Shown here: positions 1 to 44,621 of the stretch, piece after piece
Layout of the letters: every line of letters begins with the position of its first letter
Numbering within the stretch: position 1 is the first letter of the stretch
Virus record (IMG/VR): IMGVR_UViG_3300030106_001225
Location: 1 to 44,621 of that record
Length of the DNA stretch: 44,621 bases
Strand: one strand, 5' to 3'
Source: a virus
Program-made: the position numbers and the translations under genes
Notes under the pieces: generated by a model
Seen by the model: only the letters and a program-made list of their open reading frames with translations
The model's database searches: none
Told to the model about the DNA's origin: nothing

Positions 1-1325
1 ATGGTGAGAAACTACATATATTATATTTAGACGAAGCAGGAAAATGGGAAAGACCTACAGACATAAGAGACGCTTGGAGGATCCAGAGGACTTGTTTGAT
101 CGTCGGAAGAAAAATCGTGGGAAAGGCTCTAGTAGGAAGCACCGTAAACCCGATGGACAAAGGGGGAAAGGAGTACAAGGAACTATGGAGGGATTCGAAT
201 CCTACGGAGAGGAATGCGAATGGTAGAACGATATCTGGGCTGTACAGACTGTTCATACCAGCGTACGAATCTTTAGAAGGTTTCTTTGATCAATATGGTC
301 ATCCAGTCATAGATGATCCTGAACAACCTTTACAAGGTATTGATGACGACACCATACTACAGGGAGCTAAGACGTATCTCAAGAATGAAAGAGATAGTTT
401 AAAGCATGATCCTTCAGAACTCAATGAAGTTACTAGACAGTTTCCGTTTACTGAAGACGAAGCTTTTAGAGACAGTATTGATGGAAGTATATTTAATGTT
501 GGTAAGATATACGAACAGATTCAACATAATGATGATTTGTTTCCTAACCCTATTGTTACTGGAAACTTTTTATGGAAAGATGGACAGCAAGATAGTCATG
601 TTGTGTTTTCTCCAGATCCAAATGGCAGGTTTAGAATTACATGGATGCCTCCCGCAGAGATTCGTAATTCTGTAAAGATGGAAAGAGGTAAACGTATCCC
701 AGGGAATATAGATGTTGGAGTAGGTGGGGTCGATTCATATGATCTTGATGAGACAGTAGATGGCCGAGGGTCTAAGGGCGCACTGCATCTTTATAATAAG
801 TTTCATATTGAACATCCGTCAAACATGTTTGTTTTAGAGTACGCATCTCGTCCTCCACTTGCCAAAATGTTTTATGAAGATGTGTTGATGGCAGCTGTAT
901 TCTACGGTTATCCCGTGTTAATTGAAAACAATAAGTACGGTATTGCAAGATACTTTGAATCAAGAGGTTATGATGGTTATCTAATGGATAGGCCTGCTCA
1001 TTTAAAATCCTCATCTTCTTCTATAAAAGTCAAAACAAAAGGCATACCCTCAAACTCTCAAGATGTGATACAATCGCACGCTCAAGCTATTGAAGCTTAC
1101 ATTCATGATCATGTGGGGATTAATAGAGATGATGGTTCGATAGGAAAGATGTATTTTAACAAAACTCTTGAGGATTGGATAGGTTTTAAAATAAACAATA
1201 GAACGAAATTTGACCTTACTATATCTTCAGGTTTAGCTCTCTTAGCAGCACAAAAAACTAAACCTAAAAAAATTAGTAACTTTGCTGAAAGCAAGTTTTT
1301 TAGAAGATATAAAGTGATCGGATGA
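1..1325 (+). CDS. terL: Terminase large subunit (5'-truncated)
   Basis: This is the packaging motor ATPase and nuclease that translocates and cuts concatemeric phage DNA at the portal. The frame is open from base 3 to the stop at 1325, so the gene starts outside the window. A Walker B-like hydrophobic strand ending in Asp-Glu is at bases 30-35 (LYLDEAGKWE), and a Ser/Thr coupling motif (GSTVNP) lies near 132-149. The C-terminal RNase H-like nuclease has candidate metal ligands: Asp at 711 and 732 (IDVGVGGVDSYD), Glu at 924 (LIENNKYG) and Asp at 1212 (FDLTISSG). Walker A is outside the window. The portal gene follows, the usual order in tailed phages. The motif set and gene order make the family call firm; no symbol-level homologue was checked. 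Confidence 0.93.
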   Translation, partial: GEKLHILYLDEAGKWERPTDIRDAWRIQRTCLIVGRKIVGKALVGSTVNPMDKGGKEYKELWRDSNPTERNANGRTISGLYRLFIPAYESLEGFFDQYGHPVIDDPEQPLQGIDDDTILQGAKTYLKNERDSLKHDPSELNEVTRQFPFTEDEAFRDSIDGSIFNVGKIYEQIQHNDDLFPNPIVTGNFLWKDGQQDSHVVFSPDPNGRFRITWMPPAEIRNSVKMERGKRIPGNIDVGVGGVDSYDLDETVDGRGSKGALHLYNKFHIEHPSNMFVLEYASRPPLAKMFYEDVLMAAVFYGYPVLIENNKYGIARYFESRGYDGYLMDRPAHLKSSSSSIKVKTKGIPSNSQDVIQSHAQAIEAYIHDHVGINRDDGSIGKMYFNKTLEDWIGFKINNRTKFDLTISSGLALLAAQKTKPKKISNFAESKFFRRYKVIG

Positions 1326-1330
1326 TTTCT

Positions 1331-1338
1331 TATATTTG
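1331..1338 (+). promoter_or_regulatory. Bacteroidetes-type -7 promoter box
   Basis: TATATTTG followed by CA matches the Bacteroidetes sigma consensus TAnnTTTG and the same box at five other gene boundaries here. It lies 18 nt upstream of the portal ATG. No clear -33 TTG is visible about 20 nt upstream. Confidence 0.5.
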
Positions 1339-1356
1339 CATGAATAAAGAATATAG

Positions 1357-3774
1357 ATGTACAGCAATTCCAAAAGCAATCAATCATTTCCAGATCCACT
1401 TGCCCCTGTTGAGAAAAAGGTAGACAACAGATATGGTTTGAAATACGCTAAAGCTATTGAAGCTCAGTGGCGTGGTTCGGGAGACAGGAATGCAATTCAG
1501 AAGAAAAGAAGAAAGCTTTTTGACAGAAATAGAAAGTATGCGTTAGGCATACAAGACACCTCTATTTATAAAAGATTACTCAATAGTCTTGATCCAAACT
1601 CTGGTGATGGTAGTCTTATGAATTTAGATTATACTCCAGTGCCGATACTGCCTAAGTTTGTAAGAATTATAGTAAATAAAATTTTATCAAAGAATCCTTA
1701 TCCTAATTTAGAGGCAGTAGATCCATTCTCATCATCTGAAAAAAACAAACAAAAAAGAAGGATTAAAAATCAAGTAGAGTTAAGAGATCAGTTAAAAAAA
1801 TTGAAGGAAGATACTGGTGGTTTAATGTTAGGTGAAGATCCTGATAAGCTACCAGAGACTATGGAGGAAGCTGAAATATTCTTAGACTCTAATGTAAAGA
1901 CTGATGCCGAGGTCTCGGCGCAGATAGGAACAAACCTTACACTCACCTGGAATAACTTTAATGACGGAACTTTTAGAAGGTGTGTAAATGATCTTGTTGC
2001 TTTGGGTATGGCTGTAGTAAAAAGATCGAACGATCCAAATCAGGGTATAAAAATTAACTATGTAGATCCAACTAAGTTTATTCATAGCTATACAGAAGAT
2101 CCATCGTTTGATGATATGATGTATGCTGGTCATATTAGAACAGTATCTATTGGGGAATTAAAAAGACTTGTTGGTAATGAGCTTAGTGAAGAAGACTTTC
2201 ACAAAATATCTAAGAAGGCTCGTGGCAACTCTGCATACCCTCAAGCATCTACTTATGATGATATGGCTGACAAGAGTATCTATGAGTATGATGAATACAC
2301 TATAGATATTATGGATTTTGAATTCTTGTCTGTAGATACTATGCACTTTCAAGAAAAGGAAAACAAGTTTGGGAATGTAAATTATTTCTATCAAGGCTTT
2401 TCCCCTAAAGAAAATAGTGTGTTCTCTTCAAATCCTGATTGCATGAATATCACTTGTGTGTATGGTGGTACGTACATTATGGGGACTGATTATATTTTTG
2501 GGTATGGCAAGAAGAATAACATACCTAAGAACATCCATGACATTACAAAAGCTGAGTTATCTTATTCCGTAGTTGCTACAAACATCAACAAGCTTGTGCC
2601 TAAATCGATGGTTGACAGCTGTATTGGATTTGCTGATATGCTTCAAATTACTCATCTTAAGCTTCAGCAGGCAATAGCTAAGGCAAAACCTGATGGCTTA
2701 ATTATTGATATTGAAGGATTAGAAAATGTACAGCTCGGCAAGGGTGGAGAGCTACAACCTCTTGATCTTCATGACATATACGAACAAACTGGTGTATTCT
2801 ATTACAGAAGCAAGAATCCAGAAGGCGGTGCTCAAGCTCCACCTGTAAGAGAAATCGGTAACTCAATTAGAAATATTAATGAGTTAGTGACTTTATATAA
2901 TCACTACCTAAAATTAATAAGAGACGCTACAGGTATTAACGAAGCGATGGATGCTAGCTCACCAAAAGGTGATGCTCTTGTAGGTGTAAGACAGCAAGCT
3001 ATAGCTGCAGGAAATAATGCTATATATGATGTTACTAATGCTTCGATGATTCTGTATAAAAAGGTTTGTAATGATATTGTTAAGTGTTTACAAATTATAC
3101 CAGAGGGGTCTGTTATTAGTCAAGCATATGAAAACGCTATTGGTAAAGAGAACATGCAAGCTCTAAATTCATTTAGGACTCTACCTATGTTTAACTTCGG
3201 AGTGACAGTAGTTAAAGAGATGGAGACTGAAGATAAGCAGTATTTAGAACAAAGCATTCAGGTTGCATTAGCACAGAAAGAAATTGATCTTGAGGATGTT
3301 CTTCTTATTAGAGATATGAAAGATGTCAAGCAAGCTGAAAGACTTTTGATAGTAAAAAGAAAGAATCGTCAAAAGCAGCAGCAAAAAATTGCTAAACAAA
3401 ACTCAGAGATGCAAGCTCAGCAAGCTAGTAAAGCAGCTCAAGCAGCATCACAAGCTAAACAACAGGAACTTCAATTAGAAGCTCAGTTAGATCTACAAAA
3501 GATTCAAGCTAAAGCTCAAGCTGATATGCAGTTAGAACAAATTAAACTTGCCGCTAGAAAAGAGATAGAGTTAATTAAGGCTCAAGCTATGCTAGGTATA
3601 AGATCTGACGATCAAGAATTTAGAGAGAAGCTTGAGGTTCTTAAAGAAGATGGAAAAAACTCTAGAGTTGATCAACAAGCTGAACTACAAAGTCAGCTTA
3701 TAGCTCAGAAAGAAGGAGAAGCTGGACTATTAGATGCCTCTAATGATAATCAAAATGTTTTAAATCAAATGTAA
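1357..3774 (+). CDS. Portal protein
   Basis: Probable portal protein, the dodecameric ring at the capsid vertex through which DNA is packaged and ejected. The call rests on its place directly after the large terminase, its large size (805 aa, in the range of crAss-like and large-podovirus portals), and an alpha/beta body followed by a Gln/Ala/Lys-rich helical tail (about residues 665-795), as in the C-terminal barrel of many podovirus portals. The ATG at 1357 was chosen because it lies 18 nt after a promoter-like box; the earlier ATG at 1340 opens only a 27-codon frame. It ends 1 nt before the next ATG, so it is probably translationally linked to the following small gene. The family is inferred from context and composition rather than from a unique motif. 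Confidence 0.8.
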   Translation: MYSNSKSNQSFPDPLAPVEKKVDNRYGLKYAKAIEAQWRGSGDRNAIQKKRRKLFDRNRKYALGIQDTSIYKRLLNSLDPNSGDGSLMNLDYTPVPILPKFVRIIVNKILSKNPYPNLEAVDPFSSSEKNKQKRRIKNQVELRDQLKKLKEDTGGLMLGEDPDKLPETMEEAEIFLDSNVKTDAEVSAQIGTNLTLTWNNFNDGTFRRCVNDLVALGMAVVKRSNDPNQGIKINYVDPTKFIHSYTEDPSFDDMMYAGHIRTVSIGELKRLVGNELSEEDFHKISKKARGNSAYPQASTYDDMADKSIYEYDEYTIDIMDFEFLSVDTMHFQEKENKFGNVNYFYQGFSPKENSVFSSNPDCMNITCVYGGTYIMGTDYIFGYGKKNNIPKNIHDITKAELSYSVVATNINKLVPKSMVDSCIGFADMLQITHLKLQQAIAKAKPDGLIIDIEGLENVQLGKGGELQPLDLHDIYEQTGVFYYRSKNPEGGAQAPPVREIGNSIRNINELVTLYNHYLKLIRDATGINEAMDASSPKGDALVGVRQQAIAAGNNAIYDVTNASMILYKKVCNDIVKCLQIIPEGSVISQAYENAIGKENMQALNSFRTLPMFNFGVTVVKEMETEDKQYLEQSIQVALAQKEIDLEDVLLIRDMKDVKQAERLLIVKRKNRQKQQQKIAKQNSEMQAQQASKAAQAASQAKQQELQLEAQLDLQKIQAKAQADMQLEQIKLAARKEIELIKAQAMLGIRSDDQEFREKLEVLKEDGKNSRVDQQAELQSQLIAQKEGEAGLLDASNDNQNVLNQM

Positions 3775-3775
3775 G

Positions 3776-4213
3776 ATGGCACAAATAAATTTAGATGTAG
3801 CACAAGATTTAGATATTACCTGTAGGCAAGGTGATACATTCTCGTTTAGCTTCACGTTAAAGACATCTGCAGGAGTTGCTATTAATGTAACTAATTATGC
3901 TTTTTACATGCAGGTTTACAAGATTAATAGAACTGGAAGGGTGTTAGAAATATCAACTACAAACACCACTGATGCTTCACTTCAAAGAGTTACAAACGGA
4001 AATATAGTTATTGCAGCTGATGCAGATCAAACAGCTAATACTGGTTTGATATCTATAACTATTGATTCAGAGGTAATGAAAACTATTTCCGCAGGAAACT
4101 ATAATTACGAACTTCAATTTAATACCACTGGAACCTCTTCTGGTGTAGACACTACTTTACTAAAAGGATTAATCACTGTTATAGGTGATGTGACTAAGAT
4201 TGACGATAGGTAA
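3776..4213 (+). CDS. Small beta-rich virion protein, BppU-N-like
   Basis: A 145-aa protein with alternating hydrophobic beta strands. It starts with an acidic segment and the motif RQGDTFSFSFTLK, which resembles the N-terminal domain of baseplate upper proteins (BppU_N) and other small immunoglobulin-like phage modules. There is no signal peptide or membrane segment. It starts 1 nt after the portal stop, so it belongs to the head-assembly operon. A structural or attachment role is inferred; the exact place in the virion cannot be told. It could also be a head-fibre anchor. Confidence 0.5.
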   Translation: MAQINLDVAQDLDITCRQGDTFSFSFTLKTSAGVAINVTNYAFYMQVYKINRTGRVLEISTTNTTDASLQRVTNGNIVIAADADQTANTGLISITIDSEVMKTISAGNYNYELQFNTTGTSSGVDTTLLKGLITVIGDVTKIDDR

Positions 4214-4215
4214 TA

Positions 4216-4341
4216 ATGGCGATTACTACGTACACAATAACTTTTAATGAACCTGCAGCATACATTGTTGAGTTGTCTAGCGTTACTGCTTATTCTGTAT
4301 CTTTAACCACGCCAACTACCTATCAAGTTGTTCTTAATTAA
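4216..4341 (+). CDS. Hypothetical 41-aa protein
   Basis: A short frame beginning MAITTYTITF and ending in VVLN, rich in Thr, Val and Tyr in a beta-strand-like alternation. It starts 2 nt after the preceding stop and ends 2 nt before the next ATG, so it fills an otherwise empty gap exactly. That tight packing is the main reason to call it a gene. No family is recognised. It may be a miniature beta module related to its small virion-protein neighbours, but this is only an inference. Confidence 0.55.
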   Translation: MAITTYTITFNEPAAYIVELSSVTAYSVSLTTPTTYQVVLN

Positions 4342-4343
4342 TT

Positions 4344-4652
4344 ATGCCTAGAGTAAAGAAAAGAAAAGCTAAAATGCCTAAAAAGTTTTCCGTTAAAAGC
4401 GGAGACAAGTCAAAGTCTGGCGGTCTTACCGCCAAAGGCGTTAGGCGTTATCGTGCAGCAAATCCAGGCAGTAAATTAAAAACAGCTGTTACAACTAAGC
4501 CATCAAAGTTAAAGAAAGGTAGTAAAGCGGCTAAGCGCAGAAAGTCTTTTTGTGCCAGAATGAAAGGAATGAAAAAACGATTAACCAGCGCTAAGACTGC
4601 TAGGGATCCAAACTCTAGAATAAATAAAGCACTACGAAAGTGGAATTGTTAA
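4344..4652 (+). CDS. Basic DUF6321-like phage protein
   Basis: A 102-aa, strongly basic protein (many Lys/Arg). It has the conserved-looking core GGLTAKGVRRYRAANPG, then TKPSKLKKGSKAAKRRKSFC, then KTARDPNSRINKALRKWNC at the C-terminus. From memory this matches DUF6321, a small family common in marine phages; its function is not known. The charge suggests nucleic-acid or capsid-interior binding, but that is inference. It is the first of four consecutive tiny basic genes between portal and capsid genes, separated from its neighbours by only 1-2 nt. Confidence 0.8.
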   Translation: MPRVKKRKAKMPKKFSVKSGDKSKSGGLTAKGVRRYRAANPGSKLKTAVTTKPSKLKKGSKAAKRRKSFCARMKGMKKRLTSAKTARDPNSRINKALRKWNC

Positions 4653-4653
4653 G

Positions 4654-4845
4654 ATGAAAACAGTAAAAAAAAAGAAGACAAAAAATTTCTCCATTTTAAA
4701 TAAGTCTAAGGAGATTGATCCACCAAAAGGTTTTCACTGGATGGAGGAAGGTGGTAGGTATTACCTCATGAAAGGAGATTACAAACCACATCCTGGGGCA
4801 GTAGCTAAAGCTAAGTTTAAGATGGCAGATCATCTAAAGAAATAA
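4654..4845 (+). CDS. Small basic hypothetical protein
   Basis: A 63-aa Lys-rich protein with a polar N-terminus (MKTVKKKKTKNFS), a central GFHWMEEGGRYYLMKGDYKPHPG segment with several aromatic residues, and a helical Lys/Ala tail. The function is not recognised. It starts 1 nt after the preceding gene and its stop overlaps the next start as TAATG, so it is co-translated with the neighbouring tiny basic genes. A role in DNA condensation or head assembly would fit the neighbourhood but is not shown by a motif. Confidence 0.7.
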   Translation: MKTVKKKKTKNFSILNKSKEIDPPKGFHWMEEGGRYYLMKGDYKPHPGAVAKAKFKMADHLKK

Positions 4846-5018
4846 TGAAGCTAAAGAAAGAATATAAGAAAGGCGGTAAATCAGATACCGTAAAAGATGC
4901 CTGCTATTACAAAGTAAAGCGTAATGAGAAGGTATTTCCTAGCGCATATGCTAGTGGTAGGATAGCTAAGTGTAGAAAAATGGGTGCTGCTAATTACGGC
5001 AACAGTAGTAAAAAGTAA
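4845..5018 (+). CDS. Tiny basic protein, VFPSAYASG family
   Basis: A 57-aa basic protein starting MKLKKEYKKGG, with the core DACYYKVKRNEKVFPSAYAS followed by IAKCRKMGAANYG. Two conserved-looking Cys residues flank the VFPSAYASG motif, reminiscent of a small family seen beside DUF6321 and DUF5872 proteins in marine phages. Both ends overlap neighbouring genes as TAATG, which supports both reality and start. The function is unknown. The paired Cys and positive charge could suit a metal-binding or nucleic-acid-binding miniprotein (inference). Confidence 0.75.
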   Translation: MKLKKEYKKGGKSDTVKDACYYKVKRNEKVFPSAYASGRIAKCRKMGAANYGNSSKK

Positions 5019-5272
5019 TGCCTAGAGTTCGAAAGACTAAAAAAGGTTTAGCTCTTAAGAGGTGGTTCAAAGAAAAATGGAGAACCCCACGCGGTAAAAA
5101 AGGGTATAGCGGAAAGGATAGAACCTTCCGCCCTACAGTTCGTGTGTCAAAAGATACACCTGCTACTTGGTCCGAACTAACGCCTGCAGAAAAAGCTAGA
5201 GCTGCCAAAGAAAAAAGAACTAAAGGTAGGGTATCTAGATACAAGCTCAAGAAAAAAAAGAAAAAGAAATAA
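5018..5272 (+). CDS. Basic DUF5872-like phage protein
   Basis: An 84-aa protein of very high Lys/Arg content ending in an almost pure Lys tract (KLKKKKKKK). The N-terminal KKGLALKRWFKEKW motif and the later WSELTPAEKARAAKEKRTKG segment resemble DUF5872, a small phage family of unknown function. It is the last member of the run of tiny basic proteins and overlaps the previous stop as TAATG. A promoter-like box follows within 5 nt, so this gene probably ends one transcription segment. Confidence 0.75.
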   Translation: MPRVRKTKKGLALKRWFKEKWRTPRGKKGYSGKDRTFRPTVRVSKDTPATWSELTPAEKARAAKEKRTKGRVSRYKLKKKKKKK

Positions 5273-5276
5273 TACT

Positions 5277-5284
5277 TATATTTG
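5277..5284 (+). promoter_or_regulatory. Bacteroidetes-type -7 promoter box
   Basis: TATATTTG followed by CA, 19 nt upstream of the ATG at 5304. It sits in the only gap between the basic-protein run and the beta-rich virion genes. No -33 TTG is seen; the upstream sequence is the A-rich poly-Lys coding end. Confidence 0.55.
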
Positions 5285-5303
5285 CACATAAACAATATTC
5301 AAA

Positions 5304-5705
5304 ATGGCAACTACAACCGCAACATTAACATTAACGAGCGCTGATTTAACTGGTGATGCTCTTTCTCTTAGCTCAACAGCAACGCTTACGAAAGCTGATA
5401 GCGCTACTGGATTAGATCAAACTACGGGCGTTGCTCGTAAGTTCTTTGCCTCTACTCAGGCTAACACAACTCTTATTGCTGCTGCAGATTACACTGCAGG
5501 AAAAGCTCACAAGGTATATATTAAAAATACTTCAACCAGTAACTCTGAATTTATTAAGGTTGAGATTGGTGGATCTAATACTTCTATTGGATTCCTTTAT
5601 GGGGGCGATTTTTTATTCATGCCTTATGACGGAGAGAACGACATAGACATCGATACGTCCGCTGTTAACATGACTGTTGAATTCTTAGTAATCTACGAAG
5701 CTTAA
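5304..5705 (+). CDS. Putative virion decoration protein (paralogue A)
   Basis: A 133-aa Thr/Ser/Ala-rich protein with alternating beta-strand pattern (ATTTATLTLTSADLTGDALS) and a core VYIKNTS...FIKVEIGG...GGDFLFMPYDG. No signal peptide or Cys. It shares the order of motifs (yIKN, GG-F-F-P, C-terminal V-E strand) with the next gene, so the two look like diverged tandem paralogues. The location between portal and scaffold and the beta-rich composition suggest a head decoration or head-fibre protein; the exact role is inferred. Confidence 0.6.
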   Translation: MATTTATLTLTSADLTGDALSLSSTATLTKADSATGLDQTTGVARKFFASTQANTTLIAAADYTAGKAHKVYIKNTSTSNSEFIKVEIGGSNTSIGFLYGGDFLFMPYDGENDIDIDTSAVNMTVEFLVIYEA

Positions 5706-6112
5706 TGGCTAGCGTAAGAGTTACATTATCTTTAAGTAGCACAAGTGTTATGTCTTCTCCAATTAACCTTGGGGTCGACTCTGTTTTGTCTGTGGATTCA
5801 GGCAATTTGATACGAGCAAAAATAAAAGGTACTGCAGCTGATACTGATGATTTATGTGTATATGTTGCTAATCAATGCAGCGACAGAGCTTACTTATATA
5901 TTAAAAATCTTGCTACAGAACTAGAGAATTACATATACCTTCATAATGATACTGACACTGGAGAAGTTGCCAAAATAGGTGGTGGTGAATTTGCATTTAT
6001 TCCACTTAATCCAGCGAAGAAGTATGAAGTATATGGGACACTAGTAGATCAGATTGTTGAATATGGAGTATACGGAAATGATAACTCTACTAACCAGTAC
6101 GGAGGTAGTTAA
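5705..6112 (+). CDS. Putative virion decoration protein (paralogue B)
   Basis: A 135-aa beta-rich protein beginning MASVRVTLSLSSTSVMSSPI, with YLYIKNLATE and GGGEFAFIPLNPAKKYEVYG motifs. These match the order of the YIKN and GGDFLFMP motifs in the preceding gene, which points to a tandem duplication. Its ATG overlaps the preceding stop (TAATG). The probable location is the virion surface; the function is unknown. Confidence 0.6.
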   Translation: MASVRVTLSLSSTSVMSSPINLGVDSVLSVDSGNLIRAKIKGTAADTDDLCVYVANQCSDRAYLYIKNLATELENYIYLHNDTDTGEVAKIGGGEFAFIPLNPAKKYEVYGTLVDQIVEYGVYGNDNSTNQYGGS

Positions 6113-6125
6113 TAAATAAAAAGAT

Positions 6126-6488
6126 ATGGCTAGACTTACAAATCCAGGAAATGCAAATCAAATGGCTTTTGGTCAGTATGGATCAGCTCATTTAGATACA
6201 ACTGGACAGGACCTAACTTGCCCTTCAGGCTTTGTGTTTGTTGCAATTACAATGCTAGAAGATGTGACTTTTACGCAACTAGAAGCTGTTGACAACGGAG
6301 TCAAAAGTGGTTCTTTTGGTACTGATGGCACTGATACCGACTACGACGGAAAGGGTGATTTTGTCACTACTTCAACTACCTTCCCTAAAGGTCTTACTAT
6401 TTATGGGGAGTGGGATACTATAGATATTGCTAGTGGTAAGATTATTGCTTACTGGGGTCCATCTACATTCCCTGTAGAAACTCTATAA
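6126..6488 (+). CDS. Small virion structural protein
   Basis: A 120-aa protein beginning MARLTNPGNANQMAFGQYG, with a central FVFVAITMLEDVTFTQLEAV and a C-terminal KGLTIYGEWDTIDIASGKII segment. The Gly/Thr/Asp-rich beta pattern and GLTIYG...SG-I-AY motif are typical of small structural proteins beside phage capsid genes. It has no export signal. It sits directly upstream of the scaffold and capsid genes. A capsid-associated role is inferred from context. Confidence 0.55.
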   Translation: MARLTNPGNANQMAFGQYGSAHLDTTGQDLTCPSGFVFVAITMLEDVTFTQLEAVDNGVKSGSFGTDGTDTDYDGKGDFVTTSTTFPKGLTIYGEWDTIDIASGKIIAYWGPSTFPVETL

Positions 6489-6510
6489 TTGAAATTTAAA
6501 ATATAATATA

Positions 6511-7599
6511 ATGGAAGAAGAAAAGATGGAAAGTGTCGGGGGCATCGAAATATTCGATACTCCCGAAGAAATGATGCAGGCTGACGAACAACAAACTGCT
6601 CAGCCTGAACAACAAGAAATTGAACAACCACAGCCAGAAACACCTCAAATGGATGAGGCTCCAGTTGTGGATTCACCTATGGTGAGTGAGCCACAAGAGC
6701 AATCTACGGCTCAAGCACCTAATATACAACAAGAGGAAGAGCTTGACTTAGACTCTATGACGCTTCAATACCTTAGTGAAAAGCTAGGGAGGCAAGTAGA
6801 ATCTTTTGACGATCTTTCTCCTGAACCTCAACAAGTTGAGCTTGACGATGGCGTAGCAGCGATAGCTAATTTCGTAAAAGAGACAGGGCGTTCTCCAAGG
6901 GATTGGTTTGCTTATCAGTCGATGGATCCAACTAACATGGATGACTTGACTGCCGTTAAAGTAAAGCTCGCTACAGATTATCCAAATCTTAATGTGGATG
7001 AAGTTAACTTGTTGCTAAAGAGTAAGTATGTTGTTGATGAAGCCCTCGCTACAGAGGATGAAATCAATATCGCAAAGCTCAATTTAAAGATCGAGGCTGA
7101 GAAGGCACGAGCAGACATCTCTTCTATGAGAGATAGATATCTCGTACCTGAAACAACCACAGATCCTACGCTTGATTCATTTATTGATGACGATTGGATT
7201 TCAACTATGACGCAAGAAGTTGATTCGCTGCAGGCTCTAGAGTTTGATGTTGCAGATGGAAAGACTTTTCAGTTTGGACTAGATGAGAACTATCGTTCTA
7301 AATTAAAAGACACTCAAGCGAATTTAGAAACATTCTTTGATCGCTTTGTAAAAGATGACGGAGAATGGGACTATGATGGCCTTTCGTCTATGTTCGCTGT
7401 TAATGATAACATTGACAAGATTGTTTCATCAGCATATCGACAAGGTATGAGTGATGGTCAAAAGAATGTAGTAACGCAAGCTGCCAACATTTCTACTGCT
7501 TCACCACAACGAACAGGTATGGAAAACAATAACCCATTAGCTGATCAGGTGAAACAGATACTTAAGAGATCAACAAGTGGTCTCTCATTTAAACTATAA
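6511..7599 (+). CDS. Putative scaffolding protein
   Basis: A 362-aa acidic protein immediately upstream of the major capsid gene. The first ~100 residues are a disordered-looking Gln/Glu/Pro-rich stretch. The middle is charged and helical (for example LNLKIEAEKARADISSMRDR), and the end (MENNNPLADQVKQILKRS) is short and basic, as in scaffolds that dock to capsid subunits. Composition, length and position fit a scaffolding protein that directs procapsid assembly and is later released. No protease motif was seen, so a fused maturation protease is not supported. Confidence 0.7.
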   Translation: MEEEKMESVGGIEIFDTPEEMMQADEQQTAQPEQQEIEQPQPETPQMDEAPVVDSPMVSEPQEQSTAQAPNIQQEEELDLDSMTLQYLSEKLGRQVESFDDLSPEPQQVELDDGVAAIANFVKETGRSPRDWFAYQSMDPTNMDDLTAVKVKLATDYPNLNVDEVNLLLKSKYVVDEALATEDEINIAKLNLKIEAEKARADISSMRDRYLVPETTTDPTLDSFIDDDWISTMTQEVDSLQALEFDVADGKTFQFGLDENYRSKLKDTQANLETFFDRFVKDDGEWDYDGLSSMFAVNDNIDKIVSSAYRQGMSDGQKNVVTQAANISTASPQRTGMENNNPLADQVKQILKRSTSGLSFKL

Positions 7600-7612
7600 A
7601 AACTAAGAAACA

Positions 7613-9097
7613 ATGGCTACTATTGGAACAGATAGAACAGCGGGTTCTGGTGATCTACCGCAAATTGATGCTACTCTTAGCGTTGCGGATAAGACAGTAA
7701 AGAATACGCTTCTGAGCCGTGGCTTTAAATTAACGCCCGACTCATATACAACTATTGACGAATTAATCAAGGCTACACGTGAAGACGTGATGCCTGATTT
7801 GGTAAAAACATATGGTGAGCAAGGAATCACTGGGTTCTTAAAGCTTACTGGAGCTATTAATAGCGGAGGTTCTTCAGACCAGATTGACTGGTGGGAGGAA
7901 GGTCGTCGTCACAGAGCATTTGACTACTCGTCAACTGACTTTACTGATAACAACACAAACCTTACTATTAGTGCTTCAACTACTGAAGGAGCTAAGTTTG
8001 CTGCAAACGTTCAGAAGAGCGATGTAGTAATGTGTGCTGAAACTGGAACACGTTACATCGTTCAAGCTGGTGGTGCAACAACTAGCACTTCTTCACCTTC
8101 TAACGTTGTGCTTGTAAAGCTTGACGACACTGCGGTGGGTTCAGCTGGAACAGATTACGTTAACTCAGGAGGTAAGTTCGTAGTACTTGGTAACATGTAC
8201 GCTCAAGGCACTAACCAGCCTACAGGGTTTACAGATCCAGGTATCGTGAGATACACTAACCCATACATGATCGTTAAAGATCGTTACGAGGTAAATGGAT
8301 CTCAAGCTACAAACGTAGGTTACGTAAACTTAGGTGGCGGAGACTACCGTTGGTTTATGTACGGAGAACAAGAAGCTCGTGCTCGTTTCGAGGACAAGAG
8401 AGAGCTTATGATGCTTTTCGGTGAGAAGCGTGATGGTGCTGGATCAACTACAGCTCTAGACAATACATTGGCTGGATCTGAAGGTTACTTCGCAGCTGTT
8501 GAAGATCGTGGTATCCTAGTTAGCAGCGCAAGCTCTAACCCTATGGATAGCTTCTCTGAGTTTGATGATATCATCCTAGAGCTAGATAAGCAGGGTGCAC
8601 CTTCTGAGTACGCTATGTACGTAAACAGAAAGCAAGACCTAGCTATCGACGACATGCTTGCATCTGGTATTGCTACTGGTGTAACTGCTGGTTTACCAGG
8701 ACAGTTCGGTGCATTCCAGAACAGCCCAGACATGGCGGTTCAGCTTGGATTTAAATCATTCACTCGTGGAGGATACACTTTCCATAAGCATGACTGGAGA
8801 CTTCTTAACGATCCTACGTTATTAGGAGCATCATCTACTAACTTTATCCAAGGCGCAATGGTGCCACTAAGAACTGTGAACGACGCACGTAGTGGCGCTT
8901 CTGTTCCAGCTCTTTCTATGCACTACAAAGAAGCTAACGGATACAGCCGTGAGATGGAGCACTGGGTAACTGGTGGTGGAGTTCTAGGTCACACTAACAA
9001 TGGAGACCTTGGAACTGACCAAGCAGTATTCCACTACCGTTCAGAAATTGCTCTTTGCGTTCGTGCTGCTAACCAACACGTGTTGATTAAGGGTTAA
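7613..9097 (+). CDS. Major capsid protein
   Basis: The likely main shell protein, 494 aa, probably with an HK97 fold. Support comes from its position after the scaffold, its length, the absence of targeting signals, and a C-terminal region ending FHYRSEIALCVRAANQHVL that resembles phage capsid C-termini. Base use differs from its neighbours: Arg is largely CGT here but mostly AGA in the portal and tail genes, and C-ending codons (aac, tac, ttc, atc) are frequent, as expected for the most highly expressed gene. The leader (actaagaaaca) is A-rich with no Shine-Dalgarno, typical of Bacteroidetes. The fold is inferred, not demonstrated. Confidence 0.85.
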   Translation: MATIGTDRTAGSGDLPQIDATLSVADKTVKNTLLSRGFKLTPDSYTTIDELIKATREDVMPDLVKTYGEQGITGFLKLTGAINSGGSSDQIDWWEEGRRHRAFDYSSTDFTDNNTNLTISASTTEGAKFAANVQKSDVVMCAETGTRYIVQAGGATTSTSSPSNVVLVKLDDTAVGSAGTDYVNSGGKFVVLGNMYAQGTNQPTGFTDPGIVRYTNPYMIVKDRYEVNGSQATNVGYVNLGGGDYRWFMYGEQEARARFEDKRELMMLFGEKRDGAGSTTALDNTLAGSEGYFAAVEDRGILVSSASSNPMDSFSEFDDIILELDKQGAPSEYAMYVNRKQDLAIDDMLASGIATGVTAGLPGQFGAFQNSPDMAVQLGFKSFTRGGYTFHKHDWRLLNDPTLLGASSTNFIQGAMVPLRTVNDARSGASVPALSMHYKEANGYSREMEHWVTGGGVLGHTNNGDLGTDQAVFHYRSEIALCVRAANQHVLIKG

Positions 9098-9132
9098 TCG
9101 TTAATTGTCTAACTATTAAAACTTAAGAAAAC

Positions 9133-9606
9133 ATGGGAAATACTAAAGTATCACCAGGATCTGTTGTAGTTGCTAATAAGATTGTTAGTGATGAAGTATT
9201 AGTTGAAGGAGGAGGCCCTATTGTTGGGACTATTCAGCCAGCTAATAGCATCATTGATAAAATCTTTTTAAGAGTTATTGCTGCTCCTACTATTGCGTCA
9301 GGTAACATTATGTGTGAGATCGGAACAGAAAGTGACGATCCAGACAATATTGTAGCAGACGCTGGAGGTAGCGATAATATACTTGATGGAGGAACTACAC
9401 TTCCTGTCGGAACAATTTTTGATTTAACTAACTCTACAGGTAGCACTTTTACATCGCAAGGTCTTGCGACTGGAAATGCTAGTTCTGAAACTGCCTCTGC
9501 GTTAGTTACTGTTAACACGCCAATTTTTGCGAAGTTTACTTCAAGTACAGCTGTTACTGCAGCTGGAAAGTTTGAGTTAACTTTTGTTTACAGAATTTTT
9601 GAATAA
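9133..9606 (+). CDS. Virion decoration or fibre-type protein
   Basis: A 157-aa Gly/Thr/Ser/Val-rich protein with repeated beta-strand character, beginning MGNTKVSPGSVVVANKIVS and ending FELTFVYRIFE. No Cys pairs, signal peptide or membrane segment beyond one Cys at about residue 58. It follows the capsid gene after 36 nt and is followed by a terminator-like hairpin, so capsid and this protein may share one abundant transcript. A capsid decoration role is likely from context but not proven. Confidence 0.55.
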   Translation: MGNTKVSPGSVVVANKIVSDEVLVEGGGPIVGTIQPANSIIDKIFLRVIAAPTIASGNIMCEIGTESDDPDNIVADAGGSDNILDGGTTLPVGTIFDLTNSTGSTFTSQGLATGNASSETASALVTVNTPIFAKFTSSTAVTAAGKFELTFVYRIFE

Positions 9607-9613
9607 AGCGAAT

Positions 9614-9635
9614 AGGGCTTCGGCCCTCTTTGCAT
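9614..9635 (+). terminator. Hairpin terminator after capsid segment
   Basis: A perfect 5-bp stem AGGGC/GCCCT (9614-9618 with 9623-9627) around a stable TTCG tetraloop, followed by CTTTGCATTTT. The stem is short and the T tract interrupted, so it may be a partial terminator that lowers read-through. Confidence 0.55.
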
Positions 9636-9672
9636 TTTAACTTTTTACTAAATACGATAAAAAAAAATTATT

Positions 9673-10152
9673 ATGGGACATATAGATGAAATGCTAGTCA
9701 AAAAGGTTGGCGTTCAAACCATTGATCTTGATGGTCAGCTTAAAGAAAAGGCTGTTCAAGATGCAGGTGATGCAGCAGTAACTGTCGATGCAGGAACTCG
9801 CTACTTAAACTGTAATGCCGATGCAACTTCTTCAAGAGTTGTGACAATGCCAAGCGCAACAAAAGGATCTGCTTTTAGAGCGTTTTGGTCTGTTGAGCAA
9901 GCTACTAACAACAGAGTTTTTACTTGTGCAGGATCTGACACATTTGAAGGTAATATTTTTACTTCTCAAGAAGGTAACGCTGCTGGTGATGGTGACGTAG
10001 TTGCGATTGCAAACACTACTGTAGCAATCACAGTTGTGGACGACACAAACATTGGTAGCTACATTGACTTTTTCTGCATGGCTGACGGTCGTTGGTCTGT
10101 GGTTGGTCACTTGGTTGTTGACGCTGTAGGTAGCGTTCCTACTTTAGCGTAA
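9673..10152 (+). CDS. Putative head decoration protein
   Basis: A 159-aa protein beginning MGHIDEMLVKKVGVQTIDLD, then an Ala/Val/Thr/Asp-rich beta-type body (for example TRYLNCNADATSSRVVTMPS) and a C-terminal FFCMADGRWSVVGHLVVDA strand pair. This layout is common in small phage decoration proteins. It lies between two terminator-like hairpins, so it may be transcribed as its own unit, although no clear TAnnTTTG box is visible in front of it. The role is inferred from the neighbourhood. Confidence 0.55.
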   Translation: MGHIDEMLVKKVGVQTIDLDGQLKEKAVQDAGDAAVTVDAGTRYLNCNADATSSRVVTMPSATKGSAFRAFWSVEQATNNRVFTCAGSDTFEGNIFTSQEGNAAGDGDVVAIANTTVAITVVDDTNIGSYIDFFCMADGRWSVVGHLVVDAVGSVPTLA

Positions 10153-10170
10153 CACTCAATTACGGATTAA

Positions 10171-10200
10171 GAAAGGCTCCTTCGGGGGCCTTTTTCTTTT
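10171..10200 (+). terminator. Strong Rho-independent-type terminator
   Basis: A 9-bp stem (10172-10180 with 10185-10193, one T-G pair) closes on a TTCG loop and is followed by TTTTTCTTTT. A promoter-like box begins only 4 nt downstream. Confidence 0.85.
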
Positions 10201-10203
10201 CCG

Positions 10204-10211
10204 TATATTTG
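10204..10211 (+). promoter_or_regulatory. -7 promoter box giving a leaderless start
   Basis: TATATTTG followed by CAT and then the ATG at 10215. If the box occupies about -11 to -4, transcription would start on or next to the A of ATG. It follows the terminator T tract directly, so it is positioned to restart transcription. Confidence 0.6.
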
Positions 10212-10214
10212 CAT

Positions 10215-10589
10215 ATGGCCGAGAAGTACCTTTATTTCCGTGGTGATGCCACACTTGCTAACGACGATGATGCAGCAGATGGATCAAACGTATACCCTCT
10301 TTCCTCGTTCAGAGGTATGGAGTCTGTGTCAGATACAACAATAACTCTGTTCTTTGCTCAGAAGCACAATAGCTTTTCATCTCATGATGATGCAGCGTTT
10401 GGTAAGAACGATAGCGTAACAATCACTGTATCTACAAACGCTCAGAAAAGTGCTATGCGTGAATTATGTCTTGCTTTTGCAAAAAGTAAAGATGACTTTA
10501 TTGTTGTTGCTGATGATGTAGAGTCAGACTACATTATTCCTGACATCACAGCTGTGTCTGACTTTACAGTGCAGGCTGATCATGCGTAA
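10215..10589 (+). CDS. Small beta-rich virion protein
   Basis: A 124-aa protein (MAEKYLYFRGDATLANDDDA...) rich in Asp, Ser and Thr, with strand-like segments TTITLFFAQKH and DSVTITVSTNAQ and a helical segment SAMRELCLAFAKS. The frame can be extended to a TTG at 10209, but that codon lies inside the promoter box, so the ATG at 10215 is preferred. Its KYLYFR start and overall layout resemble the N-terminal module of the next gene, suggesting a duplicated attachment domain. It is probably a virion surface or fibre-base protein; no enzyme motif is seen. Confidence 0.6.
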   Translation: MAEKYLYFRGDATLANDDDAADGSNVYPLSSFRGMESVSDTTITLFFAQKHNSFSSHDDAAFGKNDSVTITVSTNAQKSAMRELCLAFAKSKDDFIVVADDVESDYIIPDITAVSDFTVQADHA

Positions 10590-10598
10590 TATGTTTTG

Positions 10599-10606
10599 TA
10601 TATTTG
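10599..10606 (+). promoter_or_regulatory. Bacteroidetes-type -7 promoter box
   Basis: TATATTTG followed by TATATAATTTAG, 16 nt upstream of the ATG at 10623. It lies in the 33-nt gap after the previous stop. No -33 TTG is visible at the expected distance. Confidence 0.55.
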
Positions 10607-10622
10607 TATATAATTTAGTTTA

Positions 10623-11972
10623 ATGAATAAGTATTTCGTTTTTCGAAAAGAGGAAGTAACAGAATCTAGCATAACATCTTCTGATTCAGGGGTTGGTATG
10701 AGCGTATTTGCTGTATCAGCAGATAAGATTGCATATCTTTCTGCAGAGAAGGGTAAGATATTTATTGCATTTAATAATGCTACAGTATATGAAAACGTAA
10801 ATCTTCTTGAAGGTGACTTTATTCAAAAGTCTTCAGTAACCATAGGTTGTCCTGAGGGGCAGGAGTTAAAGTTTGTGGAAGATATAGTAAACTTTATATC
10901 TGGAGAGAAACAGAGAACGATAATGAAGTTTGATGTTATTGATGATAAGTCTACATTTAAACTAGCAGAGCTGTCAAAACCAGAAAGTATTGAGGCAAAG
11001 ATTGGGACAAGAGCTGTAAATCTTCAAACTAAAAAAATAAGCACTGGAGTTGCAGACAAGTATGATGTTAAGAGTGGCAAGTTTGTTACTAAAACAACTA
11101 TAGCAGAAATAGATTTTCTTGCCGAAGAAAACTTACCTTCTTTTGATGTTAATCATGAAGGATTAGCTTCTTTTGCGGATGGTGATACGATTACTAAATG
11201 GAGGAATGACGGGACTAAAGGAGCTGCTTTTAACATAACTAGATTAGGCACAACAACACCATCATGTGAGACCGCATCTTCTACAAGCGGTATAGGTAAG
11301 AAATCTGCAAACATAGCAAACACTGAATCGTTTGATGTCCCTTCATTTTCAACAAAAGGTGACTACACTTTATATTGCGTTATTGGTGAGTACAGAGGAA
11401 ATAAAGCTAGCTCAAATCCAATGGTACTGTATGGGGACGTTGCTGGAGAAACTATAGGCTTTGGAGGTATTCATCCACCTGCAGGAGAACTTAATGAAGC
11501 TACTTTAGCGAAAGCTAGAAAACCATATTCATTTTCAGTAAGGCATAGCACTAGACTGGGAGCGCCTGCAACTACTCAGACAGATACAAAAGAGAAAGGG
11601 ACTATATCGTTTAGATGGCCAAGTTTCTTAGAAGCAGAGGGAGTAATAGACGACATGGGTGGTCCAGATGTATTTATTATAAGGAGAGACAAAAAGTTTA
11701 ATATGTTTCTTCACAATAGAGATGGTGATGTTATAGGTTTTATTCCAGCAAAAACTATAAATGATGATAAAAAGTTTACTACTTTGACTGACGGATTAAC
11801 AGACGGTGCTTTGCTTATAGAGAATTTAGGCACTGTAAAAGACTTTACTACGGCAGCTGCTATTGTTTTTTCAGGGCACTTGGCTAGATTTGGAGTTATC
11901 GAAAGAGACATAGGTACAGACAACGCTGCACAGCTTTGTAGAGACCTATTTGATTTATATAAAATAATTTAA
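10623..11972 (+). CDS. Virion protein with concanavalin/LamG-like domain
   Basis: A 449-aa protein in two parts. Residues 1 to about 120 form a beta-rich module starting MNKYFVFRKEEV that parallels the preceding small protein. Residues from about 180 to the end look like a concanavalin A/laminin-G-type beta sandwich: SFADGDTITKWRNDGTKG, a DYTLYCVIGEY strand, and the ending FSGHLARFGVIERDIGTDNA. Such domains often bind glycans, so a role in touching the host or environmental polysaccharide is plausible but inferred. It has its own promoter-like box. Confidence 0.55.
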   Translation: MNKYFVFRKEEVTESSITSSDSGVGMSVFAVSADKIAYLSAEKGKIFIAFNNATVYENVNLLEGDFIQKSSVTIGCPEGQELKFVEDIVNFISGEKQRTIMKFDVIDDKSTFKLAELSKPESIEAKIGTRAVNLQTKKISTGVADKYDVKSGKFVTKTTIAEIDFLAEENLPSFDVNHEGLASFADGDTITKWRNDGTKGAAFNITRLGTTTPSCETASSTSGIGKKSANIANTESFDVPSFSTKGDYTLYCVIGEYRGNKASSNPMVLYGDVAGETIGFGGIHPPAGELNEATLAKARKPYSFSVRHSTRLGAPATTQTDTKEKGTISFRWPSFLEAEGVIDDMGGPDVFIIRRDKKFNMFLHNRDGDVIGFIPAKTINDDKKFTTLTDGLTDGALLIENLGTVKDFTTAAAIVFSGHLARFGVIERDIGTDNAAQLCRDLFDLYKII

Positions 11973-11982
11973 TTTAATTGTT

Positions 11983-12831
11983 ATGACAAAACAAACAAGA
12001 AGGGCTCCAGAGCGCCCAAAAGCTCAGGTAGAGAATGCGACAATTGAATCTCCAGTTGTGGAGGTTACTGCTTCTAAACCTAAAAAGAAAAACATCATTA
12101 AAAGAAAAGAAGATTCTTCTACTCACGTAGAGTTTGAAATACCTTCTCGTGCTGGTGTAGTTTATATGCTACCACAGAAAGGCGTAACGATTTTTGATTC
12201 AGAGAACGACACTGTAAGAGAGATTAGGTATTGCCCTAATGAACCCTCTATTTATGTAGACGAGCAGAGTGACAACGCTATCAAAGAGTCAGTTGCTTTT
12301 AGAGAAGGTAAATTATTCGTGCCAAAAGAAAAACCAAATCTTAGAAAGTTCTTGGAGTCTCACCCTATGAATACCGCTAATGGTGGTCACATATTTAGAA
12401 AGGTTGACAAGAAGAAGGATGCTTCTGATGAGTTAGAGAAAGAGTTTAAAGTATCTGAAGCAGTAGCAATGGTAAGAGACAAAGACATTAACGATCTATT
12501 ACCAATAGCTTTGTATTTTAATGTAAACATCAACAAGCCCTCATCGGAGATTAGATTTAATCTACTTCGTATTGCAAAGTCAAAGCCTCAAGATTTTATT
12601 GAATCATTTGACTCTCCTTCTGTTACAGCAAGATCTATTGTTCAACAAGCAAAAGATTATCAAATCATTGAGGTTAAAGAAGATAGATGCTCTTGGTTTG
12701 ACTCTAAGTCTATGATTGTTTCTGTGCCAGTCGGTCAAGATCCAATGGATGTAATGATTCGATTCTGTTTAACAGAGAAAGGATCTGCAGTTCTTTCCTC
12801 TTTAGAAGAGAGGTTAGAGAAGCTAGCTTAA
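11983..12831 (+). CDS. Uncharacterised phage protein, acidic/basic linker type
   Basis: A 282-aa protein. Residues 1-45 are a basic, Pro/Lys-rich disordered arm (KKKNIIKRK). The body includes FLESHPMNTANGGHIFRKVD and a helical stretch around NDLLPIALYFNVNINKPSSE that could be a SAP-like helix-turn-helix. The C-terminal part has IEVKEDRCSWFDSKSMIVSV and FCLTEKGSAVLSSLEERL. Proteins of this layout occur in structural blocks of marine phages, but no function is known to me. The basic arm and possible SAP helices would suit DNA contact in the head (inference). A strong terminator follows its stop. Confidence 0.55.
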   Translation: MTKQTRRAPERPKAQVENATIESPVVEVTASKPKKKNIIKRKEDSSTHVEFEIPSRAGVVYMLPQKGVTIFDSENDTVREIRYCPNEPSIYVDEQSDNAIKESVAFREGKLFVPKEKPNLRKFLESHPMNTANGGHIFRKVDKKKDASDELEKEFKVSEAVAMVRDKDINDLLPIALYFNVNINKPSSEIRFNLLRIAKSKPQDFIESFDSPSVTARSIVQQAKDYQIIEVKEDRCSWFDSKSMIVSVPVGQDPMDVMIRFCLTEKGSAVLSSLEERLEKLA

Positions 12832-12833
12832 GC

Positions 12834-12868
12834 AAAGAGCCGCCCTCAGAGGCGGCTTTTTCTTTTTG
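12834..12868 (+). terminator. Strong Rho-independent-type terminator
   Basis: A 7-bp GC-rich stem AGCCGCC/GGCGGCT (12838-12844 with 12851-12857), extendable by AAAG at its base, with a 6-nt loop and a TTTTTCTTTTTG tail. It ends abutting the next promoter box. Confidence 0.88.
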
Positions 12869-12876
12869 TATATTTG
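12869..12876 (+). promoter_or_regulatory. -7 promoter box giving a leaderless start
   Basis: TATATTTG followed by CTAT and the ATG at 12881. The predicted start of transcription would fall at or within 1-2 nt of the ATG. The layout of terminator, T tract, box and ATG repeats that at 10171-10217. Confidence 0.6.
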
Positions 12877-12880
12877 CTAT

Positions 12881-13672
12881 ATGATCAGTGTGATTGAAAC
12901 ATATAGATCTGTAGTAGAATACTGCAATAGAGATCAGAGAGGTTTTGTGACTCCTTCGGTGTTTAATACTTTTGCTGGATTGGCACAGAAGAAGATATTT
13001 GGATCATTCTTTTCTGCCGTGGCTACAGCTAAGGGTGTTAGGATAAATCAAACTGACGGGAGTAGAGAGTTTTCTGCTAACAAGTATATAAAAGAGGACT
13101 TATCTAGATATATAAGAAAGATAAGATTAGAAGATTATGATGATGGTATTGTAGGGTATAGAGAGCAAGATGGAGGTGTGCATTTCTCAGACTCTGTTGA
13201 TGATGCAAACTTGTCGTTAGTATTTCAAAAGCCTGCTGATTTAGCAAGGATTATATCTATAACAAGCCCTCGCAATAGAGTGTCTTGTGAGCTTGTATAC
13301 AACGACGACGACATGGAGCGTATATCATTCAGTAATTTATCTAGACCTACAGTTAACTTCCCTGTAGCTTTAATTGGCAAGGATATAGAGATATTTCCAA
13401 AGAATGATGCCGTGCTTAATCTCATGACTTTATCTTATTATAGACAACCGAGGAGCTTGTATGTCGTAGGGTTTAATGAAGTTAATGCTGGAGATATAGA
13501 TTTTTCAAGTGAACCTTCTTATGCTGAACAAGCTCAAGATATAGCTGATCCTATAAACTGTAGAGATTTTGATTTACCAGAACATTATAAGACTGAGCTG
13601 GTAGAGACAATAGCTATGTATATTGGAATCAGATTAAAAGATCCTCTGTTAATGAATAAACCACAAGACTAA
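12881..13672 (+). CDS. Head-tail connector or tail-associated protein
   Basis: A 263-aa protein that opens the tail-morphogenesis segment. It begins MISVIETYRSVVEYCNRDQR, has a helical N-terminal third and a beta-rich middle (FPVALIGKDIEIFPKN), and ends with CRDFDLPEHYKTELVETIAM, a helical motif seen in connector or tail-completion proteins of podovirus-like phages. The in-frame TTG at 12866 precedes the promoter box, so the ATG at 12881 is preferred. Its stop overlaps the next start (TAATG), which links it to the tail-tube-like protein. A ring or adaptor role is inferred from position. Confidence 0.6.
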   Translation: MISVIETYRSVVEYCNRDQRGFVTPSVFNTFAGLAQKKIFGSFFSAVATAKGVRINQTDGSREFSANKYIKEDLSRYIRKIRLEDYDDGIVGYREQDGGVHFSDSVDDANLSLVFQKPADLARIISITSPRNRVSCELVYNDDDMERISFSNLSRPTVNFPVALIGKDIEIFPKNDAVLNLMTLSYYRQPRSLYVVGFNEVNAGDIDFSSEPSYAEQAQDIADPINCRDFDLPEHYKTELVETIAMYIGIRLKDPLLMNKPQD

Positions 13673-14556
13673 TGGGTACACCTAGAGAAAGTCATAACGA
13701 AGGATTTAACTACATATCTCTAAGGGAGATGTTGGTTGACTATAAGATAACTATGGATGAGGATGATTACGCTAGCTCAGCCAGTGATTATGCTATACGG
13801 AACTTTGCTCTTAGGGGTATTAGAGAATTTGGTTTTGATGTACAACCTAGAGTTAGATCAATAAAGAGGTCTGTGCATGCATCAAATAATACTGTTACTT
13901 TGCCTGATGACTTTGTAGATATTGTAAAGCTAGGTGTTGTTGATGATAATGGCGTGGTAAGAGCATTCGCAGAAAATAAAAATATTAACATCTCTCAAAA
14001 GCTTGTAGATCCATTGTCTACATCAGAGTCGTCAGACATAGGTACTGATGATTTTACAAATACTGGGAATAGAAGAGTTCTTACTGATAACAATATAAAT
14101 GACCGTGAGGATGATCAAACTTCAACAGTATCTGACGGCAACAACGATGACTTAGATTTTTATATTTTTGAAAACTATTTGTATCAAGGGGGGCTAGGTA
14201 GATTGTATGGACTTGGTGGGGGTAAGTTGAGGGGTAACTATAGAATCAACTATGATCAAAATAGAATTGAAATAGACAGTGAGGCTGGAGTTACAGAAGT
14301 TGTTCTTGAATATATATCTGATGCTGCACGATCTTCAGATCCTGTAGTCCATGTATATGCTGAAGAGGCGTTAAGATCTTACGTATACTACAAGATAGTA
14401 GAGCGTAAGAGTAGCGTGCCTGCTGGAGAAAAACAACGAGCAAGAGCAGAATACTATAACGAAAGAAGAAAAGCTAGGATTAGACTTAGCAACTTCTCTA
14501 AAGAGCAAGCTCTTAACACGATTAGAAAGAACTTCAAGTTAGCACCTAAGTACTAA
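13672..14556 (+). CDS. Tail tube/adaptor protein, T7 gp11-like position
   Basis: A 294-aa protein with an N-terminal helical part, the strand pair NNTVTLPDDFVDIVKLGVVD, a Gly/Asn/Asp-rich insert (about residues 118-200), and a C-terminal section VVLEYISDAARSSDPVVHVY then helices rich in Arg (EYYNERRKARIRLSNFSKE). This organisation, LPDDFV near the front and VVLEYI plus a helical end, is that of podovirus tail tubular A-type (gp11-like) and crAss-like ring proteins. It overlaps both neighbours by TAATG. Role: connects the portal to the tail nozzle (inferred). Confidence 0.65.
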   Translation: MGTPRESHNEGFNYISLREMLVDYKITMDEDDYASSASDYAIRNFALRGIREFGFDVQPRVRSIKRSVHASNNTVTLPDDFVDIVKLGVVDDNGVVRAFAENKNINISQKLVDPLSTSESSDIGTDDFTNTGNRRVLTDNNINDREDDQTSTVSDGNNDDLDFYIFENYLYQGGLGRLYGLGGGKLRGNYRINYDQNRIEIDSEAGVTEVVLEYISDAARSSDPVVHVYAEEALRSYVYYKIVERKSSVPAGEKQRARAEYYNERRKARIRLSNFSKEQALNTIRKNFKLAPKY

Positions 14557-17500
14557 TGATTGAAAAGAAAAGACCCAGAGTACTCAACTCATCAAAAGAT
14601 TCAAGAGTTAGAGGACCAGAAGAAATGTCTGATGCCTTAAACATCAATGCTTCCTCAGATTATGGGGAGGACGATGCAGGCGGTAATGTGGGTGTTATTA
14701 AAGCAGCTTATGGTAACTCAGCTATATCTGAATTTCAACACTTACCTCAAAACGAAAATCAAAGAAGAATTTTAGGGTCTGTGCTAGACGATCAGAATAA
14801 TGTTATCTATTATTTTGTGTGGTCTAGTGATGCTAAAGAACAGGGTGTTTGGGCGTACGATCCTGATATGTTCTTACCTGGAACACAGCTTATAAAAAAA
14901 ATATACAACTCATCGTTATTTAAGTTTCCGTCAGATGGATTTGTTAAAGCAGACGTTGTGGTTTTGTCGAAGAATCATACAGTAGGTGGTGTTAATTATG
15001 ATGTTGATCCAGTATTGTATTTTACAGACGGTGTTAACGAGCCTAGAAAAATAAACGTTCTTAGAGCTTACGAAAACATAAGAAACCTTAACAGGAGTTA
15101 CATCGCTGATGCTATAGGGTTTACTGAAGATCAGATCAACAATGCCTTAACGGAAGGCACGGATACTTTTGTGCCTGTAAATCAAAGATATGAGTTGTTT
15201 GATGTTCAAGACTTTATACATGCTTGTCCTAAAACTCCAATACATCCGATAAAAGGATTCTTTGAAAATGATCCAGAAAGTAGAGTATCAAATTTTGAGG
15301 GTATATCAGGTATGCAATTTGCATATCAATATCTTTATGATACTGGAGAAGAGTCATCTTTATCTACATACTCTGATATTATTGTACCTCCAGCATACAT
15401 ACAGCAAGGTGCAAAAGCATCAGCAGATCTTACTACAACAAATGTTCTTAAATTAAGAATACCTATTGCTAAAGGTGTATTCGATACTGAAGAGAGTCCT
15501 GTTGGAGATACACCATCTGACTACTTAGTTAGGTATGCACCTAAGAATGTAAACAAGATTAGGATTCTTATGAGAGAGGGGAACAGAGGCATGTTCTCGG
15601 AGATTGATACTATAACAAATACAAAAGCTGGTGCTCTCAATTTAGATGATGATGGGAACTGCTTCATTAACTATAATTTTAGAAACGATAGAGTAAAGAA
15701 AGGTTTTTCTAAGAACGAAGCGCAGAAGCCATTTGATTCAACACCTAGGGTAGCTGGCGCTCAAGCGTCTGCGTCTAACAGAATTATGTATGGGAACTAC
15801 TTATCTGGCTATGACAACATAGATGTAGAGGCAGTAGCTACAGTTACATACGAATCAAGACCAGAAGATTTTAAAACGTTAGATATAAACATAAGGCCTA
15901 CAATAGATCTTCTATATCAAGATCCCTCTATTGTAAACAATCGTAGAGCTGGTATATATTTTGACGTAGATGACTTTCCAGATGAATCTATTGGTTTGTC
16001 TGACAACTCTCTAATAGATATTACAATTACCATTAGACCTAAAAGAAACTGGCATATCTACAATGCGCAAGGGGCTTTTCATGGATCTAGACATATGGGT
16101 AATCTCACAGCGTCAAATTTAGATCCTGACCCGACAAACGATGACAACGATATTCTGCCTTATCAAATTTCACCAAACTTAGCTTCAGATGGTATAAATG
16201 GCGTGGGTCCTGTAGAAGGTGAGCCAGGTGATTTTGGTTCTAGTAGATCTAGATCAAATGGCAATAGTAATCTTCAGTTAAACACAATATGGGGTAGAAA
16301 CAGTGGGGTAGGTTTAGCTGGAACGTGGAGAACTGTTGCCTCTCAAAGTAATACCACAATGGGTTCTCCTGAAGTTCCTGGAGTCTATGGGACCTCAGCA
16401 GCTAATCCTTTTATATTAAGGGGTAAACCGCTTTTATTTAGTGTGTCTATTAAAGTTACTAGAAATCTTTCTGGGCCCTCATACAAAGCTAGACTTAGAG
16501 ACTATATTCAAAGATCTCTTACGGGAGCTCCATTTACAGGAGTATTCTATGATGAGAATGGAGATACAGATTACTTTGAAACCCTGAATGTTATAAATGA
16601 ATTTAGTTATGCTATTGATGAGGGTTTGATTGGAGGAGACGCTTCCACTACGACTGCTGAAGCTGAAGACGGGGCGCATATTATTAATGTAGCTACAAGC
16701 GGAGATGACAGAAAACATCTTATTGTTGCTGTTGGAAACGGTAACATTATTAATGAAGATGCTTCTAGTAGTGATCTTAAGTATTTACCGCCATGCGGTT
16801 ATTTTATTGTAAATAAAGCAAGACCTACGTTTGCTTTAAGAAGTAGGAATGACATAGAAGCGGATCATACATATGGAGTTTTGCAACTCGATTTAACATC
16901 TTTAACTGATGTTGAAACACAGACATGTGTTCCATTTATAGATGGAGAACTTTGGAGAGATAAAGCTATGCAGTTGAATCCAGAAAACGATAAAAAAAGA
17001 GGACCAGAAGATACAATAAATTGGTACAACCAAGGTGTAGGTGGTTTTAATGAAGAGAAAAACTGGGGGTTAAGAGACGCTACAGTATGGCAGCTTCAAA
17101 CTTTAGTGATAAGCTCTTGGTACTGCTATTCAAAAGAGTTTATGGTTAGGAATGACGTGCCTAGATTTTTATTTACAGATATAGATACAGATTATGCAAG
17201 GTATTTAAACGGTCCAAATATAGTTACTCAGGAGATGATAGATACTAATCCTGTTTTTGCTGACGCTACTGTTAATGAACTTTATTTTGCTTTTGATCAG
17301 CTAAATCCAGCTGTAACAAACAATGGAGATTTAAAAAATACAGCTGTTCTTAGTTGGAGTTATATAAACACTGAGCTGTTAGCATTTAACGCTACGGGTT
17401 TAGGTATAGGAACATCGGAGAGTAATGTGCTTTTTTCTCAAAGCAAAAAACTTCACTTTAGGCATAACAGAAGAATAAGTGTTGGGGGTGATGGCTTTCT

Positions 17501-20500
17501 ACCTTGTATTTCAGGTAATGCGTACAATACAGTCAACATAGGCATTAATCATGAATCAAATTATTACAACGCAAGATCTAGAATAATAGGATGGTTGGAT
17601 ACAGGTAATAACTGGTTTTCGGATGTTGACGGAAATGTTTTTGATACAAATGGTATTGATAGTAATAATGGATTTTCGCTTTCTAGCTACAATAGAGGAT
17701 TTACAATTTTAGATGGAGCAGGAGGTATTGGATCTGCGCCAGATGGAGGTGAGGCTAGATTAAGATATGATAAAGGTTCAGCGCTAACTATGGGCACTGT
17801 GAATGGTATGATGTTGATGGTAGGTTACATAGGTCCAAGAGATACAGTACTGCCTAGTAAAATTAAAAGCGGTGTAAAACCTAATCTTGATTTGGACACA
17901 CCCTTAAATAATAGTCATAGTATTTTACACGACAGGTATGACGCTTACTTTAATTTCTTTGGCCAAGACTGCATGATGCCATTTTTAGGTCAGTTTAATT
18001 ATATAAAATTAAGCGACAATAGTGGAGTAAAACAAGGGTATAGATGGAACGCACAAGATCCTATTGGCGATACCTTCCCGTTTCCCGTAAACTTTCCTAA
18101 GTTTACAACTGCTCTATATACTGCAACGCCATTAGATCCAGACATAACAGTGCCAAATGGGGGTCAAAATATATTAGATCCAGATGACGCACAAAATGAA
18201 AATCATGACTGGACTATAAACTTTCAAGAACACTTCCGTTATTCAGCGCCAGCGCCAGAGTTGATTGACGTTGGTGGTGGCACAATATTGGCTGAAGAAA
18301 TTCGCTCTGGTGGTAGATCATTTAAAACTAGAGCCAATCATGCATTCGGTATTGTTTTTTATGATGAAAGAGGTAGAGCTGGTAAGGTCAACCCATTAAA
18401 GTACGTTGATGATGAAGGTCAAGAGTTAGGAAGTTCTGTATATATACAAGGTTATGACGAAAGAAGTAATAGAGGTAGAGCTGTTGTTAATTTAGATCTT
18501 AGTGCAGATATTCCAGATTGGGCATTTCATTATCAAGTAGTTTACGGAGGTAACGTAACTAAGTCAAGATTTATACAATACACAACTGGAGGTGCGTGCG
18601 TTGCAACTAGCAATGACGAAGAAGCTGATGAAGCTAGCACTAATATATATGTATCTCTAAACTACCTGCAACAAAACAAAGATGTATCTTACGCAGAAGC
18701 TTTTGGAGCTGTAACACCACAAGGAGCTAAGCAGTTATACACTCATAAGCCAGGGGATAAGTTAAGAATTATATCTTACTACACTTCTTTTGATGATGAT
18801 ACTTCTGGCCTTCCAAACAATGGGGAAAGAATATTCCCTACTGATTACGAGTTTGAAATTGTAGGGGTAGAGAACTTATCTAAGTTTGCCGTAGACAATC
18901 CTTTAAGAAGAGCTTTTGGAGATAGCGATGAGTCAGAGATTATGTCAGACTTTAAGTCTGGACAGTTCTTAGTTCTTAAGAATAATCCTTTTGCATCTGG
19001 ATTTACTTATAGTGATGTAAAGAACGGTGAGAATCGTAGATCTACAAATCAACATTACTGGAATAATATATGTGTTGTAGAGATATACTCACCTACCAAA
19101 GAAGCTGCTGAAGATGAAGAGCGTTTATATTATGAAACAAGCAGAGTTTATGATATAGGTAAAAATGACGAGGGTAGATACTTTAAAACAAATCCAGTTA
19201 AAATGGAAAGAGGTGACGTTTGGTTTAGAAGAGTGCCTCTTGCTGTTCCTGAGTTTGTTGAAGATGATGACAGCGAAGACTTTAACACCTTTGGAAACTT
19301 AATTAAGTACACCAAAGACAATGATGAGTTAGGCAGTACCCCTAGATTTCAGAATTATTATCTAGAGACACGAGCATTTAACGATACGTTTGCTGATAAC
19401 GACAGCATTAGTAGAGGTAAACCTAATATTATAGATGTAGACTTTGGGGAAAAACAAAACAAGTCTTCTATTATTTACTCAGATAAACACATCTTCAACA
19501 AAACCAAGAATAGATTTTCTTCATTCAACGCTGTTAGAGGAAACTTTAAAGATCTACCTGGAGAGTTTGGTAGGATCGACTCGCTTGTAAACAATTCTGA
19601 CTCATTGGTTGTTATTCAAGAAAACAAAACAAGCTCAGTGCCTGTAGAGAGATCTATTCTTAGCACAGCAGATGGCTCAAATAGCTTAACTCAAAACACT
19701 GAGGTTATAGGTATACAAGCTTTCTTTGCTGGAGATTATGGAGCCTCAGGCAATCCAGAGTCTGTGTTGCAAGCTGGAGGTTTTATATATTTTGCTTCTA
19801 AGGACAATAGAGAGGTGTACAGATTAAGCAGTGGAGGTATTGAGGTTATCTCATCTATAGGTATGAAGTCAGCTTTCTATGATGCATTTGAGGCTGTCAT
19901 TAATTTAAATTCTAAAGTTTATATACCTACAGGTTACGATCCGCTAAATGATGAGTTCTTAATAACTATCAAAACATTAAGTTATATACCTGTGGAAGGC
20001 AGTATTCTTGATGTCAATGATATTGGAGATCCTATTGCAGATCCAGGTGAAGATATTTTTGGCGGTGCAGAAGAAGCTATAGAAGGGTGTGCAGATCCTA
20101 GTGCAGGTAATTTTGATAATGATGCTACTATTGAAGACGGTAGCTGTGTGTATATGGGGTGTATGCAGCCTGGAGCAATAAACTACAATCCACAAGCTAC
20201 GCACGAGTGTGATAATAATTCTCCAGACACATTTACAACTGTTGAAGAACCTGTTACGGGTGATCTATATGACGCTCCAAACTACGAAGACTGCGTGTGT
20301 AGATACTTCCAACCATGTATTCTAGATGCATTCTCTATAGTTCCTGATGGTATATTTACATTTAGTGATGCGGTAGACTTATATGATTTTATTTTTGATG
20401 GTGCAGGAGCTGTGCCTCCAGAAACTCCAAATCAAATATATGGTCCTGTAGAAGGGAGTACTATTCTTTCAGGTGGTGCTATCAACTCTATAGGGTTGGA

Positions 20501-21560
20501 TTTTGTATGGGTTATTGAAGGTGGGTATCCACTGCCTCCTATTGAACTTAACGGAGGTAATGAGTGGGTATTTGAAGAAGACACTTTTACGCAAAGTGCT
20601 TTTAATTACTTAGTTGCTGTTTATACTGAAGGCCCTACTGGTTACACAGGTCAGACTGACTTTAACGTTCCTCCAAATCAATTGATCAACAATGTAGTTG
20701 TTGATATCTATGATATATGGGAGAATGCTACTGGAGGCGGCGGACCAGGTGGTTTATTTGATTATGAAGAGTACCAAGCTGGAAATGGCTACATTATAAA
20801 TGGAGAGCCTTGGCATACTCAAGTTGATTATTCTTTATACACTGGCGCTCTCGATTGCAATTATGTAGGTTGCACAGATCCAAATGCGTTAAATTATGAC
20901 AACACAGCTTCAGAGCCGTGTGCAGGAGCTCCTGTATTTACACTCCTGTCTGATGATTTAGGTCCTGGATCTGGACTTGAAGGCGATTGTCCAGAAGGTT
21001 TTATAGGTATCCCACCAAACTGTGAGTGTATACAGCCTGTTAATTTTCAATTTACTTACTGCTTAGGAAATGATGAAGCTGCTGTTTATGCAGACTGTGA
21101 GGGGCTAGGATTAACGAATGTTAATGTATCCGCATTTCCATATCTTGCAAATATTCTTCCAACTATAGTAAATCCACAAGGCAATGAAGTTTTTAGAGTG
21201 GACAATGAAGATGAACTTCAAAGTTTGATAAATGCACTAGGTAATCAGCAAACTTCTGACGGTTGTGATTACAACATTTATGCTGTTCCATCACAAGATT
21301 GTTTTGGCTGTGGAGAACTTCCAGATGTGCTGCCTGAGAGTGACCTATATTATTATTACTTAGGCTGCTGTATATATCAATGTGCGCAAACACAAAACTC
21401 TCCTTACAGTGATTGTAACAATCAAACCTATAATGGCGATGACTGGGATATAAACAATCCAAATCCAGATCATGATTATAATCCAAACATAGACGGTATT
21501 CAACAACCAGAAAATGATGATGATAATTTTACAAACTCTGGCAACAGCGGAGTGTTATAA
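14556..21560 (+). CDS. Giant tail nozzle/hub protein with adhesin repeats
   Basis: A 2334-aa protein, likely the tail tube B/nozzle component (gp12-like), greatly enlarged. The N-terminal part has PVLYFTDGVNEPRKINVLRA (near residue 155) typical of such proteins. Around residues 1760-1805 the segment GGIEVISSIGMKSAFYDAFE leads to IPTGYDPLNDEFLITI, which resembles the end of a nozzle beta-propeller. The residues after about 1840 are different: three Cys-bounded repeats (GCADPSAGNFDN at 1844, GCMQPGAINYNP at 1868, GCTDPNALNYDN at 2105), Cys-rich segments and an Asn/Asp-rich tail. This C-terminal region is probably exposed at the tail tip and could bind host surface polymers. It overlaps the preceding stop (TAATG). 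The core assignment is moderately sure, the adhesive role inferred. Confidence 0.65.
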   Translation: MIEKKRPRVLNSSKDSRVRGPEEMSDALNINASSDYGEDDAGGNVGVIKAAYGNSAISEFQHLPQNENQRRILGSVLDDQNNVIYYFVWSSDAKEQGVWAYDPDMFLPGTQLIKKIYNSSLFKFPSDGFVKADVVVLSKNHTVGGVNYDVDPVLYFTDGVNEPRKINVLRAYENIRNLNRSYIADAIGFTEDQINNALTEGTDTFVPVNQRYELFDVQDFIHACPKTPIHPIKGFFENDPESRVSNFEGISGMQFAYQYLYDTGEESSLSTYSDIIVPPAYIQQGAKASADLTTTNVLKLRIPIAKGVFDTEESPVGDTPSDYLVRYAPKNVNKIRILMREGNRGMFSEIDTITNTKAGALNLDDDGNCFINYNFRNDRVKKGFSKNEAQKPFDSTPRVAGAQASASNRIMYGNYLSGYDNIDVEAVATVTYESRPEDFKTLDINIRPTIDLLYQDPSIVNNRRAGIYFDVDDFPDESIGLSDNSLIDITITIRPKRNWHIYNAQGAFHGSRHMGNLTASNLDPDPTNDDNDILPYQISPNLASDGINGVGPVEGEPGDFGSSRSRSNGNSNLQLNTIWGRNSGVGLAGTWRTVASQSNTTMGSPEVPGVYGTSAANPFILRGKPLLFSVSIKVTRNLSGPSYKARLRDYIQRSLTGAPFTGVFYDENGDTDYFETLNVINEFSYAIDEGLIGGDASTTTAEAEDGAHIINVATSGDDRKHLIVAVGNGNIINEDASSSDLKYLPPCGYFIVNKARPTFALRSRNDIEADHTYGVLQLDLTSLTDVETQTCVPFIDGELWRDKAMQLNPENDKKRGPEDTINWYNQGVGGFNEEKNWGLRDATVWQLQTLVISSWYCYSKEFMVRNDVPRFLFTDIDTDYARYLNGPNIVTQEMIDTNPVFADATVNELYFAFDQLNPAVTNNGDLKNTAVLSWSYINTELLAFNATGLGIGTSESNVLFSQSKKLHFRHNRRISVGGDGFLPCISGNAYNTVNIGINHESNYYNARSRIIGWLDTGNNWFSDVDGNVFDTNGIDSNNGFSLSSYNRGFTILDGAGGIGSAPDGGEARLRYDKGSALTMGTVNGMMLMVGYIGPRDTVLPSKIKSGVKPNLDLDTPLNNSHSILHDRYDAYFNFFGQDCMMPFLGQFNYIKLSDNSGVKQGYRWNAQDPIGDTFPFPVNFPKFTTALYTATPLDPDITVPNGGQNILDPDDAQNENHDWTINFQEHFRYSAPAPELIDVGGGTILAEEIRSGGRSFKTRANHAFGIVFYDERGRAGKVNPLKYVDDEGQELGSSVYIQGYDERSNRGRAVVNLDLSADIPDWAFHYQVVYGGNVTKSRFIQYTTGGACVATSNDEEADEASTNIYVSLNYLQQNKDVSYAEAFGAVTPQGAKQLYTHKPGDKLRIISYYTSFDDDTSGLPNNGERIFPTDYEFEIVGVENLSKFAVDNPLRRAFGDSDESEIMSDFKSGQFLVLKNNPFASGFTYSDVKNGENRRSTNQHYWNNICVVEIYSPTKEAAEDEERLYYETSRVYDIGKNDEGRYFKTNPVKMERGDVWFRRVPLAVPEFVEDDDSEDFNTFGNLIKYTKDNDELGSTPRFQNYYLETRAFNDTFADNDSISRGKPNIIDVDFGEKQNKSSIIYSDKHIFNKTKNRFSSFNAVRGNFKDLPGEFGRIDSLVNNSDSLVVIQENKTSSVPVERSILSTADGSNSLTQNTEVIGIQAFFAGDYGASGNPESVLQAGGFIYFASKDNREVYRLSSGGIEVISSIGMKSAFYDAFEAVINLNSKVYIPTGYDPLNDEFLITIKTLSYIPVEGSILDVNDIGDPIADPGEDIFGGAEEAIEGCADPSAGNFDNDATIEDGSCVYMGCMQPGAINYNPQATHECDNNSPDTFTTVEEPVTGDLYDAPNYEDCVCRYFQPCILDAFSIVPDGIFTFSDAVDLYDFIFDGAGAVPPETPNQIYGPVEGSTILSGGAINSIGLDFVWVIEGGYPLPPIELNGGNEWVFEEDTFTQSAFNYLVAVYTEGPTGYTGQTDFNVPPNQLINNVVVDIYDIWENATGGGGPGGLFDYEEYQAGNGYIINGEPWHTQVDYSLYTGALDCNYVGCTDPNALNYDNTASEPCAGAPVFTLLSDDLGPGSGLEGDCPEGFIGIPPNCECIQPVNFQFTYCLGNDEAAVYADCEGLGLTNVNVSAFPYLANILPTIVNPQGNEVFRVDNEDELQSLINALGNQQTSDGCDYNIYAVPSQDCFGCGELPDVLPESDLYYYYLGCCIYQCAQTQNSPYSDCNNQTYNGDDWDINNPNPDHDYNPNIDGIQQPENDDDNFTNSGNSGVL
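20085..20930 (+). repeat. Three GCxxPxAxNYN Cys repeats in tail protein
   Basis: Codons for GCADPSAGNFDN start at 20085, GCMQPGAINYNP at 20157 and GCTDPNALNYDN at 20868. They follow the plan G-C-x-x-P-x-x-x-N-[YF]-[ND], usually closing with Cys about 19 residues later. The same repeat forms a long array in the secreted protein at 34946-37450. Confidence 0.8.
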
Positions 21561-21582
21561 CAAACGCCCAAATGATTAATAG

Positions 21583-22908
21583 ATGAGTACATTTGCTTTT
21601 AAAAATAACAATAAGTATTGGGTAACTAGGTATTCTTTTCGTCCTAATAATTACTCTACCTTAAATAGAGATTTTTTTACACCTAATTTAACATTGCTTC
21701 CGCAAGAAGGTGCTCAGAATCAATATAACCTTCAACTATGGAGACATAATCCAGACTCTGTAAAGTGTAGTTATTATGGTCAGGTTTATCCTTCGTCAAT
21801 ATCTTTTACGTTTAATCAAAGTGTAAGTGCTAATAAGATATATAAGAATTTATCTATTGAAGGATCTTTATCTAATGATCAGGTAACTAGCGTAGGGTTT
21901 AGAGCCAATGATACTAAAAATCCAACTCAACTTAGGCCTACTAATATTTTTAATTTTACAGAAAAAGGACCATCTCTTCACGCCAACATAGGTAGGAATA
22001 CTCAAGTATCTAGAGCTAATGTTAAGCCGATAGGCATTTTAAGAGGGGCTTATCAAATTTATTATCCTGAACTACAAAGTCTTAACCTATATTCAGGCAA
22101 GAATATAAGCAATGTTATTAATGACCAGGACTCTCTTGCTACATTAGAAGATGCAGGTCAGGGTTATTTAGCTAATCAATACAATGCTTCGGCATCTGTT
22201 GATAGTGCAGCTACTTCTAATCGCATTTTCCTGCATGTAGATTTCTTCTCCAACTATCAAACTTCTTCTGCTAGAACAAAGTATACTTTAGATCCATCAG
22301 TAGCTCTTGAACAGGGTGTTTCTTTTTCTAATGTTAGTGCGCCTTTTCAAAGTTATGGATTTGGTATAGACAACTCTCCAAATAGAGTAACGTTAAGAAA
22401 AACAACAAAAGTTTGGAATGATGTTACTGCCTATACAGATACGAACATAGAAGCTAGTGGACCTGTGTCAACATCAGGGAAGTTGTCTTTAGATGGTTTA
22501 TTTGTTGCTGTAGATCCAGGTTCACAAAACGTTACTTCTTTAGCGGATCTTAATCAAGATGGGGAAGTAACTGTTGGAGATTTGTTAGAATTTCTTGTAG
22601 CTTTTGGAGAAGATGTTACGGATTCTGCAGCAGATTTAAACAATGATGGTGTTGTAAATGTCCCTGATTTACTGTTACTTTTAAGTGAATATGGAGGATC
22701 TAGCAATAATATTTCCGCATATTTAGCAGGAATAAATATAGCAGCTTCTGCTTCACCTATAACCTTGTATGCAGTAACTCCAGGGACCGTTGATGGTGAG
22801 ACAGCAAGAGGAAACTACGCAGATGTCACTGTAAATCTAAATGGTGATTTTGAATTAGATATAGTAAACCTAGACTACGAACCCACTACGTTGGATCATA
22901 GTAGATAA
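21583..22908 (+). CDS. Tail-associated protein with dockerin-type pair
   Basis: A 441-aa protein. The N-terminal part (NKYWVTRYSFRPNNYSTLNR, then CSYYGQVYPSSISFTFNQS and YKNLSIEGSL) resembles tail proteins encoded next to nozzle genes. Residues 322-333 (DLNQDGEVTVGD) and 351-362 (DLNNDGVVNVPD) are two dockerin/EF-hand-type calcium loops, with Asp/Asn at positions 1, 3, 5 and 12, each followed by a hydrophobic helix (LLEFLVAFG; LLLLLSEYG). A beta-rich end follows. Dockerin pairs normally bind cohesins or cell-surface partners; what this one binds is unknown. A tail-tip or fibre role fits the neighbourhood. It starts 22 nt after the giant tail gene. Confidence 0.65.
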   Translation: MSTFAFKNNNKYWVTRYSFRPNNYSTLNRDFFTPNLTLLPQEGAQNQYNLQLWRHNPDSVKCSYYGQVYPSSISFTFNQSVSANKIYKNLSIEGSLSNDQVTSVGFRANDTKNPTQLRPTNIFNFTEKGPSLHANIGRNTQVSRANVKPIGILRGAYQIYYPELQSLNLYSGKNISNVINDQDSLATLEDAGQGYLANQYNASASVDSAATSNRIFLHVDFFSNYQTSSARTKYTLDPSVALEQGVSFSNVSAPFQSYGFGIDNSPNRVTLRKTTKVWNDVTAYTDTNIEASGPVSTSGKLSLDGLFVAVDPGSQNVTSLADLNQDGEVTVGDLLEFLVAFGEDVTDSAADLNNDGVVNVPDLLLLLSEYGGSSNNISAYLAGINIAASASPITLYAVTPGTVDGETARGNYADVTVNLNGDFELDIVNLDYEPTTLDHSR

Positions 22909-22921
22909 TTTAGTATTTTTG
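22891..22921 (+). promoter_or_regulatory. Promoter with -33 and -7 elements
   Basis: TTG (22891-22893), a 20-nt spacer and TATTTTTG (22914-22921) match the Bacteroidetes arrangement TTG-N19-21-TAnnTTTG. The ATG at 22927 lies 5 nt after the box, so the transcript would have almost no leader. It is the only site of the six where a -33 element is also visible. Confidence 0.6.
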
Positions 22922-22926
22922 CAAGT

Positions 22927-23865
22927 ATGAGACTAAGAAGAGCAACACAATTTAAACGAGGCATTTATAGTCCAAGAACGAGAAAGCAGATGACATTGGG
23001 GGAAACTTTATCAGGTATGTTTCGTCCTGGGGAAGGGAAAACGGGTGCGCTAGGATATCTTTCTGCATTTCAGGGGTTGAGAGGAGTCAGTGCTCTTGAC
23101 GATTTACAGCAAGCTAAAATAGATTTAGCTAAAGCTGGAGTTGAAAGTCAAGAAACATTGCTTGAAGCTGCAGCTATTCAACCAGAGATTAGTAGACTAG
23201 GCTTGGATAAAGTTATTAAAGATGCTGAAGAGTCTGAAGCTGAAGATGCCAGCACGTTAGCTACACTGATAGACAGCGGGATGTCTCCAGAAGCCGCTTC
23301 TGAAGCAGTAGCTGCAGGTAGAGAGAAAAGAGATGCAGCTGTTGCATCTGCGCTATCACAGAACGATCGAATGCAAAATAGATTGAACATGCAGTCTACC
23401 ACAGCAATGCAAAATCAACTTGCAAATCTTGAGAAAGCTAAGCTAGCGCAGGAAGCTCAAGAAACTGTTGGTCAGTTAGAATCTGATATAGCTCAAAACC
23501 TTGAGTTTGGTACTCAATTCTTAAATCTGGAAAGTTTGATAAATCCTCAAGCTGGCGCTCTAAATGCACGCACAGGCACAGGGACTAGACAAAACAGAGA
23601 TGGTAGTAGAATGCGTGGGTTTAAGCATGGGGGTATTACTCCAGGCCCACATGATCATGATGTACTGAATCTTATTATATCGCATGAGGATGGAACACCA
23701 GCGCTAGATTCTGATGGTGATGAGATGCACGTTACTGGTAGCGAGGCTATCATACCAGACTACATATTTGATGAACTTATGGCGGCGGCACGAGCAGGAG
23801 ATAAAAACGCTTTGTACGAAATCTTTATGGATGAGATAGCGACAGAGCAAAGATTTCAAGGATAA
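22927..23865 (+). CDS. Putative internal virion protein
   Basis: A 312-aa protein with a basic N-terminus (MRLRRATQFKRGIYSPRTRK), a long Ala/Glu/Gln-rich helical middle (about residues 55-200) and a C-terminal segment KHGGITPGPHDHDVLNLIIS ending in HVTGSEAIIPDYIFDE. HGG-TPG with a downstream TG-EAI-P motif is frequent in the last third of phage internal or ejection proteins. It opens the ejection-protein block, with its own promoter, and overlaps the next gene as TAATG. An internal core protein ejected with DNA is the likely role, by analogy to podoviruses. Confidence 0.6.
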   Translation: MRLRRATQFKRGIYSPRTRKQMTLGETLSGMFRPGEGKTGALGYLSAFQGLRGVSALDDLQQAKIDLAKAGVESQETLLEAAAIQPEISRLGLDKVIKDAEESEAEDASTLATLIDSGMSPEAASEAVAAGREKRDAAVASALSQNDRMQNRLNMQSTTAMQNQLANLEKAKLAQEAQETVGQLESDIAQNLEFGTQFLNLESLINPQAGALNARTGTGTRQNRDGSRMRGFKHGGITPGPHDHDVLNLIISHEDGTPALDSDGDEMHVTGSEAIIPDYIFDELMAAARAGDKNALYEIFMDEIATEQRFQG

Positions 23866-26800
23866 TGGCTAACGGATATCAAGACGCTTTAAAGAGGTTT
23901 CAGACAGCCACTGCAAGAAGTATACAAGATAAAAGGCAAGCGCTGAGATTTGAAAGACAGCGTAAGGATGCCCAAGAGAGAGCGCAGATTGCTAATATAA
24001 ACACACTGTCTGGTTTTAATGCAGGAGCTTTTGCGCAAAACCCAATGTATTCTGAAGTCATGGAGGATAGAATCCAAGACACTAAGGACTACATAAATGG
24101 GGTGGGTCAATACGAAGGCGCTGAGTATAGCTCATTAGAAGCTGCAAATAAGATTAACGCACTAAATGGCTTGTATCAAAAATTCAACGGTCACTATGTT
24201 GGAGATGTTAAAGATGCTAAAAACACTAAGAAAAATAGCAGTTACACTGCGGCAGATGATAGGGTAAGAACCAACCCTTACGGAGATGGCAGTGGTGTGG
24301 CTATGTACGACAATGACTCTCCAGCATCTTATGACAATGCAGTAAACATGCATAATAATTACTTTCAGTGGAATGGTGAATACAACGCTAAAGGGGAGCC
24401 GATGGGGTTTGAGCTTGATGCTGAAGGACAACCTGTTAATCAAGAGCCAATAAGCGCTTTTGAAGCATCGACTTATGCAAACCCTGCAAACTTTAAAAAA
24501 GATACAATACAAGAACCTATACCTAAGCTCATAGATGTGGTTCAAGATACAAAAGTTCAACAAAGGTTTAATGTATTAGCATCTGCTGCTCAAGGTGATA
24601 TGGTTGAGGTTGATGGTAAGCAGGTTGCCTTTAATACTTTAGATCCAAAAGCACAGAACGATTATATTGTAGGTAAATTATTTGAACAGTACTCTGGAAA
24701 TCAAAGTGAAGATTTAGAGTTTAGAGAGTCTGTTGTCGCTACATTACAAGAGCAGGTGGGGGAGAATGGATTTAAACAACAGGATTTAGAGAGCTATGTT
24801 AAGGGTAATTATGGTGATATGGATCCAGAAGTTTTTAAGCAGATAACACAAGCAGGGGTGGCTTCGTATGCTAGTTACAACTTTGTAGAAACTCCACCTC
24901 CAGCAGTAACAGCCACTACAGTTAGAAATCTACCAACCATTTCTGTGGGTCAGGAATTAGAAGGTGGCAGGATTGCTACGGAAGATGACGTTCAAGTTGG
25001 CGGTGAGTATACGATGACATCAATAGCTGAGGAGAATCAAATAAACGTTCCGCTTACTGATAACATACCTAATGTAGAGTCAGGGTATAACATTGTAGAA
25101 TATGGTGTAGGGCCTAACGGTGAAAGACTAGCAAGGATACAGTATACTAAAGTGCTTAGAGGAGATATAGATCCTTCACTGAAGTCTGCTAATTTTGGTT
25201 CTGGAAGTCAGACTGTTGATGAGGTTCCAGGAGACATGACGGTTAACCTTGATGCAGATAATCCTTTGTCAAGAGAAGTCAATGCAAACATAAGTAACTC
25301 TCCGTTTGGTGGGGCTATACAGCAGCAAAGAGCTCAGTATCTAATTAATCAAGGTGAGGTTACATCAGCAAAAGATATACCAGCAGAGGGAGCACAAGAT
25401 GATAAGGGTACTGCTTCTTCTAATGAAGCTCTAGCTAACGCTGGGTTTACTGTTGACAACACTCCAGTTCTCGCTGAGTCAACGGATCCTATAACGAATC
25501 AATCTTTAGAACCTATCAATGAGTTAAGCAGATTTCAAACTTTAGCCATAAACTCTGTGCTGTCTGACAATAGTTTAACTGAAGGTGAGAAGAATGCTAA
25601 GGTTAGAGAGATAAGAGCTACAGCAGAAGGTTCTCAAGATTTCTTAACTACAGGAGATGATGCTGCATCTAGAATTAATGCAGAGTATGCAAATAAAAGA
25701 AGGAAAGAAGAGGGTGATACTGAGATAGTACCAATAGTTGGTGGTGGCGCTACTATGGGTGGATCAGCTCCATTTATGGGTTCTGGATTGACTGAAAAGG
25801 AAACAAGAGGAGCAGGTGAAATTTTACTTGACTTCTTTGGAATAGGATCTCCTAAAAAAACAACACAAGAGATAACGTCAAAACCTATTCAACCAACTAA
25901 ACAAGAATTAAAGGCAGAAAAAAAATCACGAGAGAGAGATCCTGAAGTTAAAAAAGAAGTTACTGACGATGCAATTAGTAGAGTTGAGGAATCGTTAGCT
26001 AATTATGAAGGGGAGTATACACTTCCTGATGGTAGTACTGAAAAATATTTATGGACTAGTCCTATAGGAAATCCAGACAATAGTAAAATACTCGGCATCT
26101 TAAATCCAGAAAGCATTAATTATCAAAACGAATTAAAGGCAGCTATTGATAAGTATGGTTTCCCTCCAGCTGATTCAGCACACCGAGCTATGGCTGAAGT
26201 ATTCTTTGGTGCGCCTAGTGCAGATCAAGAAAAAGAAATAAATAAAAGAGTTACTGAAGCTAAACCTAAAGCTGCAGGGGAAGATAAAACTGACGCTCCA
26301 AAACCCTCTGACACAGCTTTAGAACTTTTGGGTGATACCGTTAAAAATGAAGGTTACAGCCCTGAGCTTCAGATAAATGTTCCTGATTCAACTGGAAGTG
26401 GTGTAACTATAGCTGGTTTAGATATAGGATCTACCGCTGGCGATCCTTCAGGTAAGTTAGAAATACTTAAAGAGTTTTTACCTGGAGAAGACATGGCTGC
26501 ACTAGACACTCTTAAAGGGTTGACGGGTAAAGAAGCGGCAGATGCTTTAGAGGCAATTCAAAAAGATCAAGGTTTACTTACCAATGAATCTATGGGGTTA
26601 AGTCAAGAGGAGCTTAATACTATTACAGCTCTTCATATGGATGCTCTTTTACCTCCTCTTTACAGTGCTGTCGGCGGAGAAGAAGCATTTAAATCTTTAC
26701 CTATAGAAATTCAAAGAGGTATAATTGATGTTCAGTTTATGACTCCAGGTCCAGTAACATTAGAATCTTTGAAGGTTGCTATAGCTTCAGGAAAGAAAGA

Positions 26801-26957
26801 AGACTGGGAAAAAGTTTTAAATAATTACAGGAATTACTATGGCGGAGAAGAAGCTCTTGAAGCAAAAATGAAGGCTGGGGATGTTAAGTCAAGCAATGTA
26901 AAAAGAACTAATGCAACAGGAGATTTAATTGAAGAATACATCAAAACGCTAGTATAA
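23865..26957 (+). CDS. Putative internal virion protein, possible muramidase end
   Basis: A 1030-aa, mostly hydrophilic protein with helical and disordered Gln/Asp/Glu-rich stretches. It sits between two other ejection-type genes (TAATG overlap upstream, 1-nt gap downstream). The last ~150 residues contain SQEELNTITALHMDALLPPL, SLPIEIQRGIIDVQFMTPGP and SGKKEDWEKVLNNYRNYYGG. In order and spacing these loosely recall lysozyme-like domains (helix pair, a 'vq..l.d..yN' segment, then a 'gdw' segment). That would suit a virion enzyme that opens peptidoglycan during DNA entry. No catalytic Glu can be fixed by eye, so the enzymatic reading is only a possibility. Confidence 0.55.
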   Translation: MANGYQDALKRFQTATARSIQDKRQALRFERQRKDAQERAQIANINTLSGFNAGAFAQNPMYSEVMEDRIQDTKDYINGVGQYEGAEYSSLEAANKINALNGLYQKFNGHYVGDVKDAKNTKKNSSYTAADDRVRTNPYGDGSGVAMYDNDSPASYDNAVNMHNNYFQWNGEYNAKGEPMGFELDAEGQPVNQEPISAFEASTYANPANFKKDTIQEPIPKLIDVVQDTKVQQRFNVLASAAQGDMVEVDGKQVAFNTLDPKAQNDYIVGKLFEQYSGNQSEDLEFRESVVATLQEQVGENGFKQQDLESYVKGNYGDMDPEVFKQITQAGVASYASYNFVETPPPAVTATTVRNLPTISVGQELEGGRIATEDDVQVGGEYTMTSIAEENQINVPLTDNIPNVESGYNIVEYGVGPNGERLARIQYTKVLRGDIDPSLKSANFGSGSQTVDEVPGDMTVNLDADNPLSREVNANISNSPFGGAIQQQRAQYLINQGEVTSAKDIPAEGAQDDKGTASSNEALANAGFTVDNTPVLAESTDPITNQSLEPINELSRFQTLAINSVLSDNSLTEGEKNAKVREIRATAEGSQDFLTTGDDAASRINAEYANKRRKEEGDTEIVPIVGGGATMGGSAPFMGSGLTEKETRGAGEILLDFFGIGSPKKTTQEITSKPIQPTKQELKAEKKSRERDPEVKKEVTDDAISRVEESLANYEGEYTLPDGSTEKYLWTSPIGNPDNSKILGILNPESINYQNELKAAIDKYGFPPADSAHRAMAEVFFGAPSADQEKEINKRVTEAKPKAAGEDKTDAPKPSDTALELLGDTVKNEGYSPELQINVPDSTGSGVTIAGLDIGSTAGDPSGKLEILKEFLPGEDMAALDTLKGLTGKEAADALEAIQKDQGLLTNESMGLSQEELNTITALHMDALLPPLYSAVGGEEAFKSLPIEIQRGIIDVQFMTPGPVTLESLKVAIASGKKEDWEKVLNNYRNYYGGEEALEAKMKAGDVKSSNVKRTNATGDLIEEYIKTLV

Positions 26958-26958
26958 T

Positions 26959-29900
26959 ATGGCAAACGAATTTGATAACACAGATCCGCTGCAACTAAAT
27001 ACAGAGCCAGTACAAGCTAGCAATATTACTACTGTAGGCATGGAAGGTGGGCCTCAACTTGTCCAGCCACCAGATTCTGCAAGTTCAACTGCTGCCATGG
27101 TAGAGGCAAGAGATGCAGGGTATGAAGATGACTTTAAGTTATTTGATTATTACAGAAGTAAAAACTACAGCCCTGATGATATCTTAGGGTTGATGACACA
27201 TGATGGAAGCAGGAGCAAAAGTGATGTTTTAGGGGCGATGAATGCTCAGTATGAGATCCAGCGTAGAGAGATAATGGAGGACAACGACAGGATGAAAGTT
27301 GAGCAGGCAAAAGTTGAAGCTTACATGATGGAGAGGCAGAACGCTTTAAATGATTTGCTTAATCAAAGAGAAGATCCACCTGCGCAATCTACAGAAGTAA
27401 CTGAAGCAGTAGCAGATCCTGTTGCTGCAATGGAGTTTGAAAACGTAGATGATGTAATTGACGCTTATATTAGGCCAGAAGGGTATGATACTCCAGAGCT
27501 AGCTAGATTATATAAAGAGAATGAAGCTTTAGTTGGAAATGGTTTAAATATGAACTTATCAACTAATGGCTTGATTGCTTTAAAAAACAATCAGCAAGAA
27601 GACGTAGAGACTGCGCTAGATGAGTTGGGATATTTTAAAGCAGAAAGAGGAGAACTTGATGTAATGACTGGTGAAAATATAGATCTTTTAACTGCTGGTA
27701 AGAGGTCTGATATTTATAATAAATATTTAGAAGGCGATCCAGAAGCTACTAAATATATAAATAATTTTCTTTCTAAAAAGTACGATCAAGCTAAAGGTAA
27801 CGCTAAGATCAGTATGGGTAATCTAGCTGGATTAAGTAACGAGTTGAATATTCCTTGGCAGTATGATGCAGACAGTGATATACATATGAGTCAAGCTATG
27901 TTAGAAGCTTTTAAAATATCCGATGAAGGGGAACAATCAACTCAAGCGTTTGAAGATAACTTAACGGCCAGAAGAGCAGGATTGCAATTTTATGAAGATG
28001 ATGTAGAAGCTTGGGGTACATTCTTAGCAAACTCAAAAGTTGGGTTTAGAAATTTTGCTAATCAGACTCTAGCTGTTATGCCGAAACAAATACACGGATT
28101 GTATTTAGATCAAACTGGTGATGACGAAAAGGCAAAGCAAAAATTTAAAGAAGCTGAAGTAATATCCACTTTCCTTAACGAAACTACAAGACAAAGAAAT
28201 TTATCTCGTTATAATATGAATGACGAAGAGCAAGCTAAGGGGATATGGGATAGCGTTTCTGAAGGTAATTGGGAACTAGCAGGAAAAAAGGTGGCTTCTG
28301 GTTTTGAAGATATTTTTGGCGATGTGATACTTGGTGCTGCAACTTTAGGTGGTGGAGCTGTTATAAGAAAAGGAGCTCAAGAGGCATTAGAAGAAGGTGC
28401 TGAGCAGTATGCAAAAAGTAAACTAAAATATTATTTAGGGACGCAAGCAAGAAGGCAAAACACGCTGAGGATGGTTATGGGTGGTTCTGCTGAAGCTGCA
28501 GGTTATACTGCTTTTGGATTGCGTGGCGCTGGTGGTGCATATCAGTCTGTATTTGATGATCCTACTCGATCTAAATCAGAGAAACTATTTCTAGCGTCTA
28601 CTGTAGGTGCTGCAGAAATCGTATTGGGACGTTTGTTTAGGGCTGCTGATATGGCAATATCAAAAGGTTTTACTGCTTTAGGTGGTGTTACTTCTGCTGG
28701 TAGAAGGCAAGCTATGAGAGAAGGTATAAAAGGTATTACTAAGCGTCAGATACTTCAGTCAGGAGGTAAGGCAGTTGGTGGAGAGTTCTTAGAAGAAGCT
28801 GGTATTGAAGCTATTGATCAGGGTGTTAGAGTTATACAAGATAGAATTGCTGGTAGACCGACAAGTCAGATTGATTGGTATGCTATTATGGATGCTGGCA
28901 CTTTGGGTTTGATTGGTAGCGGTCCTTTAACAGCTATGAGCACAGGATCTAGCTACATGGCTCATAGTAAGTTTCAAAAAAGGAGAGGAGATCTAGCTCA
29001 AGCTATGAGTGATATTGATCAGAAGATGTCTATGACATCAGACCCTGAAGTTGTTGCTGGATTAAAGGCGAGAAAAAAAGCATATCAAACTATGCTCAAC
29101 ACTCTTGAAGGTATGTCTGAAAAAGAGTATAGTAAGCTTACCGATAGTGAGAAGAGACAGATTAACACTCTTCACAGAGAGTTGGCATTGACTAGGGATG
29201 AGATAAATGCTGAGAAGGATAGTAAAAGAAAAAAGAATTTACAGGATAGATACGACAAACTATACGAGCAGAAGGCAGCTATTGAAAAAGCTTCAGAGAA
29301 CAGAAAGTCAGCTAAACCAAACCCTTCGTTTAGTGACGCTGAAGGCAATCAAACTGTTGCAGAGCCTAGAGATGTGTCAAGAAAAAAAGCTGAGGAGCAT
29401 GACAATTTGGAGACTCAAAAAGATGAATCTGATTTAGATATTGATGACGCAGTACAAAGAAAACTAGACTCCAAGCTAGCATCAATTAGCAGAGCAACAG
29501 AGAGAATATCAAGCGATCCTGAAAATTCTACAAAGCATGCACGTACAGTAAAAAGAATGACTACTCAAGCTAGAAATTTAGCTAAGTCATTAGGTATGAC
29601 TGATGCAGAGGTTGATCAAATGATTCAAGATGCTATAAGTCAAAAGCCAAAAGTCAAACCAGATGCGAAAAAACAAAGAAGAGGAGAAAGACAATTTAAC
29701 AACGCTTTTAAAGCGTTAGAAGAAGCCACTACTCCTGAAGGTAAGTTTGATGCTATTGCATCTATTTTAAATAATGTTTTTCAGGGAGGGGAACTAACTA
29801 CAGAGCAGCAAGATTTATTAGACAAGACGCTAGCAGAGTTAAAAGATCAAGGGTTTGAGTTGAGGTTCAAACCTGGTGATAAAATTAATGAAGGAGATAT

Positions 29901-32900
29901 TGTAGATATTAGATTGAACAACGTAGTTGAAGAGGGTGGAGATCGTATTATTACTAGAATAATAAAACCAGCAATATTAAAAGATGGAGAACAAATTCAG
30001 GGAGGGAAGGTTGAGGTTCAAACTGGGGGTAAGTTACCTAAATCTCCTGCAGCTAAGAAAGTTTCTTCACGAGGATCTGTAGATGTTTCTACTACTGAAC
30101 CTATTGATGTTAATGAAGACTGGATTGGAGAGGGAGAGGGAAAGATACCTTTATCAGTGATCTCTCAGATAGAAAGAATGAAGAATGCGTTTGGCAACGC
30201 TTTATCTAAGCTAGGGGTGAATATAAAGCTGCATTTGGATAGTGAGTCAATGAAAGAGGCGACGGGTACTGATTCTTTGGGGATGTACGATGCCTCAACT
30301 AAGACAATACATATTGGACCCAAGGCTAAGTCACAAGATGTTATGGAAGAGTTTGGTCATGCTATGTTCAGGACTCTACTTAAGTCTGATTCTGCGTTTG
30401 CATCAAGAGTATATAAAGAGATTGCTGAGGAAGCTGGCTTAGAGATTGGTGAAGATGGATTGGTGGTTCTACCAGAAAATTTTAGAGAGAGTGAAGACTT
30501 AAAAAATCTAGCTACAAGAAACCCATTTGCAAGAGCGATACTTATAACTGAAGATCTATACCCAGATTACAACCCAGCAAAGCGTAGAGAAGAAACTATT
30601 GTTGAAGCTATCAAGCAGTATACTGTTAGTCCAGAATCATTTAGTGAAGCTTCAAGAAAAGGTAAGGGTAGAAAAAGGATTGATGTACTTAGAGATACTA
30701 TAAACAATGCGTTAACTAGACTTGGGTTTAGGGGTAACTTTATTAAGGGTGATGAAAGTTTCTTTAGGTTTGCTGAGAAATTTAAGATGGCTACTGAAGG
30801 TAGGGAGACTGAAGTTGCTAGCAATCCTCAAGATTACAGCGCAGAAAAAGATATAGTTGAAAATTCAGAAAGAACTCAGAAGCCTATAAAGGAAGCTAAG
30901 GCAAAAAGAAAACCCACCATTGTTCCTACCCCTGACCCAGAATATAGGGGAGCTCGAATGCCCTATGTTCCGATTTTGCCTCGTCATTTTACTATGTTAT
31001 ATGATGATGCTTTTGATATAAAAGTATCTGGACCTAAAGATAAAAGAGGTAGTGAGGAATTAGATAGAGCGGTTAACAAAGCTATGAGAGAGTCTAAAAC
31101 CTATAAAGAAGCTTTAGATAAATTAATAGCTGCTAATCTTACAAAGGAAGCTAAGCCAAAAAAGAAACGTAAGCCTGAAGTTACAATTCCTGGGGCAACA
31201 TATACAACAAGAGGAACACGATACATTGAAGCTCTACCAGGTGAGTCTGCTCAAGAAACTATTGCTAGAGTTAAGAGAGAGGATAGAGATGCTGAGATAA
31301 AAAGAAAACAGTTAGAGTCAGATCGTGCGGTACAGAACTTTGAAGATGCATTAGATCCTACAGGTATTGAACCAGATTTCTTTGAGTCAAGAGACGGGAG
31401 CTTGTTTGATCAAATGAGAGGTCGAGAGTTCTTCTACACTGATCAAAACGGAAACAGAAAGTCTATTCAGTTTAATGATACAGTTCATATGAAGAGGTGG
31501 TTGGACTGGATGTCAAAAGATCCAAAAGGATCTAGAGTTAACGATTTATATTATGTAGAAGACGGAGTAAAGAAAACTATTGATTTACCTGTAGATACTA
31601 TTAGTGGAGATGAGGAGATTGTCACGGAGGATATGGTGGGGCAAAATGTAAACTACGGAGATGAGATAGCTAGCGACAATGACGTTATGCTTAGCAACAA
31701 TGGGCCTATACAAAGACCACCAAGACAGGAAGAAACAGATACATTTGAATCTAGATCTCGTAGTGTGTTTGATGTTACCTCACTTGTTAGCCGTGCTGCA
31801 ACGGCAGATTCTAGCGTTCGACCTGAAGGTGAGTTTGTTCAGAGGCAGTATACTCCATTCCAATTATTTAAAAATTTAGCATACAAAAGATTCGTTGATA
31901 AGTTTGGTGATATACTTAATCTTCAAGAGGATGTAGAAAACTTTTTAGGCAGAAGAGTCGCAAGTAATCAAGACTTTAAAAGCGTAGAGCAGCTTATGTA
32001 TGGTAAGGCTGCTCAGGATTTAGAAAGACTTGAGAAGAAGATAGAAGGTATAACCTCTAAGATGAATGAGTTAGGTATAAATTCAGGTGAAATGACTGAC
32101 TATCTATATGCTCTTCATGCTAAAGAAAGAAATGACCTTATTCTAGAGCGTGAGGGTGTAGAGAACGGTAGTGGTTTATCTACTGATGATGCTGCAGAAA
32201 TATTAGACGGCTTGACACCTGAAAGAAAAGCTGAGCTAGATCAAGTTGTTAAACTTGTGAGACAGATGCAGCAGGATACTAGAGATATGCAAGTAGAGTT
32301 TGGGTTGGAGAGTAGAGAAAACATGGATGTGTATGAGAATCAGTTTAAAAATTATGTAACTCTAGCTGGATTGGCTGTTGATGAAGCTGACTCAAAAACC
32401 ACTACTCATCCAACGGGAGGTGCAGGACTTCAGGTCAAAGGACCTATAAATAGACAAGCTAAAGGTAGAAAGACAAGAGCTGACAATCTTCTTGCGCAAA
32501 CTATAGCTCAAGCGAACGCTACTATTGTGCAAGCTAGAAAGAACGAGGCTCTTATGTCGCTGCACGATTTAATAAAAGAGAATCCTAACTCAAAAGTTTG
32601 GAGCATTGTAAACAAAGCTGATTACGTAGATAAAGACAATGTAGTCCCAATAAGAGTAAAGGGTGAGCAAAAGTATTTAAGATTTGTAGATCCAAGCTAT
32701 GCTGCTACTCTTAAAAATATGACCATACCTAGAACAACATTCTTCACTAGACTGTTGAGAGCTCCTAACAACTGGTTAAGAAGATCATTTACTACGCTCA
32801 ACCCAGAGTTCGTTATATCAAACTTCGCAAGGGATATACAGTCAGCTTTATTTAGCGCTGCTGCTGAAGCTGATATACAAGGGGGGCAGATACTTGGCAA

Positions 32901-34515
32901 GAAGGTAATGGGAGATATGGTTAAGTTAGTAGGTCCTTCACTTAAGGCTATAATGAAAGAAACAAATCCAGATAGTCTTGGGAGATTGTTTGAAGAAAAC
33001 CCTTTGCTTGCTAAGTACTATCAAGAATTTAAAGATGATGGTGGTAAGACTGGATGGGGGTACGTAAAACCATTGCAAGATATAGCAGCTGAGTTAGAGA
33101 GAGAGACTGGCGGTAAGACCAAAGCTCAAGAGATACTAGGTAAGGTTAAAGAAAATACTATTGATGTTGTGGAAGGAGTCAACGAAGCTTTCGAGGATTC
33201 TATTAGGTTGTCTTCATACATCGCTGCAAGGGAAGCAGGTATAAGCAGGCAAGACGCTGCTGTCTTTGCTAAGAATATTACTGTAAACTTTAACAAGCAT
33301 GGAGAGTATGGACAGATTGCTAACTCGATCTACTTATTCTTTAATGCATCGGTTCAAGGTAGTGCTCGTGTAATTAGATCGTTAGGATTTAAAGCTCCTA
33401 ACTCTCAAACAGAACTATTAAGAAAACAAGGGTTCTTAGGTAAGGCTCAAGATTACAAAAACAGAATTAGCGCTGGTCAGAAGATGGCTGCAGGTCTTAC
33501 AATATTCTCATCTATGTTAGCTATGATTGGCAGAGGGATGTCTGATGAAGATGAGGATGGAGTTTTGTATTGGGATAAGATTCCAGACTATGTTAAAGAA
33601 AGGAACTTAATATTTATGTTCGATGGAAAGAACTATATTAAGATACCTTTACCATACGGATTTAATGTATTTGCTAATGTAGGAACGGCTGCAGTAGACA
33701 CAGCAGCAGGAGGCAAAGAAGTTGATGAGTCTATGATGTTCTTAGCCAACTCTATTATGAGTTCATTCTCGCCGATAAGTTTTGGACAATCAAAAGATCT
33801 TTTCACTTACTTAGGTAAAGCCGCTGTTCCTACAGCTCTCAAGCCTCTTGCTGAGATTATGGTGAATGAAACTTATTTTGGAGGTCCAGTGTATGCAGAG
33901 CAATCCACATTCGGTGTTGTAAAACCAGAGTCTAGTATGAGTTTTAAATCTCCTAAAGCTGTTGAGAATTTCTTTGAATTCTTAAACGATGTGACTGGAG
34001 GCAGTAAGGAGAAGTCAGGTCTAATAGATGTAAATCCAGACAAGGTTTGGCACATACTTGATTACTTTGGGGGAGGTGCTGTGCAATTTGTTAATAGGTC
34101 TTTAGAGACTACTTACAGAGTAGGTCAAAAGCTTACAGTTGATAACGATATTAGAGTGTCATTTAATGACGTGCCTCTTATGCGTAAACTATATGGAGAG
34201 CCATCAAAGTATTACGACTTTCAGAAATATAAAGATCGTGAGGAAGAAATAACTCAGTTATATAGAGAGCTTAAGGATCCAAAGATAAGAAAGAAGCAGT
34301 TCGAAAAAGATCCTGATAGATATAAGAATGTTGGTAGGTTATATGAAGCTATCAAGGTTATAAACAGAAGACTCAAGGCTATAAGAAAAGCTAAGAGGGA
34401 TGCTAAAGATATTAAAGATTACGCAGACAGAATGGTAAAAATAGAAGAACTCATGCAGTTAGAAAGAACTGAAATTATGAGATTCAATAAATTATACGAT
34501 GAAATATATAAGTGA
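26959..34515 (+). CDS. Giant polyvalent/ejection protein with LPD38-like region
   Basis: A 2518-aa protein, the largest in the window. The N-terminal half is charged and helical, with amphipathic, Gly/Ala-rich stretches near residues 450-670. At 1130-1134 the motif EEFGH, preceded by a YDASTKTIHIGPKAKSQDVM segment, resembles a zincin helix in which the first His of HExxH is Glu. Residues ~1940-2145 contain LNPEFVISNFARDIQSALF, AAVFAKNITVNFNKHGE and YLFFNASVQGSARVIRSLG, a pattern I recognise as LPD38, a large-polyvalent-protein-associated domain. A hydrophobic helix follows near 2178. Such proteins are thought to be packaged and ejected with DNA. It overlaps the holin-like gene by TGATG. Confidence 0.65.
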   Translation: MANEFDNTDPLQLNTEPVQASNITTVGMEGGPQLVQPPDSASSTAAMVEARDAGYEDDFKLFDYYRSKNYSPDDILGLMTHDGSRSKSDVLGAMNAQYEIQRREIMEDNDRMKVEQAKVEAYMMERQNALNDLLNQREDPPAQSTEVTEAVADPVAAMEFENVDDVIDAYIRPEGYDTPELARLYKENEALVGNGLNMNLSTNGLIALKNNQQEDVETALDELGYFKAERGELDVMTGENIDLLTAGKRSDIYNKYLEGDPEATKYINNFLSKKYDQAKGNAKISMGNLAGLSNELNIPWQYDADSDIHMSQAMLEAFKISDEGEQSTQAFEDNLTARRAGLQFYEDDVEAWGTFLANSKVGFRNFANQTLAVMPKQIHGLYLDQTGDDEKAKQKFKEAEVISTFLNETTRQRNLSRYNMNDEEQAKGIWDSVSEGNWELAGKKVASGFEDIFGDVILGAATLGGGAVIRKGAQEALEEGAEQYAKSKLKYYLGTQARRQNTLRMVMGGSAEAAGYTAFGLRGAGGAYQSVFDDPTRSKSEKLFLASTVGAAEIVLGRLFRAADMAISKGFTALGGVTSAGRRQAMREGIKGITKRQILQSGGKAVGGEFLEEAGIEAIDQGVRVIQDRIAGRPTSQIDWYAIMDAGTLGLIGSGPLTAMSTGSSYMAHSKFQKRRGDLAQAMSDIDQKMSMTSDPEVVAGLKARKKAYQTMLNTLEGMSEKEYSKLTDSEKRQINTLHRELALTRDEINAEKDSKRKKNLQDRYDKLYEQKAAIEKASENRKSAKPNPSFSDAEGNQTVAEPRDVSRKKAEEHDNLETQKDESDLDIDDAVQRKLDSKLASISRATERISSDPENSTKHARTVKRMTTQARNLAKSLGMTDAEVDQMIQDAISQKPKVKPDAKKQRRGERQFNNAFKALEEATTPEGKFDAIASILNNVFQGGELTTEQQDLLDKTLAELKDQGFELRFKPGDKINEGDIVDIRLNNVVEEGGDRIITRIIKPAILKDGEQIQGGKVEVQTGGKLPKSPAAKKVSSRGSVDVSTTEPIDVNEDWIGEGEGKIPLSVISQIERMKNAFGNALSKLGVNIKLHLDSESMKEATGTDSLGMYDASTKTIHIGPKAKSQDVMEEFGHAMFRTLLKSDSAFASRVYKEIAEEAGLEIGEDGLVVLPENFRESEDLKNLATRNPFARAILITEDLYPDYNPAKRREETIVEAIKQYTVSPESFSEASRKGKGRKRIDVLRDTINNALTRLGFRGNFIKGDESFFRFAEKFKMATEGRETEVASNPQDYSAEKDIVENSERTQKPIKEAKAKRKPTIVPTPDPEYRGARMPYVPILPRHFTMLYDDAFDIKVSGPKDKRGSEELDRAVNKAMRESKTYKEALDKLIAANLTKEAKPKKKRKPEVTIPGATYTTRGTRYIEALPGESAQETIARVKREDRDAEIKRKQLESDRAVQNFEDALDPTGIEPDFFESRDGSLFDQMRGREFFYTDQNGNRKSIQFNDTVHMKRWLDWMSKDPKGSRVNDLYYVEDGVKKTIDLPVDTISGDEEIVTEDMVGQNVNYGDEIASDNDVMLSNNGPIQRPPRQEETDTFESRSRSVFDVTSLVSRAATADSSVRPEGEFVQRQYTPFQLFKNLAYKRFVDKFGDILNLQEDVENFLGRRVASNQDFKSVEQLMYGKAAQDLERLEKKIEGITSKMNELGINSGEMTDYLYALHAKERNDLILEREGVENGSGLSTDDAAEILDGLTPERKAELDQVVKLVRQMQQDTRDMQVEFGLESRENMDVYENQFKNYVTLAGLAVDEADSKTTTHPTGGAGLQVKGPINRQAKGRKTRADNLLAQTIAQANATIVQARKNEALMSLHDLIKENPNSKVWSIVNKADYVDKDNVVPIRVKGEQKYLRFVDPSYAATLKNMTIPRTTFFTRLLRAPNNWLRRSFTTLNPEFVISNFARDIQSALFSAAAEADIQGGQILGKKVMGDMVKLVGPSLKAIMKETNPDSLGRLFEENPLLAKYYQEFKDDGGKTGWGYVKPLQDIAAELERETGGKTKAQEILGKVKENTIDVVEGVNEAFEDSIRLSSYIAAREAGISRQDAAVFAKNITVNFNKHGEYGQIANSIYLFFNASVQGSARVIRSLGFKAPNSQTELLRKQGFLGKAQDYKNRISAGQKMAAGLTIFSSMLAMIGRGMSDEDEDGVLYWDKIPDYVKERNLIFMFDGKNYIKIPLPYGFNVFANVGTAAVDTAAGGKEVDESMMFLANSIMSSFSPISFGQSKDLFTYLGKAAVPTALKPLAEIMVNETYFGGPVYAEQSTFGVVKPESSMSFKSPKAVENFFEFLNDVTGGSKEKSGLIDVNPDKVWHILDYFGGGAVQFVNRSLETTYRVGQKLTVDNDIRVSFNDVPLMRKLYGEPSKYYDFQKYKDREEEITQLYRELKDPKIRKKQFEKDPDRYKNVGRLYEAIKVINRRLKAIRKAKRDAKDIKDYADRMVKIEELMQLERTEIMRFNKLYDEIYK

Positions 34516-34946
34516 TGAGTAAAAAAATTAAAGACACAAAACTAGGATCTTGGCTAGCAGAAAAAGCCCCACAAGTATTAGGTGTTGTTGGAGATCTACT
34601 GCCTGATAGTGGAGGTTTAGGGATTGTAAAAAATCTTATTGATAAAGATCCAGAGGTAGATTCAGAAGAAGCTCAGCGTCAGATTGATGCAGAGGTTAGA
34701 TTCCAGGAAAACGTAACTGAACGCTGGAAAGCTGATATGGGTAGTGACGTAAAGCTGGCTAAGATGATACGTCCCGTGACTCTTATATGTCTAATGGCTA
34801 TGTTTATGATCACTATGATGATTGACAGCATGGACAATGTTGCATTTAACGTAAAGGACTCTTATGTATCTTTGCTTGAACTACTTATGCTTACTGCTTT
34901 CGGTGCTTACTTTGCAGGCAGAACTATAGAAAAGAAATCTAAATAA
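34515..34946 (+). CDS. Holin-like membrane protein
   Basis: A 143-aa protein. A soluble helical N-terminal part (about residues 1-80) precedes two predicted transmembrane segments (IRPVTLICLMAMFMITMMID and YVSLLELLMLTAFGAYFAGR) separated by a short polar loop, and a charged C-terminus. ERWKADMGSDVKLAKMIRP just before the first segment is typical of the GTA/3TM holin-like family. It would form lesions in the inner membrane at the end of infection. The ATG at 34515 overlaps the stop of the preceding gene; the in-frame GTG at 34512 is less likely. The following genes are exported or membrane proteins, so this marks the start of an envelope/lysis segment. Confidence 0.6.
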   Translation: MSKKIKDTKLGSWLAEKAPQVLGVVGDLLPDSGGLGIVKNLIDKDPEVDSEEAQRQIDAEVRFQENVTERWKADMGSDVKLAKMIRPVTLICLMAMFMITMMIDSMDNVAFNVKDSYVSLLELLMLTAFGAYFAGRTIEKKSK

Positions 34947-37450
34947 TGATTCGTAAATTATTGATTACCATACTTTTAATTGCGTTTTCTTTAACTGATA
35001 GTTTAAGTAAACCTCAGTTAGACAGTATACCACCTATAGATAGCTTACCTCCTATTGCTTGTGGGGTGCAAGGTCTGCAAGGTCAGATTGATTGTTTTCC
35101 GTTTGCCCCAAACCAAGGTCAATTGCAAGTTATGTGGACTATACCTGAGCCTGGATGTAATCCAGTTGGATTCTATAGGGGTGACGACTTAGATAATCTA
35201 CAGTTTGTGCCATATGGTCAGTGGTTTAATGGTATTTTTTATGGTGGTGTCCCGTCTTCACCCGTGTCAAATGATGAATACTATTTTATAGTAGAGTCTC
35301 CTGGTGAAGTTATGGATACACTAATTATTGAAAACCCTAACTGTGGTATTGGGTGTTTAGATTCTTTAGCGACAAACTACAATCCTTTTGCTGGCATAGA
35401 AAGTGAGTTTGGAGAGTCTTGTCAGTACGGTGAGGTATCAGAATGTGGTAATATATTTACACAAAAAGTCTATGTAAGTATAACTGCAGACACATATTCT
35501 CAGTGGGAAACGAGCTGGGAGATAGTTACTACAGATAGTATACCGATAGTATTGGCTAGTGAGGAAATAGGTTTTTACCAAACAGAAGGACTTACTGTAA
35601 CAACAGAATACTGCATACCACTTGGAGTAGAGTTTACATTTAACATATACGACACGTTTGGAGACGGACTTGCAGGATCTACAACAGGAGGGTTTACAGA
35701 TGGAGACGTTCTTGTATATACGGAATGTGGTAATACGATATACAGTATACTACCATTCGAAGGTCAGAATCCTGACTACGGATATGAAGCCATTAGTGAA
35801 CCTAATTTACTGAACCCATGCCCTCCAGAAAACCCACCATTTGGATGCTTAGATCCAGAGTACTTAGAGTTTAACTCTCTTGCTACAAACAATGATTCTA
35901 GTTTATGTGTAACTCCTGCTGTACCAGGATGTCTTAATGAAAACGCATTTAATTACGATCCAGAGGCAAATATTATGGACTACATTCCTGAGTGTGAATA
36001 CACCCTTATGTTATTTGATGGAGGTGGTGATGGCTGGGATGGCTCTTACTTAGGTGTTGTGCAGGACGGTGAGCCTATTGGTGCATTTACATGCACAGAT
36101 GAGCAAGCATTCTATGATATAACAGTAAGCTCTCAAACACATGTAGAGTTTAAGTTTTACGAAGTAGAGTTTGGTAGCTTCTTTGGAGAAGGAGGCACAA
36201 GCACAGACGTATCACAATGTGGTTTTAAACTCATAGGCCCCAACGGCAACATCGTATTTGAAAAGGGAACTAATCCTTGGTTAAATCCAATAGATCCTGA
36301 TGAAGTATATACCCCTTATTTAAGATGCGGTAACTACTGCGAACCTTTCACATACGGATGTACAGATGAAGCTGCACAGAACTATGACTCTGCTGTTAAT
36401 ACAGAGGACGGTAGTTGCTACTATCAAGCTGGCTGTGCACAAGCTGGATATTTAGAGTATTACACTCAAGGTTACGAAGCTGATTATGATGATGGTAGTT
36501 GTGAAACAGTAGCTGTCTTTGGCTGTATGGATCAAGATGCGTTTAACTACAACGAAGAAGCAAATGTTGACAACGAGGGTTGTGTGCCTGTGGTGCTAGG
36601 GTGTATGAATCCTCTAGCGTATAACTATCTACCATCTGCAAACGTAGATGATGATAGCTGTATACCTTATATATATGGGTGTATGGATCCAGGAGCTTAC
36701 AACTATAATCCTAATGCGAACATTGATGATGGAGAATGCGAGTCATTTGTTTATGGATGTACTGACAACACTATGTTTAACTATAATCCTGCTGCAAATG
36801 CCGAATACGATCCTACTAACTGTGAGCCTTACATTTATGGTTGCACTGATCCTAGCATGCTTAACTATAACGCATCCGCTAACACAGAAGATTTTAGCTG
36901 TATACCTTACATTTACGGTTGTACTGATCCTGCTGCCCTTAATTATGATGAATTGGCTAATACAGATAATGGCTCGTGTATTGAAGTATTGGTTGACTGC
37001 ATGGACCCTGATGCTTTTAATTACAATGAGTTAGCTAACACCCCTGATGAGGAAGCTTGTTTGTATGATGCAGGGTGTATCACTGGACCTGGCGAACCTT
37101 ACTGGTTAAACGATGGTTGTTATGCTTGGATCATAGACATCGATCCATACTGCTGCGAGGTTAGCTGGGATGAAACATGCGTAGATCTTTACTCGTACTG
37201 TGAGCAAGGTTGGCCGCAAGGTGTATACGATATAGACGATGTATATAATGTATACCCAAATCCAACAAGCGGATTGTTATATATACAAGCCCCATCAACA
37301 GCGGTGATATCTTTGTATAACTATTTAGGTCAATCTGTTATACAGACTTCTAATAAAACTATAGATCTCTCACATCTTTCTAACGGTGTGTACGAAGTAG
37401 TAATACAATACAACTCTAGAATTATAAAAAAGAAAATTATTAAGTCATGA
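34946..37450 (+). CDS. T9SS-exported repeat protein
   Basis: An 834-aa secreted protein. Residues 1 to about 22 are a Sec signal peptide (MIRKLLITILLIAFSLTDSL). Two 'GDG' beta modules are visible: IYDTFGDGLAGSTTGG near 234 and LMLFDGGGDGWDGSYLG near 354. About 12 Cys-bounded GCxDPxxxNYNxxAN repeats lie at 135-159, 300-350 and in a near-regular 26-residue array from 471 to 705. Residues 766-834 form a type A T9SS sorting domain (VYPNPTSGLLYIQ, VISLYNYLGQSVI, LSNGVYEVVIQY, basic end), which in Bacteroidetes directs transport across the outer membrane. The ATG overlaps the holin stop. It is absent from typical phage gene sets; the target of binding is unknown. Export by the host T9SS is inferred from the domain. 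Confidence 0.85.
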   Translation: MIRKLLITILLIAFSLTDSLSKPQLDSIPPIDSLPPIACGVQGLQGQIDCFPFAPNQGQLQVMWTIPEPGCNPVGFYRGDDLDNLQFVPYGQWFNGIFYGGVPSSPVSNDEYYFIVESPGEVMDTLIIENPNCGIGCLDSLATNYNPFAGIESEFGESCQYGEVSECGNIFTQKVYVSITADTYSQWETSWEIVTTDSIPIVLASEEIGFYQTEGLTVTTEYCIPLGVEFTFNIYDTFGDGLAGSTTGGFTDGDVLVYTECGNTIYSILPFEGQNPDYGYEAISEPNLLNPCPPENPPFGCLDPEYLEFNSLATNNDSSLCVTPAVPGCLNENAFNYDPEANIMDYIPECEYTLMLFDGGGDGWDGSYLGVVQDGEPIGAFTCTDEQAFYDITVSSQTHVEFKFYEVEFGSFFGEGGTSTDVSQCGFKLIGPNGNIVFEKGTNPWLNPIDPDEVYTPYLRCGNYCEPFTYGCTDEAAQNYDSAVNTEDGSCYYQAGCAQAGYLEYYTQGYEADYDDGSCETVAVFGCMDQDAFNYNEEANVDNEGCVPVVLGCMNPLAYNYLPSANVDDDSCIPYIYGCMDPGAYNYNPNANIDDGECESFVYGCTDNTMFNYNPAANAEYDPTNCEPYIYGCTDPSMLNYNASANTEDFSCIPYIYGCTDPAALNYDELANTDNGSCIEVLVDCMDPDAFNYNELANTPDEEACLYDAGCITGPGEPYWLNDGCYAWIIDIDPYCCEVSWDETCVDLYSYCEQGWPQGVYDIDDVYNVYPNPTSGLLYIQAPSTAVISLYNYLGQSVIQTSNKTIDLSHLSNGVYEVVIQYNSRIIKKKIIKS
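36356..37060 (+). repeat. Array of GC[MT]DPxAxNYN repeats, ~26-residue period
   Basis: Repeat starts (protein residues) are 471, 496, 526, 552, 578, 604, 632, 658 and 684, so the spacing is about 26 residues from 526 on. Each begins G-C (D-C at 684), most have x-[DN]-x-x-x-x-[NE]-Y-N, then an Asp/Asn-rich stretch, and all end in Cys. Linkers such as IPYIYGC recur at 573, 627 and 653. DNA copies are diverged, so this is an old protein-level array. Confidence 0.85.
37241..37447 (+). other. T9SS type A C-terminal sorting domain coding segment
   Basis: Residues 766-834 of the repeat protein. The ordered motifs YPNPTSG, Y-L-G-Q, LSNGVYEV and a C-terminal KKKIIKS match the Por secretion C-terminal domain pattern. 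In host proteins this domain is removed after passage through the outer membrane. Confidence 0.85.
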
Positions 37451-37635
37451 AAGTAAATTGGATTAACAGTTGGAATGCTGGTAATAAGAAAGAAAAGTAC
37501 GAGTTAAATTTTAGAATAGGTACAGTAAGCGTACTTGAGATTTCATTCTGTCCATGCCCAGCATGCGATAAGAAAAAGAAAAATGCATGTCCAAGATTTA
37601 GATTTATGATCTTGAACTTTGGTTTTGAAGTGTGA
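37447..37635 (+). CDS. Small Cys-cluster protein
   Basis: A 62-aa protein with an N-terminal Trp/Asn-containing segment and a clustered Cys motif, CPCPACDKKKKNACPRF (C-x-C-x2-C-x6-C), followed by a hydrophobic/aromatic tail (MILNFGFEV). The four Cys could bind zinc, although the host periplasm could also oxidise them; no signal peptide is visible, so it is likely cytoplasmic. Its ATG overlaps the stop of the T9SS protein (ATGA) and its stop overlaps the next start. That links it translationally to exported neighbours. No family is recognised. Confidence 0.65.
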   Translation: MKVNWINSWNAGNKKEKYELNFRIGTVSVLEISFCPCPACDKKKKNACPRFRFMILNFGFEV

Positions 37636-38723
37636 TGACAGGAGGTGAGGCTAAAAATAAACCCTTAGATTTTACTGCAGTTCTATACGCTGCTATAATG
37701 CTTTTAGTATTTTTATTAGCATCATGTACTGCTAGTGCACAAACGTTAAAGAAGGCGTTTAAGTTCGCTACATTCTATACTGCCTTTAGTGGTGGTAACT
37801 CTGTTGCTGATGATAACATATACTCTGTTACAAATGGATTACAAACAAATGTGATTGAAACTCCTTTTGATTACTCGATCACAGCTGGTGTCCGCAAGAT
37901 AGCTAGGTTTGGATACGAGAATAGAGCTAATGTATTTTATGATGGAACTGAAAAGTCTTACAGTGATGCAGCAAACATAGGTAAGGTTAAGGGTTTTGAA
38001 TTTTTATTTGAAGCTGACTGGCGTAGACAGCAGGGTAGAAACTTTCTCGATCAAGATTACTTCTTGCGATATGTAGCAAAGAACTGGATAGCTAAAGCTG
38101 AGTATCTTCAAGATGGCTTTGCTGATGTAGAATACTTTGAAGGATCAGAAAGATTTAGATTAAACATTAATAATCGTCTTAGCTTTAATATTGGGATGGC
38201 TCAACGTATATCAGAGCCGTATGGTTATAACCCATTAGAGCAATGGGTACTGCCTAATAATGACATACACTATACCAACCTTGCTTTACAAGAAGGATAC
38301 ACCGTGGATGTTCAGGCTGGAGAGTACTTCGATCCAGACGGCACGCTTGTGGCGAACAGTGTAGATGTATGGGAGCAAGTAATTATACCTCAGGTTATAA
38401 ATGATTATGTGGCTAGGAAAAGAAGTGAGCTACCTAGCGTATGGAACTACTCTTTAGTTCTTGGGTACGATTACTACAAATACTCTAAAGAGTTCTGGGT
38501 GCATAGCTGGGCTAGTGTCATGCCTTACCACCTTAAGACTAATGATGAGTATTCTTACTTTGAAACCACAGAAGGGAGGCAGTGGATAGATTACGGTGCA
38601 GGCCTTATCTTTGGGTGGAGATTAAATAAAAGTCTTGGTGTATTCTTAGAGGGTAAATACAATAAGTATTGGAACCGTGAATGGCATGACTTTTCTGTCG
38701 GACTAAACTATGTAATACTGTAA
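37635..38723 (+). CDS. Putative outer-membrane beta-barrel protein
   Basis: A 362-aa protein. Residues ~12-36 form a signal peptide (LYAAIMLLVFLLASCTASAQ), cleavable after ASA; LLASC also fits a lipoprotein box. The rest alternates polar and hydrophobic/aromatic residues in long strands (FDYSITAGVRKIARFGYENR, SFNIGMAQRI, GAGLIFGWRLNKSLGVFLEG) and ends in a beta strand HDFSVGLNYVIL. This layout suggests a barrel inserted by the host Bam machinery. It is not like PorP/SprF. The ATG at 37635 overlaps the previous stop; the in-frame GTG at 37632 is unlikely. The neighbours suggest an altered host envelope. Barrel topology is inferred from pattern only. Confidence 0.6.
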   Translation: MTGGEAKNKPLDFTAVLYAAIMLLVFLLASCTASAQTLKKAFKFATFYTAFSGGNSVADDNIYSVTNGLQTNVIETPFDYSITAGVRKIARFGYENRANVFYDGTEKSYSDAANIGKVKGFEFLFEADWRRQQGRNFLDQDYFLRYVAKNWIAKAEYLQDGFADVEYFEGSERFRLNINNRLSFNIGMAQRISEPYGYNPLEQWVLPNNDIHYTNLALQEGYTVDVQAGEYFDPDGTLVANSVDVWEQVIIPQVINDYVARKRSELPSVWNYSLVLGYDYYKYSKEFWVHSWASVMPYHLKTNDEYSYFETTEGRQWIDYGAGLIFGWRLNKSLGVFLEGKYNKYWNREWHDFSVGLNYVIL

Positions 38724-39007
38724 TGGCAAAAGAAATTGGAGAAGATACTAAAGTAACACTAGACCTAAAAACAATAGGTATGGGTGCAGCAGGGCTAGCA
38801 GCTCTTATAGGAATGTGGTTTGCTCTTCAAGCAGACATAGCTTTAGCTAAAGAATTACCTGAACCTGCAGATCCAGAGATAACACGTATGGAATTTGATA
38901 TGAAAGATCAATTGGTGCGTCAAACTATTATGAGCACACAAGAGGATGTTAAAGAACTTAAGGGTGATCTTGATAGAATTGAAGAAAAAATAGATAAACT
39001 TCAGTAA
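38723..39007 (+). CDS. Spanin-like membrane coiled-coil protein
   Basis: A 94-aa protein with a short acidic N-terminus, a single hydrophobic helix (about residues 18-36, MGAAGLAALIGMWFALQAD), a Pro-containing linker and a charged coiled-coil end (DVKELKGDLDRIEEKIDKLQ). One membrane helix plus periplasmic-type coiled coil is the plan of inner-membrane spanins, which help fuse membranes at lysis. It could equally be a small holin accessory. Both ends overlap neighbours by TAATG, placing it in the lysis/envelope chain. Confidence 0.5.
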   Translation: MAKEIGEDTKVTLDLKTIGMGAAGLAALIGMWFALQADIALAKELPEPADPEITRMEFDMKDQLVRQTIMSTQEDVKELKGDLDRIEEKIDKLQ

Positions 39008-39342
39008 TGAGATTACTTTACATATGCTTACTTGCTATGATGTCTTTAGGAATGAAGATCCCAGACTCAGGTATTTGCGTAGTTGAATTTAATGCTACCT
39101 TTAACGCCCCTAATAGCGTGGCATGGATAGAAAAATTAAACGACTGCAAAACATCCCGTGTAGACATTGTGTCTGCTCCAGAGATGCAAAAGGAACATCA
39201 GATAATTGTCGTTCCAACAATCGTTGTATTCAACAACGGGGAAGAAGTAAAAAGATTTCAGGCCAATATAATGATGCAGATGGAGGCGACAAAAGATGAT
39301 GTTCAAGAGGCAGTGGATGAAATCATAATGAGTGATTTCTAA
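39007..39342 (+). CDS. Exported thioredoxin-like protein lacking CxxC
   Basis: A 111-aa protein with a short hydrophobic signal peptide (MRLLYICLLAMMSLGMKIPD) and a thioredoxin-like order of elements: CVVEFNATFNAPNSVAWIEK, then VDIVSAP, then QIIVVPTIVVFNNGEEVKRF with a cis-Pro-type VPT. The usual CxxC after the first strand is missing (ATFNAPNS instead), so it probably does not carry out dithiol exchange and may instead act as a binding or chaperone module in the periplasm. This protein type is common in phages with similar late cassettes. It overlaps both neighbours by TAATG. Confidence 0.6.
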   Translation: MRLLYICLLAMMSLGMKIPDSGICVVEFNATFNAPNSVAWIEKLNDCKTSRVDIVSAPEMQKEHQIIVVPTIVVFNNGEEVKRFQANIMMQMEATKDDVQEAVDEIIMSDF

Positions 39343-39701
39343 TGTACACTTATAACATAGAAGTATTAAGAGTTATTGATGGGGACACCATTGATGCTAA
39401 TATAGATCTAGGCTTTGATGTAAAAATAAAAAAGCGTGTGAGATTTATGGGGATCAACACTCCTGAATCTAGAACTAGAGATCTCGAAGAAAAGAAAAGA
39501 GGGTTAGCTGCAAAGCAAAGAGTAGCTGAGCTGTTAGATACAGCTACAGAAGTTCAGCTTATATCGCATGGCGTAGGTAAGTTCGGTAGATGTTTGGGGG
39601 AGATAGACTTCTGCTGTCCTGACTCCCTTACGATGAAGAACCTAAACAACACCCTAATAGAAGAAGGTCATGCCGTAGAATATCACGGCGGTAAAAGATA
39701 G
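39342..39701 (+). CDS. SNase-family nuclease
   Basis: A 119-aa staphylococcal-nuclease-type protein. Motifs in order: VIDGDTIDA (Asp13, Asp15), RVRFMGINTPES (Arg34, Thr40, Glu42) and GKFGRCLGEID (Arg83), corresponding to the Ca-binding Asp, catalytic Arg35/Glu43 and Arg87 of the family. The Asp of the usual D-T-P-E is Asn39 here, as in several phage homologues. No signal peptide is visible, so it acts inside the cell unless released at lysis. Possible jobs are host DNA breakdown or late DNA processing. It ends the plus-strand block, next to the convergent genes. Confidence 0.8.
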   Translation: MYTYNIEVLRVIDGDTIDANIDLGFDVKIKKRVRFMGINTPESRTRDLEEKKRGLAAKQRVAELLDTATEVQLISHGVGKFGRCLGEIDFCCPDSLTMKNLNNTLIEEGHAVEYHGGKR

Positions 39702-39725
39702 TTTACTTTATTCTAGAGTAAAACT
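39700..39725. terminator. Weak convergent terminator
   Basis: An imperfect inverted repeat AGTTTAC/GTAAAACT (one bulge, A/T-rich) sits where the plus and minus gene blocks meet. The stem is poor and T tracts are short, so function as a terminator is only possible. Confidence 0.35.
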
Positions 39726-39897
39726 CTTCGTCAATATCTTTGATTGGGTTTATAAAGTTTACCCTACAGTATCTATTTATTTCTTCACGTTTTGTCTTAC
39801 TATTTGTAACACAAGTGTTTGCTGCTTGGTAGCTAGCGTTTTTACTTAACAAGGAATCAATTCTTTTCTTAGTTGTTTTGTTTGTTCTGTAACTCAT
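39703..39897 (-). CDS. Hypothetical 64-aa protein
   Basis: A basic/polar small protein starting MSYRTNKTTKKRIDSLLSKN and ending in an acidic/aromatic stretch (PIKDIDEEFYSRIK). Two Cys are present (at about residues 28 and 44). Its start overlaps the stop of the upstream PD-(D/E)XK gene by 4 nt, which supports it being real and co-translated. No function is recognised. It is the last gene of the minus-strand block. Confidence 0.5.
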   Translation of the reverse strand: MSYRTNKTTKKRIDSLLSKNASYQAANTCVTNSKTKREEINRYCRVNFINPIKDIDEEFYSRIK

Positions 39898-40403
39898 GAG
39901 TAATCATTAAAGTATTCCCACACTCGATACGAATCAAGTGTCTGTATATCAGATAGATGCAAGATAGTTATAACATCCTTACGATCTTTTCTAGTGTATT
40001 TCTTTTTGTAAGCATTACGCTTGTGTGTTACTGCCTCATCGGAAACGTTCTCTTCACAATAAGATGCTAGCTCATCTCTATCAACAATGCAAAAACCACC
40101 AGCTTCTGGCATATCAAAAGCTATAACAACAGCTTCCCCGTACATCCATCCAGGATTGCCACCTACATTTTTAAACTCACACCAAATTTCATCAGGCCTA
40201 TTGTTTCCTTTAACATCGACACCCCAATGACCTTTACCGTCTAGAGCCATCCAGTAGTCTACATGTAGTTCTTTATCTTCCTGTCTGGTAGATTTAGTTA
40301 CTGACAAACCCAAAGCTTCAGCAGCTCTTTTAAATCTTATTTCAGCATCTCTCCCTGTTTTCATAGAGAAAGATCTCCTAGCGCTACTAATCTTTATGCT
40401 CAT
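39894..40403 (-). CDS. PD-(D/E)XK-type nuclease-like protein
   Basis: A 169-aa protein with HVDYW (Asp49) and GVDVKGNNRPDEIWCEFKNV (Asp63-Val-Lys65), then WMYGEAVVIAF. Strand-D-x-K plus an upstream Asp and a following strand is the PD-(D/E)XK core, so DNA cutting or repair is likely, although the substrate is unknown. An alternative start at Met14 (base 40364) would remove the 17-nt overlap with the upstream gene; the first ATG is used here because the polar N-terminus is not obviously aberrant. It overlaps the next gene by 4 nt. Confidence 0.6.
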   Translation of the reverse strand: MSIKISSARRSFSMKTGRDAEIRFKRAAEALGLSVTKSTRQEDKELHVDYWMALDGKGHWGVDVKGNNRPDEIWCEFKNVGGNPGWMYGEAVVIAFDMPEAGGFCIVDRDELASYCEENVSDEAVTHKRNAYKKKYTRKDRKDVITILHLSDIQTLDSYRVWEYFNDYS

Positions 40404-40605
40404 CTCTATATTCAGAAGTAGCAGACCTTATAGCGTCTATCTCAAAGTTGATCCATTCTCTAAATTTTTTTATAGATAACTCTATATCTTCATGCTTAAA
40501 TCTAGGGTTACCATCTGGGTGTAAGCGTTCGTACAAATCTGTAGTAGCTTCATGTATTCGATCACACGCATCGAATATCAACTCGCTTAACTTATATTTC
40601 TCCAT
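40387..40605 (-). CDS. Small helical protein
   Basis: A 72-aa helical protein, rich in Glu/Asp/Arg (LIFDACDRIHEATTDLYERL, then IELSIKKFREWINFEIDAI). The ATG at 40605 is preferred over the adjacent GTG at 40608. It overlaps the endonuclease I-like gene by 14 nt and the PD-(D/E)XK gene by 17 nt, both consistent with a compressed replication operon. No enzymatic motif is seen. It might act as an accessory or inhibitor; there is no evidence beyond context. Confidence 0.55.
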   Translation of the reverse strand: MEKYKLSELIFDACDRIHEATTDLYERLHPDGNPRFKHEDIELSIKKFREWINFEIDAIRSATSEYRDEHKD

Positions 40606-41050
40606 CACTGATTGATTTTTTTATTTCTTGAATAGCCTGATCAACTTGACTGCTATTCCTCGCAATAAATAATACATAGTCAGATTTAATGCCGACTAAA
40701 TAATGGAGAAAAAGTTTCCACCGCATCGAGAAGTCATGATGTGATGGTAGGTAGCCTTTTGTTTCTATAATCCACTTATGATCCTTCCCTACAAAATCAG
40801 GTGTGTATTTTATTGGGAGAACTGCACGCCCAGTACGATCTGCCATGTCTTTACGTTTAGGAGTCATTTTAAAATACTTGTTTGGATAGTTGAATTTCTC
40901 CATCAATTCAAACGTATGCTCCTCATAATCAAAAGATATTTTATGTTCTTTGAGCTGAGTTGCACAATATTTTTCTATTGAACTGGCATAACGCCCTAAG
41001 CTTTTTTTCCTGGCAGATCGTTTTTTGGGGGTCTTTGTTCTCTTTTTCAC
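40592..41050 (-). CDS. Endonuclease I-like (T7 gp3 type) nuclease
   Basis: A 152-aa protein with a basic N-terminus (KKRTKTPKKRSARKKSLGR) and the PD-(D/E)XK core YTPDFVGKDHKWIIETKGYL (Asp85, Glu96, Lys98). The Y-T-P-D-F...E-T-K-G arrangement is that of T7 endonuclease I, a Holliday-junction and branched-DNA resolvase. That would resolve branched replication intermediates before packaging. The start is GTG; an ATG in another frame just upstream stops at once. It overlaps the next gene by 14 nt. Confidence 0.75.
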   Translation of the reverse strand: MKKRTKTPKKRSARKKSLGRYASSIEKYCATQLKEHKISFDYEEHTFELMEKFNYPNKYFKMTPKRKDMADRTGRAVLPIKYTPDFVGKDHKWIIETKGYLPSHHDFSMRWKLFLHYLVGIKSDYVLFIARNSSQVDQAIQEIKKSISDGEI

Positions 41051-41071
41051 ATAAGTAATCTACGATATACT

Positions 41072-42886
41072 TTATTCTGATTCAACTTTTGTTGATAAAA
41101 AAGAAAAGTTTATTGGTATTGTTTTCTCTTCTTGCATTGTTATAGCTTTAAACAGAGGTTTTTGAGTTTTCCACGAATTGAATCCAGTGTGAGAAAGATT
41201 CATCACAAACTGATGAGGATCATCCAATGGTGTGGGTTGACCACCAGTCTCAACTTCTCTAACTTTTCTTATGTGTAACTCACTGAGCTTCCGTATGCTA
41301 TGATCTGGCGATTGAACCTTTCGATGAAGTGTTATGAAGCAATCAGCTCTATTCACAAACTTGCCTCCTCCCTCTGTATCTTCAGCATAAGGAGCTACTG
41401 GTAAACCATCAGCACCTTTACGTCTTTGAGCTTCAGTAACAGCGTGCATGTTTAGCCATACAGCTACATTGTTTGTTTTACTAAATGTAAGAAACTCACT
41501 TGCTGCTTCATAGTGATAGTCATGAACACCTATTCTAGAGTTCTTCATGTCAAGCTTTAAGCTGTTGTATGGATCTATAAACACAGCGTCCACCTCTTGC
41601 TGCCTCATAATCTTTTCCATAAACACTATCAAATCGCTATAGCTATACACATTATTGTTATTTATTACAACAAAGTGATCTTGAACCCACTTGTAAGCCT
41701 CACGCCTTTGAAAGTAAGTCATGTCTCCAATCTTTCTATCCATAGCGAACTGCATAATATTCATCTTTACAGATGCGGTTCTATTTTCGCTTGAGTATAT
41801 GATCCATTTCCAGTCATGTCTAACTACTGAGTTTACTATAAGGTATAAAGCTGTAGTAGTTTTTCCCACATTGCTATGTCCGTTGATAATTAAAAACTCC
41901 TTCTTATATCTGAAGTACTCATCTAACTGTGTATCTCCAGTCAATAACCCCAACTCTATCTTACCTTGAGAATAATCATCTATCCATCTAAAGTCCTCAT
42001 CATCAGATGATATAAACGACATGTCTCCATCATTAATTAACAGCTCCCTCTTAGCTGCTTTCTCTTCATCAATGATTTCTTTAATGGGCAGCTCTTTACC
42101 ATACTCAATGCCATCTCTTATTGTCAGTTTAGCTAAAGATTCAGACTCGATATCTCTTTTGCTTATTTCACGAAGCAGTACTCTTACTGCCTCCTCTTCT
42201 TCTAGTCTACCTGCTGATATGTAACCACCACATAATCGTGCCGCCTGGACTAATGCTTTATGCTTGCCGCCATCTGGTGCTTGACGTATCATACGACAAG
42301 CAAGATTTAACTTCATATAATCTGTATGATCGTACGCCTCATTGACTGGCACTTGCGCTTCAGCTAGCTCAGATGTAAACGCCCCAAATTTTTTATACTC
42401 ATCTTTTATGATGATGTCTGGATCATATGATTCGTAACAGGCACGAGATTCATTTATACCAGACTGATCTACCTCAAGGCCATGCTGCTTCTCAAAGTAT
42501 TTTACAAGCGCTCTGAAGTGATCTCTGTGCCTTTCAGGATTAGTGATTTTAACAAGAGCTTTTACTCCGCTACCACTTGGTGATACCCAACATGAATATA
42601 TGTAATCGTCTGTAGCTAAAGCTTTTTTAGTTGCATCAACGTCAACGTGGTCAAAATCAAGAACAATATATCCACTATGTTCAAATAGCGCTTCGTCAGA
42701 TCGTTTAGAAAACTCTCCACTAAAGCATACAATCGGAAGTCTTTTCTTTTTATCCTTCTTCCCGTCACGTACTTGTTTTATTAGAGTACCAGACTTCCCC
42801 GACTGGATCCTCTTCAATGCTGTTTCTAGTTGTATGTGATGCGGTGCTTCCTTCTCGTATATGTTCTTGAATATTGTTACTTGCAT
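41072..42886 (-). CDS. Primase-helicase fusion (VirE_N/BT4734-like plus RecA/DnaB-like)
   Basis: A 604-aa replication protein. The N-terminal part resembles the BT4734/VirE_N primase-polymerase-like domain of Bacteroidetes: YIVLDFDHVD (Asp77, Asp79) and SPSGSGVKALVKI (102-114). The C-terminal half is a RecA/DnaB-type ATPase with Walker A GHSNVGKTT (336-344) and Walker B VDAVFIDPYNSL (Asp438). It should both prime and unwind DNA at the fork, much as T7 gp4 does with a different primase. The first ~60 residues (MQVTIFKNIYEKEAPHHIQL...) match the usual start of this domain, so the 122-nt overlap with the upstream gene is accepted as real. Confidence 0.8.
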   Translation of the reverse strand: MQVTIFKNIYEKEAPHHIQLETALKRIQSGKSGTLIKQVRDGKKDKKKRLPIVCFSGEFSKRSDEALFEHSGYIVLDFDHVDVDATKKALATDDYIYSCWVSPSGSGVKALVKITNPERHRDHFRALVKYFEKQHGLEVDQSGINESRACYESYDPDIIIKDEYKKFGAFTSELAEAQVPVNEAYDHTDYMKLNLACRMIRQAPDGGKHKALVQAARLCGGYISAGRLEEEEAVRVLLREISKRDIESESLAKLTIRDGIEYGKELPIKEIIDEEKAAKRELLINDGDMSFISSDDEDFRWIDDYSQGKIELGLLTGDTQLDEYFRYKKEFLIINGHSNVGKTTTALYLIVNSVVRHDWKWIIYSSENRTASVKMNIMQFAMDRKIGDMTYFQRREAYKWVQDHFVVINNNNVYSYSDLIVFMEKIMRQQEVDAVFIDPYNSLKLDMKNSRIGVHDYHYEAASEFLTFSKTNNVAVWLNMHAVTEAQRRKGADGLPVAPYAEDTEGGGKFVNRADCFITLHRKVQSPDHSIRKLSELHIRKVREVETGGQPTPLDDPHQFVMNLSHTGFNSWKTQKPLFKAITMQEEKTIPINFSFLSTKVESE

Positions 42887-43139
42887 TGTCTATTGCGATC
42901 ATTAGTAGAACCATGTATCCTGCACAGTCCATCAGTGTGTCTTCGGTTTCATCACTAACCCCCACGTTAGCTATTCTCTTTAACTTATCGTCAAGTCTTA
43001 TCTTAATAGCCTCTACAGAATCAAGTTTAGAAAATATATTTGCTGGGTTCAGCACTGAATCTCCATAAGCTTCATTCTTCTTAATTAGAAGATTCATAAG
43101 CTCGTTGCATTTGTTCGTTAACTTTTCGTTTGTGTTCAT
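42765..43139 (-). CDS. NMAD1/DUF1599-like small protein
   Basis: A 124-aa protein. CNELMNLLIKKNEAYGDS, NIFSKLDSVEAIKIRLDDK, KRIANVG and SDETEDTLMDCAGYMVLLMI give the E-Y-G, R-x-D-D-K and E-D-T-x-D motifs of DUF1599/nucleotide-modification-associated domain 1. Such MazG-like helical proteins probably contact nucleotides; in this phage the substrate is unknown. The C-terminal ~40 residues (from about Asn85) overlap the primase-helicase start in another frame. It also overlaps the upstream gene by 59 nt. Confidence 0.6.
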   Translation of the reverse strand: MNTNEKLTNKCNELMNLLIKKNEAYGDSVLNPANIFSKLDSVEAIKIRLDDKLKRIANVGVSDETEDTLMDCAGYMVLLMIAIDNASNNIQEHIREGSTASHTTRNSIEEDPVGEVWYSNKTST

Positions 43140-43371
43140 CTAAGCTGACTTGTGATCGTGATAACTCTACTATCTCTAGTATCTCACGAATAATTATATC
43201 TTTATTTTTGGCCTTTGGTGTAAAATACTTTTCACGAAGGCGGTGCATAGTTTTTGCATCATATTTAACTATGTCTGACGGTGTATCAAACACCGTTACA
43301 ATCCATACACGACGCTCGTGTACAACCTTCCGTTTCTTGAAGGCGACACGAACGTGCATATGTTTAATCAT
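43081..43371 (-). CDS. Hypothetical basic protein
   Basis: A 96-aa protein starting at the ATG at 43371, 4 nt after the stop of the upstream gene. A longer frame back to 43536 would overlap that gene by 161 nt and is rejected. Features: a basic strand region VRVAFKKRKVVHERRVWIVT, a YDAKTMHRLREKYF helix and a long polar helix near the end. The function is not recognised; nucleic-acid contact is possible because of the charge. It overlaps the next gene by 59 nt. Confidence 0.55.
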   Translation of the reverse strand: MIKHMHVRVAFKKRKVVHERRVWIVTVFDTPSDIVKYDAKTMHRLREKYFTPKAKNKDIIIREILEIVELSRSQVSLDEHKRKVNEQMQRAYESSN

Positions 43372-43375
43372 AGGT

Positions 43376-43681
43376 TTAGAATGGGACTCCATCCGTAGCT
43401 GCCTCTTGCTTTGCTTTTCTAGCAGCTTTCTTAGCTTTCGCTCCTTCGCTATTCTCGTCGTATACGCTGCAACATGGCTTGCCAGACTGCGCAATAAACA
43501 ATTTGAAGTATGCGTTACCTCCATGCCCTTCAGCATTCTTAGAAGTAATGTACTTATCTAGTACCTCTCTTAGATCTGCTTCTTTAATCTTTACAGACCA
43601 GCTTGAAAGTTGACCTTCGTAATAACGAGGCTCTTCACAGTACCCAATTAGTACTGAATCGTGTTGTTTTGAATCACTCAT
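43376..43681 (-). CDS. SSB-like small protein with acidic/PF tail
   Basis: A 101-aa protein. A compact N-terminal part (SSWSVKIKEADLREVLDKYI, GGNAYFKLFIAQSGKPCCSV) is followed by a Lys/Ala helix and the C-terminal tip ATDGVPF. The short tail ending in Pro-Phe resembles the tip by which bacterial and phage SSBs recruit partner proteins (D-D-I-P-F type). The body is not a clear OB fold by eye, so an ssDNA-binding role is an inference. It lies beside the exonuclease and primase-helicase genes, where an SSB would be expected. The 93-nt AT-rich gap upstream of it shows no clear TAnnTTTG box. Confidence 0.5.
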   Translation of the reverse strand: MSDSKQHDSVLIGYCEEPRYYEGQLSSWSVKIKEADLREVLDKYITSKNAEGHGGNAYFKLFIAQSGKPCCSVYDENSEGAKAKKAARKAKQEAATDGVPF

Positions 43682-43774
43682 GATAAAATAAAATTAGTAA
43701 ATAGTATATGAAATAAATAAAAAGATATTGCGTAACATGCAAATCTGAATAGTTTCTGTTTTGTAGTTCTTTTT

Positions 43775-44530
43775 TTATACAATGAATTCTGCATAGTGGT
43801 TTTGTGTTGGTGAGCCTTCGGTTAACCATTGTTTAATGTTACCTACAGCTTGATTAAACTTCATTTCGCCTTTAAATAATGTCTCGTCAGAGCATTTAAC
43901 TAAGGCAGGGTAGAATGGGTAAGCTTTCTCTTGGACGACCCAGTAGTAATCCTTAATCCCAAACACACTGGTATATATATAAGCTTGTATGTCATAGCTA
44001 AAACTATTGACATCATAACGGAACTTAGATACGCTGCGTGATGACTTACTATCTGTTATAAATCCATCGCCTAAACAATCAAGAAATCCTTTTACAGGTA
44101 CTCCATCAATATCTTCATTGAATTCTACCTGATACTTGCCTGATAAGTAGCTACTAAGCAGTCCACAAGCTTCAAGTCTTTCGATCATCTCACTCGCTTT
44201 CTTCCAATCCTCCGAGCTGATGAGCGTCTTATCCGAGTTCTCTTCAGCAACTTGCGCCTTCCATTCTCTGTATTTTTTAGTATTCCTAGGGTACTTACCA
44301 CCAATATCGGCGATGATATCGCTATCATCCAAATTATAAAATTGATCATTTACTTTCTCTGGTTCGAACAGCATCATGTCGTATAGACTTCCAAATGTCA
44401 GCGCATCTGATTCTTTCTTAAGCTGACCTCGCATGTACATTTCCCATAAACGCATGTCTCCTAGAGCATACTTCAATGATGAATATGATAGATGTGGTTT
44501 GCCTACTGCTTCTGTTAATTTATCTCTCAT
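43775..44530 (-). CDS. RecE/Cas4-like PD-(D/E)XK exonuclease
   Basis: A 251-aa protein with the layout of exonuclease VIII/Cas4-like nucleases. It begins with LSYSSLKYALGDMRLWEMYM and ALTFGSLYDMML, the usual N-terminal helices. The catalytic region is QVEFNEDIDGVPVKGFLD (Glu136, Asp151), DGFITDSKSS (Asp160, Lys162) and YDIQAYIYTSVF (Gln182). It would resect duplex ends for recombination or host DNA degradation. The ATG at 44530 overlaps the upstream partial gene by 11 nt. Metal ligands were assigned by pattern only. Confidence 0.7.
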   Translation of the reverse strand: MRDKLTEAVGKPHLSYSSLKYALGDMRLWEMYMRGQLKKESDALTFGSLYDMMLFEPEKVNDQFYNLDDSDIIADIGGKYPRNTKKYREWKAQVAEENSDKTLISSEDWKKASEMIERLEACGLLSSYLSGKYQVEFNEDIDGVPVKGFLDCLGDGFITDSKSSRSVSKFRYDVNSFSYDIQAYIYTSVFGIKDYYWVVQEKAYPFYPALVKCSDETLFKGEMKFNQAVGNIKQWLTEGSPTQNHYAEFIV

Positions 44531-44621
44531 TATTTAAATTATTCCAATGTTTAGTAGCTTCAAATATTTTTGTTGATATAGAATTGTTGTAAGCAAAGTG
44601 AGATAAAGCTTTAGCTTTAGC
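44520..44621 (-). CDS. Partial gene at right edge
   Basis: A frame open from the window edge gives 33 residues (AKAKALSHFAYNNSISTKIF, ending HWNNLNNER) and a stop at 44520-44522, overlapping the exonuclease start by 11 nt. The overlap fits the compact packing of this block, so it is probably the 3' end of a real gene. No family can be assigned from so little sequence. Confidence 0.4.
   Translation of the reverse strand, partial: AKAKALSHFAYNNSISTKIFEATKHWNNLNNER

Follow-up and report, generated by a model that had tools for sequence, protein, structure and literature searches.

The window analysed here, from a marine bacterial virus, comprises 44,621 nucleotides of the IMG/VR virus record IMGVR_UViG_3300030106_001225 (46,326 bases in full), and we conclude with high confidence that its ORF at 34946-37450 is a true T9SS cargo. 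With the same high confidence we assign this gene to a conserved envelope module, whose core, an outer-membrane beta-barrel candidate (OMP), a transmembrane protein with a coiled-coil-like tail (TMcc) and a thioredoxin-like protein, forms a phage module. Service of this module in lysis or egress stands, in our judgement, at about an even chance. The features on which these statements rest are collected in Table 1.

Table 1. Features of the cargo gene and of its neighbours in the window
Feature	Coordinates	Strand	Basis
Holin, 144 aa, directly upstream of cargo	34512..34946	+	phrog_3427 E=9.4e-23; weak PF11351 GTA holin
T9SS cargo protein, 834 aa	34946..37450	+	PF18962, TIGR04183, AlphaFold2 model, fold match, family profile
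Signal-peptide-like N-terminus, cargo residues about 1-22	34946..35011	+	Sequence; hydrophobicity rule over relatives
First GDG motif, residues 239-241, invariant across cargo family	35660..35668	+	Alignment A4
Second GDG motif, residues 361-363	36026..36034	+	Sequence and alignment A4
Tandem GCxDxxAxNYNxxANxDxxxC repeats, residues about 465-711	36338..37078	+	Sequence, alignment
Conserved Cys/Trp domain before tail, CYAWxIDxDPYCCExxWDxxCVxLYxYC, residues 716-753	37091..37204	+	Alignment A4
T9SS type A C-terminal sorting domain, residues 769-833	37250..37444	+	PF18962, TIGR04183, 8glk_D fold match
62-aa Cys-rich protein between cargo and barrel	37447..37635	+	Gene clusters; kept in part of family
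Predicted outer-membrane beta-barrel (OMP), 362-363 aa, signal-peptide-like start	37632..38723	+	AlphaFold2, Foldseek
TMcc, 94 aa, N-terminal transmembrane segment then coiled-coil-like tail	38723..39007	+	Sequence, alignment A3
Thioredoxin-fold protein, 111 aa, signal-like start, without CxxC	39007..39342	+	Profile hits to solved thioredoxins, best 2e-8
SNase-type nuclease, closing the overlapping run	39342..39701	+	PF00565 E=9e-9, phrog_452 E=2e-36

A preliminary description of this gene had read in it an 834-aa protein with two GDG modules, a Cys-repeat array and an end carrying YPNP, LSNGVYEV and a basic terminus. Re-reading of the sequence gave the same coordinates, length and motifs, the basic terminus being KKKIIKS. 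The description had also assigned the end to the T9SS type A domains, and the C-terminus, when run against the family models, indeed scores above the curated cut-offs of both PF18962 (E=5.7e-11; 43 bits, cut-off 27) and TIGR04183 (42.1 bits, cut-off 23); the outcome named there as refuting, a sequence without a score to the T9SS model, did not occur. Comparison of a cargo-family profile with solved T9SS sorting domains led to 8glk_D (5e-6) and 8glj_D (3e-5) and, weakly, to the gingipains. The AlphaFold2 model of the whole cargo is poor (pTM 0.26) and no reading is drawn from it outside the sorting domain, which is modelled as seven strands with a pLDDT of about 80-85. The best PDB match of the modelled domain is again 8glk_D, with a TM-score of 0.76 and 28% identity over an alignment that spans 74 columns on a 75-residue chain; 8glk is NucA, a T9SS substrate domain solved bound to the translocon. 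At the other end of the protein, a Sec signal peptide was called by a simple rule on hydrophobicity and charge, by which 91 of 95 distinct cargo relatives have a signal-like start, compared with 69 of 1124 control ORFs.

These results bear on a reading in which the protein is part of the virion, a decoration of tail or capsid whose C-terminal end merely resembles a sorting domain. The gene does lie within a structural gene run, and its repeats give short matches to a cyanophage protein annotated as virion structural. However, the tail scores over both curated T9SS thresholds and finds its best structural match in a substrate domain solved together with the translocon, and signal-like starts, unexpected for virion parts assembled in the cytoplasm, are found on the cargo, the OMP and the thioredoxin-like protein alike. 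We consider a virion part very improbable.

A protein search of IMG/VR with the cargo yielded 63 loci that were fetched, nearly all of them full relatives with both a signal-like start and a sorting domain, and PF18962 matches 41 of the 44 relatives that were aligned. The cargos of contigs L024, L025 and L051 (the last outside the 44-member alignment) end, in place of the type A domain, in a different conserved tail (ITDLLGRP...IYxDGSxxxKxI) without a counterpart among the NCBIfam models; it is located at L024:8380-8514 and is possibly another sorting signal. The median dN/dS is 0.06 for the cargo body and 0.26 for the sorting domain (107 non-independent pairs), that is, both are under purifying selection. 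Between the window and L005, the cargo body has a dN of 0.035 and the tail a dN of 0.345, and more generally near-identical bodies bear very different tails, every one of them a T9SS tail; the sorting domain is thus exchanged and yet retained. Taken with the family models, the fold match to a translocon substrate and the conservation in many phages, this selection bears out the earlier proposal of a phage protein built for export by the host T9SS.

Among isolated phages in GenBank we found no encoder of the cargo, only short repeat matches and weak tail matches. The Cys-repeats are common to long host-type proteins of related bacteria and, since relatives of the repeat region sit in many Flavobacteriales-type genomes, the cargo body probably derives from a host gene. 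The same relationship could favour a useless passenger gene taken from a host, or a chimeric contig. Against both, dozens of viral contigs keep the cargo in the same module with a dN/dS of 0.06, and its OMP partner is absent from 394 of the 396 bacterial genomes searched; the chance of either is practically negligible, and a chimera is rejected on the many independent contigs that carry the cargo in the module, short of a very unusual assembly artefact common to many studies. On L095, L101 and L108 there is a tandem pair of T9SS cargo genes. The second of the pair (411-521 aa) differs from the first in body and tail, and the barrel gene follows it directly.

In the window, the + strand genes from 34512 to 39701 all overlap by one to four bases, in the order holin, cargo, 62-aa protein, OMP, TMcc, thioredoxin-like protein and SNase-type nuclease. 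The 62-aa Cys-rich protein (CPCPAC...CPRFRFMILNFGFE) has no family match; about 34 loci retain it, always in the interval from cargo to barrel. The AlphaFold2 model of the OMP consists of antiparallel strands and is of only fair quality (pTM 0.67, pLDDT 73.5). Foldseek found 73 significant PDB hits for it, the 50 best of which are outer-membrane proteins, almost all beta-barrels, with low TM-scores against the known barrels (0.2-0.56). None of the 42 OMPs searched matched a Pfam family, and we regard the protein as a predicted outer-membrane beta-barrel. The thioredoxin-like protein is not an ordinary redox thioredoxin, as a C..C motif is present in only three of 173 distinct sequences, one of which (L159) is a separate true thioredoxin. 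The SNase-type nuclease is probably a neighbour and not a member of the module.

The OMP, TMcc and thioredoxin-like genes co-occur across loci, and the genes of the module recur jointly while their order and their position in the genome vary. A tail-bearing cargo lies one to six genes from the OMP in 133 of 135 OMP loci (some contigs counted twice), and in the remaining two the cargo body is there but ends in the other tail; in all, 105 distinct OMP sequences are accompanied by a cargo. A search of IMG/VR with the OMP gave at least 585 matches, of which the best 80 were read. A second clade of OMPs, found from L158, has barrel, TMcc and thioredoxin-like protein and no cargo, and 27 of its virus records are without any T9SS tail. 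Since clade 2 does without it, the cargo is not essential to the job of the trio. On the OMP tree, the presence of cargo maps as a single change (0 of 500 shuffles), on a tree whose root is uncertain and whose sampling came via two queries and the best 80 of at least 585 matches. Correlation of distances gave a modest signal of co-inheritance, strongest between the OMP and the thioredoxin-like protein (0.79), followed by OMP and TMcc (0.71) and OMP and cargo (0.60); for OMP and portal the value was 0.49, on a smaller subset. No match to the OMP or TMcc was found in isolated phages. The OMP occurs in three loci of the genome collection and in two of 396 genomes of one bacterial order, both times on phage-like contigs, and on these counts we rejected a prophage or host gene and a lysogenic conversion gene. 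The preliminary description is well supported on export, offered guesses as to purpose (superinfection block, receptor decoy, holding of debris, aggregation) and missed the conserved envelope module around the gene. This module, coupled to the holin in the window and to holin or endolysin genes in other phages, points first to lysis or egress.

More distant arrangements were seen on a few contigs. The jumbo-phage contigs L241 (297 kb) and L242 (232 kb) carry a cargo, a lipoprotein of 198-200 aa, a TMcc-like membrane coiled coil of 125-128 aa and a distant barrel; next comes a protein of 801 aa resembling TonB-dependent receptors. A further protein of L241, 432 aa long, combines a thioredoxin (CGPC) with a GDG module and ends much like a sorting signal. 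On the minus strand of L127, near the module, there is a 584-aa secreted protein that resembles a metalloprotease and has a dockerin-like end.

Genes of lysis type, belonging to six families, cluster beside the module: their share of the + strand genes is 22% in the adjacent position, 9% two genes away, 5% three genes away and mostly 0-6% beyond. The holin of the window overlaps the cargo gene, its stop and the cargo start having one base in common. On L159, a T4-like phage contig assigned by binning to a Flavobacteriales MAG, a holin-like gene is followed by those for cargo, OMP, TMcc, thioredoxin-like protein and a PG-binding amidase. In clade 2, an M15 endolysin lies within ten genes of the module in 68 of 80 loci and some lysis-type gene in 71 of 80. 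In many clade-1 phages, the module is remote from lysis genes and is flanked by those for portal and capsid; besides, late genes of other function commonly have lysis genes as neighbours too.

The layout of TMcc, with an N-terminal anchor and a coiled coil, resembles by sequence that of an i-spanin, although the model for Rz-type i-spanins (PF03245) does not match it and gave no hit in 26 records. As for an o-spanin, the window contains no lipoprotein-like ORF besides the start of the OMP itself and a 45-aa antisense frame, in a record that may be incomplete. A small lipoprotein is present near the module in about 34 of 80 clade-2 loci, in some adjoining the endolysin and in some between OMP and TMcc. 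A simple substitution, in which the OMP replaces the o-spanin in phages without lipoproteins, is weakened by these counts, being true in the window while other genomes have lipoproteins; with a lipoprotein near the module in 34 of 80 clade-2 loci, the OMP may work beside a spanin and not in its place. If the clade-2 lipoprotein is an ordinary o-spanin, then the OMP and the thioredoxin-like protein would have no needed role in lysis. At L321:6438, L331:8786 and other clade-2 loci, a small lipoprotein rich in Pro and Asn (MTDxQRDxGR...SGCSPYYY) is encoded close behind the M15 endolysin and is a candidate o-spanin.

Our best overall reading, which we hold to be evenly balanced between right and wrong, is that of a late trans-envelope module, with a surface part sent out through the host T9SS, that acts at the outer membrane in lysis or egress. 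The module would be produced late in infection. Sec would export the cargo, the OMP and the thioredoxin-fold protein from the cytoplasm, as their signal-like starts suggest, and the host T9SS, recognising the C-terminal domain, would place the cargo on the cell surface. From the sequences and models, TMcc would sit in the inner membrane with its coiled coil in the periplasm, the thioredoxin-fold protein would be periplasmic and the OMP would insert in the outer membrane, so that the set would span from the inner membrane to the cell surface. There it would breach the outer membrane, or prepare it, at lysis or virion egress. The cargo would be a surface add-on in one OMP clade, probably working with the OMP that always accompanies it. 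We favour lysis or egress because phages of unrelated type repeatedly have the module in the company of holin and endolysin genes, and because the set reaches from the inner membrane to the cell surface. A more specific version, in which these parts form a new machine for breaching the outer membrane or for egress, made of a coiled coil, a redox-dead thioredoxin fold, a barrel that stands in for the lipoprotein o-spanin and, within one large clade, a surface protein sent out by the host T9SS, is possible, and we put it forward tentatively.

The main and serious rival is that the cargo and the OMP shield the surface of the infected cell, blocking superinfection or masking the receptor of the phage and thereby sparing the progeny from sticking to debris; on this view, that the genes are expressed late and lie beside lysis genes would reflect timing only. 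A T9SS cargo ends outside the outer membrane, where receptors are, and is here always paired with an outer-membrane barrel. The cargo bodies and tails vary and recombine between phages, some of which have tandem cargo genes, all of which would suit a shield. A simple shield, however, would not need a core of OMP, coiled coil and thioredoxin fold that spans the whole envelope and that in clade 2 persists next to an endolysin, without the cargo; we consider this rival rather unlikely. Improbable, in our estimate, is that the Cys-repeat array acts as a glue that sticks released material or neighbouring cells together on particles and so aids host finding. Arrays of this kind are seen in long proteins that presumably serve adhesion in related marine bacteria, and a cyanophage protein annotated as virion structural gives a weak repeat match, but such a glue leaves the coiled-coil and thioredoxin-fold partners and the lysis-gene neighbours unexplained.

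The phage identity of the record is given by PHROGs matches to terminase, portal, capsid-type and primase/helicase proteins. A Bacteroidota host is likely for the window phage, whose portal shares about 28% identity with the portals of Flavobacterium and Cellulophaga phages. The MAGs that hold related phage contigs have 42, 15 and 49 matches to type A tails, in bins that are possibly wrong. One contig of the same phage family (L143, CALBOT010000064.1) was binned in a MAG of the archaeon Candidatus Nitrosopelagicus, where it is almost certainly misplaced. We recognised no stand-alone endolysin in the window; towards the C-terminus of a 1030-aa protein at 23865-26957 there is a match, too weak for the cut-off, to a pesticin-like lysozyme domain (PF16754, E=9e-5).

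How Bacteroidota phages breach the outer membrane is poorly known. A spanin was undetectable in 13% of 677 surveyed phages (PMC6139136), and Bacteroidetes phages have been reported with unimolecular spanins only (PMC12596118). If the lysis or egress reading is right, it names a widespread candidate set of proteins for the outer-membrane breach, and it means that phages borrow a host secretion machine and alter the cell surface during infection. Our results suggest that these viruses rebuild the outer surface of the host late in infection and, because the module is common among marine viral contigs, it may affect the bursting of a large group of ocean bacteria and the content of the debris.

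That phage proteins can carry T9SS tags is already known from one earlier mention, in gut BACON-domain phages, where proteins with such a domain are encoded near the head genes and one BACON protein is so tailed (PMC6949934, 2019). These resemble the window cargo, by description, as phage proteins with a T9SS sorting domain; the mention there is in passing and comes with no module, selection test or link to lysis. Our search of the open-access literature (subscription papers and other preprints lay outside its scope) turned up no account of the module or of its connection with lysis genes. The strict pairing of barrel gene and cargo gene recalls the PorP/SprF-type barrels found beside T9SS type B cargo, but the tail of the phage cargo is type A, and we rejected a PorP/SprF identity for the OMP on the lack of a match in Pfam (42 OMPs) and NCBIfam (three OMPs). 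Phages are known to encode outer-membrane barrels, such as lambda Lom, a late gene product. Lom and the barrels of marine phages are, like the OMP, products of late phage genes, although we found none described in a multi-part envelope module with a T9SS cargo.

With the spanins, both the two-component Rz/Rz1 type and the unimolecular type (PMC6139136), the module has in common the apparent i-spanin layout of TMcc and its frequent company of holin and endolysin. It differs in that the outer-membrane member is a predicted beta-barrel, in the added thioredoxin-fold and T9SS surface members and in the absence of any hit to the Rz model; Kongari and colleagues have proposed that an outer-membrane protein could act as o-spanin (PMC6139136). 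Finally, the cargo resembles the bacterial T9SS type A cargos (Por_Secre_tail, PF18962/TIGR04183) in its signal-like start, its type A domain at the extreme C-terminus and its repeat-rich extracellular body, whose repeats it shares with bacterial proteins of Flavobacteriales-type genomes. Unlike them, it belongs to a phage, whose late gene run also supplies a dedicated outer-membrane barrel, and it would arrive on the surface of a host cell that is dying.
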